DNA of 64,000 nucleotides, taken from assembly GCA_009837205.1 (NCBI GenBank), contig VXTZ01000014.1:1-64000 (forward strand), written 5' to 3'. The stretch is from Candidatus Dadabacteria bacterium (GTDB lineage: Bacteria > Desulfobacterota_D > UBA1144 > Nemesobacterales > Nemesobacteraceae). Positions 1 to 64,000 of this stretch are shown here, in pieces; within the stretch, counting starts at the first letter, position 1, and every line of letters starts with the position of its first letter. The notes beneath the pieces are model-generated. The model had not been told where the DNA came from and did no database searches. It worked only from the letters and a program-made list of their open reading frames with translations. Made by a program: the position numbers and the translations under genes.

Positions 1-110
1 GTTGTAAGATATATAAAGTTTCCCTTTTTGCAAGAACAAAAACCGAACTTGGCACCATATCCCTGTTCAATCCCCAGAATCCCGAGACCCAGACGGAGAA
101 CTCGTCCGAT

Positions 111-1013
111 TTATGTCTTCGCGTTAACTTCCGATATCCACTTTGTTATGGCATCTATCGAATCTTTGGGATTCTCTACGCAGTCGTGTTTCGCCCCCGG
201 TATATAGCGTAACGTCACATCTTCGTTGCCCGACTGATTCATTGTGTTCTTAAGTTCCTTGGGTTCCCACACATCAACGATGTCGTCATCTTCTCCGTGG
301 ATAAAGAGAACGGGAACCTTCACATTTTCTATAATTTCACAGGTTTTTGCATAGTAGGCCTGGGGTCCCCTCATATACCACCAAGTCCTGTAAGTAAACA
401 TCTCCCCGTCAACCGGGTTAAAAGAATCTCCCCAGGCTCTGTAGACGATAAATACCTGGTCGTTTTTCTTTTTCTCCGGATTCGGACCCAAAACCTCCCT
501 GGCTTTCAGATAAATATCATCATAGGATGGAATACTCCTGTTTTTCTCAAGTCTTCTTTGCTGTGAATACGGCAGAGAATAGGAACACCCTTCCAGTATA
601 AGGCCTTTTATCCCGAAAGAATCGGTCTGGGACGCATAGTAGACAGCCATGTTAGCCCCTAGACTGTAGCCCAGCATGAAAATGTTGCGAAACCCTTCTT
701 TTTGAAGAATATCCACCGATTCTTTCATCTCATGAATCGTGTCAGGAAAAATCCCCTCGCCCATTATCTGGCCCATAAACGCCATACGGGTATTTACAGA
801 AAGCGTGCTTATATTTTTTTCCCTGAGAAGAGGGGGAAGTCTAAGGGGGGTTCCTCTCGTGAGAAAATGCCCCAATACTCCGTAGAGATTTATTATTATG
901 GGAGATTCGTAAAGGTCTTCTTCCGACGCAAACTCAGGGGTGACAAGGAGAGAGTTCACCTCGAATCCGTCTTCAGTCTTATAGGTAAGGAGACTCTTCT
1001 GTTCGTTTCCCAT
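111..1013 (-). CDS. alpha/beta hydrolase family protein
   Basis: Serine hydrolase of the alpha/beta fold; substrate unknown. The nucleophile elbow reads GYSLGA, about residue 117 from the chosen start. An acid follows in HGEDDDIV and a histidine near the C-terminus in GAKHD, giving a complete Ser-Asp-His triad. No signal peptide is visible, so it is probably cytoplasmic. I chose the ATG at 1013: it gives 300 residues, the length of the upstream paralogue, and avoids overlapping that gene; a TTG at 1040 is the alternative. It lies 8 bp after the paralogue and shares its layout and an xxTWWY/F motif, so the pair looks like a tandem duplication in one transcript. Esterase, dienelactone hydrolase or a peptidase-like role are all possible. 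Confidence 0.8.
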   Translation of the reverse strand: MGNEQKSLLTYKTEDGFEVNSLLVTPEFASEEDLYESPIIINLYGVLGHFLTRGTPLRLPPLLREKNISTLSVNTRMAFMGQIMGEGIFPDTIHEMKESVDILQKEGFRNIFMLGYSLGANMAVYYASQTDSFGIKGLILEGCSYSLPYSQQRRLEKNRSIPSYDDIYLKAREVLGPNPEKKKNDQVFIVYRAWGDSFNPVDGEMFTYRTWWYMRGPQAYYAKTCEIIENVKVPVLFIHGEDDDIVDVWEPKELKNTMNQSGNEDVTLRYIPGAKHDCVENPKDSIDAITKWISEVNAKT

Positions 1014-1020
1014 CGCAGAA

Positions 1021-1923
1021 TCAGATGAATCTTCTGTCAAGCCATCTTATTATAATATCGCCCATTTCCTCTTCCTTTCCGTCGAGAGTATGGCCGGTAT
1101 TGAGATAATATGCGGAAACATCGTCATTTCCGTTATCTATGGCTATTTGTGCAAGATTATGGGTCTCATCGGGTTTTACGAATTCATCGTTCCATCCCTG
1201 CATGAGAAGAATCGGCAGTTTTATGTTCTTTATCTGCTCGTGGCTTTTTACGGCCCCCGCCTCCGGACCGGCGAGAAACCACCACGTCTTGTAAGTATAT
1301 ATTTCGGTGTGCTCCGGCCGGTAGGAATTTCCTCTGGCCCTGAAAATAAGAATCGTTCTATCCTGCTTTGAATCATGGGGATTATCGCCAAGTATCATCT
1401 TCGCTTCCTCGTATACCTCATCGTAGGAAGGCTGGCTTTCCCACTTATTCCATCTCCTTCTTATCGAGTCCGGGATAGAATAAGGAGTAGCGAGGGCAAT
1501 CACACCCTTTAGCAGCTCCGACTCGTCGGAATCCTGTTGGCCGCTTTTTACGGAGAGATACCTGAGAATCACTCCTCCACCCAGGCTGTAACCGGAAACA
1601 ATGATTTTCTCGTAACCGATTTCTCCCAAATATCTCACTACGCCGTCTATCTGCGAAATAGTGTCGTCCACTATTCCAAAGCCGAAGAAAAGCCCGAAAT
1701 TGGCCAGTCTGGTATTTATTGCAATAGACGAATAGCCTGCCTTGGCGAGGATCGGCGGTAAGAATCTCTGGCTTCCGTCAAGAAAGTTCCCCAAAAACCC
1801 ATGAACATGGATAATTATAGTCTTTCTTTTTTCGGAGTCGTTATTAAGCGCTCTGTAGTAGAGGGCGTTAACCTTTCCTTTCCCGACCGGTACGGAAATC
1901 AGTTCCTGCTCTACATATTTCAT
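1021..1923 (-). CDS. alpha/beta hydrolase family protein (paralogue of the next gene)
   Basis: 300-residue alpha/beta-fold hydrolase. An oxyanion-type HGFLGNF motif sits at residues 41-47, the nucleophile elbow GYSLGGG has Ser113, an acid lies in QGWNDEFV, and a histidine in NTGHT. It is the first gene of a two-gene unit with the similar hydrolase downstream. The start is an ATG at 1923; I see no good Shine-Dalgarno sequence before it. The natural substrate cannot be inferred from the sequence, and no neighbouring pathway gene points to one. No transmembrane segment or lipoprotein signal is evident. Confidence 0.8.
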   Translation of the reverse strand: MKYVEQELISVPVGKGKVNALYYRALNNDSEKRKTIIIHVHGFLGNFLDGSQRFLPPILAKAGYSSIAINTRLANFGLFFGFGIVDDTISQIDGVVRYLGEIGYEKIIVSGYSLGGGVILRYLSVKSGQQDSDESELLKGVIALATPYSIPDSIRRRWNKWESQPSYDEVYEEAKMILGDNPHDSKQDRTILIFRARGNSYRPEHTEIYTYKTWWFLAGPEAGAVKSHEQIKNIKLPILLMQGWNDEFVKPDETHNLAQIAIDNGNDDVSAYYLNTGHTLDGKEEEMGDIIIRWLDRRFI

Positions 1924-2065
1924 TATTAGACACGGTTTTTTTAAGAAGTACTGATATTATAAAAGTCCTGCGGGCAAGTCAATAGCGGTGGCAATGAACT
2001 CCGATGATTGGTAAGAGCCTTAGCACTCGGAGATACCTCGAATCGTTTGCCTGAAATCGGTAAAT

Positions 2066-2302
2066 TCAGCAATCCGCAGTTTCCATTGTGACTGAATCAG
2101 GGTTCCGCATCAGAAAATCAGCTTTTTTCTTTGCCTCCGCCCAGTCCGGAGCCTCTCCAATCTTTACGAGCGTGTTTTTTGTGGTGGCTTTGAGGAAAAG
2201 ATGCCCCGTTTTCTTACTCCAGAAAATCTGCCAGTTATCCCCTTGGAAGTCTCTTAGCCATCCGAAAGGGAAAAATCCAGAATAATCACTGCTGGACTTC
2301 AT
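2066..2302 (-). CDS. small hypothetical protein (78 residues)
   Basis: I do not recognise this family. The protein is soluble, rich in aromatic residues in its first half (FFPFGWLRDF, then NWQIFW), and has a Lys/Ala-rich helix in the second half, ending in Cys. A GGGGAG Shine-Dalgarno-like stretch about nine bases before the ATG supports translation on the minus strand. The opposite-strand reading frame over the same bases lacks such a site. It stands alone between the hydrolase pair and nth. The case for a real gene rests on the ribosome site and a protein-like composition only. Confidence 0.55.
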   Translation of the reverse strand: MKSSSDYSGFFPFGWLRDFQGDNWQIFWSKKTGHLFLKATTKNTLVKIGEAPDWAEAKKKADFLMRNPDSVTMETADC

Positions 2303-2411
2303 GTGTTTTTTCTCCCCCTGCGTTCCGTAATTATTTTGAAAACCGGGTGGAAATACCCGGCGGTTTTGCGCACAAAGCGCTTTCCAAAAACCTCTTTAAC
2401 GCTAACAGCTC

Positions 2412-3062
2412 TCACGATGCGTAAAGCTCCTCGAAATACAGGCATACATGGGATATTCCGCACTTCGAACATACGGGCTTTCTAGCCTTGCAGACATTTC
2501 TCCCGTGATCGCCCAGGGAATTTGAAAAAAATGTCCAGTCTTTTTCCGGAATGCACTTTCTAAGATCAAATTCAATCTTAACGGGATCGGAATTCGAGGT
2601 AAGACCAAGTCGGCGGCTTAACCTCATTATATGGGTGTCAACTATTATTCCGGGTTTTCTGAAATAATTGCCGATTACAACATTTGCCGTCTTCCTTCCG
2701 ACTCCCGGAAGTTTGACTAGCTTTTCCATCTCACAAGGGACTTCCCCCTCGTGTTTTTCTATTATCTCCCTGGAACAGTTTATTATCGCTTTTGCCTTAT
2801 TTCTGTAAAAACCCGTTGATCTCACATCGTTTTGGAGTTCTTCCTCTGATGCACAGGAAAATGCCCCTAGGTCCGGGTACTTCTTGAAAAGTCCCGGGGT
2901 TATCATATTTACTCGTTTATCCGTACACTGGGCGGAGAGAATAGATCCGACCAGAAGCTCCGATGCGTTCTTAAAAGCTAGATGACATTTTGCGTCCGGA
3001 TAGGTTTTCTTCAGAAACTGAAGAATCTTCCGTGCTTTCTTTTTTACATCTTGGGTATTCAT
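2412..3062 (-). CDS. nth: endonuclease III, DNA glycosylase/AP lyase
   Basis: Base-excision repair enzyme that removes oxidised pyrimidines and cleaves the abasic site. Counting from the ATG at 3062 it has 216 residues, close to the family norm. The helix-hairpin-helix LPGVGRKTA places the catalytic lysine at 124, and VDTH gives the catalytic aspartate at 142. The [4Fe-4S] cluster ligands are C191, C198, C201 and C207 (C-x6-C-x2-C-x5-C), all present. A TTG twelve bases upstream is an alternative start. The gene appears monocistronic. Confidence 0.95.
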   Translation of the reverse strand: MNTQDVKKKARKILQFLKKTYPDAKCHLAFKNASELLVGSILSAQCTDKRVNMITPGLFKKYPDLGAFSCASEEELQNDVRSTGFYRNKAKAIINCSREIIEKHEGEVPCEMEKLVKLPGVGRKTANVVIGNYFRKPGIIVDTHIMRLSRRLGLTSNSDPVKIEFDLRKCIPEKDWTFFSNSLGDHGRNVCKARKPVCSKCGISHVCLYFEELYAS

Positions 3063-3194
3063 CCTGAATAACAAAATATATACGTGAAACTTTTTAAGCT
3101 ACAAGCTGATGCAGTCTGAAGGGTAAGGGAGTCTCTTTTTAGCTTTTTCCACACTGCCATCTTGTCCGCATAAAAGTGCTTTCTCGAAGACATA

Positions 3195-3233
3195 AAAAAA
3201 GGGGGAAATGAAGCTCTCAAGTCCCCCTTTTTT
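3195..3233 (-). terminator. Rho-independent terminator after the ferredoxin gene
   Basis: An A6G5 block and a matching C5T6 block form an 11-12 bp stem around a loop of about 15 bases. Read on the minus strand, the stem ends in a run of T, as expected for termination of the ferredoxin transcript, whose stop codon is about 27 bp upstream. The symmetric A/T tails could let it act in both directions. Confidence 0.75.
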
Positions 3234-3260
3234 CTCTTCAAAATACGTTCTTACTGAATT

Positions 3261-3527
3261 TTAGTCATTTCTGGCCGGTTCAAGACCCTCTTTGCCCTCG
3301 AAAAAGTCTTTGTTTATGTCAATGAACTTCTGCCATTTCTCGGGCAATTCATCTTCGTGAAATATGGCATCCACCGGACAGGGGTCTACGCACGCTCCGC
3401 AATCTATACATTCATCAGGATGTATGATCAGCTGATCATCTCCCTCATATATGCAATCGACCGGGCACGCTTCAACACAAGCCTTGTCCTTCACTCCGAT
3501 ACATGGTTCGGCAATTATGTATGCCAT
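3261..3527 (-). CDS. ferredoxin family protein, two iron-sulfur clusters
   Basis: Small acidic electron carrier of 88 residues with the layout of the bacterial seven-iron ferredoxins. The first cysteine group is C9, C17, C21 and C25 with a seven-residue gap (CIGVKDKAC) typical of a [3Fe-4S]-containing site. The second, C40-x2-C43-x2-C46-x3-C50-P, is a [4Fe-4S] motif. The acidic C-terminal extension is usual for this family. The gene has GGAGG before the ATG and its own downstream hairpin terminator. The redox partner is not shown by the neighbours. Confidence 0.9.
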
Positions 3528-3633
3528 CTTTGAACCCTCCGAATTGGCACGCTACTACTTTACTAACTTATCATTTCTATACTAACTAAAGCACTTTCAA
3601 ATAAAAGGCGTCCGGACAACTGACCCTTTATAT

Positions 3634-3972
3634 TCATTCTCCTTCCTGAGAAGGTTCCAAAGGTTCTTCAACAGGCGGAGAGGTTTCTTCAAACATTTCA
3701 ATCGGCGATTTCTCCACCACCGAACCCGATATTGATTTTACGGAAGTGTAACCGAGAAAAAGCGAGGTAATTACGAATATGAGCCCAAAGAGCCTGGTCA
3801 TCTTCACAAGAAAAGGCATTGCACCGCTCGAACCAAAGAGCGACTCCGAACTTCCGCCTCCAAACATTGAACCTATGTCCGCGGACTTGCTCGGCTGAAG
3901 CAGTATGATCAGTACAAGAAGGATGCTGACAACAATATGAATAATTTTCACCGACGGTATTAAGAACTCCAA
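3634..3972 (-). CDS. secG: preprotein translocase subunit SecG
   Basis: Inner-membrane accessory subunit of the SecYEG protein export channel. The 112 residues show two hydrophobic segments (about 8-24 and 55-75) separated by the conserved loop with GSMFGGGSSESLFG, the SecG signature. A Pro/Glu-rich tail follows, slightly longer than in many homologues. The ATG lies 3 bp after the tpiA stop codon, so the two are almost certainly co-transcribed, a common tpiA-secG arrangement. Confidence 0.92.
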   Translation of the reverse strand: MEFLIPSVKIIHIVVSILLVLIILLQPSKSADIGSMFGGGSSESLFGSSGAMPFLVKMTRLFGLIFVITSLFLGYTSVKSISGSVVEKSPIEMFEETSPPVEEPLEPSQEGE

Positions 3973-3975
3973 TTT

Positions 3976-4770
3976 CTAACCCCCCACGGACTTTATTATT
4001 CTAAAAAAAGAGTCAGCTGAAAGACTTGCTCCTCCAACCAGAACCCCGTCAACTTCATCAACAGACATTATCTCTTCTATATTACCCGTTTTGACGCTTC
4101 CGCCATATAAAATTTTCACACTACCGCCTAAATCGGGGAACATCTCGGTTAAAAGCTCCCGTATATATCCGTGAACCTCAGCTATTTCCGAAGAAGTGGC
4201 ATTTTTCCCCGTTCCTATGGCCCAAACCGGCTCGTATGCTATGACGATATCTGAAATCCGTTCCTCGTCCAGATCATGCAGCGCATTTTCTATCTGGGTC
4301 TTTGTCGGCGAGAAAAGCAGTTCTTTTCTCGACGAAATGTCTTCACTTCCACGGATTGCTTCTTCCCTCTGGACTTCGGTTTCTCCCACGCAGAGAATTA
4401 TTTTCAACCCGCAGGAGATTGATAGCAGAAGTTTTTCACGGATTTGTTCATCAGTTTCCCCGAGGATGTGCCTTCTCTCCGAATGGCCAATAATAACCCA
4501 ATTGCATCCGGCGTCTAAAAGCATCGGCGCGGAAATCTCACCAGTGAACGCCCCGCTTATCCTGCCGAAAACGTTTTGAGCCCCAAGATCTATGTTTGAA
4601 CCCGAGATGCGTCTCCCTACCACGTCGAGAACCGTATAGGGAGGCACAAGCACTACCTGACATGCGTCGTAGTCTTCTCCAAGCAGGCTGACTATTGCAC
4701 CGGATAACTCCAGTGCTTCCTCCCGAAGCAAATTCATTTTCCAGTTTCCAACGACAAGCTTTTTATCCAT
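3976..4770 (-). CDS. tpiA: triosephosphate isomerase
   Basis: Glycolytic enzyme interconverting dihydroxyacetone phosphate and glyceraldehyde 3-phosphate. The 264-residue length is slightly above the usual 250. Active-site residues are all visible: K11 in GNWKMN, H96 in IIGHSERR and E180 in AYEPVWAIGTG; the phosphate-binding ILYGGSV is near the C-terminus. It is the first gene of a two-gene unit with secG. The foreign HNH cassette ends about 100 bp upstream, so the insertion may have separated tpiA from an original upstream promoter or neighbour. Confidence 0.97.
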   Translation of the reverse strand: MDKKLVVGNWKMNLLREEALELSGAIVSLLGEDYDACQVVLVPPYTVLDVVGRRISGSNIDLGAQNVFGRISGAFTGEISAPMLLDAGCNWVIIGHSERRHILGETDEQIREKLLLSISCGLKIILCVGETEVQREEAIRGSEDISSRKELLFSPTKTQIENALHDLDEERISDIVIAYEPVWAIGTGKNATSSEIAEVHGYIRELLTEMFPDLGGSVKILYGGSVKTGNIEEIMSVDEVDGVLVGGASLSADSFFRIIKSVGG

Positions 4771-4867
4771 TTAATACCCCGTGACGAAAATTTCTCTTAT
4801 CCAGAAAAAGCGAGAAAGCTACTTCCCGATCACAAGTAATGCAAGCTTTTCTCTCTCCAAAGAATAC

Positions 4868-4884
4868 TGTATTTACTCACCCAC
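4868..4884 (+). repeat. left terminal inverted repeat of the HNH cassette
   Basis: TGTATTTACTCACCCAC, matching the right repeat at 15 of 17 positions in inverted orientation. It is preceded directly by AATAC. An 8-bp inverted repeat (ATCAGTTC at 4891-4898, GAACTGAT at 4923-4930) follows just inside it. Confidence 0.5.
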
Positions 4885-5004
4885 CCATAAATCAGTTCCG
4901 TGTTCTCCATCATCATGGCTTTGAACTGATAAACTTTTTCCCTGAGTTCAGTATTTTCTCTTAGGCCTACAATCTTATTTACAGTAAACTACCGGCAGGA
5001 AAAC

Positions 5005-5616
5005 TCATCTGGAAAATTTTCGTTCAAGTGTTTCTTTGTAGTTCCGGTGATCTTCCAAGAAGCGGTCCCTGAATTCTTCATCGTTTATAGAACTTGCGTG
5101 CACTTCTCCAGACTGCGCTCCTTTCTCTATGTTGTGACCATCATGAAGTACTTGCAGATTGTCCAAATCATTATAGATGGCAAGTTGTTCTTCTCGTGGG
5201 AGATCGTAGATTTCCGGATAGGATTCCACAATCTTGTTAAACGGCATGCGGTGATCTATGTCAAAATCCGCAGGATCAGAAGAAGTAAAGCCCGTGTGGG
5301 GATCTACCCAATTGCCGCTGAGAATCTTTCCTGAAGAATCTTTTTCAACCGGAACCTGAGAATGCTGTTCCAACAACCAATCCCGCGTGCTCTGTCCAGT
5401 ATCCCCAACCTCGGTCCAGTACATCTCTTCACGAAAGGCGGTGTAATCCAAAGCGGATGAAGACAATCCGTTGTCAAGCTGTCCCGATTTCGGAGGGGTA
5501 GTCTCATCTGCTACCTCCCCCGTATCTGAATCGTCCAACAAGACGCTACCGGCTTCCCAGAGATCAACCAGATCGTCAATCACGGGAAGCTCGCGAAGAA
5601 AATCCCAAAGGCCCAT
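5005..5616 (-). CDS. HNH-family nuclease, toxin- or effector-like
   Basis: 203-residue protein with an HNH/GmrSD-type nuclease fold in its second half. FDIDHRMPF gives the catalytic D121-H122, followed by N153-L-Q and H161-N162-x2-K165 in the LDNLQ...HNIEKG segment; G101-NWVDPHTG is the usual lead-in turn. The first 50 residues are a separate acidic, amphipathic region (MGLWDFLREL...DLWEAG) that may dock onto a partner. No signal peptide. It starts 18 bp after the Gly-rich membrane peptide gene, so translation is probably coupled. No immunity gene is visible, which suits a defence effector or an exported toxin as well as a housekeeping nuclease. The substrate is unknown. Confidence 0.72.
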   Translation of the reverse strand: MGLWDFLRELPVIDDLVDLWEAGSVLLDDSDTGEVADETTPPKSGQLDNGLSSSALDYTAFREEMYWTEVGDTGQSTRDWLLEQHSQVPVEKDSSGKILSGNWVDPHTGFTSSDPADFDIDHRMPFNKIVESYPEIYDLPREEQLAIYNDLDNLQVLHDGHNIEKGAQSGEVHASSINDEEFRDRFLEDHRNYKETLERKFSR

Positions 5617-5634
5617 AACCAGTTTCCCCCAAGT

Positions 5635-5949
5635 CTATTTTTTCCAGATATGATCGTAAAGTTTTTTCGCGCCATAGCCTCCGGCAACCCCTATTCCAGC
5701 AAGCACTATAACTCCTCCGGCTACTCCAAATCCCCCAGCAGCTAAGGCTCCCCCTCCAAGCCAAGCCAGAGTCGCATTCGTAGCCGCCGCACCGCTCAGA
5801 GTTGAGATCGCCGTGCCGGTGCTCGCAGCGCCAAATGTACTCACTAATCCTGTAGTCGCTCCAACTGCGCCAGCAGTTCCGGCACCTTTTGCCAAAATTC
5901 TACCCACAGGTCTAGCCAATGCTTTGCTCTTTCTGCCATGCTTGTTCAT
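5635..5949 (-). CDS. Gly/Ala-rich hydrophobic small protein, probable membrane partner of the HNH nuclease
   Basis: 104 residues: a basic N-terminus (KHGRKSKALARP), then a long Gly/Ala/Thr-rich apolar stretch (about 22-94) with glycine-zipper spacing and an AATNAT-LAWLGGG core, ending in a basic tail. This core resembles a motif I recall from bacterial proteins predicted to insert in membranes, but I cannot name the family. Translation is well supported: AGGAGG lies eight bases before the ATG. It is the first gene of the cassette and sits 18 bp before the HNH gene. A pore-forming, delivery or membrane-anchor role for the nuclease is an inference from composition and pairing. Confidence 0.7.
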   Translation of the reverse strand: MNKHGRKSKALARPVGRILAKGAGTAGAVGATTGLVSTFGAASTGTAISTLSGAAATNATLAWLGGGALAAGGFGVAGGVIVLAGIGVAGGYGAKKLYDHIWKK

Positions 5950-6093
5950 AAGTATCTCCTCCTTTTAAGGCAACCTGTCCCGCTTATCGTGGCGTTTGCT
6001 CTTCATCCTTGTCTTTTTGGTTTTCCTTTACTCCCCAATCATAATTTTACCCCTTCGTTGTATCCGTTTGCATATCCTTCCAACATAACTCTT

Positions 6094-6124
6094 CATCCTC
6101 GTAAAATACATTTTTACGGGGATG
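6094..6124. repeat. 13-bp stem hairpin just inside the right end of the cassette
   Basis: The arms CATCCTCGTAAAA and TTTTACGGGGATG pair over 13 positions (one G-T) around the loop TACAT. It directly adjoins the right inverted repeat. Read on the minus strand it follows the aminotransferase gene but has no T-run after the stem, so it is a poor intrinsic terminator. A transposon-end structure or RNA-processing hairpin is as likely. Confidence 0.6.
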
Positions 6125-6140
6125 GGGGTGAGTAATTACA
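6124..6140 (-). repeat. right terminal inverted repeat of the HNH cassette
   Basis: Read inward on the minus strand it is TGTAATTACTCACCCCC, an inverted copy of the left repeat with two mismatches. One A and then AATAC follow outside it; AATAC is also found directly outside the left repeat. Confidence 0.5.
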
Positions 6141-6146
6141 AAATAC

Positions 6147-7286
6147 CTAACCCAAAAATTCACCCAGCCTTCTTATTCCCTCCCGTATGGAGTCAACCGA
6201 CGTCGTATAGGAAAACCTGAGATAATCCCTTCCCCTGTCGCTGAAATCTATTCCGGGAGTTACGCCCACGTGGCAGTTCTCAAGAATATCAAATGCGAGG
6301 CTCCAGGAGTCTCGGCTCCATCGAGAGGAATTCACGAAAACGTAGAACGCCCCCTTGGGCTCAACCGAAATATCAAATCCAACCGAGGAAAGCCCTTTTA
6401 TCATCTCCTTCCTTCTTCTGTCAAACTCAGTCACCATAGCCTCGCTTCGCCCACCCCTCTTCACTTCCTCAATAGCGGCAACTCCTGCTTTCTGAACAAA
6501 AGATCCGGCGGAAATAAAGAGATTCTGCTGAAGCTTCTGCACGTACCTTACAAGGTCTTCCGGAACTATCATGTAACCGAGGCGCCAGCCTGTCATGGAG
6601 TAGAATTTGGCGAAGCCGTTTATCGCTATGGCGTTTTCAGTGAATTCCAGAATGGAGTTAACGCACGCGCCATAGACAAGACCGTGGTAGATTTCATCTG
6701 AAATCACAAAAAGACCCATCTCGGACAGTTCCCGGAGAACTTCTCTGTCCATAACCGCCCCGGTGGGATTCGCGGGAGAATTTACCAGGATAGCCTTTGT
6801 CTTTTTGCCGATATTCTTTCTGATTTCCGCAGGGTCAACCTGATAACCGTCCCTTTCGTAAACAGGTATTTTCTTTGCGACTCCTCTCGCAACGCTTATT
6901 ATCTGCGGATAACACGCGTAATGCGGATCCGTTATCAATATTTCATCCCCGGGGTTAAGAACGGTCAGCATTGCCAGCAAGAGCGCCGGGGAGCTGCCTA
7001 TAGTTATTATTACCCTTTTATACCCCACTTCTATTCCATAAGTACGGCTGTAATCCTCCGCAACGCTCTGGCGGAGCTCATCAATCCCAAGACTGCTTGT
7101 GTACTTCGTGTAACCTTTTTCTATCCATTTCGCGGCGGCCGAACATATTTCATCGGGAGTATTGAAATCAGGTTCTCCAACCTCGAAATGTATCACGTCT
7201 CGACCTTCATCCTCAAGGCGCTTTGCCCTCTCGAGGATGTCCATTACGTAGAAAGGTTCTATGTTTTTAACCAAATCTGAAATCAT
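6147..7286 (-). CDS. PLP-dependent class I aminotransferase, aspartate aminotransferase family
   Basis: Fold-type I aminotransferase of 379 residues. The cofactor lysine is K227 in NGFAKFYSMTGWRLGY; N173 in PANPTG and D197/Y200 in SDEIY contact the PLP ring; a terminal Arg lies in DYLRFSYTTS. This subgroup commonly acts on aspartate, alanine or aromatic amino acids, and the sequence does not settle which. It is followed 6 bp later by the right end of the foreign cassette, so its natural terminator may have been displaced. def lies 38 bp upstream on the same strand. Confidence 0.92.
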   Translation of the reverse strand: MISDLVKNIEPFYVMDILERAKRLEDEGRDVIHFEVGEPDFNTPDEICSAAAKWIEKGYTKYTSSLGIDELRQSVAEDYSRTYGIEVGYKRVIITIGSSPALLLAMLTVLNPGDEILITDPHYACYPQIISVARGVAKKIPVYERDGYQVDPAEIRKNIGKKTKAILVNSPANPTGAVMDREVLRELSEMGLFVISDEIYHGLVYGACVNSILEFTENAIAINGFAKFYSMTGWRLGYMIVPEDLVRYVQKLQQNLFISAGSFVQKAGVAAIEEVKRGGRSEAMVTEFDRRRKEMIKGLSSVGFDISVEPKGAFYVFVNSSRWSRDSWSLAFDILENCHVGVTPGIDFSDRGRDYLRFSYTTSVDSIREGIRRLGEFLG

Positions 7287-7324
7287 GTTGTGAAATCGCT
7301 CTTGGAATCAAGCAAAACAAAAAA

Positions 7325-7840
7325 TTAATCCTGTGTGGAGGCGAACCGCTGGTTGATCTGTTTTACAAGAAGTTCTCTTTTAAGTCGTCTTAGCCTGTCA
7401 AAAAACAATATACCATTAAGATGGTCAATTTCATGCTGAAGTACCCTTGACAACATTCCGTCCGCATCAATCGTGAAACGCTTTCCTTTTCTATTGAGGG
7501 CAGATACACGAACGCGGTTTTTTCTTCTTACGTCCGCAAAAAATCCAGGTACACTGAGACAACCTTCCTCTCCCACTTGGAATCCTTGAGAGGAAACAAT
7601 CTCGGGATTTATAAGCTCGTAGAACTCCCTTTCTTCACTCTCAGGTAAAGGTACATCAACTACCAGGGCCCGGATATTCCTACCGACCTGTGGAGCCGCA
7701 AGTCCGACGCCATCTGCATCGTGGAGCGTCTCCGTCATATCATCCAAAAGACGTTCAAGGTCCTCACCTAGCTCCTCCACGGGCAGGGATTTTCTCTTTA
7801 ACTCAGGGGCGGGATAAACAAGGATATCAAGCAAAGGCAT
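7325..7840 (-). CDS. def: peptide deformylase
   Basis: Removes the formyl group from the N-terminal methionine of new proteins in the cytoplasm, using Fe2+ or a similar metal. All three signature motifs are intact: GVGLAAPQVG (44-53), EGCLS with metal ligand C94, and QHEIDH with ligands H136 and H140 and catalytic E137. The 171-residue length is normal. The usual partner fmt is not beside it; instead it lies between a HU/IHF gene and an aminotransferase on the same strand. Confidence 0.96.
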   Translation of the reverse strand: MPLLDILVYPAPELKRKSLPVEELGEDLERLLDDMTETLHDADGVGLAAPQVGRNIRALVVDVPLPESEEREFYELINPEIVSSQGFQVGEEGCLSVPGFFADVRRKNRVRVSALNRKGKRFTIDADGMLSRVLQHEIDHLNGILFFDRLRRLKRELLVKQINQRFASTQD

Positions 7841-7890
7841 CTGCGACGCTTATAATAGAAGGGTTGTTAGCAGACCTACGCCGTGGTCTG

Positions 7891-8181
7891 TCATTCATCA
7901 CTGCTTTTTTCCGTAAGTTTCGGGGCAAGCCAGCTACTTACCCTAAACAGTGGAAGGGTTTTTTCGCCGATGTCTATTTTTTCGCCTGTTCTGGGATTTC
8001 TTCCTTCATAAGGCTCGTAATTTTTTGTAAAGAAACTTCCGAAATGTCTTATCTCTATTCTTTCCCCATCCCGAAGCATCTCGGTCATGGCGTTAATTAT
8101 GGCGTCCAGAACCTTTCTAGATTCTACGGAATTAAGGTCAAATTTCCGCGAAAGCTCCTTTTCAATGTCCGATTTTTTCAT
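7891..8181 (-). CDS. HU/IHF-family DNA-binding protein
   Basis: Nucleoid-associated DNA-bending protein of 96 residues. It shows the family's N-terminal helices (KKSDIEKELSRKF), the HFGSFF turn and the arm with GRNPRTGE, in which the conserved proline intercalates into DNA. ERIEIRHFGSF is closer to integration host factor than to classical HU, but the subtype cannot be fixed. A few charged residues extend the C-terminus. A sigma70-like promoter lies about 40-70 bp upstream. Confidence 0.9.
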   Translation of the reverse strand: MKKSDIEKELSRKFDLNSVESRKVLDAIINAMTEMLRDGERIEIRHFGSFFTKNYEPYEGRNPRTGEKIDIGEKTLPLFRVSSWLAPKLTEKSSDE

Positions 8182-8220
8182 GACGTTTTAAAAATCAGTA
8201 AGGTTAGGACCTGATTTCTC

Positions 8221-8249
8221 ACTCTAGATATTTTAAAGCCGTTTGTCAA
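8221..8249 (-). promoter_or_regulatory. sigma70-like promoter of the HU/IHF gene
   Basis: TTGACA at 8244-8249 (minus strand), a 17-bp spacer, then TAGAGT at 8221-8226. The -35 box is perfect and the -10 box matches four of six. It sits 40 bp before the ATG. Confidence 0.45.
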
Positions 8250-8278
8250 GTAAGCCCTCGATTTTGCGAAAAAAATTC

Positions 8279-11200
8279 TCAGTACCCGAGATTCGGCCGG
8301 AGCCATTTCTCCGCCTCTTCAAGAGCGATTCTCTTTCTTTCCGCGTAATCCAGGATCTGGTCTTCGAGTATTTTGCCAAGAAAGAAATATCTTGATTCGG
8401 GATGAGCCATGTAGAACCCTGAAACCGAACTTGGCGGAGTCATGGCGAAGCTCTCAGTAAGCGATACACCCGTGTGTTTCTCCGCCTCGAGAAGATCCCA
8501 GAGAATCTTTTTTTCCGTGTGGTCCGGACATGAAGGGTAGCCGGGAGCAGGTCTTATGCCTCTGTATTTTTCGTTTATCAGGTCTTCGGAACTGAGCTTT
8601 TCATCTTTTCCGTAACCCCAGAGATCCCTTACTTTTTTATGAATCATCTCGGCAAGAGCTTCAGCTATCCTGTCTCCGAGTGCGCTTGTCATAATCGAAT
8701 TGTAATCATCCCCTTTTCGCTTGAAATCCTCGGAGAACTGCTCAACCCCCTCCCCTGCAGTCACCACAAATCCCCCCATATAATCTTTTCTTCCCGAGAC
8801 TTTTGGCGCTATAAAATCTGAAAGACAGTAATAGCGACCCTCTTTAGAACGCATCTCCTGCTGTCTTAGAAAATGAAACGTTGCCAGAGCCTGTCTTTCT
8901 TCTCCATAGACTTCAACATCGTCTCCGACACTGTTTGCGCGGAAGATTCCGACAACAGCGCGGGGGGTGAAGACCTTTTCCAAGATTATCCGTTTAAGGA
9001 GTGTTTGACCGTCCCGGTAAAGTTTTTTTGCCTGATCTCCTCTTTCGGGGTGCTCAAGTATTTTCGGAAAAACTCCTTTAAGTTCCCATGCCCAGAAAAA
9101 AGGAGACCAGTCGATGTAACCGGCGACTTCTTCAAGAGAGATGCTGTCGAAGACAAAAACTCCAAGCCGCCCGGGGCACTCTATCGCAATATTATCCCAG
9201 TCGGTCGGAAACGCCTTTTCCCTGGCCTCTTCTATGGAAGCATATTCCGTCTGGCCGCGGGCTTTTTCAAAGCGCCTCTTCTGCTCCAAGTTGCTTTTTT
9301 TCAGTTTCTCCATGTAAAGCTGGGCTTTTTCCGGGTCCAGCATCTCGTTGCAGGCACCTACCACGAGCGAAGCATCAGCTACGTGATCAACTATGCCGCT
9401 GTATCCCGGAGCTATTTTTATCGCAGTATGAGCCCTGCTTGTGGTCGCCCCGCCAATAAGAAGGGGGATGGAAAACCCTTCCCGTTCCATCTCTTTCGCG
9501 TTATACACCATTTCGTCAAGAGAAGGTGTAATCAGTCCGCTTAATCCTATGAAATCCGCGCGATGCTCTTTTGCAACGTTGAGTATTTTCTCGCAGGGAA
9601 CCATTACCCCGAGGTCTATCACTTCGTAGTTGTTACAGCCAAGAACCACAGACACTATGTTTTTTCCTATATCGTGGACGTCTCCCTTTACCGTCGCTAT
9701 AACGAATTTCCCCTTGCCTCCCCCGCTTCCTTTTTTTTCCTCTTCCATAAAAGGCTGAAGGTGCGCAACGGCTCTTTTCATGACTCTGGCGCTTTTCACC
9801 ACTTGGGGAAGGAACATTTTGCCGTCGCCGAAAAGATCTCCGACCACTTTCATGCCATCCATAAGAGGCCCCTCGATAACCTCAAGCGGGGCCCCGTACT
9901 TAACCCTTGCTTCTTCCGTGTCATCCTCGATGAAGTCCGCTATGCCGTTTACAAGGGAGTGCTCAAGACGTTTTTCAACCCCAAGCTCTCTCCATTGCTT
10001 GGTATCCCTCTCCGCGCTCCCGGACTTTACCCCTTCAAAATGTTTCGCGTATTCAACAAGCCGCTCCGTGGCGTCAGGGCGACGGTTAAGAAGCACGTCT
10101 TCCACTTTTTCGAGAAGTTCAGGTTCTATGTCGTCGTAAACGGCTAGCATTCCAGCGTTTACTATTCCCATGTCAAGCCCGGCTTTTACGGCGTGGTAAA
10201 GAAACGCGCTGTGCATGGCTTCACGCACTACGTTGTTTCCCCTGAAGGAGAAGGATATGTTGCTTACTCCACCGCTTGTGAGTGCTTCGGGACAGGATTT
10301 CTTTATCTCCCTAACGGCCTCGATGAAATTCACGGCGTAGGAGTTGTGTTCTTCGATCCCGGTTCCGACAGTAAGTATGTTCGGGTCAAAGATTATGTCG
10401 CAGGGGTCCATGCCTATTTTCTCAGTTAATATGCGGTAGGCCCTTTTGCAGATTTTGACCTTGTCCTCTTTCGAGGTCGCCTGGCCTTTTTCATCAAAAG
10501 CCATTACCACGACTGAAGCGCCGTAGCGCATTGCCGCTTTTGCCTGCTCACAGAACACTTCCTCGCCTTCCTTAAGACTTATGGAATTTACAATGCACTT
10601 GCCCTGAATACATTTAAGTCCCTCCTCAATAACGGACCACTTGGAGCTGTCTATCATCACTGGAACCTTGGTCACCTCGGGTTCCGAAGCGATAAGGTTG
10701 AGGAAACGCTTCATGCAGGCTTCAGAGTCAAGAAGCCCCTCATCGAAATTAACGTCTATTATGTTCGCCCCGTTCTCCACCTGTTGAAGAGCTACCGAAA
10801 CAGCTCCTTCATAGTCTTCTTCCTTTACGAGTCTTGCGAACTTTGGAGAACCCGTAACATTGGTCCTCTCCCCAACCATTATGAAAGGTCCCTCGGCATC
10901 AGAGGTTATGGCAAGGGGTTCAAGGCCGCTTAGCCTGGTTGCGTCTTCGCGAACTGGGATTTCTCTCGGCGGAACATCCCTTAGTTTTTCAACCACCATT
11001 CCTATATGCTCCGGAGTGGTGCCGCAGCATCCGCCCACTATGTTGACAAAACCGCTTTCCGCGAAATCCAGAAGAAGAGTGGAAGTGATCTCCGGCGTTT
11101 CGTCGTATCCCGTCTCGCTCAACGGGTTGGGAAGTCCGGCGTTCGGGTAGCAGCTTATGCGGCAGTCGGCTATTCGAGAGAGCTCCTCTATGTAAGGACG

Positions 11201-11983
11201 CATGTCCTCAGCCCCAAGCGCGCAGTTTATACCAACGCTGAAAGGTTTTGCGTGGCGAACGGAGTTCCAAAAAGCCTCCACAGTCTGTCCCGAAAGAGTG
11301 CGTCCGGATCGATCCGTTATGGTAACGGAGATCATGACCGGAATCCTTTCCCCTCCACGCGAATCGAAAAAGCTCTCAATGGCGTATATGGCCGCTTTTA
11401 AGTTAAGGGTGTCAAAAGTGGTCTCAGGCAGAAGTATATCCACCCCTCCCTCGACAAGAGCTTCAGTTTGCTCGCGGTAAGCCTCAACCAGTTCTTCAAA
11501 AGAAACCGCCCTGTACGACGGATCGTTTACGTCAGGGGACATTGACGCTGTCTTATTGGTCGGACCCAGCGCTCCGGCAACAAAGCAAGCCCTCCCGGGA
11601 TTTTTCTCCATAAAATCAGAAGCTGCTTTCTTTGCGAGTTTCGCCGACTCGACATTAAGGGCTCTCACCCAGTTCTCAAGGCCATAATCGGCCTGAGCTA
11701 TTGAGGTTGAGCTAAAAGTGTTGGTCTCAACTATGTCGCAGCCAGCCTCAAAGTATTCTCTGTGGATTTCATATATAACGTCGGGTCTCGTGAGGGAAAG
11801 CAGATCGTTATTGCCCTTTAGATCCACAGGATGATCAGAGAACAGATCTCCCCTGAAGTCCTCTTCTTCGAGGTCGTGCCTTTGGATCATCGTGCCCATG
11901 GCGCCGTCGAGGAAAACTATCTTCTTTTTCGAAAGAGCCTCGAGCTGCGCGGAGATTTTTATGTCCTTATATTCCGTATTCAT
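8279..11983 (-). CDS. metH: cobalamin-dependent methionine synthase
   Basis: Transfers the methyl group of 5-methyltetrahydrofolate to homocysteine through B12. All four modules are present in about 1234 residues. The homocysteine domain begins [11 protein letters not shown] and carries zinc ligands in INCALG and [10 protein letters not shown]. The pterin domain contains MIDSSKW. The B12 cap and Rossmann domain has the base-displacing histidine in VHDIGKN. The reactivation domain has [12 protein letters not shown] for S-adenosylmethionine. Start: ATG at 11983 behind AGGGAG; an adjoining GTG at 11986 is the alternative. The short leader shows no riboswitch I can recognise. The full-length form means no separate activation protein is needed. 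Confidence 0.97.
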
Positions 11984-12071
11984 CACTCCCTAACCTTGTT
12001 GAGAGGCCTTGTCTTTTTCTTTTTCCCTGATGGCAAATACCGCTTTACGGGAACAAGGAAAAACACGGAGT

Positions 12072-12863
12072 CTACCATATGTTTCTGAGTTCTCTTAACT
12101 TTATAAAAACCGCCATCGGATCATCTTCCAAAGACGGGTCCTTTTTCCTGAGCGAGTCCAGAATGTGCGGATCATTCGTTCTCATAAAGGGATTATAAGT
12201 TCTCTCCTCCCCCAGAGTTGAACGGGGGAACTTGTCCTCGGGGACTTCCTTGAGCTTTTTCTTTGCGTCTTTGTTCTCCGGTGCAAGTTCAAGGGCGAAC
12301 CTGAGGTTAGTCTCCGCGTAGTCATGACCACAGAACATCTTGAGGCTGTCGGGAAGACCGGAGAGCTTAAAGGCAAAGGTTTCGTATAGATCTTCGACTT
12401 TCCCCCTGAACTTTACGTTTCCACACCCTGAAACAAATACCGTATCGCCCAGAAAAATATTGTTCCCGACTACAAAGGAGACATGTTCCGGGCAGTGTCC
12501 CGGGGTATGAATCACCTGGAGTCGCTGCTTTCCGAAGTCTATCTCGTCTCCTTCCTCTATGCCTTCGCTTCTTGGGGCAACATAGTCAAGGGCCGTCGGA
12601 TGAATAAGTATCTTCGAAGAGAGAAAAACCTTTATTATGGGGTTGTTTCCGTAAATGTGGTCTGGGTGCGCGTGGGTGTTCAGGACGTATTTAACCCTGT
12701 AATCCCTCTTTCTTATGATTTCAAGAAGAGTGATCGGATCAAGAGGGTCTATTACCACGCATTGCCCGGTTTCCTCGCACGCCACCAGGTAATTGTAGTT
12801 GCTGTCGCTCTCACCGACTTTGAAGCCATGTATTGAGAATCCATCCTCGCTAATTACGTCCAT
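12072..12863 (-). CDS. gloB: hydroxyacylglutathione hydrolase-like metallo-beta-lactamase fold enzyme (glyoxalase II)
   Basis: Metallo-beta-lactamase fold thioesterase. The metal site is THAHPDH, with further ligands in TPGHCPEH, LGDTVF (bridging Asp) and CGHDYAETN. The C-terminal part with ERTYNPFMR matches the glyoxalase II substrate domain. I moved the start to the ATG at 12863: AAGGAG lies six bases before it, and the longer reading (to 12962) adds 33 residues ahead of this strong ribosome site. It would hydrolyse S-lactoylglutathione in methylglyoxal detoxification; a persulfide dioxygenase is less likely given the C-terminal domain. It precedes metH by about 90 bp. Confidence 0.88.
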   Translation of the reverse strand: MDVISEDGFSIHGFKVGESDSNYNYLVACEETGQCVVIDPLDPITLLEIIRKRDYRVKYVLNTHAHPDHIYGNNPIIKVFLSSKILIHPTALDYVAPRSEGIEEGDEIDFGKQRLQVIHTPGHCPEHVSFVVGNNIFLGDTVFVSGCGNVKFRGKVEDLYETFAFKLSGLPDSLKMFCGHDYAETNLRFALELAPENKDAKKKLKEVPEDKFPRSTLGEERTYNPFMRTNDPHILDSLRKKDPSLEDDPMAVFIKLRELRNIW

Positions 12864-13342
12864 CGGGGTCTCCTTTTTGCGTGAAAGTGTACCTGAAAGG
12901 CTTATGGCGAATAAAAGACCGAAGATAGAAACTACGGGTTTGCTAAGCAAAAACCTTCTCAATATCTGTTGTGCGAATCACGAGGCCTTTACTCAGTTTC
13001 ATTAAGGTGATTTCGTTCCACATCCAAAATTCCTTTCCATTATTCCAAGAAAATTTCACACTTGGGATAATCGATAGTCACTATATATATTCCTTCAGAA
13101 TTAAGACGAATAGAAATCTAAATTATTCGGGAGGAGAGATATTTAGTCTTGCTTCCCTTCAACTTGATTTTTTAGTTAAACCACTTTCCCAGCTATATTT
13201 GACGCCTAGGTTTAGCCCTAACAGCAATCTCAAGGCTCAGAACCTGTTCAAGATCATCGGTCGTCCTCAGAATTTGAGGAACTAGATCTTAAGGTCTAAG
13301 CGGTTTATTTGATATAGCAATATCCAGTAAGAAGCAGAACTT
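12864..13342. other. AT-rich intergenic region at the edge of the helicase block
   Basis: 479 bp between the divergent glyoxalase II and helicase genes. Reading frames here have poor composition and no ribosome sites, so I call no gene. A short hairpin (CCTCA / TGAGG, 13264-13278) and a palindrome-like AGATCTTAAGGTCT lie near its right end. The composition is lower in G+C than the genes on both sides, which fits a junction of transferred DNA. Confidence 0.5.
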
Positions 13343-15712
13343 ATGGCTGGAGAACAAAAAGAAACAAAGCTCGACCATAATTCCCCGCAGGTCAAACTAA
13401 CTTGGCTTGCAAAATTGCTGTTCGCATTCTTTCGTCGAAAAGATGTCAAAGCTGCCGTGTTGGGTGAGGACATCCTAACACTAATCTCTCTATCGGGGTC
13501 TATGAAGATCCCCTTTCAGGAAATTGAAACAGTTGAAGTAGAGAACGGATGGTTCTGGGCTGACATACGGGTTCGTTATACCTCAGGAGAAGAAGTCGTA
13601 TCGGGACTATCGCGGCACAAAGCGCGGGCATTTGCTGATGCGTTGGAGTCTTTGAGAATCAACTGGTGGAGAAAGGTACTGGCTGAACATGTCGGGACGC
13701 TTAATTCCGTCCAGGATGATTTGGCACAGCTTGCAGACCCGCCCATGTACATGGCACGTAGTATCTTTTCGACCCTAGAGCGCAAGGCCAGAGACGTAGT
13801 TGCGCAATTTCCATCCCAGTGGCCCGACAAGCTTTCCGGCGTTGCGGAAATCCAGATGCTGAAGACGATACAGGACTTCTTGAAAGACCCCGAAGCTCAT
13901 AGGACTCGAGCCAACGATATCTTTGTGGTCAACGAGCTGGGCCGTTCGCGGGAATTTTTCGACAAGATTGAGACAAGGCCACTCACAGACGAGCAAAGGA
14001 GATCAGTTGTTGTTAACGAGGATCGTAACCTAGTTGTTGCAGCCGCAGGTAGTGGCAAGACATCTGTCATTGTGGCAAAGGCTGGCTGGCTTCTGCATAA
14101 AAATTATTGGCGCCCGTCGGAATTGCTGTTGCTTGCCTTTGCAAGTGATGCTCAGAAGGAAATGCAGCAGAGAATCCGCGAACGCCTGGGCGACGAGGTG
14201 GTGGAAAAACTCACCGTTCGAACTTTCCACAGTCTAGGCATGTCGATTATTGGTGAGGTGGAGGGCAAACTCCCAACATTGGCCAAGGTGGCCACGGACG
14301 ATAAAGCCTTGCGCAAACTGCTCAAGGACATTATTGCCGATCTGTTCGACGACTCAAAGTTCTCGAAAATCATGTCTACGTGGTTTCAGGAACATTCCAC
14401 TCCTTACAAGAGCGAATATGAATTTAAAACCCAAGGCGAATACTGGGATTACATACGAGCGAACGAAATAAGGTCGTTGAAGGGTGACAGGGTCAAGAGC
14501 TTCGAGGAATGCGAAATCGCCAATTTTCTCTATCTCAATGGCGTGCCCTACGAATACGAGCGCGACTACGAGCACGACACTGCGACATCAGAGAGGAGGC
14601 AATACCAGCCCGATTTCTATCTCTCTGATTCCGGGATTTATATCGAACATTTTGCGCTCAATGAGTTAGGGGACACCCCTCCATTCATAGATAGAGAAGA
14701 GTATCTCCAATCAATGCTATGGAAGCAGCAAACTCATTCTAGATATGGCACCGTCCTCATTGAGACCTTTAGCCATGAGAAGGGTGCTGGCAAGTTGACT
14801 GAGAATTTGGCTGCTAAACTGGCCGACTATAATGTGACGTTATCTCCGATCTCCTCTGCCGAAGTCTTCGCGGCCTTGCAGGAGCAAGGTCGAATTGATC
14901 CATTCACACAATTGATTGCGACCTTCCTGCATCACTACAAGGAAGCGCAACTTTCTGCTGAGGAAATAGCCCGACGGGTTGCAAAGATTGAGGATTGCCC
15001 AAGGGCCGAAGCTTTTATTACAGTGTTTAAGCGAATATTTGAATGTTACCAAGAGCGGCTAGCTAAACTGCAGCAGATTGACTTCCACGACATGATTGGC
15101 AAAGCTACGGAACATGTGGAAAACCAACGTTACCATAACCCGTTCGGCTACATCCTAGTTGATGAGTTCCAAGACATTTCGCCAGGACGGGCACGCTTGT
15201 TGAAGGCGCTGCTGGACAGGTACGTAACCACCCAATTGTTTGCCGTCGGTGACGACTGGCAGGCAATTTATCGATTTGCCGGTTCAGATATCGCTATCAT
15301 GCGCGAGTTCCGAGAACGCTTCGGCGAGAGCAAGCGTATCAATATGCAAACAACATTCCGGTGTGCCGATCGTATTGCCACCGTCGCAACGAAATTCGTC
15401 CTCAGAAACCCTGCGCAGATTCCCAAAGATGTCTCTTCCACACTCCAGTTGAAAGAACCTTGTGTACATGTTGGTCTAGGAGGGGAATCCCCCGATCTTT
15501 TGAGAGAAGTCATGAAAACGATTGCCGACGACACCGGCAAGAACAATGGAACTTCTACTGTTTTGCTGCTGGGCCGGTACAGACACTTGCAGCCGGAGAA
15601 CATGTATCAGTTAAGCAATGAATACCCCGATTTACATCTCTCCTACAAGACCGTGCATAGCTCAAAAGGACTTGAGGCTGACTATGTTGTGGTGCTTGGC
15701 TTATGCTCCTGA
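13343..15712 (+). CDS. HelD/UvrD-like superfamily 1 DNA helicase with embedded nuclease domain, ended by an in-frame TGA
   Basis: First 789 residues of a HelD-type helicase. An N-terminal non-motor domain (1-210) is followed by motor 1A with Walker A AAGSGKT (234-240). A PD-(D/E)xK-like insertion shows ECEIANFL, QYQPDFYL and YIEHF around residues 390-440. Walker B is VDEFQD near 603, and the last motif visible is HSSKGLEADYVVVLGL. The TGA at 15710-15712 replaces what is a glycine in E. coli HelD at the same place (GLQEGSDGFP against GLCS-stop-KHGFP), and the same frame continues beyond it. The product would lack motif VI and probably be inactive as a helicase. The gene differs from its neighbours in codon use and looks acquired. 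Confidence 0.85.
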   Translation: MAGEQKETKLDHNSPQVKLTWLAKLLFAFFRRKDVKAAVLGEDILTLISLSGSMKIPFQEIETVEVENGWFWADIRVRYTSGEEVVSGLSRHKARAFADALESLRINWWRKVLAEHVGTLNSVQDDLAQLADPPMYMARSIFSTLERKARDVVAQFPSQWPDKLSGVAEIQMLKTIQDFLKDPEAHRTRANDIFVVNELGRSREFFDKIETRPLTDEQRRSVVVNEDRNLVVAAAGSGKTSVIVAKAGWLLHKNYWRPSELLLLAFASDAQKEMQQRIRERLGDEVVEKLTVRTFHSLGMSIIGEVEGKLPTLAKVATDDKALRKLLKDIIADLFDDSKFSKIMSTWFQEHSTPYKSEYEFKTQGEYWDYIRANEIRSLKGDRVKSFEECEIANFLYLNGVPYEYERDYEHDTATSERRQYQPDFYLSDSGIYIEHFALNELGDTPPFIDREEYLQSMLWKQQTHSRYGTVLIETFSHEKGAGKLTENLAAKLADYNVTLSPISSAEVFAALQEQGRIDPFTQLIATFLHHYKEAQLSAEEIARRVAKIEDCPRAEAFITVFKRIFECYQERLAKLQQIDFHDMIGKATEHVENQRYHNPFGYILVDEFQDISPGRARLLKALLDRYVTTQLFAVGDDWQAIYRFAGSDIAIMREFRERFGESKRINMQTTFRCADRIATVATKFVLRNPAQIPKDVSSTLQLKEPCVHVGLGGESPDLLREVMKTIADDTGKNNGTSTVLLLGRYRHLQPENMYQLSNEYPDLHLSYKTVHSSKGLEADYVVVLGLCS

Positions 15713-16249
15713 AAACACGGTTTTCCCACCGAGATCGTCGATGATCCGTTGCTTAATATCGTCCTCGCGTCGCCCGAAGAGTACCCGAACGCTGAGGAGC
15801 GCCGTTTACTCTATGTTGCTATAACCCGTGCCAGACGTCGTGTCTTTCTCCTTAACGACAGCGAATTACTCTCCCCTTTTGTCAAAGAATTGATGGAGGA
15901 GGGCTATGACGTCACCATTTTTGGTCGGCTGCCGGAAAACAACGTTCTCTGTCCAGAATGCACCGAAGGACACCTAAAGCGCAGAAAAAGCAACCAAGGT
16001 ATGTTTTACGGCTGTTCTTACTTTCCATTTTGCAGACATACCCAGTCCACTTGTCCCGATTGCGGAACTGGATTGCCAGTCAAGACCGATGGAGCCTTTC
16101 GTTGTCGTAACTGCGGGCAGTCAGTAGAGGAATGTCCTAGGTGTGACGGATGGATGCAAACCAAGAAGGGCAAACATGGTGAGTTCTTGGGTTGCTCGAA
16201 CTGGCCTAACTGTAGCTACACTAGAAACATTATCGAACGAAAGAAATGA
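15713..16249 (+). pseudogene. C-terminal remainder of the HelD-like helicase (same frame, after the TGA)
   Basis: Direct in-frame continuation: KHGFPTEIVDDPLL, then helicase motif VI in EERRLLYVAITRARRRVF. Then three Cys4 zinc-finger units of the topoisomerase I C-terminal type (CPEC...CRHT, CPDCG...CRNCG, CPRCDG...GCSNWPNC). With the first part the intact protein would be 968 residues. The first ATG-independent start here is a weak TTG at 15749, so independent translation is doubtful. Readthrough, a recent nonsense mutation (GGA to TGA) or a sequencing error are the choices; the fully preserved downstream motifs argue that the lesion is recent or not real. Confidence 0.82.
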
Positions 16250-16401
16250 AACTTAAGAGTCTCTTAAAACAGTATTTGATACGGATTTGAAAAAGTATTA
16301 AACCTTTTGTGAAAAACTATTTGATCAAACCGTTTTTGCAACCACGATAGTCCGTGTATTCGAAAAAGAGTGCCAGATCGATATTTTCATCCTAGCTATC
16401 A

Positions 16402-17046
16402 CTACCACCGCAATAACTTCCGGCAAGCTCGAAACAGAATATTCCTAATGCTCTTGACATGATGAAAAGCTCCTTTGCTCCGCACGATTGGTTCAGTAAG
16501 CTGCATTCTCCCCTCCTCTAATTCGCCGTTTGCTGACAGCAGCTTCGGCTGTTTTCCTTTTTCTTCCTCGGTTCTCGCTTTCTCTAACTTACCGTCTGTT
16601 GACAACAGGACCTGGACGATTTTAAACACTTCTGGGTGCGAGGAGCCTTGGATAACATCCCTAGCCTCGGCTTCCGAATAGCAGAGTCTCGCCTCGTTAA
16701 GTTCCGCAGATTCACCGTCAATCGTGGTGTAATTTCCGGCTTGATGCCGGATGACAAAGCATGTTTTGCCCTCTCTACTTAACGCGAAAAGCAAACTAAT
16801 ATCCCCTGCCCTAGCATCCTTTATATCTGTTACCGGATTGTATTCCTTCTCCGTCGAATCACTGTATTTCCATAACTCCCATTTATCCGAATCGCTCTCC
16901 CAAGCTTCCAACGCTTCGAGTGCCTCTAGTCTATCTCTTACCGGCTTTTTTCCTCGTCGTGTATCCTGATCCTTTTTTTCCCACCTATCAAAATAGAGAA
17001 GGTCGTACTTGCCGTTGAATGCTCTGTTTAAATCTGAAACTCCCAT
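16402..17046 (-). CDS. hypothetical protein with an internal repeat
   Basis: Not recognised. 214 residues, charged and soluble, with no signal peptide or membrane segment. The first 60 residues are Lys/Glu/Trp-rich (YDLLYFDRWEKKDQ), followed by a region with predicted beta character (SLLFALSREGKTCFVIRH). Near residue 150 a unit LSTDGKLEKART is repeated as LSANGELEEGRM, and the DNA repeats too (about 16528-16556 and 16582-16610). It converges on the broken helicase, 152 bp apart, and shares its isolated, accessory setting. Any link in function is unproven. Confidence 0.6.
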   Translation of the reverse strand: MGVSDLNRAFNGKYDLLYFDRWEKKDQDTRRGKKPVRDRLEALEALEAWESDSDKWELWKYSDSTEKEYNPVTDIKDARAGDISLLFALSREGKTCFVIRHQAGNYTTIDGESAELNEARLCYSEAEARDVIQGSSHPEVFKIVQVLLSTDGKLEKARTEEEKGKQPKLLSANGELEEGRMQLTEPIVRSKGAFHHVKSIRNILFRACRKLLRW

Positions 17047-17198
17047 AATGCCTTTGCACTCCCCTTTGTGCTACACACAAGTTTGAATTATATCAAACCG
17101 TACAAGAGATTACAGTGCTAATGCTTCGTTAGAGAATTTCTTTGACATCAAAAGCCGTTAGGGTAATTTTTACTCCCAATTGATTTTTTGGAGACACC

Positions 17199-18434
17199 AT
17201 GGGTTTCGTAGAATCTCTTAAATGCAAGGAATGCGGTGATCTTTATCCCAAGGAACCGAAGTATGTTTGTGAGATGTGCTTCGGTCCTCTGGAAGCGGTA
17301 TACAACTACGACGAGATAAAAAAGCATATCTCAAGAGAAAAAATAGCTTCCCGTCCGCAGAACATATGGAGATACAAGGAGCTTCTTCCGATTGACTCAG
17401 AACCCACCCTCGGAACCCAGGTGGGGTACACTCCGCTTGTGCGGGCAAAAAACCTTGCAAAAGAGCTCGGGGTTTCGGAGATCTATGTGAAAAACGATGC
17501 GGTCTGCTACCCCACCCTCTCTTTTAAGGACAGGGTTGTATCCGTAGCCCTCTCGAAAGCAAAAGAGTTCGGATTCGATACGACCGGCTGCGCATCCACG
17601 GGAAACCTGGCAAACTCCGTGTCGGCGATTTCCGCTTCCGGGAATCTGAAAAGCATCATACTGATTCCCTACGACCTTGAACAGTCGAAAATACTCAACA
17701 CCATAGTCTACGGGGCGAATCTCATAGGTGTAGAAGGCGGTTACGACGAGGTTAACAAGCTCTGCAGCGAAATTGCCAGCAAATACAACTGGGCTTTTGT
17801 GAACATAAACATGAGACCTTACTACTCCGAAGGTTCCAAGTCATACGCGTTTGAGGTGATGGAGCAACTCGGATGGAAAGCCCCAAAGCACATAGTGGTC
17901 CCTATGGCAAGCGGTTCTCTTCTCACCAAGGTCTGGAAAGCCATAAAGGAGTTTGAGTTGCTCGGGATCGTGGAGCCTCAGGGTTCGAAAGTATACGGGG
18001 CTCAGGCAACGGGATGTTCACCCATATCTACCGCATTTAAAAACGACTGGGAGATGTTCAAGCCCGTAAAACCGGATACCATAGCGAAATCCCTTGCTAT
18101 TGGCACTCCGGCCGATGGTTACTACGCGATGAACATAATAAGGGAAAGCGGCGGAGCGGCCGAGGACGTAAGCGATGCCGAAATAGTGGACGCGATAAAA
18201 CTTCTCGCAAGAACCGAAGGCATTTACACCGAAACCGCTGGTGGAGTAACCCTTGGAGTAACGAAAAAACTCATAGATCAAGAAAAAATTCCCCGCGACG
18301 AGCCTATCGTGGTATCGATAACGGGAAACGGTCTTAAGACCCAGGATGCTGTCGAGGGAACTCTTGGAAAGCCCGTGGTGATAAGACCTTCCCTCGAGGA
18401 CTTCGAAGAGCTATACAACAATAAAAAACTCTAG
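17199..18434 (+). CDS. thrC: threonine synthase
   Basis: PLP enzyme converting O-phosphohomoserine to threonine. 411 residues with an N-terminal zinc ribbon (C9, C12, C24, C27), as found in the class with this extension. The PLP lysine is in LSFKDR (about residue 109), and a phosphate-binding Gly/Asn loop CASTGNLANS follows. GGAG lies six bases before the ATG, and TTGACA at 17142-17147 may be its -35 box. A MoaD/ThiS-like carrier gene follows after 74 bp on the same strand. Related PLP enzymes fed by sulfur carriers make cysteine or homocysteine, so the annotation of the precise substrate deserves care. Confidence 0.92.
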   Translation: MGFVESLKCKECGDLYPKEPKYVCEMCFGPLEAVYNYDEIKKHISREKIASRPQNIWRYKELLPIDSEPTLGTQVGYTPLVRAKNLAKELGVSEIYVKNDAVCYPTLSFKDRVVSVALSKAKEFGFDTTGCASTGNLANSVSAISASGNLKSIILIPYDLEQSKILNTIVYGANLIGVEGGYDEVNKLCSEIASKYNWAFVNINMRPYYSEGSKSYAFEVMEQLGWKAPKHIVVPMASGSLLTKVWKAIKEFELLGIVEPQGSKVYGAQATGCSPISTAFKNDWEMFKPVKPDTIAKSLAIGTPADGYYAMNIIRESGGAAEDVSDAEIVDAIKLLARTEGIYTETAGGVTLGVTKKLIDQEKIPRDEPIVVSITGNGLKTQDAVEGTLGKPVVIRPSLEDFEELYNNKKL

Positions 18435-18508
18435 CGTTACGTGTTATAGTCATAGTATCCGGTTAGAAGCAGATTTCGGATAAACCTAGGAAAAAACGGG
18501 AGAAAAAC

Positions 18509-18781
18509 ATGGTATCGGTAAGAATTCCAACCCCTCTTAGAAAGCTCTCAGGAGACAGGGACGAGCTTGACATAGAAGCATCCACGGTATCCGCACTCAT
18601 AGAGGAACTTGAGAGCGAATGTCCGGGAATAAAGAACAGGCTCTGCGATGAGAGCGGAGACGTGAGGAGATTCATAAATCTCTACGTTAATGATGAAGAT
18701 ATAAGGTTTCTTGACGGAGTAGGGACAAAGCTTAGCGAAGGGGATGTCGTCTCAATCATCCCGGCGATAGCCGGAGGATAA
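18509..18781 (+). CDS. MoaD/ThiS-family ubiquitin-like sulfur carrier protein
   Basis: 90-residue beta-grasp protein ending in the diagnostic Gly-Gly (IPAIAGG) that is adenylated and turned into a thiocarboxylate to donate sulfur. [20 protein letters not shown] and [11 protein letters not shown]...[11 protein letters not shown] match MoaD/ThiS spacing. GGGAG lies six bases before the ATG. No moaE, thiG or MoeB-like activating gene is next to it; instead it follows thrC. Carriers next to thrC-like or cysM-like genes are known in cysteine and homocysteine synthesis, so a role in sulfur amino-acid biosynthesis is a reasonable inference; molybdopterin synthesis remains possible. Confidence 0.85.
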
Positions 18782-18830
18782 GTCGGGCGTATACGGCAAA
18801 AGCTTTAAAGATATCAGATAATACTTCAGT

Positions 18831-19913
18831 TTAGTGAATTAAGTCTCTTATTTTATTGAAGTATTTTTCGATCAAAGGTTCTTTTTCTTTCTTGTAGCTT
18901 CCGGCAAACTCCATTAAAACCTCTTTTTGTTTTTTGGTAAGCTTTTGAGGTATTATCACTTTTACCACGACATACTGATCGCCAAGGCTCCCGGATTCCA
19001 CATCCACGAGTCCTTTTCCTCTAAGCCTGAAAGTCTGCCCCGGCTGGGTTCCGGCCGGAATTTTCATTTTGGTAGTGCCCTTTAGAATCGGGACTTCCAC
19101 CTCGTCTCCAAGAGCTGCCTGGGTGAAACTTACAGGAAACTCACATACGATGTCATTTCCCTCCCGCGTGAAAATAGGGTGTTCCCGCACCATCACCTGT
19201 ATGTAGAGATCTCCCGGCGGACCTCCTTGTGCCCCGGGTTCCCCCTCCCCCCTTATCACAAGCCTCATTCCGCTGGAGATTCCGGCGGGTATGTTGACCT
19301 GTACCATCTTTTCGGTATAGGAAAGCCCGGACCCCCTGCAGCTCACGCAGGGTTTCGTTATAACCTTCCCGCTTCCCCCGCACGAAGGACATCCCTGACT
19401 TATTGAAAACGGACCCTGGGAGAAAGCAACCGACCCCCTGCCTCCGCAACGGTCACAAATCGATTCTCCCCCGACTGCGGCCCCGGAACCGGAGCAGTCA
19501 TCACAGAGTTTTCTTTTCCTGACCTTTATTTCTTTCTGTGTTCCAAACGCAGCTTCGTCAAAATCCACTTCAAGATCATATCGAAGACTCTCCCCTTGCC
19601 GGACTCTGCCCCTTCTGCCCATACCTCCAGTGAAAACATCGTCGAAGAGATCGCCAAAAAGGTCCCCGAATCCGGAGAAACCGCCCATTCCATCACCCGA
19701 CATATGGCCGAAACTGTCATAACGGGCCCTTTTTTCCCTATCGTTAAGCACTTGGTAGGCCTCGTTTATTTCCTTGAACTTCTCTTCGGCATCCTTATCC
19801 CCGGGATTGCGGTCAGGATGGTACTTGAAGGCAAGATCCTTGTAGGAACTCTTTATGTCTTCAGGGGAAGCGTTTCTTTCAACGCCTAGTATTTCGTAGT
19901 AATCCTTAGCCAT
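18831..19913 (-). CDS. dnaJ: chaperone protein DnaJ
   Basis: Hsp40 co-chaperone that delivers substrates to DnaK and stimulates its ATPase. J domain with HPD in [11 protein letters not shown] (about 32-34); Gly/Phe-rich linker ([13 protein letters not shown]); four CxxCxGxG-type zinc repeats ([32 protein letters not shown]); then the two substrate-binding beta domains. 360 residues, normal. Last gene of hrcA-grpE-dnaJ; 23 bp after grpE. Confidence 0.96.
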
Positions 19914-19936
19914 TTGGGAATTGGGGGACGGGAGCT

Positions 19937-20542
19937 TTAGTCAGCTTCTTCTTCAGAATCTTTTTCAGGGGTTTTCTCCGGACCTTGGGACACCGATACC
20001 ATAGAGGGTCGAAGCAGTCTTCCGTTTAGAAGGTAACCCTTCTGTACCTCCGAGATTATAGTCCCGCTTTCGTAAGTTTCCGAGTGCTCCTTGTAAACGG
20101 CTTCGTGGTAGCTGGGGTCGAAAACAGTTCCCTCGCCCGAATCTATTCCAGTAACGCCGAAGTTTTCAAGACCCGCAAGAAATTGCGCGTGAACAATCCT
20201 TATTCCGTCAAGAAAAGCTACGAAGTCCGTTTTTTCGCCGTGTGATTCTTCAGAAAGTTCGATGGCTCTTTCAATATTATCTAGAACGAAAAGCAGTTCC
20301 TTTAGCCTGTGCGCGTTTCCGAAATCAAGTATTTCCTGCTTTTCCTTCGCAAGCCTTTTCTTATAGTTATCAAAATCCGCTGAAAGTCTCAGGTATTTCT
20401 CCCTCAGGGCTTCAAGCTCGGCGGAAGTATCCCCTTCGGTTTCCTCCTCCCCCGCTTCAGCGCCGGAGATTCCAGGCTCTTCTGAGTCTTCCGCACCGTT
20501 TTTCTTGTTCTCTTCAATGTCTGCTGCTGTGTTCTCACTCAT
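19937..20542 (-). CDS. grpE: nucleotide exchange factor GrpE
   Basis: Exchanges ADP for ATP on DnaK. 201 residues: a disordered Glu-rich N-terminal region, a long coiled coil ([28 protein letters not shown]), then the C-terminal beta domain with [21 protein letters not shown] and [17 protein letters not shown], the family signature. It overlaps hrcA by 4 bp (ATGA), so translation is coupled. dnaK is not in this cluster. Confidence 0.95.
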
Positions 20543-21573
20543 TCCGTAATTTCTCCGTTAACCCTCTTTGTAACCATTTTCGCCGTGTAGTTCACAAGCG
20601 GGATGATTTTTGAATAGTTCATTCGCGTGGGACCAAACACACCTAAGCTCCCGTAGCTGTTTCCCTTGTAATAAGGTGCCGCCACGAGGCTGAAACCGCG
20701 GGGCATTCCTTTCTCTGAACCTATAAAGACCTTTGAGTGGCCATCTTTTACAACCGACTTCAGAAAATTGGAAAGAAGCTCCTGATCCTCAAGTATCTCT
20801 ATTATGGTCCTATAGAGGCTGGAATCTCCGAAATTCAAAGATTCGATAACCGAAACCTTCCCCTCTATGAATATCCCCGCTTTTCTTTCCTTCTCGAAAA
20901 GCTCGCTGCTTATCCTGAGCACCTTTTCGAGGATTTCATTGTATTCGGTCGTGGTTCTCTTTATTCTCTCAAGCACTACTTTGCGCACCTGCTCAATCGT
21001 CAGGCCCAGAATAAGGCGATTAAGGTAGCCCCCTATCCTCTCGACCTGGGAATCCCTAATGGGTTTGGCAAGCCTGATGTAGGTTTTTTCCGTAAGCCCG
21101 CCCTCAAACACGAGAAAGATAAGACATTCCCTCTCCCCCATCTTAATAAGCTTCGTGGATTTAACTCTGAGAGTGTTCCTCTGGGGAAGCATCGCAAGAC
21201 CCGCAAGCTTAGTGAAATCGGAAAGTATCGAACTTGCAGCACTTATCACGTGATCAAGCGTGCCGTCAATACCTTCATATTTGTTCTCAAGGAACTGCAG
21301 ACCGAAGTCCGGCGAGTTTTCCACGTTGAGAATGTTCTCCACGTAATAATTTATTCCCTTCTCCGTGGGAAATCTGCCGGAAGAAACATGACTTTGGGTG
21401 AGAAAACCCGCTTCCATGAGCGAATTAAGCTCTTGGCGAACGGTGGCCGGGGACCATTTTATATTATATTTCGATATAAGAGTCGAAGAACCTATAGGAC
21501 TCCCTGTCTCAATAAAGTGGTCCACTACAAAGCTCAGAAAAGCCTCATTTCTTGGAGAGATTGGCTGTGTCAT
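20539..21573 (-). CDS. hrcA: heat-inducible transcription repressor HrcA
   Basis: Repressor of class I heat-shock genes that normally binds the CIRCE inverted repeat. 344 residues: N-terminal winged helix (SRNEAFLSFVVDHFIETGSPIGSSTL-like region with SPATVRQELNSLMEAGFL), then the GAF-like and dimerisation domains ending GSLGVFGPTRMNYSKIIPLVNYTAKMV. I see no CIRCE copy upstream of its own gene. A consensus promoter overlaps the region just before the ATG, leaving almost no leader. Confidence 0.94.
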   Translation of the reverse strand: MTQPISPRNEAFLSFVVDHFIETGSPIGSSTLISKYNIKWSPATVRQELNSLMEAGFLTQSHVSSGRFPTEKGINYYVENILNVENSPDFGLQFLENKYEGIDGTLDHVISAASSILSDFTKLAGLAMLPQRNTLRVKSTKLIKMGERECLIFLVFEGGLTEKTYIRLAKPIRDSQVERIGGYLNRLILGLTIEQVRKVVLERIKRTTTEYNEILEKVLRISSELFEKERKAGIFIEGKVSVIESLNFGDSSLYRTIIEILEDQELLSNFLKSVVKDGHSKVFIGSEKGMPRGFSLVAAPYYKGNSYGSLGVFGPTRMNYSKIIPLVNYTAKMVTKRVNGEITE

Positions 21574-21583
21574 ATATTTCTGA

Positions 21584-21612
21584 AATATAATTTCCGCCTC
21601 CTATATTGTCAA
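21584..21612 (-). promoter_or_regulatory. hrcA: consensus sigma70 promoter of hrcA-grpE-dnaJ
   Basis: TTGACA (21607-21612), a 17-bp spacer and TATATT (21584-21589) on the minus strand. The -10 box ends only 10 bp before the hrcA ATG, so a start point 6-8 bases downstream gives a leaderless or nearly leaderless message. AGGAGG lies inside the spacer, too far upstream of the ATG to serve as its ribosome site. Confidence 0.65.
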
Positions 21613-21675
21613 CGGAGTTATAAGTAAACTCTGCACCCTGCAAACTACCCATTGACAATGCTAAATTAACTAGTT

Positions 21676-21709
21676 CGTAATTACCGGAATACAACTCCGG
21701 TAGTTTACG
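21676..21709. promoter_or_regulatory. long interrupted inverted repeat between hrcA and lpdA
   Basis: CGTAA-T-TACCGGA, a 7-base loop ATACAAC, then TCCGGTA-GT-TTACG: 12 base pairs with one small internal bulge. There is no T-run on either side. It lies in the 215-bp divergent region, and could be an operator or an RNA hairpin in the leader of either transcript. Confidence 0.55.
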
Positions 21710-21788
21710 TAAATTAAGGAACAATGCTCTTATTTCAAATTGAGGCAACCTTTGACGATACGTCGATTATAAATATAATTACCCCGAA

Positions 21789-23219
21789 ATGGAAAAATTT
21801 GACCTCACAGTTATAGGATCCGGTCCCGGGGGATACATCTCGGCAATAAGGGCTGCGCAGATGGGGATGAAAGTTGCCGTCATCGAGCGAGACAAACCAG
21901 GTGGCGTATGCCTTAACTGGGGATGCATACCTTCAAAAGCAATTCTCAAGTGTGCAGAGATGTACTCGCACTTTCTTGACTCGAAACGTTACGGAATCAC
22001 TCACAAGGGGTTATCCTTTGACTACTCAGAAGTAATAAAAAGCAGCAGGAAAGCCTCAACCTCTCTTAACAAAGGTGTGGAGGGACTTTTCAAGAAAAAC
22101 AAGATCACCCTTATAAGCGGCACGGGAAGACTCACCTCAAAACATGGAATTTCCGTTATCGGAAAAGAATCACAGGATATAGAGAGTGAACGCATACTTC
22201 TCGCCACGGGATCTGTCCCTAGGACGCTTCCCGGCCTTAAGATTGACGGAAAAGTTGTGATGACAAGCGACGAAGCGATAATGCATCCAGAGGTTCCCCG
22301 CTCTGTCGTGATAATAGGCGGAGGATACATAGGAATGGAATTTGCCTATGTCTACAACTCTTTCGGCAGCAAGGTAACCATAGTGGAAATGGAAAAACAG
22401 GTCCTGCCGGGGGCTGACGAAGAAGTAGCGAAAGAGGCAAAGAAGATATTCACGAAGCAGGGAATGACTATCCTAAACGAGACTGTGTACAAATCCCTTA
22501 AGAAAACCTCGGGTTCCGCGACCGTGACAGTGGAGAGCACGGTTTCGGGTGAACAGAGCACTCTTAAGGCCGACATGGTGCTTGTGTCAGTTGGAAGAAA
22601 AGCCATAGCGAATGCGGCACCGACCTCTTTTGCCTTCTACGGCACGGGCGACAGCATGGGCCTTGAAGATGTGGGAGTAGAACTTGATGAAAGAGGATTT
22701 ATAAAGACAGACGAGAACTACATGACCACCTGCGCCAATATCTACGCGATCGGGGACGTGATCGGAGGTCCCATGCTTGCGCATAAGGCTTCAGAGGAGG
22801 GAGTGGTTGCTGTTGAAAGAATGAACGGCCTTAACTCTAAAGTCCATTATGACTCAATTCCCGGATGCGTTTACTGTCAGCCGGAAGTTGCCATGATCGG
22901 CCTTACGGAAAAGCAGGCAAGAGACCAGGGATATGATGTGGATATAGGAAAATTTCCTTTCAGGGCTGCCGGAAAAGCGGTCGCCGTCGGAGAAACAGAC
23001 GGTTTTGTAAAAATGATTTTCGACTCGAGGACAAAAGAACTTCTCGGAAGCCACATAATAGGCCACGGGGCAACCGAGATGATTGCGGAAATCGGAGTGG
23101 CGAAAACCTTAGAGACGACACCTTATGAAATAGCCACCACCCAGCACGCTCACCCCACACTCTCCGAAGCCGTAATGGAAGCAGCCCTTGACGCGCTTGG
23201 AAGAGTAAGGAACTTCTGA
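21789..23219 (+). CDS. lpdA: dihydrolipoyl dehydrogenase
   Basis: FAD flavoprotein (E3) that reoxidises dihydrolipoamide of 2-oxoacid dehydrogenase or glycine cleavage complexes with NAD+. FAD-binding GSGPGGYISAI at the N-terminus, redox disulfide C41/C46 in GGVCLNWGCIPSK, NAD-binding GGGYIGMEFA, and the His-Glu pair in HAHPTLSEAVMEAA at the dimer interface. 476 residues, normal. lipB follows 32 bp later, so lipoate attachment and lipoate reoxidation are encoded together. The E1/E2 subunits are not in the window. Confidence 0.95.
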   Translation: MEKFDLTVIGSGPGGYISAIRAAQMGMKVAVIERDKPGGVCLNWGCIPSKAILKCAEMYSHFLDSKRYGITHKGLSFDYSEVIKSSRKASTSLNKGVEGLFKKNKITLISGTGRLTSKHGISVIGKESQDIESERILLATGSVPRTLPGLKIDGKVVMTSDEAIMHPEVPRSVVIIGGGYIGMEFAYVYNSFGSKVTIVEMEKQVLPGADEEVAKEAKKIFTKQGMTILNETVYKSLKKTSGSATVTVESTVSGEQSTLKADMVLVSVGRKAIANAAPTSFAFYGTGDSMGLEDVGVELDERGFIKTDENYMTTCANIYAIGDVIGGPMLAHKASEEGVVAVERMNGLNSKVHYDSIPGCVYCQPEVAMIGLTEKQARDQGYDVDIGKFPFRAAGKAVAVGETDGFVKMIFDSRTKELLGSHIIGHGATEMIAEIGVAKTLETTPYEIATTQHAHPTLSEAVMEAALDALGRVRNF

Positions 23220-23251
23220 GGTACAAGACAGAACACTTGGCCACTGCTCCA

Positions 23252-23929
23252 ATGAGCACCCTAGATATATACGAACTCGGGACTGTCCCCTACGAAAAGG
23301 CACTTGAATATCAAGAGAATCTTCTCGCCAAAAGAATCGCGGAAGAAATACAGGATTCCCTTATTCTGCTTGAACACCCGCCGACGATCACCACTGGAAG
23401 AAAGGGGAACACTGGGAACCTGCTTGTAAGAGAGGAGTATCTTAAAAAACACGGAATCTCCTTCGTACACGCATCGAGGGGCGGAGACATAACCTTTCAC
23501 GGTCCGGGACAGATCGTGGGCTATCCCATACTGAACCTTAAAAATCACGGGATGGATATTCGCAAGCACCTAAGAATGATCGAAGAAATGATCATCCGGA
23601 CGCTTCGTGATTTTGAGATTGAGGGCAGAAGAATAGACGGGGTGACCGGAGTCTGGGTAAAAAGAAGCAAGATAGCCTCCATAGGGATAGCCATCAGGAA
23701 ATGGGTGACCTACCATGGGTTTGCCCTTAACGTCAGCACTAATCTCGATTATTTCGAGCTGATACTCTCGTGTGGAATAACGGATGTGAGAATAACGTCT
23801 ATCGGAAGCTGGCTTGGAAACGAAGAGGAAGTTAAAATGGATGACGTCACACGCTCTGTCATAAAGAACTTCATGGGTGTCTTCGGTTTCGAAGACTTCA
23901 TCCTGAGAGACGAAAAAGGTATAGGTTAG
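23252..23929 (+). CDS. lipB: octanoyl-[ACP]:protein N-octanoyltransferase
   Basis: Moves octanoate from acyl carrier protein to lipoyl domains, the first step of lipoate synthesis. The catalytic cysteine is in LSCGITDVRITS and the partner lysine in KRSKIASIGIAI; RGGDITFHGPGQ is the other family motif. I start at the ATG at 23252 (225 residues); a TTG at 23237 adds five residues. It is downstream of lpdA on the same strand. lipA is not in the window. Confidence 0.95.
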   Translation: MSTLDIYELGTVPYEKALEYQENLLAKRIAEEIQDSLILLEHPPTITTGRKGNTGNLLVREEYLKKHGISFVHASRGGDITFHGPGQIVGYPILNLKNHGMDIRKHLRMIEEMIIRTLRDFEIEGRRIDGVTGVWVKRSKIASIGIAIRKWVTYHGFALNVSTNLDYFELILSCGITDVRITSIGSWLGNEEEVKMDDVTRSVIKNFMGVFGFEDFILRDEKGIG

Positions 23930-23960
23930 AAATTTTCAAAATCGGAATTCCCAGTTAAAA

Positions 23961-24278
23961 ATGTCAGAAGAAAGAATTCAAAAGTTTAAGAAGTTACTTG
24001 AGAAAAATCCCGCAAACCCCCTTGTTCACTATAGTCTTGCAAATGAATACTTCAAGCTTAACCGCTACGAAGAAACCATAGAGACAATTAACACCTACCT
24101 CAAACTTAAAGACGATGAAGGGGCCGCTTATAGAATACTTGGCCATTGCTACACTGAACTTGAGATGCCATATCAAGCAAAGGATACCTATGAAAAGGGC
24201 ATCCAGGCGGCATCAAGACATGGACATCCGGACATGGCTGAAGAGTTCCGCAATTACATAGAATCCTTGGACATCTAG
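23961..24278 (+). CDS. tetratricopeptide repeat protein
   Basis: 105 residues made of about three TPR units (NPLVHYSLANEYFKLNRYEETIETINTYLKL; GAAYRILGHCYTELEMPYQAKDTYEKGI). These helical repeats bind other proteins. There is no signal peptide or catalytic domain. It follows lipB by 31 bp on the same strand, so it may belong to that transcript; the partner is unknown. Confidence 0.82.
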   Translation: MSEERIQKFKKLLEKNPANPLVHYSLANEYFKLNRYEETIETINTYLKLKDDEGAAYRILGHCYTELEMPYQAKDTYEKGIQAASRHGHPDMAEEFRNYIESLDI

Positions 24279-24283
24279 GCACC

Positions 24284-24718
24284 TCAGTCCGCAAGCAGAT
24301 TCCACTCAATCAGGATAGAACCGATAACTATAAAAGCGATTCCCGTAATCCTCATAGGTCCTGGGGCTTCTCCCAGAAAAAGATAGGCGTAGATGGCCGT
24401 AAACATGGGAAAGGTGGCCACTATCGCAACAATTTTTGAAGTATCGGCCATCTGAAGAGCCGTGAAATAGAGAAAAAGACCGATCAATCCCCCGATCAGT
24501 CCCGAAAGAAGTATCCAGAAAAGCGTCCGGCCGTCGACATCAATGACCTGAGCGAATTTACCCGTTGCCAGCACTAAACACACAAGACACAGTGAAGTAA
24601 AAATAAACCTTATAGTGATCACCGAAAGCGGGGAAGCATCCTTCAGACTCAGTTTTTCAAAGATCGGGTTAATACCGAATATCATAGCCACGAGAAAAGC
24701 AATCAAGGTAGCTTTCAT
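24284..24718 (-). CDS. EamA/DMT-family small membrane transporter
   Basis: 144-residue inner-membrane protein with about five hydrophobic helices, including MKATLIAFLVAMIFGINPIFEKL at the start and the EamA-like end AYLFLGEAPGPMRITGIAFIVIG. This is one EamA unit, half of the usual ten-helix transporter, so it probably works as a dimer like small multidrug-resistance proteins. It converges on the TPR gene with 5 bp between stop codons. The substrate is unknown. Confidence 0.8.
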   Translation of the reverse strand: MKATLIAFLVAMIFGINPIFEKLSLKDASPLSVITIRFIFTSLCLVCLVLATGKFAQVIDVDGRTLFWILLSGLIGGLIGLFLYFTALQMADTSKIVAIVATFPMFTAIYAYLFLGEAPGPMRITGIAFIVIGSILIEWNLLAD

Positions 24719-24896
24719 CTTATTCTCCTTACGGTTTTTGGATTCCTCTATTATAACCTACACCATGCGTATTCAGCTTTATTCAGAGTTCGTAGGATCA
24801 ATAACATCTACAAAAACTGTTAAAATTTAAGGAATTGATATACTTATTTACACTAATCCCTTGATGCTATAGTTGAAATCGTGTAGCAGATGTCCT

Positions 24897-25076
24897 ATGG
24901 AAAAGTGGATATTAGGTTTAGGGTTTTTAGCGTTCTTCATAGTGTTAGCACTCGGCATAGAATCGAAAAACGAGAGGTTTATGCGCCTGTCCGTTTTTCT
25001 TTCGTTTGGCTACATTCTCTTTTTCTTTGTGGGGACGATCGTCTTGCTGACATACTTTATCTTCTTTCGGGGGTAA
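24897..25076 (+). CDS. small two-helix membrane protein
   Basis: 59 residues from the ATG at 24897 (a TTG at 24873 adds eight). Two hydrophobic helices (WILGLGFLAFFIVLALGI and FGYILFFFVGTIVLLTYFIFF) are joined by a charged loop SKNERFMRLS, predicting a hairpin in the inner membrane. Not recognised. The stop codon abuts the ATG of the next small gene, suggesting a shared message. No clear ribosome site is visible, which lowers confidence. Confidence 0.5.
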   Translation: MEKWILGLGFLAFFIVLALGIESKNERFMRLSVFLSFGYILFFFVGTIVLLTYFIFFRG

Positions 25077-25235
25077 ATGATGGAAAAGATAAAAAAGGCT
25101 TTGGAGTTGTTTTTGATGAGCAAGCTTGAAGACATCGAAGACTATGAAGAAGCCTACAGATCTTACAGGGAATTCATCGCTTCCGGAGAAAAATTAATTC
25201 CTTTTTCCGAAATAAAGAAGGAATATGACCTCTAG
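25077..25235 (+). CDS. RelB/RHH-type antitoxin-like small protein, N-terminally short
   Basis: 52 residues, starting directly after the previous stop codon. The segment KLEDIEDYEEAYRSY and the ending IPFSEIKKEYDL look like the toxin-binding tail of RelB-type antitoxins. The ribbon-helix-helix DNA-binding part expected before it is missing or unrecognisable. Within its last codons (25225) a new ATG opens a frame that begins like a RelE toxin, the usual antitoxin-toxin overlap. I read it as a degenerate antitoxin; an intact short protein of other function is possible. Confidence 0.6.
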   Translation: MMEKIKKALELFLMSKLEDIEDYEEAYRSYREFIASGEKLIPFSEIKKEYDL

Positions 25236-25287
25236 GCGTATGTGGGAAGTGAGGTTTACGGGTAAAGCCAATCACCACCATAGATGA
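25225..25287 (+). pseudogene. truncated RelE-like toxin start
   Basis: An ATG overlapping the antitoxin-like gene's end encodes MWEVRFTGKA, very like the first strand of RelE/ParE toxins (xYxVxFTxxA), but the frame stops after 20 codons. No continuation of the toxin fold is recognisable downstream in any frame. Best explained as the remnant of a toxin-antitoxin locus. Confidence 0.45.
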
Positions 25288-25332
25288 CTGCCACGAAGCC
25301 GGATTGGAATCCGCCAATCTTTCTTTCATGCA

Positions 25333-25686
25333 ATGAGAAACTCGCGAAAAACAATTTGTGTAGTAGCTGACGACATCTTTTTCTCGTCAAAAATTGAGAA
25401 CACGGCCAAAGACCTTGATATAGGTGTGATAAAAGTAAAAAGCTGCGAGGAACTTCTAGACAAAATCGAAGGAAAAACAGTTGACCTCGTAATTATTGAT
25501 CTCGCCTCAAAGAGAATTGATGCCGAAGATATCTTCACCAAGCTTAAAAGCTTTCCAGAACATCAGGGAACTTTTTGCATAGGATATCTGCCACACGTAG
25601 AACGGGAGCTTGCCAGCAAATTCAGGGAAAAGGGGTGGATCTCGTCATTCCAAGATCGAAATTCTCTCGGGAAATGGGACAGATAA
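25333..25686 (+). CDS. receiver-like (CheY-type) protein, probably frameshifted near its C-terminus
   Basis: 117 residues with a receiver-like layout: hydrophobic strand plus acid pair TICVVADD, a phospho-acceptor-type Asp in VDLVIIDLAS, and the segment GTFCIGYLPHV. At the G-run 25632-25635 the frame gives an implausible tail (GWISSFQDRN). Moving one base gives VDLVIPRSKFSREMGQII and a stop at 25712, which looks native. A single G lost from a run of five explains this. No sensor kinase or output domain is adjacent. Phosphorylation is uncertain because the Thr/Lys of true receivers are not clear. Confidence 0.65.
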   Translation: MRNSRKTICVVADDIFFSSKIENTAKDLDIGVIKVKSCEELLDKIEGKTVDLVIIDLASKRIDAEDIFTKLKSFPEHQGTFCIGYLPHVERELASKFREKGWISSFQDRNSLGKWDR

Positions 25687-25832
25687 TTGAAGAACATCTA
25701 GAGTCAAAGTGAAAACACAGATCTCCAGCCCTGAAAATATTCTTCTAGTTTAAGCGGTAGCGACTCGTACTCACGCAAAAATCCGCGGAAACTCATATCA
25801 CGTCTGTAACCAAACCCCAATCATAACCTGGC

Positions 25833-25861
25833 TTGACAATGAAAAGGGGAATAATAATAAT
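25833..25861 (+). promoter_or_regulatory. ilvE: sigma70-like promoter of ilvE
   Basis: TTGACA at 25833-25838, a 17-bp spacer and AATAAT (five of six) at 25856-25861, 39 bp before the ilvE ATG. Confidence 0.55.
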
Positions 25862-25900
25862 GTTTCCAAAGTTTTTTCCCCAACACCTTGGTAGCAACTT

Positions 25901-26821
25901 ATGTCAGACGACCAATCCAAAATATGGTTTAACGGAAAAACAGTGCCTTGGGATGAGGCGAACGTGCACGTACTCACCCACACTCTTCACTACGGCCTAG
26001 GCGCCTTTGAAGGCATAAGAGCCTATAAATGCTCTAACGGAAAATCAGCCGTCTTAAAGCTTGCCGAACACATGGAAAGGCTTTATACCTCGGCGCACGT
26101 GGCCGGCATAGAGATTCCATATGAAATGCAGACCCTTTGCGACGCGGTGGTGGACCTTCTGCGTGAAAACGGACTTGATGAAGCTTACATTAGGCCAATA
26201 GCCTTCATCGGACCGGGGAAAAAAGGGATACTTCCCGGAGACAACGCCGTGAACGTGGCTATAGCTGTATGGCCCTGGGGAACATATCTGGGAGATGATG
26301 CTATTGCCAACGGAATCAGGGTAAAAATATCCTCCTACACGAGAATGCACGTTAACTCCTTTATGACCAAGGCCAAGATATGCGGGAATTACGTAAATTC
26401 AGTAATGGCCAGGCAAGAAGCCGCCGACCTCGGTTTTGATGAGGCAATATTGCTCGACTCAGAAGGTTACGTGGCCGAAGGAAGCGGGGAGAACATCTTC
26501 ATCGTAAGAAACGGGATTCTCAAAACTCCCCCTCTAACCTCTATACTGGAGGGAATAACCAGAAAATGCGTTCTTGATCTCGCCGACGACGAAGGTCTTT
26601 CGGTAAAGGAGCAGCGTTTCACAAGAGACGAGCTATACATCGCTGATGAAGCTTTTTTCACAGGCACCGCCGCCGAAGTAACGCCTATAAAGGAAGTTGA
26701 CGGTAAGAAAATAGGTTCCGGAAAACCTGGAGAAATAACAAAAAGACTCCAAGAAAGGTATTTCGCCGTGATAAAAGGAGAGGATGAGAAATTCAGGCAC
26801 TGGCTTGATTACATCCCTTGA
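25901..26821 (+). CDS. ilvE: branched-chain amino acid aminotransferase
   Basis: Fold-type IV PLP enzyme for the last step of valine, leucine and isoleucine synthesis. 306 residues. HTLHYGLGAFEGIRAY is the N-terminal signature, the PLP lysine is K159 in TKAKICGNY, and EGYVAEGSGENIF and FTGTAAEVTPI follow as expected. It has its own promoter and stands apart from other ilv genes here. The following GST gene converges on it. Confidence 0.95.
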   Translation: MSDDQSKIWFNGKTVPWDEANVHVLTHTLHYGLGAFEGIRAYKCSNGKSAVLKLAEHMERLYTSAHVAGIEIPYEMQTLCDAVVDLLRENGLDEAYIRPIAFIGPGKKGILPGDNAVNVAIAVWPWGTYLGDDAIANGIRVKISSYTRMHVNSFMTKAKICGNYVNSVMARQEAADLGFDEAILLDSEGYVAEGSGENIFIVRNGILKTPPLTSILEGITRKCVLDLADDEGLSVKEQRFTRDELYIADEAFFTGTAAEVTPIKEVDGKKIGSGKPGEITKRLQERYFAVIKGEDEKFRHWLDYIP

Positions 26822-26841
26822 ACCGGCCTCCCAGACTGAAA

Positions 26842-27456
26842 CTATAGTTTGCTTGCCTCGTCCATGGCTATGAATCCAGGAATATTCTCAACGCGCTTAA
26901 TCCAGGCACGGATTGCGGGATATCCGTCTAGAGCGAATCCGCCTTCCTCGGCAACATGAGTGTATGCGTAGAGCGCAATATCAGCAATTGAGAAACTCTC
27001 GGCGACCAGAAAGACATGAGAAGTCAGGCGCTTTTCCATAAGCGCCAGCGCGGCTTCACCGGGCACCTTTTTGGCTTCCAGCATAGCCAGCACGTCCTCT
27101 GTCAGCTCACGGTGCTGACGCAGAAAACGTGAGGTGGCGATATTTGGCTCATGGCTGTATTGCTCCCAGAATAACCACTGCAGAACCTGAGCTCGCCTAA
27201 AGGGCTCGGACGGCAAATAATCGGTTCCCTCGGCAAAGTGAAAAAGAATTGCGTTTGATTCCGAGAGCACGCGACCATCCTCAAACACCAAGGTCGGGAT
27301 CTTTCCATTCGGGTTGATCGCCAGGAATTCTGGGGTTCGGGTCTCACCATTCAGGATGTCTAGATTGATTACTTGAAAAACCTTCCCAGTTAGCAGAAGG
27401 ATCAACCGGACCTTGTAGCCATTGCCGGAAATCGGGTCATCGTAAAGTGTCAACAT
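26842..27456 (-). CDS. glutathione S-transferase family protein
   Basis: 204-residue GST with a thioredoxin-like N-terminal half (LTLYDDPISGNGYKVRLIL; cis-proline and gamma-glutamyl binding in NGKIPTLVFEDGRVLSESNAI) and an all-helical C-terminal half with FSIADIALYAYTHVAEEGG (the N-capping box SxAD). It conjugates or reduces electrophiles with glutathione, or acts as a binding protein. It lies at the edge of the defence-like block; base use there differs from the upstream core genes, so it may have come with it. Confidence 0.88.
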   Translation of the reverse strand: MLTLYDDPISGNGYKVRLILLLTGKVFQVINLDILNGETRTPEFLAINPNGKIPTLVFEDGRVLSESNAILFHFAEGTDYLPSEPFRRAQVLQWLFWEQYSHEPNIATSRFLRQHRELTEDVLAMLEAKKVPGEAALALMEKRLTSHVFLVAESFSIADIALYAYTHVAEEGGFALDGYPAIRAWIKRVENIPGFIAMDEASKL

Positions 27457-27685
27457 AGATATTCCTCAGTACATTCAGGATTGGGGAAGATATGCTAGCA
27501 CAACAAATGGTTGGGCACAATAATAAGGGGAGACAAGATGCCTGATTACATCCCCTATATCGTCTTTTTCCTTCAAGAAAACGGTAACTGGCGAAGAACC
27601 TAATCTTTTAGAACTTATATATATAACTAGACAAAAGGAATTTGATTTGTGGCTGAGCTTACCGAAGGACTATTTCTTTCTTAAT

Positions 27686-30600
27686 TTAAAGGTTGTGAGT
27701 TTGGAATAGCCACGCATCAATAGTTTCAGTTACCTGTTTAAGACCAACGACATTTAAACTAAAAATTATTGGAAGAAGATTGTTGCGAAGGTAAAGAATT
27801 TCTTGGACTCCTCCCTCTTTCCTTGCGATATTTTCGAGAATTTTCTCAGTGATAATCTTTCTGCTTTCAGGCAGAAGCAGTTCTTGATACAGTAGGTTTA
27901 AAAACTGCGCCGCAAGCATGACCACTTGCGTTAAGTCAACAGGCTCTTCGGCAAGAAACGAAAGTACTTGCGAGAAAGGCCATTTGTCTATCTTCCACTC
28001 CGCAATAATTCCAGCTTGTCTGATAATATTCGGGTTCAGTCTGGTGAAAAAATATCCATACCCGAAAAGTTTTGCGCTTGCATCAAAGAACACCTCTGGT
28101 TCAACTATGCTCAATTCAACACATTTTTCTATGACGACCTGTGTCCATACACGCGATACGCCGTATTTACTTTTAGCTAGCTTGGCTTGCACGAGATCGT
28201 CGGTCCAAAGCACCGCTCCCGGCATACGGGCCAACAAGACCGCTTCCGCTCCATAGCGACCAAATACCTGAAGCAGTTCATCTCTTTCTTCCGGTTCTAG
28301 TTCCGCAAGAGCTATGCAAGATTCGACCCTGCAGGTGGTCTCCAGGGTATCAACAAGATTACGCAGTTTCTCAACAAAGAACTTTTTTTCCTCACTGCTG
28401 CTTTCCGAAAGTGCGTGTCCAGTATCTGTTTTTAGCAGCGTTGCTGATTCCCAGCTCCCAAGTGGTGCTTTGTTTGCTATCATACGACGGAGTTCGTTCA
28501 CGGTGTTTGTGGAAACCACAAAGTCAATTGACCAGTTTTTCAGGATGTCGAGTTCGTCAAGCAGAAGCAACGAAGAAATTGCACTCATGTCTAAAACGAC
28601 TGTACTGCACGACCCGAGTGTTTCTGCTGCACTGTTATACTCTTCCCTAGAACCTTCACAACACTTCACTAGACCACTCGGAGATGTAGCCAGATTCAGA
28701 ACTGCTTCGAACGCATTGCCGCCGAAATGTTCGCCGAAAACATGGAGCGGGAGCGGACCCTCTTTATATGCCTGTTCAAACTTGAGCATTTCTTCATGGA
28801 GCTTGTCTACAAGATCCAAGATCGTGCTAATGTCCAGCTCCGGTTCATCTGATCCAGTCTCCTTGGGCACCATCCTTATAAGCTGTACATCCGTCAATCC
28901 CGGAAATCTCACCTGCCTTTGCTCTATACAGTCCTGAAAACGATAGACATACTTGTTCTGGATTTTCTTGATTTCACCAATACGATCTTGGATGCCTTCG
29001 GCAAGGACGAAAGTGTCTCCCTCTTTTTTCCCCATCATAGCACTGCATATTTTGTTATCGGGTGAGAGTTCGCGTTCAGGGAACTGTGAACTTGAATCTG
29101 GAATATCTTTGACAACAATTTGGTGAGTGGTAGGGTTTCCCTGTTCAACGTAACATACAACGGCTCCAACTTCGACGCAGTCCGGATCTTCCAACTCCGG
29201 CTTCTTTTCATTGAGATATAGTGAAGCTCTTATGAACGCCATATGTGCATCAGGATCCTGAAAATTACGGCGAAGGACACGGTAGGCGTACTGGATTCCC
29301 AGCAGTTTTTGGTTTATCGCCTTTAGAACATGGACGACCATGAGAGCCGTTTGCGGACTTGCTTGATCGGCTTCCGGTATGCTTGAAGGATCATCATCTA
29401 TCAGTTCGGGTCGGTCAAGTTCCACTCCTAGGAAGGAGCGCCTGAGACTGAGTTCCTTGTCCTCTGGACACCGCTTGATTTCCTTGTCAAGAATTTCTAT
29501 CGCTTTCTCAATGTCGTATTCTATAAGGAAAGAGAACTCTGCTTCAAACAGAGTCTTGTTGACTACTCCTGCTTGGCGCAGTTCTTCGAAAATGCTGAGC
29601 ATAATGTCATGTCTTTCCAAGCGATTTGCGCATTCCAAAAGATATTTTGTGTCGGAACCATACGTAGTTGGATCGGCAACCCGCTTCCAGAGCGGGAGAG
29701 CATCTGAAAAACGCTTCAGCTTGAAAAGCAGTAACGCGAGCCGCCGAATTTCAAATACCGTCGTCGCATCATTCGTGAGCGCAAGCGCGTCATCCGCACA
29801 ATCTGAAGCTTTATCATTTTGTTCTTCCAGCAAATGGAGTTTTGCGGTAAGTGTCTTGAGATTGACATCCGATACACTTCCGGCAGGAATTTCATTCAGA
29901 AGTTTATAGCAGGCATCGAATTGTTTTTCCTTTGCAAACACCTGCAGTCCGAGTTCAATTGCATTTTCCCGAAAATCCTCCCGCAGTTTTGCCTTGCTTT
30001 TTGCTAACTGCGAGAACAGCTCTCCTGCGTCAGAATAATCGCCAGGGTCTCCGCGGTCTATGAGCATCATGCCAAAGATCATTTGACCTTGGTCCGACAA
30101 TACCTCCAACGGTATGCGACGCATCAAGTCAATTGCTTCGTCAAGTTTTCCCTCAATACGGAGCGACCCGCTATAGGCTTCAATGACTAAAGTATTCTGA
30201 GGGGCAATTCTCTTTGCCTCTTCCAAATCCTCACGGGCCTCCACATTTTTTCTAAGAGCCGTTCTCACTCTTTGTCTGGTAAGCAGAGCTTCTGCTTCTC
30301 CCGAAACAAAATGATTTTCTTTGGCAAACGCAATCGCTTTGCATAGGGCGTCTTCGGCTTCCAAGAGTTTTTCCTCATCACAGAAAAGGTCTTTGGTTCC
30401 ATATCGCTCAATGCTTCTTGAAATTTCCATCTGAAGGACGATTTGTCCCAGATACAACCAAGTTTCTGACGCGCGGCTCTCGGCGTCTACTGCGACTTTG
30501 ATAAATTCCTCGGCTTTCTGCAAGTCACCACAGTTCAGTGCTCTACGAGTCAAAGGAACCGCTACCTCATCTTTTTCAAGCAAATCTTTGGGTATGGAAT

Positions 30601-31531
30601 CTTTTAGTTGCTCAAGAGTTACCGAATCCGGCGCACTTTGAATAAAAATCAACAGCACACGTTCTGAGCGGGGAAATTCTTGCTTTAGTTCGCAGGCCAG
30701 TTCGTAAGCCCGTTCGCGCTGTCCAATCATAAGATAGCCTAGCGCTTCGTTGGTCCGGGCTACTTCGTCATCCGACTGGTACTCTTTTGCTTTCAGATAC
30801 AAATCGGCTGACCCCTTAGGGTTGTCGGTCGATACTTCAACATCACCGAGAGATGTAAGCAATCTGAACTTCTGCCGCGCTGTGAGTCTGTCCCAACTCC
30901 TCCTCCTTATTCGCCGGAGCAGAAATCTCGCTATTTGATAATCGTGTTTTTCCAGAGAACTTCGTGCATCATCAATCTCGGCATCAAGTTCATTCTGATT
31001 GTCCCTACCGAGGCTTTGCACGAGAGATCGCTGTATCTTAAGAGACTCGTCAAGTTTCGAGTCAATTTTTTGGAAATAAGAGGCCGACGCTCCGTCTTCG
31101 TACCAATCACGGACATCCGTATGCTTGTCCAGAAGCTGCTCGATACGACTCCAACCAAAGATCTCTACTTTAAACAAATTTTTTTTCTTATGTTCACGAT
31201 TTATCTTTACCAGAAAGTCCTGCACTTCACTGCCCACTTTATCCGTCGTCATGATTACGTACCGGTTAATGGGAAGTTTGAATTTCTTCGCTTTCTCGAT
31301 TTCGGTTTCTACTTCGGTTGGAGTAATCCTTTTTCCTTCTTCTCGCAGTTTGCACTGCGCAGCACGTAGTAGATATTCCCCGCTTAAGTCAAGGATATCC
31401 ACTCCTTTCTGGGCCTGTCCCCTGAGTGCGTACAGGTCTAATTCCGGGCATTCCCAATGAACTTTTAGCAGTTCTAAACAGAGAATTTCGAAATCTTCTG
31501 AGTTCTTCGGTTTTTTGTAACTCTTGCGCAT
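27686..31531 (-). CDS. large conflict-system protein: Mrr-like nuclease + TPR array + GreA/B C-terminal domain + PIN nuclease
   Basis: 1281 residues. 1-150: restriction-endonuclease fold, with GVDI (D44) and the QCK motif (Q59-C60-K61), as in Mrr-like PD-(D/E)xK enzymes. 170-770: many TPR-like helical repeats. About 785-875: a GreA/GreB C-terminal-like domain (EVGAVVCY..., MMGKKEGDTFVL, IGEIKKI). 970-1150: PIN-like RNase with acids D981 (VVLDMS), E1013 (NELRR) and D1111/D1112 (LWTDD). The TPR-GreAB-C-PIN order matches an architecture I recall as a predicted biological-conflict system; an N-terminal Mrr-like domain on top is striking. It probably senses a nucleic-acid or RNA-polymerase-linked signal and cuts DNA and RNA, an inference. 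It starts 71 bp after a restriction-modification gene and has its own promoter region. Confidence 0.85.
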   Translation of the reverse strand: MRKSYKKPKNSEDFEILCLELLKVHWECPELDLYALRGQAQKGVDILDLSGEYLLRAAQCKLREEGKRITPTEVETEIEKAKKFKLPINRYVIMTTDKVGSEVQDFLVKINREHKKKNLFKVEIFGWSRIEQLLDKHTDVRDWYEDGASASYFQKIDSKLDESLKIQRSLVQSLGRDNQNELDAEIDDARSSLEKHDYQIARFLLRRIRRRSWDRLTARQKFRLLTSLGDVEVSTDNPKGSADLYLKAKEYQSDDEVARTNEALGYLMIGQRERAYELACELKQEFPRSERVLLIFIQSAPDSVTLEQLKDSIPKDLLEKDEVAVPLTRRALNCGDLQKAEEFIKVAVDAESRASETWLYLGQIVLQMEISRSIERYGTKDLFCDEEKLLEAEDALCKAIAFAKENHFVSGEAEALLTRQRVRTALRKNVEAREDLEEAKRIAPQNTLVIEAYSGSLRIEGKLDEAIDLMRRIPLEVLSDQGQMIFGMMLIDRGDPGDYSDAGELFSQLAKSKAKLREDFRENAIELGLQVFAKEKQFDACYKLLNEIPAGSVSDVNLKTLTAKLHLLEEQNDKASDCADDALALTNDATTVFEIRRLALLLFKLKRFSDALPLWKRVADPTTYGSDTKYLLECANRLERHDIMLSIFEELRQAGVVNKTLFEAEFSFLIEYDIEKAIEILDKEIKRCPEDKELSLRRSFLGVELDRPELIDDDPSSIPEADQASPQTALMVVHVLKAINQKLLGIQYAYRVLRRNFQDPDAHMAFIRASLYLNEKKPELEDPDCVEVGAVVCYVEQGNPTTHQIVVKDIPDSSSQFPERELSPDNKICSAMMGKKEGDTFVLAEGIQDRIGEIKKIQNKYVYRFQDCIEQRQVRFPGLTDVQLIRMVPKETGSDEPELDISTILDLVDKLHEEMLKFEQAYKEGPLPLHVFGEHFGGNAFEAVLNLATSPSGLVKCCEGSREEYNSAAETLGSCSTVVLDMSAISSLLLLDELDILKNWSIDFVVSTNTVNELRRMIANKAPLGSWESATLLKTDTGHALSESSSEEKKFFVEKLRNLVDTLETTCRVESCIALAELEPEERDELLQVFGRYGAEAVLLARMPGAVLWTDDLVQAKLAKSKYGVSRVWTQVVIEKCVELSIVEPEVFFDASAKLFGYGYFFTRLNPNIIRQAGIIAEWKIDKWPFSQVLSFLAEEPVDLTQVVMLAAQFLNLLYQELLLPESRKIITEKILENIARKEGGVQEILYLRNNLLPIIFSLNVVGLKQVTETIDAWLFQTHNL

Positions 31532-31548
31532 GTTTTTCTGGTTGACGG

Positions 31549-31572
31549 TTAAGATAATTTAAATTAGCTAAA
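31549..31572. promoter_or_regulatory. imperfect palindrome (operator candidate) before the multi-domain nuclease gene
   Basis: A 24-bp palindrome with 10 of 12 matching pairs and the perfect core TAATTTAAATTA, 18 bp upstream of the ATG at 31531. A TTGACA box (31587-31592, minus strand) lies just upstream, so a repressor bound here would block the promoter. No regulator gene is adjacent. Confidence 0.45.
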
Positions 31573-31602
31573 CTCAGCCTTCATTTTGTCAACACCCGGT
31601 TT

Positions 31603-34476
31603 TTATCTTAACACCGCATAACGTTCTTCCTCTACTCTCTCCGCCTGCCCAAGCGCTTCTAGGCTTTCCAATAGCGGCTTCACACTCGTCACCCGTGCGC
31701 GTTTGAAGCAGCGGGCGATTTGTTCAGGGGTGGCTTCGCCCAATTCAGACAGTGCCTCGCGGACGGCAGCAATCTGATCGGGTAAGGCCTTGGGCCAAGG
31801 GAGCTTTTCCCCTTTGGCTTCTACACCTAGGTCCATCTCTATAGTCTTTCTTATCGCTGCTTGTTTGTCCTCGGGGGTTTGATATTCGGGGCGGAGCCAA
31901 CGGATTTGACCCGCTGTTTCTTCCTCGGCACGTTCCTTGTTAAGGGCCACAAGGCGAATCAATATCTCTTCATCACTCAGGCTCGCGGACCAACCATAAG
32001 CCTCTGCCACGGCGACGTCGATCTGGTCGTGCAAATCTTTGAGTATGCTGACCAAACCCTGATCATATATTTCGCGGTCTTTACCCTTGATTGTCTCACC
32101 AGCGCGGAGCTTTTCTAGTACGTTGTACACTTGGTTTAGGGTTAGCTTAGGATATGTTTCCTGCTGGCGTTTGCGGTGGGTATCCAGCTTCTCCCCCAGT
32201 TCACAGAGATGAGCTTTTTGGGTTTCGGTTTGGTCGGGAAAGGGGAAGGGATCAAAACAGCGGGATTTGTTGTAACGGGGGACAGCCCCCAAGCGTCCTC
32301 CTGCCGCGAATGACCAAACCATATGTACCCTACTCGAAAGCACAGCAAGATGGTTTCCATCGGCAAGAGCTATGGCAATCAACATGTGATCGGGTCGCGT
32401 ACCGACATCCAAATACTGGAACACTCGGTGCTTGGATGTCTCTATGGTCGCGACAAATCTTGGGAGTCCATGGAGAGCCGGTCGAATCTCGCTGCGAACC
32501 CGTCCAAATAGCCACCATTTTTCCCTAAACGCCTTTTCTTTCTTCACCGAGCGTTCGGGCCACACATTGTCAAACAGATACTGGTAAGCCTCTGGAAAGC
32601 GGTTCTTGACTTCATCCTCCGTCAGGTCACAGAAGTCCAGCACCCAATTGTCGCCGCGTATTTGGTTGAATTCTTGGCCCTTCACATATGGGCCGACGAA
32701 TTTGTCAAGATCCTTCCTTACACCGTAGCCTAGCTTAGTCAGTTGCTCCTTTGAGACGACAAATCCTTGCCCGGCCAACATCATTCCGTTTGAAGAAAGG
32801 CCAGAATTTGCCAAGAGCGGGCGAGCACCAACAACATCAATGCCAATTTTTAGATCTGAAAAGATCTTTCCAATTTGGCGATTGAAGGTCACAACCTGCC
32901 CATCCATTGCGCTGTTCACCTTGCTCTCGGTAGCTATGGTCAGCAGCAGCCCAGTTCGGTTACCCGCTGCCGCTACTGTAATTGCAATTCGAACCGCCGC
33001 ACTATGGAGTGTGTCCACCCAAGGGTGGTCTGGAATGGCGAAGAGGAGCGAGAGTGGCTTTTTTTGATCGTTCAGATGTGGCTCCAGCACGCGGCGGTTG
33101 AATGTCTGGCGTAAGCTGTTTGTGGTGATCAGGCCAAAGCGGCGCGTGCCAATACCCTTTTTAGGATTATAGGCACGGGTCATCAATGCCGCCTTTTCCC
33201 ACCAAAACATCACAAAGTCGGCGCTTTTTGGCATCTTGGGATAGGCTTTCCAAAGTGCTTCAACATAACCGTCCCCCAAAGCATCCCTAAGGATTGATCC
33301 TTTTCCAATGAAGGGCGGGTTACCTACAATGAAATCGGCCTCCGGCCATTTTGTCGGCCGCGGATTCGTATAGCTATAGACCTGTTCACGATATGACGGA
33401 TCAGGGACTTCTTTACCTGTTACTGGATGCGTGTAAGTCGTGATCTTGTCCCAAACTGTCACTGGCTGGCCGTTCTCGTCCAGAAGAGGTTTTCGTTCTT
33501 CCCATTCCAGCACGGCGTCGGCGTTCCGGATGTTCTTGAAGTCTCGCAGTACAGGTTCAGAGGGTGCGGCCTGCCCGTGGGTGCGGAAGTGCCATTGCAA
33601 ATAGCCAATCCAGAGGACCAATTCGGCTACATTTGCGGCCCATGGGTTTAGCTCGATACCCTGAAACTGGTGCGGGTCTACGGTGATGAAGCTGATCTGC
33701 GTCTCGCCCAGTTCGGTAAGCAGTGCTATCACTTCCCCCTCAAGCCGTTTCATCATCTCCAATGCGACATAAAGGAAGTTGCCCGAACCGCAAGCAGGAT
33801 CGAGCACACGAATTTCACAGAGCTTACGGCGGAAGTTACGAACCAAATCGCGAGCTTTTTCCTCTTTTCCATCGGCAGTTAGACGCTGCACAGCGGTCTG
33901 CACATCGCGCCAGTCTTCGCGAAGGGGCTCCATAATCGTCGGTGTGACCAACCGTTCGACATAAGCACGCGGAGTGTAATGGGCACCGAGCTTGCGGCGC
34001 TGACGCTTATCAAGTGCGCGCTCAAGGAGTGTGCCGAAGATGGCCGGTTCGACCTGTTTCCAGTCTGCCTCGGCAGCTTCAATCAGAAGGTTGAGTTGGA
34101 GTTCGTTGAGTGGCAACGCATCGGCATCCTTGAAGAGCCCACCGTTGAAGTGCATGAGGTCTTGCATTAGTACCTGAGAAAAGCCGCCGGTATTCATTAC
34201 CTCCCAGAGGCCCTTGAGCATGGGTTCAGCGTATTCGGTATGGCCACGAAGTTTGACGAGAAGTTCGGTGAAGCTGTTTTTAGGAATCAACTCTACATCT
34301 TCGGCAAACATGGAAAATAGACAGCGCATGAGGAAGCGGGCAACAGTTTCGCTGTCGTGGTCTTGATCTTCGAAGCTTTTACCTAGTTCGGCCAGATGAA
34401 CGGCAATGTCCCGCGTGACTTCGGCCGCTGTGAGTGCCGGGTCGAGGCTGAAAGGATCGGACCAGATGGTACGCAA
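31603..34476 (-). CDS. MmeI-like (type IIL/IIG) restriction-modification protein: methyltransferase and target-recognition part
   Basis: The major part of a single-chain restriction-modification enzyme. A helical spacer domain is followed by [14 protein letters not shown] and the methyltransferase motifs: [17 protein letters not shown], and [10 protein letters not shown], typical of N6-adenine methylation. The target-recognition region and a helical C-terminus with [13 protein letters not shown] follow. The indicated start is a TTG and is only where this frame can begin; the same frame is open further upstream (to about 34585) with native-looking sequence (YADFSRQGQGYNQFP). It is separated from the N-terminal nuclease part by a one-base frameshift. 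As it stands the full enzyme is not made unless the frameshift is bypassed. Confidence 0.85.
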
Positions 34477-35057
34477 AAGGTTGCGGGTTTCTTCGTTACG
34501 CAGGTCGTCGAGAAAGATTCGGTAGCTGTTGCCATCTGGAAACTGGTTGTAGCCCTGCCCCTGCCGCGAGAAATCAGCATAAAGTCTATCACATGTCCTA
34601 TGTCCACGATCAAGAGGAAGGGCGGCCAGCCGTCTTCCTTGGATACCGCGCGGGCATAATTATCAGCTTGGTTGCGGGCCTTGAGCATGGTGCCGTCCCA
34701 GCCGGCAGTACCCCGCACCCCGTGGCCGGTGCGCTTTTGCTTGCGGTCAGGAATCCCCTTGGTCAGATCGCCCTGGCGATTTTTCTTTTGGTCTACGCCC
34801 TGCTTTGTCTCCAGCACGAAATGACCGCTGCGATAGACGTCGATGAAGCCAGTGCTAGGCTTGTGGGTGTGGGTAAAGGTAACGGGTCGTTCAAATCGAT
34901 AATGGTCGTTTGCGTCATCGTCCGTTGCAGGGAATGGGCGATCCAGCCCAAGCATGTCGGTCAGCTCGATCACGAAAAGCTGGTAGTTGGCTTGCTCACT
35001 GCCACCGGATGGCTTCCAGCGTGCAATGAACTCGTTGATTTGTGTGTCAGTTGTCAT
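34383..35057 (-). CDS. MmeI-like restriction-modification protein: N-terminal nuclease part, frameshifted
   Basis: The first about 158 residues form the N-terminal nuclease domain of the same gene: TGFIDVYRSGHFVLETKQG carries the D...E-x-K catalytic pattern, and PPFLLIVDIGHVID leads to the linker. At 34581-34584 (a T-run on the coding strand) one base is missing; beyond it the frame is nonsense (FMLISRGRGRATTS), whereas the next frame resumes YADFSRQG and joins the methyltransferase part. The intact protein would be about 1150 residues, spanning 31603-35057. Loss of the nuclease with a silent methyltransferase, or a sequencing error, would both explain it. Confidence 0.8.
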   Translation of the reverse strand: MTTDTQINEFIARWKPSGGSEQANYQLFVIELTDMLGLDRPFPATDDDANDHYRFERPVTFTHTHKPSTGFIDVYRSGHFVLETKQGVDQKKNRQGDLTKGIPDRKQKRTGHGVRGTAGWDGTMLKARNQADNYARAVSKEDGWPPFLLIVDIGHVIDFMLISRGRGRATTSFQMATATESFSTTCVTKKPATFCVPSGPILSASTRHSQRPKSRGTLPFIWPN

Positions 35058-35257
35058 TTAGAAGTCGATTTTTCTAAGCAGGAAATTGTGTTGTTAAAAA
35101 AGGTTTAGAACATACTGTTTATTGCCATTATAACGAAAGAAATGGAGAACGCTAATTAAAGAAAAGGGGATTATATACAAGGTGAGTATCCATGGACTGA
35201 TAGAAGCCCCCTTTCCTTCTACTGAAGATGTCTTAAAAGGTCAAGGTATCTAATCGC

Positions 35258-36766
35258 CTACCTGTTCATCAGGTAGTTAACCATGGTTCTCACGCCGAAT
35301 CCGCTCGCCCCGTACTGATACCAGTCAGAAGATTTCTCCACGTACGAGGGACCGGCTATATCTATATGGACCCACGGAACATCCGAAACGAAATTCTCAA
35401 GGAAAAGCGCCGCGGTTATCGCCCCGCCCCACCTGCTCCCGACATTCTTAACGTCTGCAACGCGACTTCTTATTTCCTCTCTTAGCTCCGCATCAAGAGG
35501 AAGTTCCCACATCTTCTCGCCGACATCGTCCGCGGAACCTAAAATCGATTTCACGAGATTCGCGTTATTACCCATAACCCCGGCGTTATGGAGGCCAAGT
35601 CCAACTATGCAGGCACCGGTAAGGGTTGCGAGATCCACTATCTCGGAAACTCCAAGGCGGACTGCGTAACTGAGTGCATCAGAAAGCGCCACCCTGCCCT
35701 CCGCGTCGGTGTTTATAATTTCTATTGTCTTTCCGTTAAGAGCTGTTACCACATCATCCGGTTTGTAGGCAGAAGCGCCGGTCATATTTTCGGTGGCCGG
35801 GACAATTCCGTGAACGTTAACGCTGGGAGTCAGTTCCCCGAGCGCTTTCATGGTCCCTAGTACTACCGCCGCACCCGCCATATCCATTTTCATCGTTCTC
35901 ATACTGTCTGCGGGCTTAAGGCACAGACCTCCCGAATCAAAAGTTATACCCTTGCCCACGATAGCAACTTTTTTGCGGGATTTTACGGGAGGTGAGTAGG
36001 AAAGGTGTATGAACCTCGGGGGCTCACTACTTCCAAAGGAAACCGCTGAGAGTCCTCCCATTCCCATTTGCCTTATCTCATCCCTATCAAGGACCTTGCA
36101 GCTGATGTGTTCTGATCCTTCGGAAATCGAAAAAGCATGTTCTGCGAGAATCGAGGGGGTAAGGATATTCGGAGGATCGTTAACAAGATCCCTTGAAAAA
36201 GCTACGCTACTTGAAACAGCGCTGGCATATGCGGCCTCACCGCTGAAATAATTGGCCGAAATCTTCCTTGACGCTATGCACACTTTCTCTATCCGGTTTT
36301 TCCTTCTTCCTGAAGACTTAAACTTCCCGTATTCATAGGTGCCGCAAGCCATGCCCTCGAGAAAAATCTTAAGAAACTCCCTATCCACGTTGGAAAAATC
36401 AACGGAGACGGTGCGGGAATGCTGGCCGGTTCTTGCAACCGCAATATTTGCGGCGCGAAAAGCCTCAAGTGCCCCGAAATTTTCTTTTTTCCCAAGCCCA
36501 AGGAGAACGACTGTTTTCGTATTGAAATCGCCCGGGGTATCAACTACAACCGTTTTTCCGAAAGCGCCTTTAAAATCAGACGACTTCACTTTGTCTGAAA
36601 GGAATCCTCCGAGTTTACTATCGATTTTTCTAGCGGCAGCTGGAAGCCTCTGCCCCTCATAACAGAAAAAAACAACTGAATCCGACTCGACGTCGGCGAT
36701 ATTATCCTTTATCAGAAAAAACTCCATTTCTTCACCATTCAATCCAGATTTAAAAATACAGCCCAA
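35258..36766 (-). CDS. pepA: cytosol (leucyl) aminopeptidase, M17 family
   Basis: Two-metal aminopeptidase releasing N-terminal residues from peptides; some homologues also bind DNA at recombination sites. 502 residues with a variable N-terminal domain and the catalytic C-terminal half: VGKGITFDSGGLCLKP and the signature NTDAEGRVALSDAL hold the metal ligands and the catalytic Arg. The ATG at 36766 reads MGCIFKSG; an ATG 14 codons on (before EFFLIKDN) is a shorter choice. It lies divergent from the M20 peptidase gene across 128 bp. Confidence 0.95.
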   Translation of the reverse strand: MGCIFKSGLNGEEMEFFLIKDNIADVESDSVVFFCYEGQRLPAAARKIDSKLGGFLSDKVKSSDFKGAFGKTVVVDTPGDFNTKTVVLLGLGKKENFGALEAFRAANIAVARTGQHSRTVSVDFSNVDREFLKIFLEGMACGTYEYGKFKSSGRRKNRIEKVCIASRKISANYFSGEAAYASAVSSSVAFSRDLVNDPPNILTPSILAEHAFSISEGSEHISCKVLDRDEIRQMGMGGLSAVSFGSSEPPRFIHLSYSPPVKSRKKVAIVGKGITFDSGGLCLKPADSMRTMKMDMAGAAVVLGTMKALGELTPSVNVHGIVPATENMTGASAYKPDDVVTALNGKTIEIINTDAEGRVALSDALSYAVRLGVSEIVDLATLTGACIVGLGLHNAGVMGNNANLVKSILGSADDVGEKMWELPLDAELREEIRSRVADVKNVGSRWGGAITAALFLENFVSDVPWVHIDIAGPSYVEKSSDWYQYGASGFGVRTMVNYLMNR

Positions 36767-36894
36767 ATACAGATGTTTAACAAGAAGGTAATTCTACACT
36801 ACCAACACCCGGTAAAACAAAAAGAATCTTTTAATATGGGGGTTTTTCAAATATGATTTAACCGTCTAATCCAACTAAAAAGAGAAAATCACCC

Positions 36895-38043
36895 ATGATT
36901 CAAGAAGAAAGAATGACCCGTCATCTGATGGATATCATACAAATAGACAGTCCATCAAAAAAGGAAAAAGATGTAGCCCTAAGGCTTGAGGAAGAAATGA
37001 GGGACCTAGGCGCTGATTGTTTCTACGACGATGCAGGAGACAAGGTCGAGGGAAACATTGGCAACCTGATAGTAAAACTTCCCGGAACGAAAAAAGACGT
37101 CCCGCCGTTTTTTCTCTGCTCTCACATGGACACCGTAAGTCCCGGAGAGGGAATAAAACCAAGAGTGGAAGACGGTGTAATGAGAAGCGATGGTACAACG
37201 ATACTAGGAAGCGACGATAAAAGCGGCGTATCCATAATAGTTGAAGTACTTCGAGCGCTCAAGGAAAACAACATTCCCCACGGGGATATAGAGGTCGCAT
37301 TTACTATATGCGAGGAAATAGGTCTCCTCGGAGCAAAATTCCTTGACCCTTCAAGCTTTAAAAGCCCATACGGAATAGTTCTTGACAGCAGCACACCAGA
37401 GAGACTCGTCCTCAGGTGTCCGTGCTCGGATATAATGGATGTAAAAATACACGGCGTTGAAGCACATTCGGGGCTTTGCCCCGAGAACGGGATAAGCGCC
37501 CTAGAAATATTAAGCGATGCGATCTCGAGAATGAAACTCGGAAGAATAGACCACGAAACAACAGCAAACATAGGAAAGGTAAAGGGAGGATCCGCGATAA
37601 ACATAGTTCCCGGTCTTGTTGAAGTGAAGGCCGAGGCTCGAAGCCACGATGAAGGGAAACTTGACGCGCAGATACGGCACATGCAAAAGTGCTTTCTGGA
37701 AGCGGCCCAAAGCAGGGAACTTTTCCTAGACGGGGAACGACTCGGCGCACGTGCGGAGGTCGAGATAGAACGCGTGTATCCCGTAATGAATGTTTCTCCG
37801 CAGGCAACCGTGACTAATCTTGTACTTGAAGCCGCTACGAACCTGGACCACAACATAGAACTCCATACAAGCGGCGGAGGATGCGACGCAAACTTCATAA
37901 ACGAGAAGGGAATCGAATGCGTAAACCTTGGAACGGGAATGTACGAGCTTCATACTGTAAACGAATATCTTCTGATCGATGAATTCCGCAGGTCAGCGGA
38001 GATAGTCCTTGAAACCATAAAACTCCATTCGGAAAGCAACTGA
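36895..38043 (+). CDS. M20-family metallopeptidase, peptidase T-like
   Basis: 382-residue zinc peptidase. Metal and catalytic residues: SHMDTV (His, Asp), GSDDKSG (bridging Asp), CEEIGLLG (general base and ligand Glu), VLDSS (Asp) and HTVNEYL near the end (His). The dimerisation domain (GVEAHSG...) is inserted between. It resembles the PepT/tripeptidase and carboxypeptidase group that trims small peptides. It begins a run of plus-strand genes: cbiX follows after 3 bp and a HAD hydrolase after another 17. Confidence 0.9.
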   Translation: MIQEERMTRHLMDIIQIDSPSKKEKDVALRLEEEMRDLGADCFYDDAGDKVEGNIGNLIVKLPGTKKDVPPFFLCSHMDTVSPGEGIKPRVEDGVMRSDGTTILGSDDKSGVSIIVEVLRALKENNIPHGDIEVAFTICEEIGLLGAKFLDPSSFKSPYGIVLDSSTPERLVLRCPCSDIMDVKIHGVEAHSGLCPENGISALEILSDAISRMKLGRIDHETTANIGKVKGGSAINIVPGLVEVKAEARSHDEGKLDAQIRHMQKCFLEAAQSRELFLDGERLGARAEVEIERVYPVMNVSPQATVTNLVLEAATNLDHNIELHTSGGGCDANFINEKGIECVNLGTGMYELHTVNEYLLIDEFRRSAEIVLETIKLHSESN

Positions 38044-38046
38044 GCG

Positions 38047-38409
38047 ATGAAGGCTCTAATTCTGGTTGATCATGGAAGCACTGTAGAAGAAGCAAACGCC
38101 CTTCTCGAAGACGTAGCCGACAAGGCAAGAGCCTACCAAGACTCACCGTTTGATATGGTTGAGCACTGCCACATGGAACTCTGCGAACCGTCAATAAAAG
38201 AGGCTTTTCGCAAATGCGTCGCGGCCGGCGCGAGCGACATAACGGTCCACCCGTACTTTCTTGTACCGGGAAGACATTCAAAATCCGATATACCCAGGAT
38301 GGTGGCGGAGGCAGCGCAAGATTTTCCACAAGTAAGCTACAGGGTAACAGAACCACTGGGGCTTCACGACAAGATAATAGAAGTCATATTTGAAAGATCT
38401 CTTGGATAA
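38047..38409 (+). CDS. cbiX: CbiX-like short chelatase (sirohydrochlorin cobalt/ferrochelatase family)
   Basis: 120-residue single-domain class II chelatase. The metal-site histidines are in LVDHGS (H9) and PGRHSKSDI; EPSIKEAFRKCVAAGASDITVHPYFL is the core of the fold. The short form dimerises to make the active site. It inserts Co2+ or Fe2+ into sirohydrochlorin for cobalamin or siroheme. The genome uses B12 (metH in this window), consistent with either. Three bp after the peptidase gene, so co-transcribed. Confidence 0.88.
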   Translation: MKALILVDHGSTVEEANALLEDVADKARAYQDSPFDMVEHCHMELCEPSIKEAFRKCVAAGASDITVHPYFLVPGRHSKSDIPRMVAEAAQDFPQVSYRVTEPLGLHDKIIEVIFERSLG

Positions 38410-38426
38410 TCCTCGTATAAGATCTG

Positions 38427-39155
38427 ATGAAAAAATATTCGGCGCTGCTTTTTGATCTTTTTGACACACTTGTCATGTTCGAGCCGTCCCGTCTACCAAA
38501 GGTAACGCTTAATGGAGAAACCTGGAACTCCACCGCGCAGCACGTTTTCACACGAATGCGAAGCAGTCTCGGTGAAATGGAATTTACGGATTTCTACGAA
38601 CCTTTTGTCGAAAGCCACAGAGAACTTCTGGAACTCAGGAAAAAGGATTTAAGAGAGTATCCAAACAGAAAGAGATTTGAGATATTCATGGAGAAAATAG
38701 ATTTAGAAGGAGACGACGGCTTGCTTGAGAAGTTCGTATTCTCACACATGGAAGGCCTCTGCGGAGCCATGGTATACCCGGAGCATCATACGGAAGTTCT
38801 TCTGTATCTTAAAGAGAAAGGATACAGGCTTTCGGTCGTATCAAATTTCGATCACGCTCCTACGGCACGAGAGCTGCTTAGAAAATTCGAAATTGCAGGT
38901 TTCTTTGAACATATAGTGATATCAGAAGAAGTAGGCTGGAGAAAACCTCACAGGAAAATATTCGAATTTGCTCTTGCCAGTCTCGGCGAGAATCCATCAG
39001 ACGTCATTTTCATAGGAGACAACCCTGAAGCTGACATAATGGGATCTTCAGGCTGCGGGATTGACTCTGTGTGGGTAAGAAGAAGAGAACAGTTCACCCG
39101 GGCAAAACCGAATTTCATCATAGAAGATCTGAAAGATCTGAAGGGAATAGTCTAG
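38427..39155 (+). CDS. HAD-superfamily hydrolase
   Basis: 242-residue Rossmannoid phosphatase. Motif I is LFDLFDTLV (nucleophile Asp plus two), motif II SNFDHA, motif III lysine in GWRKPHRKIF, motif IV GDNPEADIMGS. The helical cap follows motif I (C1 cap), as in YjjG- and phosphoglycolate phosphatase-like proteins. The substrate is unknown. Last gene of the peptidase-cbiX-HAD run before the tnpB insertion. Confidence 0.88.
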   Translation: MKKYSALLFDLFDTLVMFEPSRLPKVTLNGETWNSTAQHVFTRMRSSLGEMEFTDFYEPFVESHRELLELRKKDLREYPNRKRFEIFMEKIDLEGDDGLLEKFVFSHMEGLCGAMVYPEHHTEVLLYLKEKGYRLSVVSNFDHAPTARELLRKFEIAGFFEHIVISEEVGWRKPHRKIFEFALASLGENPSDVIFIGDNPEADIMGSSGCGIDSVWVRRREQFTRAKPNFIIEDLKDLKGIV

Positions 39156-39223
39156 AAAGACACCGCTTAGATGAAAAGATTGGGAATTATAGCGATGGCT
39201 AGACGGTTGAGTATAACACAGCG

Positions 39224-40411
39224 ATGATAAGGACTTACAAGTGTCGTGCCAAGCTAACAAGGTCTGGGCATGAGGCGTTATCCCGGGTATTCGGGATGTG
39301 CACCACGCTCTACAATGCCTGCCTTGAGGAGCGTATTGACTGCTACAGGAAGACGGGCGAATTCCGTTCATATTACAACCAGTGCAAAGCACTGACCGAA
39401 GTGAGGGCGGATGATCCTGAGTATGCCAATATCAGCGTTCAGGTGTTCCGTGGGGTTGTGGGTCGCATAGACAAGGCGTACAAGTCCTTTTTCCGCAGGG
39501 TGAAGACCAAAGAGAAAGCTGGTTTCCCTCGATTTAAGAGTTCCAGGCGTTGGCGAACAATAGAGATAAACGACCAGTGCTGGAAGGTATTGAAGCGTGA
39601 AGGGCAGAAGCTGGTTCTCAAGATAAAGGGACTTCCCCACATCGAAGTAAAGACCGAGCGGGAACTACCCCCAAACACATTGCTGAAAGCGATACGAATT
39701 ACAAGAAAGCCCTCGCGGACGGAAGTCGCGTTATCGTATGAGCTACCGACTTCCGAGCTAAAACCAGTCGGAAATCCCGTTGGGATAGACATGGGGATAT
39801 CTAAGCGTCTTACCTTGAGTAATGGGGAAACTGTGGAGAAGAGGGAGATGGATAGGCGGAGGTTAATACGGTTGCAGCGTTCCGTATCTCGCAAGAAAAA
39901 AGGAAGTAATAATAGAAAGAAAACGGTTTCGTTGCTTGCTAAGGAATGGCAGAGACTTACGGACAAAGAGAGGAACTATCTCCACAGGCTAACTTCGGAA
40001 ATAGTAAGGATGTACGATTTTATAGCGGTAGAGAAGCTTGAAACGAAAAAGATGCTTGGCAACAGGCAGTTGGCAAAGAGCATATCTGAGCAAACTTGGG
40101 GGAAGTTCGCTGCGCTACTTAACGAGAAGGCTGAGAGTGCTGGCGTTACAGTAGTGGAAGTGGACCCCAAGGGAACTTCTCAGGAATGCTCAAGTTGCGG
40201 AGCAACAGTAGAGAAATCCCTGTCCGTCCGGACGCATAGGTGTAGTTGCGGATATGAAGCGGACAGGGATGTAAACGCAGCAATAAATATCCTTCATCGA
40301 GGCATCTCGATTGCGGGTGGGAAACTCAAGCAGTCCCGCATGGCCGGGAGGATGAGAGAGAAGCAAGACAGCGGTCTTGCTCGGCCAAGAACAGTAGAGG
40401 TAACTGTCTAG
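39224..40411 (+). CDS. tnpB: TnpB, RNA-guided nuclease of the IS200/IS605 group (no TnpA)
   Basis: 395 residues. N-terminal MIRTYKCRAK and helix-rich wedge domain; RuvC-like catalytic residues D189 (GIDMGIS), E270 (AVEKLETKK) and the DRDVNAA motif (D347/D349); zinc ribbon C322, C325, C340, C342. All active-site residues are kept, so it is probably a working nuclease guided by an RNA copied from its own 3' end. No tnpA is nearby. It sits between HAD hydrolase and acyl-CoA ligase, and its stop codon is only 2 bp before the ligase ATG, so its right end and guide-RNA region must overlap one of the two genes. Confidence 0.93.
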   Translation: MIRTYKCRAKLTRSGHEALSRVFGMCTTLYNACLEERIDCYRKTGEFRSYYNQCKALTEVRADDPEYANISVQVFRGVVGRIDKAYKSFFRRVKTKEKAGFPRFKSSRRWRTIEINDQCWKVLKREGQKLVLKIKGLPHIEVKTERELPPNTLLKAIRITRKPSRTEVALSYELPTSELKPVGNPVGIDMGISKRLTLSNGETVEKREMDRRRLIRLQRSVSRKKKGSNNRKKTVSLLAKEWQRLTDKERNYLHRLTSEIVRMYDFIAVEKLETKKMLGNRQLAKSISEQTWGKFAALLNEKAESAGVTVVEVDPKGTSQECSSCGATVEKSLSVRTHRCSCGYEADRDVNAAINILHRGISIAGGKLKQSRMAGRMREKQDSGLARPRTVEVTV

Positions 40412-40413
40412 TT

Positions 40414-42105
40414 ATGACTATAAGTCCCAAAAGATTCACCCGCACGGAAAGAAGACTCCCCGCAACAAGAAGCAAAAATCAAATAGCCACAATACAGAGG
40501 ATGCTTGAGAGAAAATCCTCTCTTTACGCAGACAAGATTGCGTATTCCATAAGAAAAGATGATCTATCCGTAAGTTCTTTCACCTTCAGCGAAGTTTTCA
40601 CTCTTTTCACCCAGTTCTCAGCGCATCTCATCTCTCTAGGTCTTAAGAGAAGGGAACATGTGGCAATAGTGGGGGAGAACAGTCCACAGTGGGCGATTTC
40701 CTACTTTGCGGTAATCTGGGCAGGCGCCATAGCCGTCCCACTTGACGCAAGGTCAAGAACAGAACACATAAAACAGGTGCTCGCGCTCTCAGATTCAAGG
40801 TTTCTCATCGCCTCTGCGGGGTTTACGGAAGCTTTGAGTAACACGGGGGCAGTCGAGCACATAATACAAATGGATGAGGCTATTGAGGTTCGGTCACACA
40901 CCGAAAAAACCGTGCCCGCGGAAAAACTAGAACCCGAGGAGATAGCCGATATAGTTTTTACCTCGGGAACAACGGGCAACCCCAAAGGCGTAATGCTCTC
41001 CCACGCGAGCATAATGTCAAACCTGGAGACACTATACAGCGCCTTTCCCATAACAGTGGAAGACACGGCTTTTTCCATACTGCCCATTCACCACGTATAT
41101 GAAAGAATAGGTGGAATACTGCTGTCCTTTTACTGTGGACAAAGGGTGTTTTTCTCAAGAAGCATAAAACCGAGGGAAATGCTCTCCGACCTTAAAGTCG
41201 CAAGGCCAACCGTATGGCTTAACACCCCCTTGATACTCGAGAGACTGCTTCAGAGAATCGAACAGAACAAGGCAAAGAATTTCCTCACAAGAGCCCTCCC
41301 CCCCAAGTTTTTCGGGAAAATGGCAAAAAAACGTCTGGGTCTTGACCGCCTCAGAATTATAGTAAGCGGCGGAGCCGCCCTCTCGGAACCGGCTTCCGAG
41401 GGACTTGAAAAATACGAATTTCCCCTCTTGCAGGGATACGGAATGAGTGAAACGGCTGCGGTTATATCCGCAAATCCCTTTTCGAAACCGAAGAACGCAA
41501 GCGGCGGCATGGTGCTTGAGAACTGCGAGGTCGAAATAAGAGATGTAGACTCCGAGGGAATCGGGGAAATATGCGTTAGGGGCTCGAACATAATGAACGG
41601 CTACTACAAAAACCCCGGTGCGACGAAAGAGGTCCTCTCGGATGACGGCTGGCTTAGAACCGGTGACCTCGGTTATTTTGATCACGAAGGTTACCTCTAC
41701 ATAACGGGAAGAAAAAAATCGGTTATCGTAACTAAGGGAGGAAAAAATATTTCTCCCGAGGAAATCGAGGAAAAGCTCACCCCGCTTGAAACGGTTGAAG
41801 AAGCGATTGTATTCAGCCCGGATGATGAAAGGATACAGGCCGTGATATTTCCAGAGGCGGAGGGAATTTCCAAAAAGCTAGGACAGCCCCCGCAACACGG
41901 AGACGATCAGAGAATCTGGGATATCCTTAAAGGCGAGATAAGTGAACTTAACCGCCGGCTTGAGCCCCACAAAAGAATCAGTCATTTTGCAGTTGCCACA
42001 GAAGAATTACCAAAAACGACTACAAGAAAAGTAAAAAGATACCTCTTCAGAGACATGGACATATCCAAGACAACAAAGTTCATCCAGCCCCCGGAGGACA
42101 AATGA
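40414..42105 (+). CDS. AMP-dependent long-chain acyl-CoA synthetase/ligase
   Basis: Adenylate-forming enzyme that activates fatty acids. 563 residues: ATP loop [27 protein letters not shown], hinge [37 protein letters not shown], and the catalytic C-terminal lysine in [10 protein letters not shown]. The first about 25 residues ([16 protein letters not shown]) are not typical of the family and may be encoded by the right edge of the tnpB insertion. It overlaps purL by 4 bp (ATGA), so the two are translated together although their pathways differ. Confidence 0.9.
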
Positions 42106-44336
42106 AGAATAAAGAATCTCTGCAGTTTGCCTTGGATCACGGCCTTACCGAAAGCGAATACGAAAAGATAGTCGAGACCTTGGACAGAGAGCCAAACTTA
42201 ACAGAAGTTGGAATTCTCGGAGCTATGTGGTCTGAACACTGCTCCTATAAAAGTTCCAAGGTGCACCTTAGAAAATTTCCCACAAAGGGAAAACAGGTTA
42301 TACAGGGTCCCGGAGAAAACGCCGGAGTAGTGGATATAGGGAACGGCGACTGCGTCGTTTTTAAAATGGAAAGTCACAACCATCCTTCCTTCATAGAACC
42401 TTATCAAGGCGCCGCGACTGGAGTCGGGGGAATACTCCGGGATATATTCACCATGGGAGCAAGACCCGTGGCGCTTTTAAACTCTCTTCGATTCGGAAAT
42501 CCACATCTTCAGAAAACAAAATTTCTGGTTGAGGGGGTCGTATCGGGAATAGCCGGCTATGGAAACTGCATGGGTATTCCCACTATAGGAGGAGAGATAT
42601 ATTTTGATGATTGCTACAATGGAAATCCTCTGGTAAACGCCTTTGCCCTCGGGGTCACCAAAAAAGATAATGTTTTCCGTGGATATGCGTCGGGCGAGGG
42701 AAACCCCGTAATATATGTCGGATCAAAGACTGGAAGAGATGGAATACAGGGAGCCATCATGGCATCGGACACCTTTACTGAGGAAACCGAAGAAAAAAGG
42801 CCCGCGGTACAGGTGGGAGACCCGTTTACGGAAAAACTTCTTCTTGAAGCCTGTTTGGAGCTGTTTAAGACTGACTGTGTTGTCGGCATACAGGATATGG
42901 GAGCCGCAGGACTTACATCCTCTTCAACAGAGATGGCTGATCGTGCAGGAACCGGGCTTGAGATTGAAATTGGCAGAGTTCCCAGGCGAGAAGAAAGAAT
43001 GACTCCTTATGAAGTGATGCTTTCTGAATCGCAGGAGAGAATGCTTGTAGTCTTGGAAAAGGGCAAGGAAGATACAGCCCGAGATATTTTCAGGAAGTGG
43101 AACCTTGATTTTTCGATTATCGGCAAGGTGACCGATTCGGGAAGATTGACGATTGTAGAAGAAGAAACCACAGTTGCGGATCTGCCCGTAAATCTCATAA
43201 CCTCGGGCGCACCGACTTATAAAAGACCCGTAAAAAAACCCGGCTACCTGAAAGAAATAAAGAGGCTGGATTCGGAGAATTTCCCTGAACCTGAAGATAT
43301 TCAGAGAGTTTTTCTCGAAATTCTGTCTTCGCCGACCGTATCGAGCAAGAGATGGGTTTACGAGCAGTATGACCACATGGTAAGAACCGACACCGTTTTG
43401 GGACCAGGAGCGGATTCCGCGATAATAAGGCTCAAGGGAACTCAGAAAGGAATCGCAATGACGTCTAATGTTAATTCTAGATATTGTTATCTAAGTCCTC
43501 GTGAAGGAAGTAAAATAGCTGTCGCCGAAAGTGTCAGAAATCTGGCCTGCTGTGGTGCCTCTCCCCTTGCAATCACCGACTGTCTTAATTTTGGAAATCC
43601 TGAAAATCCCGAGATAATGTGGCAGTTCTCAGAAAGCGTTGAAGGCATGTCGGAAGCCGCGAGAACGTTCAATACGCCGGTTGTAAGCGGCAACGTCAGT
43701 CTTTACAACGAAACCGAGGGTGTCGCAATATTCCCTACTCCGACTGTGGCAATGGTGGGCCTTATAGAAGATATCGCCAAAACCGTCACTTCTTGGTTTC
43801 AAGATCCTGGAGATCTAGTGATACTGCTCGGAGGAACCATAGAAGAAGATATAGGAGGAAGTGAGTACCTCAAGATCCAACACGGCTTGATTGACGGGAA
43901 ACCACCTTCAATTGACCTTGATAAAGAGAAAAAGCTTGCCGAAATGTTGATTGCATGCGCTTCTCAAAGTATACTTAAATCGGCGCATGATATATCTGAG
44001 GGCGGCTTTGCTGTAGCGCTCGCGGAATGCTGCTTTAGTCCAGACGGCACAAGGGGGGTCGTGGTAAAAGCACCCGACATAAATGAAAACTCTCTTAGGG
44101 GCGATCTGTTTCTTTTCTCCGAAACGCAATCCAGAGTAATAGCTAGCATAAGCGAGACCAATTGGGAAAGAATAAAAGAGATGGCGAGCAATTACGGCGT
44201 TCACGCGCTGCGTGCCGGAGTAGTCATTGATAACGATAGGTTCTGCGTTGAAGATTTAATCGACATGAAAATCTCAGCAGTTCACGATGCATGGTCTATG
44301 GGCTTTCAGAGGGGTCTTTCGGTCTCAGAGGGGTGA
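42102..44336 (+). CDS. purL: phosphoribosylformylglycinamidine synthase subunit PurL
   Basis: Purine synthesis step 4, making FGAM with glutamine-derived ammonia. 744 residues is the small PurL form, which needs separate PurS and PurQ subunits (not in this window). Visible motifs: [14 protein letters not shown] near the start, [11 protein letters not shown] (ATP/Mg), [28 protein letters not shown] and SVHDISEGG-like [13 protein letters not shown]. It overlaps the ligase gene by 4 bp and purF starts 2 bp after it. Confidence 0.97.
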
Positions 44337-44338
44337 AA

Positions 44339-45751
44339 ATGGCAAAGCTACGCGAAGAGTGCGGAGTCTTTGGAATATATGATCATCCAGCCGCTGCCAA
44401 CTTTACCTATCTCGGCCTCTACTCCCTCCAACACAGAGGTCAGGAAAGCGCTGGCATAGTGTCAACCGACGGGGAGAAGCTTTACTCTCACCGAGAGATG
44501 GGGCTCGTAACCGAAGTTTTTGATGAAGAGTCCATATTGAAGCTTAAAGGCACTACCGCAATCGGCCACGTAAGGTATTCCACAACAGGCTCAAGCAACA
44601 ATAAGAATACCCAGCCTCTGATTATGAATTACGAAAAAGGAGAGCTAGCGGTCGGACACAATGGCAATCTCACAAATGCGAGAGTGCTGAGACACAAGCT
44701 TGAGAAAGAAGGTTCCATATTCCAGTCAACAACAGATACCGAGGTAATCGTACATCTCATAGCGAGATCAAAGGAAAAAACCTTCCTGGGAAGAATCATC
44801 GAAGCCCTTACCGAATGCAAAGGAGCTTATTGTCTTTTATTTCTTACCCCCAAAGGGCTAGTAGCTGCACGTGATCCCCACGGATTCAGGCCCCTTGTTC
44901 TCGGAAAGATTGATAATTCTTACGTTGTGGCCTCCGAGTCATGTGCTTTTGAACTAATAGGAGCCGATTATATAAGGGAAGTAGCCCCAGGGGAAATAAT
45001 ATTCATAGATGAGAAAGGAATCAGGTCATTTGATCCGCTTCCGAAAAACCAGCACAAAAACTGCGTGTTTGAAAACATATATTTCTCGAGACCCGATTCG
45101 TTTGTCCAAGGAAAAAACATCTATCAGATGAGGAAAAACATGGGGAAACAACTCGCAATTGAATCTCCTGCCGACGCAGACATCGTCGTGGCCGTACCAG
45201 ATTCGGGAACGCCGGCAGCCATGGGATACGCCGAGCAGTTGGGAATCCCCTTTGAAACCGGCTTCCTGCGGAGTCACTATATCGGAAGAACCTTTATTGA
45301 ACCTCAACAATCAATAAGAAATTTCGGAGTGAAACTGAAACTCAGCGTGATAAAAGAGGTCATAAACGGAAAAAAGATAGTAGTGGTTGACGACTCCATA
45401 GTTAGAGGGACAACCAGCAGAAAAATTGTCAAGATGATACGCGATGCCGGAGCCAAGGAAGTTCACATGAGAATAAGTTCACCTCCGATGAAGTTCTCAT
45501 GCTACTACGGCATAGATACTCCTCTCAAAGAAGAACTCATAGCGCATTCTCTTGAAGTAGAAAAGATAAAGGACTACATAACTTCCGATACTCTGGGATA
45601 CTTAAGCAGGGAGGGGGTAGCAAAAGCGGTCACCAACGGTGACAAGTCCTTTAATGGAAAATCAAACTACTGTTTTGCGTGTTTTGACGGAAATTATCCG
45701 GTGGAAATAACAGACGAGAAAGTGTCGCATCAACAAATGGACCTTTTTTAG
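44339..45751 (+). CDS. purF: amidophosphoribosyltransferase
   Basis: First committed step of purine synthesis, PRPP plus glutamine to phosphoribosylamine. I use the ATG at 44339 (470 residues): the short propeptide MAKLREE is then removed to expose the catalytic cysteine in CGVFGIYD, the usual maturation. A frame opening at 44291 inside purL is unlikely. PRPP-binding VVVDDSIVRGTTSRK is intact, and a Cys-containing C-terminal FACFDGNYP suggests a [4Fe-4S] cluster form. Translationally linked to purL. Confidence 0.96.
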   Translation: MAKLREECGVFGIYDHPAAANFTYLGLYSLQHRGQESAGIVSTDGEKLYSHREMGLVTEVFDEESILKLKGTTAIGHVRYSTTGSSNNKNTQPLIMNYEKGELAVGHNGNLTNARVLRHKLEKEGSIFQSTTDTEVIVHLIARSKEKTFLGRIIEALTECKGAYCLLFLTPKGLVAARDPHGFRPLVLGKIDNSYVVASESCAFELIGADYIREVAPGEIIFIDEKGIRSFDPLPKNQHKNCVFENIYFSRPDSFVQGKNIYQMRKNMGKQLAIESPADADIVVAVPDSGTPAAMGYAEQLGIPFETGFLRSHYIGRTFIEPQQSIRNFGVKLKLSVIKEVINGKKIVVVDDSIVRGTTSRKIVKMIRDAGAKEVHMRISSPPMKFSCYYGIDTPLKEELIAHSLEVEKIKDYITSDTLGYLSREGVAKAVTNGDKSFNGKSNYCFACFDGNYPVEITDEKVSHQQMDLF

Positions 45752-45785
45752 TCCTATCGGACCGTATTAAAATCAAGGGTTCCGG

Positions 45786-48470
45786 CTATATAGCCGAGAG
45801 TTTCCCGAGAATCTCTTCAAGCTTTTTCTTGTGGTTTTGAAATTCATCCAGTTTCCCCTTTTCTTTTTCCACAACGTCTTCGGGAGCACGTTTGATGAAA
45901 TCCCTGTTCGCAAGTTTACCTTCGGTTTTTTTAAGTTCCTGCGAAACTTTTGCCAAATCCTTATTCAGTCTGGAAATTTCCTTCTCAAGATCAAGCAGGT
46001 TCTCAACCGGCATAATTATCTCTACCCCCGAAACAACTTCCGAGACTGTTTTACCCTGAATCTCCTCTCCGCAAACAACGCAATCTCCAAGAGAAGCCAT
46101 ACCCAGGATAATCTCAAGGTTCTGCCTTAAAACATCCCCTACCTCGCTGCTTTCGGAATTAAGGTGGATTGAGACCTTCTCCGAGGGATGAATTCCCATA
46201 ATGGCACGCAGGTTTCTTATTCCAGTTACAACACTTTTTACAAGCTCAATCTGCCCCGACTCCTCTTTAAATATCTCGCTTTCGTTCGGTTTTGGATACT
46301 GGGCTTCAAGAATGCTCTTTGAATCAAGACCCTCTCCTCTAGGAAGATCGACTCCCTTTTCCCTGAATATTCGGAATATTTCCTCCGTAATATAGGGCGT
46401 AAAAGGATGGAGCGCCCTCAGGGAGCGTACCAGGACCCGCACGAGTACATTGAGAATGGTTTTTTTAGATTCGTTATCGTCTCCATAAAGCGAAAACTTG
46501 GATATTTCAAGATACCAATCGCAGTAATCATCCCATATAAAGTGATAAAGGGCTTGGGAAGCCTTGTCGAATTCGTAGTTTTCAATGAATTCTTCAACTT
46601 CGCCGAGGGTAAAGTTGAGCCTGCTGAGAATCCATCGGTCAGGAACACTTAGACAAGAGTTCTCGAGATCGGAGTCGTGAATCATCTCCGGTTCAAGGTT
46701 CATAAACACAAATCTGGTAGCATTCCATATCTTGTTCATGAAGTTCCTGTATCCCTCGATAACAGGAAAGGTAAGCTTTATATCCCTTCCCTGGGCAGCA
46801 AGCGCCGCGAGCGAGAAACGAAGCGCGTCGGCACCGTATTTTTCGATCACGTCGATAGGATCAATTACATTGCCCGTCGTCTTGCTCATCTTGCGACCTT
46901 TTGCGTCCCTTATAAGGCCATGCACATAAACATCCCTGAAAGGCACATCTTTCATGAACTTAAGTCCCAGCATTATCATTCTCGCGACCCAGAAGAAAAT
47001 AATGTCAAATCCGGTAACCAGGCACGAGGTCGGATAGTAATGCCTGAGCGCTTCGGTCTCCGCTGGCCATCCAAGGGTGGAAAAAGGCCAGAGCCCGGAA
47101 GAAAACCACGTATCCAGCACATCCGGATCCCTAACGAGTTTGACCTCTTCACCATAATGCTTCTTTGCAGAAGCGGCAGCTTCGCGCTCATTCACGGCAA
47201 CGAAAACTTCCCCGTCAGGTCCGTACCATGCGGGTATTCGGTGACCCCACCAAAGCTGTCTCGAGATACACCAAGGCTCTATATTTCTCATCCACTCAAA
47301 GTAAGTGTTTTCCCAGAACTCCGGATAAAAACGTATTTCACCTCGTTCTACGTATGAAATGGCTTCAGCGGCAAGTTCTTTTGTGTTTACGTACCACTGG
47401 TCAGTCAACCAAGGTTCTACGACCACCCCGGAGCGGTCGCCGTAGGGAACCGTGTGGGTGGTTTGCTCAACCTTTACCAGAAAACCCCCTTCCTCAAGGT
47501 CCTGGATTACGGCTTTTCTAGCCTCAAATCTTTCAAGTCCCAGGTATTTTTCGGGGACATCACCTCTTACGTGTGCCCGCTCATCAAGAATGTTTAATAT
47601 ATCAAGATCGTTACGTTTTCCGACTTCAAAATCGTTAAAATCATGTCCCGGAGTTATCTTTACGGCTCCCGTACCCTTCTCTGGGTCGCTGTACTCATCA
47701 GCTATTACCGGGATCTTCCTTCCAACAAGAGGCAAAACAGCATTTCTGCCCACTAAATCGGCGTATCTCGGGTCTTCAGGATGAACTGCGACTGCAGTAT
47801 CTCCAAGCATGGTCTCAGGACGTGTTGTAGCTACAGTAACGAACAGGCCATCATCTCCCTCTATCGGATATCTTATATACCAGTAGTTCCCTTGAGTCTC
47901 TCTCTGCTCCACTTCCAGATCCGATATGGCCGTACGGAGCTTGGGATCCCAGTTGACAAGCCTTTTGTCCTTGTAAATAAGTCCTTGAGAGTAAAGATCG
48001 ACAAAAACTTCTCTCACCGCTTCTGAAAGTCCCTCATCAAGGGTGAACCGCTCCATTTCCCAGTCGGGAAGCGCTCCGAGTCTTTTTAACTGTTCTGTTA
48101 TTCGGTTGCCGGAGTTCTCTTTCCATTGCCAAATTCGTTCAAGGAATTTTTCCCTGCCCAAATCGTTTTTCGTGCGTCCTTCGGAGGCAAGATCTTTTTC
48201 AACCATCATCTGGGTAGCAATACCCGCGTGGTCGGTCCCTGGAACCCAGAGAACATCGAAATTATTCATTCTCTTGTACCTGACGAGAATGTCCTGAATG
48301 GTGTTGTTAAGAGCGTGGCCTATGTGCAACGATCCCGTTACGTTGGGTGGGGGGATGACAATTGAGAAAACCTCAGCCGAGTCTTTTATTTCGGATTTGT
48401 GAAGTCCCGATGAGATCCAGAAATCATAAACTCTCCGTTCAACCTCGGCAGGGTTGTAGCTTTTCTCCAT
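45786..48470 (-). CDS. valS: valyl-tRNA synthetase
   Basis: Class I synthetase charging tRNA-Val. 894 residues: HIGH motif in PPPNVTGSLHIGHALNN, editing domain with TTRPETMLGDTAVAVHPED, KMSKS in KGRKMSKTTGNVIDP, anticodon-binding helices, and a C-terminal coiled coil (LEKEISRLNKDLAKV...). It follows rpoC by 40 bp on the same strand with no visible terminator between, and converges on purF. Confidence 0.97.
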   Translation of the reverse strand: MEKSYNPAEVERRVYDFWISSGLHKSEIKDSAEVFSIVIPPPNVTGSLHIGHALNNTIQDILVRYKRMNNFDVLWVPGTDHAGIATQMMVEKDLASEGRTKNDLGREKFLERIWQWKENSGNRITEQLKRLGALPDWEMERFTLDEGLSEAVREVFVDLYSQGLIYKDKRLVNWDPKLRTAISDLEVEQRETQGNYWYIRYPIEGDDGLFVTVATTRPETMLGDTAVAVHPEDPRYADLVGRNAVLPLVGRKIPVIADEYSDPEKGTGAVKITPGHDFNDFEVGKRNDLDILNILDERAHVRGDVPEKYLGLERFEARKAVIQDLEEGGFLVKVEQTTHTVPYGDRSGVVVEPWLTDQWYVNTKELAAEAISYVERGEIRFYPEFWENTYFEWMRNIEPWCISRQLWWGHRIPAWYGPDGEVFVAVNEREAAASAKKHYGEEVKLVRDPDVLDTWFSSGLWPFSTLGWPAETEALRHYYPTSCLVTGFDIIFFWVARMIMLGLKFMKDVPFRDVYVHGLIRDAKGRKMSKTTGNVIDPIDVIEKYGADALRFSLAALAAQGRDIKLTFPVIEGYRNFMNKIWNATRFVFMNLEPEMIHDSDLENSCLSVPDRWILSRLNFTLGEVEEFIENYEFDKASQALYHFIWDDYCDWYLEISKFSLYGDDNESKKTILNVLVRVLVRSLRALHPFTPYITEEIFRIFREKGVDLPRGEGLDSKSILEAQYPKPNESEIFKEESGQIELVKSVVTGIRNLRAIMGIHPSEKVSIHLNSESSEVGDVLRQNLEIILGMASLGDCVVCGEEIQGKTVSEVVSGVEIIMPVENLLDLEKEISRLNKDLAKVSQELKKTEGKLANRDFIKRAPEDVVEKEKGKLDEFQNHKKKLEEILGKLSAI

Positions 48471-48510
48471 GGCTACTGATCAAAAGAAAGAATAGACCGC
48501 AGGGGAAATA

Positions 48511-51500
48511 TTAGCTTTCCAGCAATACGTCTTCGCTTTTCTCTTCGACTTCCGGTACGGGTACAGGTATTTCCGGTGCCTCGGTCTCTATGCTTATATC
48601 CCTGTACATGGGAAGGCCGGTGCCAGCCGGAATCAACCTGCCCACGATAACGTTTTCCTTGAGTCCTCTGAGATCGTCCTCCCTACCCTCGCAGGAGGCC
48701 TCGGTAAGAACCCTAGTGGTTTCCTGAAAAGATGCGGCGGAAAGCCAGCTGCGAGTGCTAAGCGAGGCGCGGGTTATACCCAGAAGAAGCGGCTCGGCCG
48801 CTGCCGGGGTTCCGCCTTCTTCGACGACCTTCTCATTTTCTTCAAAGAAAACATTTTTCTCTATAGCCTCGCCGACAAGCATGGTGGTGTCACCTGGGTC
48901 TTTTATCTTCACCCTTTTTAGCATCTGCTTGACTATAACCTCGATATGCTTGTCGTTAATCTTCACACCCTGAAGTCTGTAGACTTCCTGAATTTCGTTA
49001 ACCATGTAGTTGGCGAGTTCTTTTTCTCCCATGATATTCAGAATGTCATGGGGATTAACCGCACCGTCGACAAGCTGGTCACCGGAAGAGACGAATTCCC
49101 CTTCCCTGACCAAGATATGTTTTCCCCTGGGAACAGTATATTCTTTAGGCTCTCCCATCTCTGGAGTTACCACAACCCTCTTCTTCCCCTTTAGATCTTT
49201 TCCGTAAGATATAAGTCCGTCGATTTCGCTTACAACGGCCGGATCTTTGGGCACTCTGGCTTCAAAAAGCTCGGCAACTCTGGGAAGACCTCCGGTAATG
49301 TCTTTTGTCTTCGAGGTCGCTCTCGGAATCTTGGCAAGCACATCCCCCGCCTCTATGCTATCTTTGTCGCCGACTTCTATTATAGCGCCTACAGGAAGCG
49401 AGTAAGGCACCTTCTTATCTTTCGGCAAGGAATCGATTTCCAGAGATTCCAAATCCTCTGTTCTCACCTCGACATCCAGAGTGGGATGCATTTCCAGATC
49501 CTTGGTCTCAACCACCACCCTCATGAGAACACCCGTGACTTCATCGACCTGTTCCTTGTACGTAACTCCGGCTTCAAGGTCCCTGAACTTTACAGCACCC
49601 GGAACTTCTGAAATTATTGGGGTCGTGTAAGGGTCCCATTCAGCGAGTATTTTTCCTTTCTTTACTTTGTCCCCTTCCTTCACGTTAAGTCTGGCCCCGA
49701 GCACAACGGGATATTTTTCCCTTTCATATCCCTTGCTGTCCTCAATTGAAAGGACGCCGCTTCTGCTGATAACAACCAATTTGTTACCACGTCCCTTGAC
49801 GGCTTTTATGTTCTTAAATCTGACTATCCCCTCGTGCTGATTCTCAAGGGTGCTCTCGGCTGCTCTCTGGCTCGCGGCACCACCTATATGAAACGTTCTC
49901 ATGGTAAGCTGAGTTCCGGGTTCCCCGATTGACTGGGCCGCGACAATACCTATGGCTTCGCCCATGTTCACAAGCTTTCCAGTGGAAAGGTTCCTTCCAT
50001 AGCAGAGTCTGCAGACACCGCTTCTGGTTTCACAGGTAAGAACGGAACGGATACTCACCTCGCTTATGCCCGCTTCGTCCATCTTAGCAACCGCGGTCTC
50101 ATCAACTTCCTCGTTTGCGTGAACAATCACCTCTCCAGTCTGGGGATCTTCTATATCTTCAAGCACCACCCTTCCAAGCACCCTCTCCCCTACTTTTTCA
50201 ATTATTTCTCCACCTTCCACCAGATCACTGACTTTAATTCCCTCTATGGTGGCGCAGTCAAGTTCGGTAATCATTACGTCCTGAGCGGCATCAATCAGCC
50301 TTCGCGTCAGGTAACCGGCATTTGCTGTTTTTAGTGCCGTATCCGCAAGCCCCTTCCTCGCACCATGGGTAGAAATAAAATACTGGAGCACCGATAACCC
50401 CTCACGGAAATTGGATGTGATAGGAGTTTCTATTATTTCTCCCGAAGGCTTCGCCATAAGCCCCCTCATACCCGCAAGCTGCCTTACCTGCGTCTGGCTC
50501 CCTCTCGCCCCAGAATCAATCATCATATATATTGGGTTCGAACTCGGTCCCGCAACTGTAGTGTTTTTGCCCGTCTGGACTTCCTCTGAAGAAATCTTTC
50601 TCATCATTGCCTGAGCGACTTCATCGCTTGTTTTTGCCCAGATATCTATTACCTTGTTGTACCTCTCTCCGTCGGTTATAAGCCCTTGGGAATACTGGTT
50701 CTGCACTTTCATAACTTCCTCTTGGGCATTTTCCAACAGATCCTTCTTTGATTCAGGAATAATCATGTCCGTGATCGAAATAGAAGCTCCGGACTTCGTC
50801 GAATACTTGAATCCTAGAGTCCTCAGGCTGTCAGCCAGCAAAACCGTGCTTTTGCCGCCGGTTTTCCTGAAACACTCATCCACAAGAGCTTCTATAGCCC
50901 TTTTAGTCATTGGCTTGTTGATAAGTTCAAAGGAAACACCGTCGGGAATAACCTCGTACATCAACACTCTTCCGACTGTCGTCAGATAGCTCTTCCCGTC
51001 AATCCTCACTGTTACGCTATCATGCAAACCGATCTTCCCCAGTTCATACGCAAAAACCACCTCACGCACTGAAAAAACACGGCCCGGCTCGGAACTTTTA
51101 TCCGAAGCCGTATCCCTTGTGAGGTAGTAAAGCCCCAGAACTATATCCTGAGTGGGAAGTATTATCGGCTTTCCGTGCGCGGGAGAAAGAATATTGTTCG
51201 TCGACATAACAAGCGAGCGGCATTCGGTCTGGGCCTCAATTGAGAGTGGAACATGAACCGCCATCTGGTCGCCGTCAAAATCCGCGTTGTAGGCAGGGCA
51301 TACAAGAGGATGAAGCTGAATGGCTTTATCTTCAATAAGCACCGGTTCGAAAGCCTGTATGCTAAGACGATGAAGAGTCGGGGCTCTGTTAAGAAGCACC
51401 GGATGCTCTTTTATCACTTCGTCAAGAGCGTCCCACACCACCGGAGCTTCGCTGTCAAGCAGCTTCTTCGCTATCTTTATCGTTGCCGCCTCACCCCATC

Positions 51501-52656
51501 TTTCAAGCTTCTGGTAAATAAAGGGCCTGAAAAGTTCAAGTGCCATCTGCTTGGGGATTCCGCATTGGTGAAGACGCAGATCGGGACCTACGGTAATCAC
51601 CGACCGACCTGAGTAATCAACTCTTTTCCCCAGAAGGTTTTGTCTGAATCTGCCTTGTTTACCTTTTATTATGTCACTCAGACTCTTAAGTGGTCTGTGG
51701 TTGTGACCCAAAACCGGTCTTCCCCTTCTCCCGTTCTCCAAAAGTGCGTCGACAGACTCCTGCAGCATCCTCTTTTCATTCCTGACTATTATGTCCGGAG
51801 CACCGAGCTCAAGGAGTTTTCTCAGCCTGTTGTTTCTGTTAATCACTCTTCTGTAGAGATCGTTAAGATCAGAAGCGGCAAACCGCCCTCCATCAAGAGG
51901 AACAAGGGGTCTGAGATCAGGTGGCAGAACAGGAATAGTGGTCAGGATCATCCATTCCGGACGATTTTTGGACTTGCGAAACGCTTCACATATTCTCAGT
52001 CTTTTTGCAATACGGGCTTTTTTGATTGGAGACTTGGTCTCTTTCATACTCGTCCTGAGTTCCTGAGAAAGCTCGTTTAAATCTATGGTTTTCAGCATTT
52101 CTCGTACCGACTCGGCCCCCATGCCGACGACAAATTCGGAACCGAAGCGCTCGCGCTCGGCTCTGTACTCATCTTCGGTTATTACCTGGGCAAACTTGAG
52201 GTCGGAAATTCCCGGATCCATAACTATGTAAGCCTCGAAATAAAGCACTCTCTCCAAGTCTTTCAAAGTCATGTCAAGGAGCATTCCTATTCTGCTGGGA
52301 ATGCTGCGAAGAAGCCATATGTGTGCAACGGGAGAAGCGAGTTCTATATGACCCATTCTCTCCCTTCTTACTTTAGAGGAAATTACTTCCACGCCGCATT
52401 TCTCACAAGTTACTCCTCTGTGCTTAAGTCTTTTGTATTTTCCGCAGGTGCATTCGTAATCTTTCACGGGCCCGAATATTTTGGCACAGAAAAGACCGTT
52501 TCTCTCGGGTTTGAATGTCCTGTAGTTTATAGTTTCAGGTTTTTTTATTTCTCCGTTTGACCATGACCTGATTTTTTCCGGAGAAGCTATGGAAATTTTT
52601 ATGGTCGAGTAATCAGAAGGGTTTTTCGGCTTTTCAAAAAGCGTGTCTATATCCAT
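48511..52656 (-). CDS. rpoC: DNA-directed RNA polymerase subunit beta prime
   Basis: Largest catalytic subunit. 1381 residues with no intein or split. N-terminal zinc site CTCGKYKR...CEKCG, the catalytic Mg site [12 protein letters not shown], trigger-loop region [11 protein letters not shown], and the second zinc site ([14 protein letters not shown]). It ends in an acidic tail. 18 bp after rpoB. The protein includes a lineage-typical insertion between residues about 940 and 1130, in line with Gram-negative homologues. Confidence 0.98.
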
Positions 52657-52674
52657 GGTATGATTCCCTCCAAA

Positions 52675-55600
52675 TTAATATTTCGGAAGCGGTTCAATTT
52701 CCACTTCCTCTTCAATAAGATCCACATCAAGTCCCAACGCCTGCAGTTCCTTGCGCAACACTTTGAAAGATTCAGGGAGACCTGGTTCAAAATTCATATC
52801 ACCTCTTACGATCGAGTCGAATATTCTCGTCCGTCCCGCTACGTCGTCTGATTTTATGGTGACAAATTCCTGAAGGGTGTAGGCGGCCCCGTAGGCTTCA
52901 AGCGCCCAGACCTCCATTTCTCCAAGTCTCTGTCCACCGAAGTGGGCCTTCCCGCCAAGGGGCTGCTGCGTTACTAGGGAATAAGGCCCGATTGCCCTCG
53001 CATGAATTTTCTCTTCAACAAGGTGATGGAGCTTTAACATGTACATTATCCCAACGCACACTTTCTGATCAAAAGGTTCACCGGTCTGACCATCAAAAAG
53101 AATAGTCTTTCCATCTTCGTCGATGCCGGCAAGCTCCTGGATACGCGCAATTTCAGTCTCGTGGGCACCGTCAAAGACCGGGGATTTTACCGGCACTCCG
53201 TCTTCAAGCTCTCTTACCAACTTTACAAGACCCTCTCTGTCCAGCGACTCTACAAGCTCCCGTGTCTGCGAAGAATCCGAGTATATTTCCAGAAGCTTCT
53301 TTCTTAGGGCTTCGTCGCTAAATTCCTGTTCGATATACTCATTAAGCTGCCTTCCCAGTTCTCTGCCGCCCCACCCCAGATGGGTCTCCAGTATCTGGCC
53401 AACGTTCATCCTTGAAGGCACGCCGAGCGGGTTAAGAACCATGTCAACCGGCCTCCCGTCGGAGAGATAAGGCATATCTTCCTGCGGAAGTATTTTCGAT
53501 ACGACACCCTTGTTGCCATGCCGTCCCGCCATTTTGTCACCAACCTGAAGCTTCCTTTTAACCGCAATGCGGACCTTAACCACTCTCAGAACCCCGGGAG
53601 GCAACTCATCGGGCTTTTTCAATTTTTCTATGCGCTGCTCATAAGTAGCGGTCACGTAATCAATGCGTTTGAGAACTCTGCCAATTATTCCAGTCAGTTC
53701 TTCACCCGCTTCGGGAAGGTTCTTTATCCTAACATCAACAAGCTTTTCTAAGGGAATAGCATCAAGAATCTCTTCAGTAATTTCCTGTCCGCTTTTAAGA
53801 ATGGTTTTTCTGTTAACCGTTATTTTGGAAAGCGAAGTTTTGCCGAGAACAATATGCTTTACTCTGTCAACCGCATCCCGCCTGAGAATACTTACCTCGT
53901 TCTCTTTCTCTTCCATCAATTTTGAGATTTCTTGGTTCTCAATGTCTTTACTTCTCTCGTCCTTATCCACGGAGCGGGACACAAGAGTTTCAACATCTAT
54001 CACGGTACCGTATACCCCGGAAGAAACCTTGAGGGAGGAATCCTTGACATCCCCGGCCTTATCTCCGAAGATCGCCCTTAAGAGCCTCTCTTCCGGAGAA
54101 AGCTGAGTTTCGGCTTTTGGAGAAATTTTTCCAACCAGTATGTCTCCAGGCTCAACCTCGGCACCTATCATTATTATTCCGCTTTCATCCAGATACCTAA
54201 GGGACTCTTCGGACACATTAGGTATATCTCTGGTTATATCTTCTCTTCCGAGTTTCGTCTCCCTTGCCGTACACTCAAACTCCTCAATATGAATTGAGGT
54301 GAATGCATCGTCCTTTACAACCCTCTCGGATATCAAGATTGCGTCTTCAAAGTTGTATCCTCCCCATGGCATAAAGGCGACAACCATATTCTGTCCGAGC
54401 GCCAGTTCGCCACGGTCCGTCGAACACCCATCCGCTATTACCTGTCCTTTCCTCACCCGCTGCCCTTGGCAAACTATAGGCGTCTGATTCCAGCAGGAAC
54501 TCTGGTTTGAGCGGTGGAACTTTATCAAGTTGTAGATATCCACCCCACCTTCGCGACTTCTTTCCGTGGATTTAACCACAATCCTAACCGCATCTACGGA
54601 CTCCACTACGCCATCTCTGCGTGCGACGACCGTAACCCCGGAGTCCTTGGCCACCTTGCTTTCAAAACCTGTCCCCACAAGCGGCGAGGCACTCTTTATG
54701 AGTGGCACGGCCTGGCGCTGCATATTAGAACCCATAAGGGCCCTGTTCGCGTCATCATGCTCAAGAAAGGGAATAAGAGAAGCCGAAACCGAAACAAGCT
54801 GCGAAGGGGACACGTCCATAAACTCAACCTCCTCCCTCTCAACCATCATAAATTCGCCATTTCCCCTGGCGGAGACAAAAGGTAGTTTGAAAGACCCGTC
54901 CTCTTCAAGGGGGGCGTTTGCCTGAGCTACAATGTAATCCTCTTCCATAAGCGCATTCATATAAATTATTTCGTCCGTAACACGCCCGTCCTTCACTTTC
55001 CTGTAAGGAGTCCGGATAAATCCGGATTCATCTATCTTCGCATAAGTGCTCAAGCTGGATATAAGTCCGATATTAGGACCTTCCGGAGTTTCTATAGGAC
55101 ATATTCTCCCATAATGGGAAGAGTGAACATCTCTTACCTCGAACCCCGCCCTCTCTCTGGTAAGACCGCCCGGACCAAGTGCGCTCAGCCTTCTTTTATG
55201 AGTTATTTCCGACAGAGGGTTGGTCTGATCCATGAACTGGGAAAGCTGACCCGTGGTGAAAAACTCCTTGAGAACCGATGTAACGGTTTTCGGAACCAGT
55301 ACTTCATTAGGCATGAGGTTTTCTATGGTCTGGTATCCCATTTTTTCCTTCACAAACCGTGCAAGCCTCTCAAGGCCGTGATAAAAACGGTCCTCTATAA
55401 GTTCCCCAACGGTTCTTACCCTTCGGTTGCCGAGATGGTCTATGTCGTCGGTAGATCCCCTGCCACCTTTCAAATCAAGCAGGTATTTCACGGTCAGAAG
55501 GATATCTTCTCTGTCCAAAGTAAGATGATCATCGCTCACGCCCTTCCTCTTGAGCTTATAGTTGATTTTGATCCGACCCACTTTCGAGAGTCTGTATGCA

Positions 55601-56865
55601 TCCTGGGTGAAGAACATGTTTTCAAAGAAAGTCCGCGCGACTTCATCGGAAGGAGGGTCCGTCGGCCTGAATTTCTTGTATATCTCCGTTATGGCTTCCT
55701 CACATGAATCCACCTTATCGGAAAGAAGTGTGGTCCGAAGAGAACTCACGAACAGGGTCTTGTCTATGTAGTAGACTCTGAGGGTTTTTTTACCGACTCT
55801 GCGGAGTTCGTCGAGTTTCTCTTCCGTTATTTCCTCATTGAAATCTAGTATTACTTCCCCAGTTTCGGGGTCGGAGACCACTTCGGCCGAGGGTTTTTCC
55901 ATTATCTCTTCATCTGAAACAGGTATGGAACTCATGCCAACTTCTTCGAATCTTGAAAGAAGATTTTTCAGCCTTCTTCCCTTTCTACCTATAAGGTCAC
56001 CTGTTTCCGGATGGTTTATATCCACAGTCACTTTCTGATAGGAAATTATTTCGGTGGTCTTTTCTTTCTTAAAACCCTCCGCTCCCACCTCGAAAACTTC
56101 CGCGGTTACTTCTTTTCGAAGTTCTTCCGGTTCTATATGGAAAGTCTCCACGGGATAGAAAAAATCCATTATCTGCTGCTCATCATAACCCATGGCCTTG
56201 AGAAGAACGGTGACGTGGAATTTTTTCTTTCTGTCTATGCGCACATGGAGCATGTCTTTCAGATCATATTCAAAATCAAGCCAGCGACCGTTTTGAGGAA
56301 CGATTCTCGCTATAAAAGATCCTTCCTTTCCGGACAGCTGGTTCTTGCTTTTGTCCCGATCAAAAAACACTCCGGGAGATCTGTGGAGCTGGTTTACGAT
56401 TACTCTTTCGGTTCCGTTTACTATAAAAGAACCGCTGGGGGTCATAAGCTGTACTTCCCCAAAGTATATCTCTTGCTCTTTAATGTCGCGGAACTGTCTC
56501 TCGGTATCTTTCTGTCCTTTTTCACCTTCAGGAATGTCCCAAATTATAAGACGGAAAGTTACATAAAGAGGAGCAGTGTAGGTATAGCCCTTAAGCCTGC
56601 ATTCGGCGAAATCATACTTGGGTTCGTCCAGCCTGTAGCTGAGATATTCCAAAGAAGCCTTGCCATTATAATCCTCAAGAGGAAAAACAGCCTTGAAGGC
56701 TCCATGAAGGCCGGTGTCCGAACGCTCATCTGGAGGAACATCGGCCTGCAGAAAATCTTCGTACGATTTTATCTGTACATCAAGCAGGTGGGGGATATCC
56801 AGAACCTGGGGGATCTTCGAAAAATCTTTCCTTAATTCCTGAGACTCTATATTCTCTATGGTCAA
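52675..56865 (-). CDS. rpoB: DNA-directed RNA polymerase subunit beta
   Basis: Second catalytic subunit. 1396 residues. The rifampicin-site region reads SQFMDQTNPLSEITHKRRLSALGPGG and keeps the drug-sensitive type residues; further landmarks are GNKGVVSKILP, RMNVGQILETHLGW and GGKAHFGGQRLGEMEVWALEAYGAAYTLQE. No intein. It follows rplL by about 50 bp and precedes rpoC in the standard order. Confidence 0.98.
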   Translation of the reverse strand: MTIENIESQELRKDFSKIPQVLDIPHLLDVQIKSYEDFLQADVPPDERSDTGLHGAFKAVFPLEDYNGKASLEYLSYRLDEPKYDFAECRLKGYTYTAPLYVTFRLIIWDIPEGEKGQKDTERQFRDIKEQEIYFGEVQLMTPSGSFIVNGTERVIVNQLHRSPGVFFDRDKSKNQLSGKEGSFIARIVPQNGRWLDFEYDLKDMLHVRIDRKKKFHVTVLLKAMGYDEQQIMDFFYPVETFHIEPEELRKEVTAEVFEVGAEGFKKEKTTEIISYQKVTVDINHPETGDLIGRKGRRLKNLLSRFEEVGMSSIPVSDEEIMEKPSAEVVSDPETGEVILDFNEEITEEKLDELRRVGKKTLRVYYIDKTLFVSSLRTTLLSDKVDSCEEAITEIYKKFRPTDPPSDEVARTFFENMFFTQDAYRLSKVGRIKINYKLKRKGVSDDHLTLDREDILLTVKYLLDLKGGRGSTDDIDHLGNRRVRTVGELIEDRFYHGLERLARFVKEKMGYQTIENLMPNEVLVPKTVTSVLKEFFTTGQLSQFMDQTNPLSEITHKRRLSALGPGGLTRERAGFEVRDVHSSHYGRICPIETPEGPNIGLISSLSTYAKIDESGFIRTPYRKVKDGRVTDEIIYMNALMEEDYIVAQANAPLEEDGSFKLPFVSARGNGEFMMVEREEVEFMDVSPSQLVSVSASLIPFLEHDDANRALMGSNMQRQAVPLIKSASPLVGTGFESKVAKDSGVTVVARRDGVVESVDAVRIVVKSTERSREGGVDIYNLIKFHRSNQSSCWNQTPIVCQGQRVRKGQVIADGCSTDRGELALGQNMVVAFMPWGGYNFEDAILISERVVKDDAFTSIHIEEFECTARETKLGREDITRDIPNVSEESLRYLDESGIIMIGAEVEPGDILVGKISPKAETQLSPEERLLRAIFGDKAGDVKDSSLKVSSGVYGTVIDVETLVSRSVDKDERSKDIENQEISKLMEEKENEVSILRRDAVDRVKHIVLGKTSLSKITVNRKTILKSGQEITEEILDAIPLEKLVDVRIKNLPEAGEELTGIIGRVLKRIDYVTATYEQRIEKLKKPDELPPGVLRVVKVRIAVKRKLQVGDKMAGRHGNKGVVSKILPQEDMPYLSDGRPVDMVLNPLGVPSRMNVGQILETHLGWGGRELGRQLNEYIEQEFSDEALRKKLLEIYSDSSQTRELVESLDREGLVKLVRELEDGVPVKSPVFDGAHETEIARIQELAGIDEDGKTILFDGQTGEPFDQKVCVGIMYMLKLHHLVEEKIHARAIGPYSLVTQQPLGGKAHFGGQRLGEMEVWALEAYGAAYTLQEFVTIKSDDVAGRTRIFDSIVRGDMNFEPGLPESFKVLRKELQALGLDVDLIEEEVEIEPLPKY

Positions 56866-56918
56866 CGCGCACCCCCTCGTTTTTTAATTTAAGTGAAAAT
56901 AACCGAAGAAAATTATGG

Positions 56919-57302
56919 TCAGTTAACTTCAACGGTTGCCCCGGCGTCTTCAAGCTTTTTCTTGATGTCTGCAGCCTCATCCTTGCTAACTCCCTCTTTT
57001 ACAGGTTTGGGAGCTCCTTCAACAAGCTCCTTGGATTCCTTGAGTCCAAGACCCGCAATTTCCCTTACTGCTTTTATGACCTGTATTTTCTTGTCTCCGA
57101 AAGAACTGAGAATTACACTAAACTCAGTTTTCTCTTCGGCCGCAGGAGCGGCTTCGGCACCGGCAGCAGTGGCAACAGCGACTTGTGGCGCAGCGGCCTG
57201 AACACCGAACTTTTCCTTTATTTCCTCTATCAGTTCGGAGATCTCAAGCATGCTAGCTTGTTCAAGATAGGTGACAACGTCTGTTCTACTAATATCGGGC
57301 AT
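56919..57302 (-). CDS. rplL: 50S ribosomal protein L7/L12
   Basis: Stalk protein that recruits translation GTPases. 127 residues: N-terminal dimerisation helices, an Ala-rich hinge ([24 protein letters not shown]-like), and the C-terminal domain with [23 protein letters not shown] and the closing DAGATVEVN. 36 bp after rplJ. Confidence 0.98.
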
Positions 57303-57337
57303 TTTATTCCTCCTTGATAAAACAGTTCTACAGCTTT

Positions 57338-57859
57338 TTATTTAGTTTTCTTTTCTTTTAAACCTTCTAACACATTGACAATATTTGAGCGTGCCTGCTC
57401 CAAGACTCCCACAAGGTTGCCCATCGGAGCACTAAGCAGGCCTACAAACTCGGAGATAAGCTCCTGTCTTGACGGAAGCTTTGCTATCTGCTCTATTCTG
57501 GATACATCTACTACTTCTCCTTCGAATATACCGCCCTTTATCTTGATTTCCGGGAAATCTTCGCCGTAATCAACAAAAACCTTCGCTGCCGCGGAAGACT
57601 CTCCGTCACAGATAGCAATCGCTGTGGGACCCGAAAAAAGATCTTTCATTTTTTCTATGTCCGTTCCTAGTGAAGCTTTCTCCAGAAGGGTGTTCTTTAC
57701 AACCCTGAACTCCGTATTGGTCTGCCTGAGTTTTTTCCTCAGGACATCCATCTCCTTCACCTTAAGTCCTTGGTATTCAACAACAAACACCGAGGAAACG
57801 GAATGGAATCTGGATGCCAAGTCGTCAATTACTTTCTGCTTTTCGGCTTTACTGAGCAT
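57338..57859 (-). CDS. rplJ: 50S ribosomal protein L10
   Basis: Base of the ribosomal stalk, binding 23S rRNA and L7/L12 dimers. 173 residues: N-terminal RNA-binding domain ([29 protein letters not shown]-like) and the C-terminal helix for L12 ([21 protein letters not shown]). Only 36 bp separate it from rplA, too short for the long L10 leader found in some bacteria. Confidence 0.97.
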
Positions 57860-57895
57860 AGTCTCTCTCTTCTCGTATCTAGTTTCGCGTTACGC

Positions 57896-58621
57896 TTACG
57901 CCGCAATTCCCATACTTTTAAGTTCATTCCTAATATCCGGCACACTAACTCCGATACCGGGACCCATGGTCGCCGACACCGAAACTCTCTTCAGAAAAAT
58001 ACCCTTAGAAGCAACAGGTTTCTCTTTGATCAGAAAACCCATAAAGGCGAGGAAGTTTTCTTTCAGGTTCTCTTTTCCGAAAGAGACTTTTCCAACAGGA
58101 GCGTGTATAACCCCGCTTTTGTCATTTCTGATTTCAACACGACCGGCCTTTGATTCCTTGACCATGTTAGCGACGTCCGAAGTTACAGTACCTACCTTAG
58201 GACTCGGCATCAGTCCTCTTGGCCCCAGCACTTTTCCCAGTCTTCCAACCTTTGACATCACGTCAGGAGTGGCTATAGCCACGTCAAAATCAAGCCAGTT
58301 CTCCTTAGAAATTTTTTCCACGATATCGTCAAGACCCACATAATCGGCCCCGGCATCTTTTGCCTCGACTGCCTTATCATCCGTTGCAAACACGAGGACC
58401 GTCATTTTTTTCCCAAGACCGTGAGGCAACACGAGTGCGGAACGAATCTGCTGGTTCGCATGTCTGGGGTCTATGCCAAGATTTACGGCTATATCCACCG
58501 TTTCGTCAAATTTCGCATAGTGGGCCTGAGCCACAAGCTCCATGGCCTCATCAACCGTATACTCTTTGCGGGAATCTACTTTGGTGCTTACGTCAATATA
58601 TTTTTTTCCTCTGGTGGTCAT
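57896..58621 (-). CDS. rplA: 50S ribosomal protein L1
   Basis: Binds 23S rRNA in the L1 stalk and often represses its own operon. 241 residues; landmarks TVDEAMELV, DETVDIAVNLGIDPRHANQQIRS, and KVGRLGKVLGPRGLMPSPKVGTV. 16 bp after rplK. Confidence 0.97.
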   Translation of the reverse strand: MTTRGKKYIDVSTKVDSRKEYTVDEAMELVAQAHYAKFDETVDIAVNLGIDPRHANQQIRSALVLPHGLGKKMTVLVFATDDKAVEAKDAGADYVGLDDIVEKISKENWLDFDVAIATPDVMSKVGRLGKVLGPRGLMPSPKVGTVTSDVANMVKESKAGRVEIRNDKSGVIHAPVGKVSFGKENLKENFLAFMGFLIKEKPVASKGIFLKRVSVSATMGPGIGVSVPDIRNELKSMGIAA

Positions 58622-58637
58622 GAAGTCTCTCCAAACT

Positions 58638-59057
58638 CTATCCTTCTATATCAATTCCCATGCTTCTCGCGGTACCACGCACAACCATCAAAGCCGCATC
58701 AATTTCATCAGTATTGAGATCCTCGAGCTTTCTTTGCGCTATCTCCCTTGCCTGTTCCTCCGTAATCTTGCCGGCTTTGGTCCTCGGAGTGGATCCTGAA
58801 CCTTTTTCAAGGCCCGCAGCTTTTTTCAGCAGGTAAGAAGTAGGGGGAGTTTTTATCTGAAGATCAAAAGACCTGTCCGCGTAAACGGTCACCGTAACTG
58901 GAAGAAGCCCTTCGGAAGAAGACGTCTGGGCATTAAAGGCTTTGCAGAATTCCATTATGTTCACGCCTCTTTGTCCGAGCGCGGGACCTACCGGAGGCGA
59001 AGGGGATGCCTTTCCCGCCTCAATCAGCAACTTTATGTAACCGCTTATTTTCTTCAT
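58638..59057 (-). CDS. rplK: 50S ribosomal protein L11
   Basis: Ribosomal GTPase-centre protein. 139 residues; N-terminal [34 protein letters not shown] (thiostrepton-site prolines present) and C-terminal [17 protein letters not shown]. It begins immediately after the nusG stop codon. Confidence 0.97.
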
Positions 59058-59618
59058 CTAGATTTTCTCCACCTGATTAAAATCGAGCTCTATGGGTGTG
59101 GTCCTGCCAAAAATGCTGACCAGTACCTGCACCCTGGCTTTTTCGGGTTTTACATCTTCTATAATTCCGGAAAAATTAGCAAAAGGACCTTCTATAACTC
59201 TTATGGGTTCTCCTTTTTCAAAAGCGACGCTCGGCTTGGGCTTGAGCGTGCCCTCTTTTGCCCTTGTTTTTATCTCGTTAACTTTTTCTTCGTCAACTTC
59301 GGGGATGGAATCAATATTTATCTTTCCATCAACCGGGCGACCTCCCACGAAACTTATCACTTTCGGTATCTCCCGTACGAAATCCAGGGTTTCCTTGTTA
59401 AGTTCCATTTTAAGCATTATATATCCGGGAAAGAATTTCCTAATAGATGTTCTCTTCCTCCCGCCTTTCTGTGTTTCAACTACTGTCTCAGTAGGAATAA
59501 AAACCTCGTCAATGGCAAGGTTTTCATTGTTCATGCTCTCCATCCCGTTTTCTATCTGGGTTTTAACCCGTTCCTCAAAACCGGTATTTACATGCACTAT
59601 ATACCACTTGCTCGGCAT
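59058..59618 (-). CDS. nusG: transcription termination/antitermination factor NusG
   Basis: Links RNA polymerase with Rho and the ribosome. 186 residues: NGN domain (KWYIVHVNTGFEERVKTQI), a short linker, and the KOW domain (FEKGEPIRVIEGPFANFSGIIEDV). It follows secE by 25 bp, in the standard secE-nusG-rplK order. Confidence 0.97.
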   Translation of the reverse strand: MPSKWYIVHVNTGFEERVKTQIENGMESMNNENLAIDEVFIPTETVVETQKGGRKRTSIRKFFPGYIMLKMELNKETLDFVREIPKVISFVGGRPVDGKINIDSIPEVDEEKVNEIKTRAKEGTLKPKPSVAFEKGEPIRVIEGPFANFSGIIEDVKPEKARVQVLVSIFGRTTPIELDFNQVEKI

Positions 59619-59643
59619 TCGAAAACTGCTCCCGATTCGCTCT

Positions 59644-59847
59644 TTAACTCAGTATAAGACCAAACAGAAAAGAGAACACGTAATCGGCCAGCATAAAAAA
59701 GAGTGCAAAAAACGCGGTAATAATAACAACCACTAAGGTTGATTTAACCGTATCTTTACGCTCGGGCCAGGTTATTCTTTTCAGTTCTGTAGCAACACCG
59801 CTGAGATACCTGGTCGTATCAACTTTGATCCTGTCAAATTTTTCCAT
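59644..59847 (-). CDS. secE: preprotein translocase subunit SecE
   Basis: Essential small subunit of the SecYEG channel. 67 residues from the ATG at 59847, with the amphipathic helix VATELKRITWPERKDTV and one transmembrane helix (TLVVVIITAFFALFFMLADYVF). A frame extending to 59889 would run into the tRNA-Trp gene and is rejected. Confidence 0.95.
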   Translation of the reverse strand: MEKFDRIKVDTTRYLSGVATELKRITWPERKDTVKSTLVVVIITAFFALFFMLADYVFSFLFGLILS

Positions 59848-59862
59848 GACTTGGTTTTCCTG

Positions 59863-59935
59863 CAGGGCAGGAGGGTCTCGAACCCCCAACCTGCGGTTTT
59901 GGAGACCGCTGCTCTACCAATTGAGCTACTGCCCT
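59863..59935 (-). tRNA. tRNA-Trp (anticodon CCA)
   Basis: 73 bases. Acceptor stem AGGGCAG / CTGCCCT, D-arm TAGCTCAATTGGTAGAGC, anticodon loop with CCA, T-arm GGTTCGAGACC, discriminator G. CCA is not encoded. It lies between tuf and secE, a position common in many bacterial phyla. Confidence 0.95.
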
Positions 59936-59952
59936 GTAGAGTCTATTACTCA

Positions 59953-61137
59953 TCACTCAATGATTTCTGTTACTACGCCTGCCCCAACTGTTCTTCCACC
60001 CTCTCTTATCGCAAAACGCAACTGCTCCTCCATCGCCACCGGTGCTATCAACTCCACTTCCATGCCCACATTGTCCCCAGGCATCACCATCTCCACCCCC
60101 TCTGGCAATATCACTGCCCCCGTCACGTCCGTTGTCCTTAAATAAAACTGCGGCCTGTACCCAGGGAAAAACGGCGTGTGCCTTCCTCCCTCCTCTTTCT
60201 TTAACACATACACCTCCGCCTTGAACTTCCTGTGAGGCTTTATGCTCCCCGGAGCACTCAACACCTGCCCCCTCTCCACTTCTTCCTTCCCCGTCCCCCT
60301 GAGCAGCACTCCCACGTTGTCCCCTGCCTGCGCATCGTCAAGTATCTTGCGGAACATCTCCAAACTCGTAGCCACTGTCTTCGTCGTCTCTTTAAACCCT
60401 ACTATCTCTATCTCGTTCCCCGCTACTATCCTCCCCCTCTCCACTCTCCCAGTTACCACCGTGCCCCTTCCAGATATCGTGAACACATCCTCTATCGCCA
60501 TCAAAAACGGCTTGTCCATGTCCCTCTCGGGCTCCGGTACATAACTGTCTATCTGGTTCATTAACTCCACTACCTGCTCTGCCGCACCCTCATCCCCCTC
60601 TATCGCCTTAAGAGCGCTTACCTTAACCACCGGTATGTCATCCCCAGGAAACCCGTACTCGCTCAGAAGCTCCCTTATCTCTAACTCCACAAGCTCAAGC
60701 AGCTCCTCGTCATCAAGCATGTCCACCTTGTTAAGCGCCACCACTATGTACGGCACTCCCACCTGCCTTGCAAGCAGTATGTGCTCCCTTGTCTGTGGCA
60801 TCGGCCCGTCAGGTGCACTCACCACCAACACAGCGCCGTCCATCTGCGCAGCCCCCGTTATCATGTTCTTCACGTAGTCAGCGTGCCCGGGACAGTCAAC
60901 GTGCGCGTAGTGCCTGATGTCTGTTTCATACTCAACGTGCGCTATGTTTATCGTTATCCCCCTCTCCCTCTCTTCCGGCGCCTTGTCTATGTTGTCAAAC
61001 TCCACGTACTCCGCCTGCCCTCGCTTTGACAGTATGCTCGTTATCGCCGCCGTTAAAGTAGTCTTGCCATGATCCACATGGCCTATCGTACCTATGTTTA
61101 AATGCGGCTTCCCCCTCTCAAACTTCGCCTTAGACAT
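59953..61137 (-). CDS. tuf: elongation factor Tu
   Basis: Delivers aminoacyl-tRNA to the ribosome. 394 residues: P-loop GHVDHGKTT, switch [22 protein letters not shown] and SALKA G motifs, then the two beta-barrel domains. Its coding strand is unusually rich in G-ending codons (AGG, GGG, GTG) compared with the genes around it, giving long C-rich runs on the plus strand. It follows a four-tRNA cluster in the same order as the E. coli thrU-tyrU-glyT-thrT-tufB operon. Confidence 0.98.
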
Positions 61138-61188
61138 CTCTCGTTGACCTCCGACTTTTTCTAATATTTTTCAAACCGCTAAGCATCA

Positions 61189-61261
61189 AGCCCACGAGCG
61201 GACTTGAACCGCCGACCTCGTCCTTACCAAGGACGTGCTCTACCGACTGAGCTACGTGGGC
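61189..61261 (-). tRNA. tRNA-Thr (anticodon GGT)
   Basis: 73 bases. Acceptor GCCCACG / CGTGGGC, anticodon loop TTGGTAA, T-arm GGTTCAAGTCC, discriminator T. CCA not encoded. Last tRNA before tuf. Confidence 0.95.
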
Positions 61262-61274
61262 GTCCCTAAAAACG

Positions 61275-61348
61275 AGCGGGAGACGGGGCTCGAACCCGCG
61301 ACCCTCAGCTTGGAAGGCTGATGCTCTAGCCAACTGAGCTACTCCCGC
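61275..61348 (-). tRNA. tRNA-Gly (anticodon TCC)
   Basis: 74 bases. Acceptor GCGGGAG / CTCCCGC, anticodon loop CTTCCAA, T-arm GGTTCGAGCCC, discriminator T. CCA not encoded. Confidence 0.95.
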
Positions 61349-61358
61349 ACGAAATTTC

Positions 61359-61441
61359 TGGGGAGGGCAGGATTCGAACCTACGTAGGCTTTCGCCGGCA
61401 GATTTACAGTCTGCTGCTTTTGTCCACTCAGCCACCTCCCC
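61359..61441 (-). tRNA. tRNA-Tyr (anticodon GTA)
   Basis: 83 bases, class II with a long variable arm (CCGGCGAAAGCC-type stem). Acceptor GGGGAGG / CCTCCCC, anticodon GTA, discriminator A. CCA not encoded. Confidence 0.95.
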
Positions 61442-61461
61442 GGTATATTCATCGAACAGAG

Positions 61462-61533
61462 AGCTGGCGAAGGGATTCGAACCCCCGACCGGCTGATTAC
61501 AAATCAGCTGCTCTACCCCTGAGCTACGCCAGC
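61462..61533 (-). tRNA. tRNA-Thr (anticodon TGT)
   Basis: 72 bases. Acceptor GCTGGCG / CGCCAGC, anticodon loop TTTGTAA, T-arm GGTTCGAATCC, discriminator T. First tRNA of the cluster. An extra A-T pair could extend the acceptor by one. Confidence 0.94.
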
Positions 61534-61615
61534 TTTTTATTTTTATGAATTCTGGATTCACTTGCCTGACCAACTTGGAATTGGGTAAAACAACCCCTTT
61601 TACAGTAAACAATGT

Positions 61616-61643
61616 ATAATATTGCTATAAACGGAAATGTCAA
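61616..61643 (-). promoter_or_regulatory. promoter of the tRNA-tuf operon
   Basis: TTGACA at 61638-61643 and TATTAT at 61616-61621 (minus strand) with a 16-bp spacer, about 80 bp before the first tRNA. It probably also feeds tuf and, by readthrough, secE onward, since no terminator is seen between them. Confidence 0.65.
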
Positions 61644-61710
61644 TAATCAACAAGTGAAAAGATAATTAAAAAGTAACGGGAATCCCCGGGCTGAAAAACC
61701 CGACCGGAAA

Positions 61711-62151
61711 TCATACCAGGTAAGCGGAAATTTCCGCCTCCGCCACTTTTTTCCCGTCCACGGAAGCTTTTGCGGAAAAGAATATTATTCTAGATCTTCT
61801 TCTAACGAGTTCCACCTCGAGAACCACCTTGTCACCCGGAACCACCGGCGCTCTGAACCGGCAACGATCAAGGCTCATAAGATAGGCGTTTTCGAAACCT
61901 TCTTTTTTCAGTTCATCCCTAAAAGAATAGTTGAAGAGCACTCCTCCGGCCTGGGCCAGCGCTTCGGTAACTATCACTCCTGGAACTATAGGGTTGCCGG
62001 GGAAGTGTCCTCTGAAGAAGAATTCTTCGGGAGAAAAGAGCTTCTCGGCGGCAATCTTTCTGCCCTTTTCAATTTCCAGCACAGAGTCAACGAACAGAAA
62101 AGGCTCTCTGTGAGGAATAAGCTCCTTTATTTCATCTACACCCAACTTCAT
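61711..62151 (-). CDS. fabZ: 3-hydroxyacyl-[acyl-carrier-protein] dehydratase
   Basis: Hot-dog-fold dehydratase of fatty-acid elongation. 146 residues: IPHREPFLFVD, FFRGHFPGNPIVPGVIVTEALAQAGG with the catalytic His and Glu. It overlaps skp by one base and is last in bamA-skp-fabZ. lpxD and lpxA, often on either side, are not present at this place. Confidence 0.95.
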   Translation of the reverse strand: MKLGVDEIKELIPHREPFLFVDSVLEIEKGRKIAAEKLFSPEEFFFRGHFPGNPIVPGVIVTEALAQAGGVLFNYSFRDELKKEGFENAYLMSLDRCRFRAPVVPGDKVVLEVELVRRRSRIIFFSAKASVDGKKVAEAEISAYLV

Positions 62152-62660
62152 TATCTGGAAGCGTCGTAAACCGATATGACTTTGTTGGTTATATCTGTAG
62201 CTGAGCTGCCGTAGAGAATGCCCGCCTCGGTTTTTTCGACGATAAGGCCGAATTTTTCCTGCTGGCCTATTTTGTTAACTATGGCTTCTATATCCTTAAG
62301 GACATTCTGGGTCAACTCGAGATCCTTCCTCTGAAGTTCAATCCTTATGTCCTCTCTTGTCCTATCCAGATCCTTCTGCTTTTTCTCTATGGTCTCGGCA
62401 AGGTTTCTTCTTTTACTTTCGCTCATCACCGCTCCGTTTTGTATGACGTCCTGTCTCATGTCTTCAAGAGCTTTCCTTTTCTGCTCTATTACGGCCCTCT
62501 TGGCTTCAACCTCTTTCTGGAAAGAAGTATTGGCGGCCTTTCCGGCCTTTGAATCCCTGATAACCTGCTTGATGTCTATGTAAGCTATTTTCTGCTGAGC
62601 ATAAGCAGAAAACGTGAATAACATGAAAAACCCAGCGGCAAGCAACAAACATTTTCTCAT
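62151..62660 (-). CDS. skp: OmpH/Skp-family periplasmic chaperone
   Basis: Holds unfolded outer-membrane proteins on the way to the BAM complex. 169 residues: a signal peptide (MRKCLLLAAGFFMLFTFSAYA, cut near residue 21), the QQKIAYIDIKQVIRDS strand, then a long charged coiled coil forming the tentacles, and a final strand LIVEKTEAGILYGS. 36 bp after bamA. Confidence 0.92.
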   Translation of the reverse strand: MRKCLLLAAGFFMLFTFSAYAQQKIAYIDIKQVIRDSKAGKAANTSFQKEVEAKRAVIEQKRKALEDMRQDVIQNGAVMSESKRRNLAETIEKKQKDLDRTREDIRIELQRKDLELTQNVLKDIEAIVNKIGQQEKFGLIVEKTEAGILYGSSATDITNKVISVYDASR

Positions 62661-62696
62661 TTAACCTAATGCCTCCTTAAGAAATAAATTGCCTGA

Positions 62697-64000
62697 TCAG
62701 AACAAATTTCCAATGGTAAACTGTACTTCATACTTTTCTTCATCTCGAAGCCTTTCGCCTATCGGGAACCCGATATCAAGCTTCATTGGTCCCAGGGGAG
62801 ATATCCACCTGATACCAAAACCGGCATCCTTTCTAAGATTCGAAGGATTAAGGCTGAACTCATCTTGGTCAAAAGCATTACCTATATCAAAGAAAGCTAC
62901 GGCCTTAAGCCCGACAGTTTTGCTTAACGGAACAACAAAGTCAAGTGATGCCAGAACCTGCTGAACGCCACCAATTATTACATAGCCCCCCGTGTCCGTA
63001 GGCCTCCTGGGACCCACCCTTCTGTAACGGAAGCCTCTGAGTGTGTTCGGACCGCCTAGAAAGAACCTCTCCTCCACGACGAGATCATCGCCGGCATCTA
63101 TGAGATGCAGGAGCCCATAATTCGCCTTTGCGGCGAAATATGTACCTTTCCAGAACGGAATCCAAGATTTGGCCGTGGCATTGTACTTTATAAAATCGGT
63201 GTTGCCCGCAAAAAGTCCGGCATACTCAACCGCCGTACTCAGAAGAAAACCCTTCGTGGGATCGAGATAATTGTTTCTTGTATCCCAAGATAGCCCTACC
63301 CCGGTCGAAACTATAGTTCTCTCCGTTTCGGACAGGACGAACAGTGCATCTCCCCGGACATTGTGCACGTCCTGTTGCGAGAATTCCTGGAAGACCCGGA
63401 CTTGGAAATTTCTCTTTATCCTTCTTCCCACCCCCAGAGAAATACCCTTGGCCGCCCTCTCAAAATCCCTGTAATCCCTGTCATGAGCATACAAGCTGAT
63501 ATCCAGGAGCCAGTTGGTACCAAAGAAATACGGATCCCGGTAGTTAAGACTCAATGCCTTGGTTACGCCTCCGACCTGGGCATCCAGAGAAAGTGTCTTG
63601 CCGTATCCGAAAAGGTTGGATTCCTGTATCTGTCCGGAGAAAAGAAAATTCTCAACGGAACTCACCCCGCCGCCGAAGCTGAAAAATCCGGTAGGACGTT
63701 CTTCAACCTTCACGTCGACATCCATAAGATCATCCGTTCCCTCAACCCTGTGAGTCAGCACCTCAACGTTATCCTCAAAGTAACCTAGACGAGCGGTCTC
63801 GTAGCGGGCGGCCCTCAGCTTGGAAACGCTGTAGAGGCTTTGTTCTTGAAGTGAAAGTTCCCTTCTTATAACATTGTCTCTAGTCCTGGTGTTGTCCAGA
63901 ATATTTATGTTTCTTATGTACACTTCCTCGCCTTTCTCAATCGAGTAATCGATGCTGACAAGGTTGTTGCCCTTATCAAGCCGCACATCAGGGGTTGCGT
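62697..64000 (-). CDS. bamA: outer membrane protein assembly factor BamA, C-terminal part (cut by window end)
   Basis: The last about 434 residues of BamA, which folds and inserts outer-membrane beta-barrels. The end of the last POTRA domain (GEEVYIRNINILDNTRTRDNVIRREL) is followed by the barrel: SFGGGVSSVENF, GGPNTLRGFRYRRVGPR (the VRGF/Y-type L6 motif, here LRGF), and the terminal strand QFTIGNLF ending in Phe as the beta-signal requires. The frame is open through 64000, so the start lies outside the window; the GTG at 63986 is not the true start. Confidence 0.95.
   Translation of the reverse strand, partial: ATPDVRLDKGNNLVSIDYSIEKGEEVYIRNINILDNTRTRDNVIRRELSLQEQSLYSVSKLRAARYETARLGYFEDNVEVLTHRVEGTDDLMDVDVKVEERPTGFFSFGGGVSSVENFLFSGQIQESNLFGYGKTLSLDAQVGGVTKALSLNYRDPYFFGTNWLLDISLYAHDRDYRDFERAAKGISLGVGRRIKRNFQVRVFQEFSQQDVHNVRGDALFVLSETERTIVSTGVGLSWDTRNNYLDPTKGFLLSTAVEYAGLFAGNTDFIKYNATAKSWIPFWKGTYFAAKANYGLLHLIDAGDDLVVEERFFLGGPNTLRGFRYRRVGPRRPTDTGGYVIIGGVQQVLASLDFVVPLSKTVGLKAVAFFDIGNAFDQDEFSLNPSNLRKDAGFGIRWISPLGPMKLDIGFPIGERLRDEEKYEVQFTIGNLF

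Follow-up and report, generated by a model that had tools for sequence, protein, structure and literature searches.

Organization of the locus

The window, a stretch of 64,000 nucleotides from Candidatus Dadabacteria contig VXTZ01000014.1, carries a gene for a 1281-residue protein (Table 1). An open-frame check found the minus strand of 27686-31531 to be a single uninterrupted ATG-started frame of 1281 codons, with stops throughout on the plus strand of the same interval. The source genome (1.69 Mb, 35 contigs, 97% complete) has one copy of the gene, and GC content (45.8% for the gene vs 47.3% for the window) does not separate the gene from the genome. The frame encodes one intact chain composed of an Mrr-like nuclease, a TPR array, a GreA/B C-terminal domain, a PIN nuclease and a helical tail. 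The union of four domain types in one chain had been proposed in an initial annotation of the sequence, and it is borne out by the intact frame, by Pfam and by profiles and AlphaFold/Foldseek; the nuclease, Gre and PIN domains are predictions backed by both profiles and structure models, and the TPR array is recognized by sequence models.

Table 1. Features of the locus (window positions; strand; basis).
Feature	Positions	Strand	Basis
Insertion of ~7.65 kb with both genes, between GST gene and leucyl aminopeptidase gene	27603..35257	.	Missing at the site in nine congeners
REase-TPR-GreA/B-C-PIN protein, 1281 aa	27686..31531	-	ATG start at 31531
Mrr-like restriction-endonuclease-fold domain, residues 1-145 (E15, D45, Q59, K61)	31097..31531	-	Mrr_cat_2, AlphaFold, Foldseek
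D45 codon, presumed nuclease metal ligand	31397..31399	-	D in 23/23 homologues
Q59-C60-K61 codons (QxK motif)	31349..31357	-	QCK in 23/23 homologues
TPR array, residues ~216-735 (limits approximate)	29327..30886	-	Sequence models
GreA/GreB C-terminal (FKBP-like) domain, residues 783-857	28961..29185	-	Pfam, profile, Foldseek
PIN nuclease domain PF20698, residues 979-1121 (D981, E1013, E1096, D1112)	28169..28597	-	Pfam, Foldseek, conserved acids
All-helical C-terminal tail, residues 1122-1281	27689..28168	-	AlphaFold
Type IIG (MmeI-like) restriction-methylation gene, ORFs 34383-35057 and 31603-34476	31603..35057	-	MmeI domains, PADLOC

Among the congeners that do not have the island, the flanks are joined or lie within ~125 bp of each other in eight of nine, and the GST and leucyl aminopeptidase genes are adjacent in seven. 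One congener (G004) has lost the GST gene as well as the island, and another (G007) carries ~1.2 kb of other sequence at the site. Direct repeats of at least 9 bp were not found at the island ends. The restriction-modification neighbour recognized in the initial annotation matches the PADLOC model REase_MTase_IIG (1328 bits, positions 187-1136 of 1136). Its coding frame shifts near 34600 and its N-terminal part lies in another frame, so the gene is either broken (a pseudogene) or misassembled. As support for a defence role, this frameshifted type IIG gene next door is circumstantial. An already-listed PADLOC system was considered for the 1281-residue protein and rejected, as only very weak PDC matches were obtained.

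Elsewhere in the window (39224-40411), between the genes for a HAD-like hydrolase and an AMP-binding enzyme, lies a gene for a TnpB-type protein (OrfB_IS605 and Cas12f1-like_TNB). Copies of this protein are numerous in G007 and other congeners; G000 has one close and two distant copies.

N-terminal nuclease domain

The N-terminal domain matches Mrr_cat_2 at residues 39-113 with an E-value of 0.0023, under the Pfam cut-off, when the full chain is searched. The isolated domain passes (22.6 bits, cut-off 22), and the same family is matched in 16 of 23 homologues. A search of the PDB with the single sequence gave chance matches only. Profiles of the REase region and of the PIN region likewise retrieved nothing meaningful from PDB sequences, and fold comparison was therefore needed for both regions. 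The AlphaFold model of residues 1-165, built from a 13-row alignment (pLDDT 83), has a REase-like fold with core strands at 46-48 and 55-61, and the putative D...QxK site (D45/Q59/K61) lies on core strands. In Foldseek it is matched best by MspJI (E 1e-4) and Avs4 (8dgf, TMq 0.56, rmsd 3.4), which agrees with the DNA-cutting domain suggested earlier for this region. Of the residues named in that suggestion, Q59 and K61 hold, but the aspartate had been placed at position 44, and the correct residue is D45, within G43-V44-D45.

The presence of the modification-dependent enzymes MspJI and AspBHI among the best structural matches raises the alternative that the N-terminal domain works as a type IV nuclease of the Mrr/MspJI kind whose substrate is modified phage DNA, the remainder of the chain being regulatory. 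However, the superposition on MspJI is poor (rmsd 5.6-6.7) beside that on Avs4, the search for a base-flipping or other DNA-recognition domain to go with the nuclease found none, and relatives carry PNPase or other domains at the N-terminus but retain the PIN core. Restriction of modified DNA is thus improbable as the main function.

TPR array and Gre-like domain

The TPR array precedes the predicted Gre domain; the model TPR_14 scores above the Pfam cut-off in the 1281-residue protein, as do several TPR models in its homologues. Pfam places GreA_GreB at residues 783-856 (E 3e-4) just under the cut-off (26.0 vs 26.9) and matches the same family in 22 of the 23 homologues. When a profile of the Gre region from 23 sequences was compared with 177,635 PDB sequences, the top two matches were GreB (2p4v, 1.9e-6) and GreA (1grj, 8.9e-6), with Gfh1 lower in the same list. 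An AlphaFold model of residues 760-1281 (pLDDT 79) was matched by Foldseek to GreA, the GreA/GreB-family structure 2pn0, Gfh1 (also in its RNA polymerase-bound form) and Rnk, with a probability of 1.00 for GreA, Gfh1 and Rnk. Across this model the probabilities are mostly near 1, but the E-values reach only 1e-3 to 1, since any one domain makes up little of the query. The likeness of this region to GreA/B is therefore upheld by profile and by structure, both of which return Gre factors first.

In Gre factors, an N-terminal coiled coil bears the catalytic acids. This coiled coil is absent here: TPR stands in its place, and Pfam gives no Gre N-terminal match. Since the coiled coil and its acids are missing, the 1281-residue protein is not a Gre factor. 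Docking on RNA polymerase through the C-terminal domain is established for Gre factors (PMC3132773, PMC7527559). In E. coli GreA, S121P abolishes polymerase binding whereas S124L keeps it (PMC7527559), and in M. tuberculosis Gre, S127E, which alters the serine of the NSP motif, abolishes it (PMC3132773). By profile alignment, the equivalent of GreA S121 is S823, a serine in 17 of 23 homologues. The equivalents of the NSP serine and proline are N826 and K827, where the homologues have H at the first position (19/23) and P at the second (11/23). With the Gre fold and one contact (S823) kept and the other contact (NSP) altered, which counts against it, the predicted docking of the Gre-like domain on RNA polymerase is plausible.

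The divergence of this polymerase-contact loop from that of true Gre factors, in a fold that is otherwise kept, would also suit a guard or decoy. The Gre-like domain would then mimic or watch the secondary channel without acting on transcription, and phage proteins would displace it, freeing both nucleases. TPR arrays commonly hold protein ligands, which counts for such a guard. The published prediction for this family, however, prefers action on the transcript (PMC8195603), and a pure guard or decoy seems rather unlikely.

PIN domain and conservation of the catalytic sites

The PIN domain has a Pfam match above the cut-off (PF20698, 'PIN-TPR-GreABC', residues 979-1121, E 6.5e-17, 62.5 bits, cut-off 27.8). 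The PIN nuclease proposed in the initial annotation is also recovered in structure, as the 760-1281 model matches the PIN proteins PAE2754, VapC and SMG6. All four acidic active-site residues are present (D981, E1013, E1096 and D1112). The earlier numbering of D981, E1013 and D1111/D1112 was right, with D1112 being the conserved member of the last pair, but E1096, the fourth acid of the quartet and D or E in all 23 homologues, had been missed. The tail that follows has a pLDDT of about 80-94 over most of its length and no family match.

Across the 23 homologues, which range down to ~20% identity, Q41, G43, D45, Q59, K61 and D981 are invariant, and E15, E77, E1013 and D1112 are each altered in one to three sequences. 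That homologues only ~20% identical always keep D45, Q59, K61 and D981 argues that the active sites are not a product of chance. Both putative catalytic sites, D45/Q59/K61 and D981/E1013/E1096/D1112, thus look intact.

Relatives and their genomic context

The PIN family occurs in four of 58 genomes of the phylum, all four in one genus, where homologues of the 1281-residue protein are 64 and 65% identical. The 64% homologue, in G010 (contig JAJDUA010000007.1; L011:2346-6194), sits alone exactly between dppC and dppD, which are separated by ~10 bp in congeners where both genes are seen, and the G013 copy lies beside dppC at a contig end. Because the insertion points differ (the island and dppC-dppD), the gene must have arrived in the genus, or changed place inside it, more than once. 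The G010 homologue has the orientation of the dpp operon and perhaps uses the operon promoter. The congeners G012 and G013 encode HNH-TPR-HTH-double PIN-permuted GreAB-C proteins of 2008 and 2020 aa (L010:2102-8125 and L009:1914-7973), each with a gene that looks HicB-like by eye ~400 bp downstream.

Outside the phylum, full-length homologues are found on alphaproteobacterial plasmids, several of them conjugative, as well as in other Alphaproteobacteria and a Streptomyces. One of the full-length plasmid proteins is WP_127581798.1 of Sinorhizobium meliloti. In a gammaproteobacterial metagenome-assembled genome, a homologue (53%, C-terminal half) is followed by genes for a C5 DNA methylase and an HhH-GPD glycosylase. 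Gabija lies near homologues in Sinorhizobium and Agrobacterium (annotated gene pairs) and in Qipengyuania and Rhizobium (PADLOC matches), so that recurrent co-location with Gabija is possible. Other neighbours of homologues include Shedu, SIR2, ThiF with Mov34, and a CBASS-type cyclase with a phospholipase. The partner genes differ between loci, and the gene is mostly stand-alone, being alone in G010 and having varying partners elsewhere. No relative of the protein was found among IMG/VR viral contigs, and the sole match among phage records is REase-only, in a bacterial-sized record filed among them.

Genes for GajA/GajB lie no more than a few kb from the homologue on each of the four plasmids L013, L014, L031 and L033. 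In Agrobacterium, the annotated homologue lacks 79 codons at its start (L014:7971-8208), and an upstream in-frame ATG brings in the nuclease motif.

The N-terminal effector is exchangeable. PNPase occupies this position in Nostoc (L038) and HNH does so in the double-PIN, permuted-Gre relatives; the N-termini of L036 and L037 have no family match. Conversely, enterobacterial and Janthinobacterium plasmids encode STAND NTPase regions fused to a like REase domain. On the plasmids L040 (5986-9054), L042 (5971-9090) and L039 (6001-7149), REase domains of this type are joined to STAND NTPase regions or belong to a short chain; the L042 protein is encoded near Hachiman HamA and the L039 protein near a Piwi/SIR2 pair.

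Gre and PIN domains are both found in normal RNA metabolism. The Pfam and Foldseek matches alone cannot tell defence from housekeeping, which leaves room for a housekeeping or stress factor in transcript quality control. Against such a role, the gene is absent from most congeners, has an empty site, is carried on plasmids, swaps its effector and has defence neighbours, and a housekeeping function is accordingly very improbable. The homologue neighbourhoods had been put forward in the initial annotation as a check on this point, and the contexts found are those of defence.

Proposed mechanism

The protein combines this domain make-up and intact-looking catalytic residues with mobility, a defence-island and plasmid context, and an exchangeable N-terminus. 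This member of the TPR-GreA/B-C-PIN family is probably an antiviral protein that is encoded by one gene, spreads horizontally and has an Mrr-type DNase as its N-terminal effector; it would dock on or guard the polymerase, and firing of the PIN domain and the nuclease would lead to cell death. The way in which such a protein would act, including docking or guarding, its trigger and targets, the order of the two cuts, autoinhibition by the TPR array and a suicidal outcome, is what we infer as follows. The Gre-like domain would bind RNA polymerase at its secondary channel, docking on the beta-prime rim helices, or would guard that site. The TPR array may keep the protein inactive and receive the infection signal. 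Once the protein is activated, the PIN domain would cut RNA near the polymerase, and the N-terminal nuclease, perhaps once clustered, would degrade DNA, leaving the infected cell dead before phage release. The Avs1-4 nucleases cut the DNA of phage and host alike and are lethal to the cell (PMC12931631), and by analogy with this action and from the fold match to Avs4, DNA destruction and cell death may also be expected of the REase domain here.

A more specific version, in which phage takeover of the polymerase itself triggers immunity at the secondary channel, with PIN cutting the transcript and Mrr cutting the DNA from one polypeptide, can be put forward only tentatively. If true, the transcription complex would join the list of things that bacterial immunity monitors. 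Both nuclease centres look intact, the empty-site comparison is clean, and the close relatives include full-length plasmid homologues in cultured rhizobia, so that phage sensing through RNA polymerase becomes directly testable.

Comparison with known systems

The initial annotation referred to a catalogue of TPR-GreAB-C-PIN proteins as predicted conflict systems, and this catalogue exists. Kaur, Iyer, Burroughs and Aravind (eLife 2021; PMC8195603) described a constant but fast-evolving core of TPR, GreA/B-C and PIN, to which 13 exchangeable N-terminal effectors, REase among them, are attached, mostly in stand-alone genes. They predicted action at the beta-prime coiled coil, cleavage of the extruded transcript by the PIN domain, and suicide through the N-terminal effector. 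The architecture is therefore not new, and the two-warhead idea was already proposed in 2021 (PMC8195603). In the literature searched, which covered few subscription papers or preprints, no experimental test of the family was found, and searches by name returned nothing beyond the 2021 description.

The 1281-residue protein agrees with this family at every testable sequence-level criterion and is thus a member of it. It shares with the described system (PMC8195603; PF20698) the domain order, a listed REase effector and a single gene without conserved partners, and differs in host lineage and in sharing an island with a type IIG gene. The HNH-TPR-HTH-double PIN-permuted GreAB-C proteins of G012 and G013 (PF24407, PF24388) have the PF20698 PIN, a Gre-C relative and an N-terminal DNase in common with it, but they are about 2010-2020 aa long, belong to a family named for two PINs, have a permuted Gre and carry HNH in place of REase. 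Avs4 (AVAST type 4) likewise couples a nuclease domain with the REase fold to a large sensor chain (8dgf); however, Avs4 has a STAND NTPase and senses the phage portal, whereas the protein described here has no NTPase and has Gre and PIN instead. GreA/GreB and Gfh1 share the C-terminal globular domain, but the 1281-residue protein does not have their N-terminal coiled coil and catalytic acids or keep the NSP contact motif. Dadabacteria are unmentioned in the main text of the 2021 description (PMC8195603), and what is new here is a Dadabacteria member of the TPR-GreA/B-C-PIN family, located in an island with a type IIG gene.
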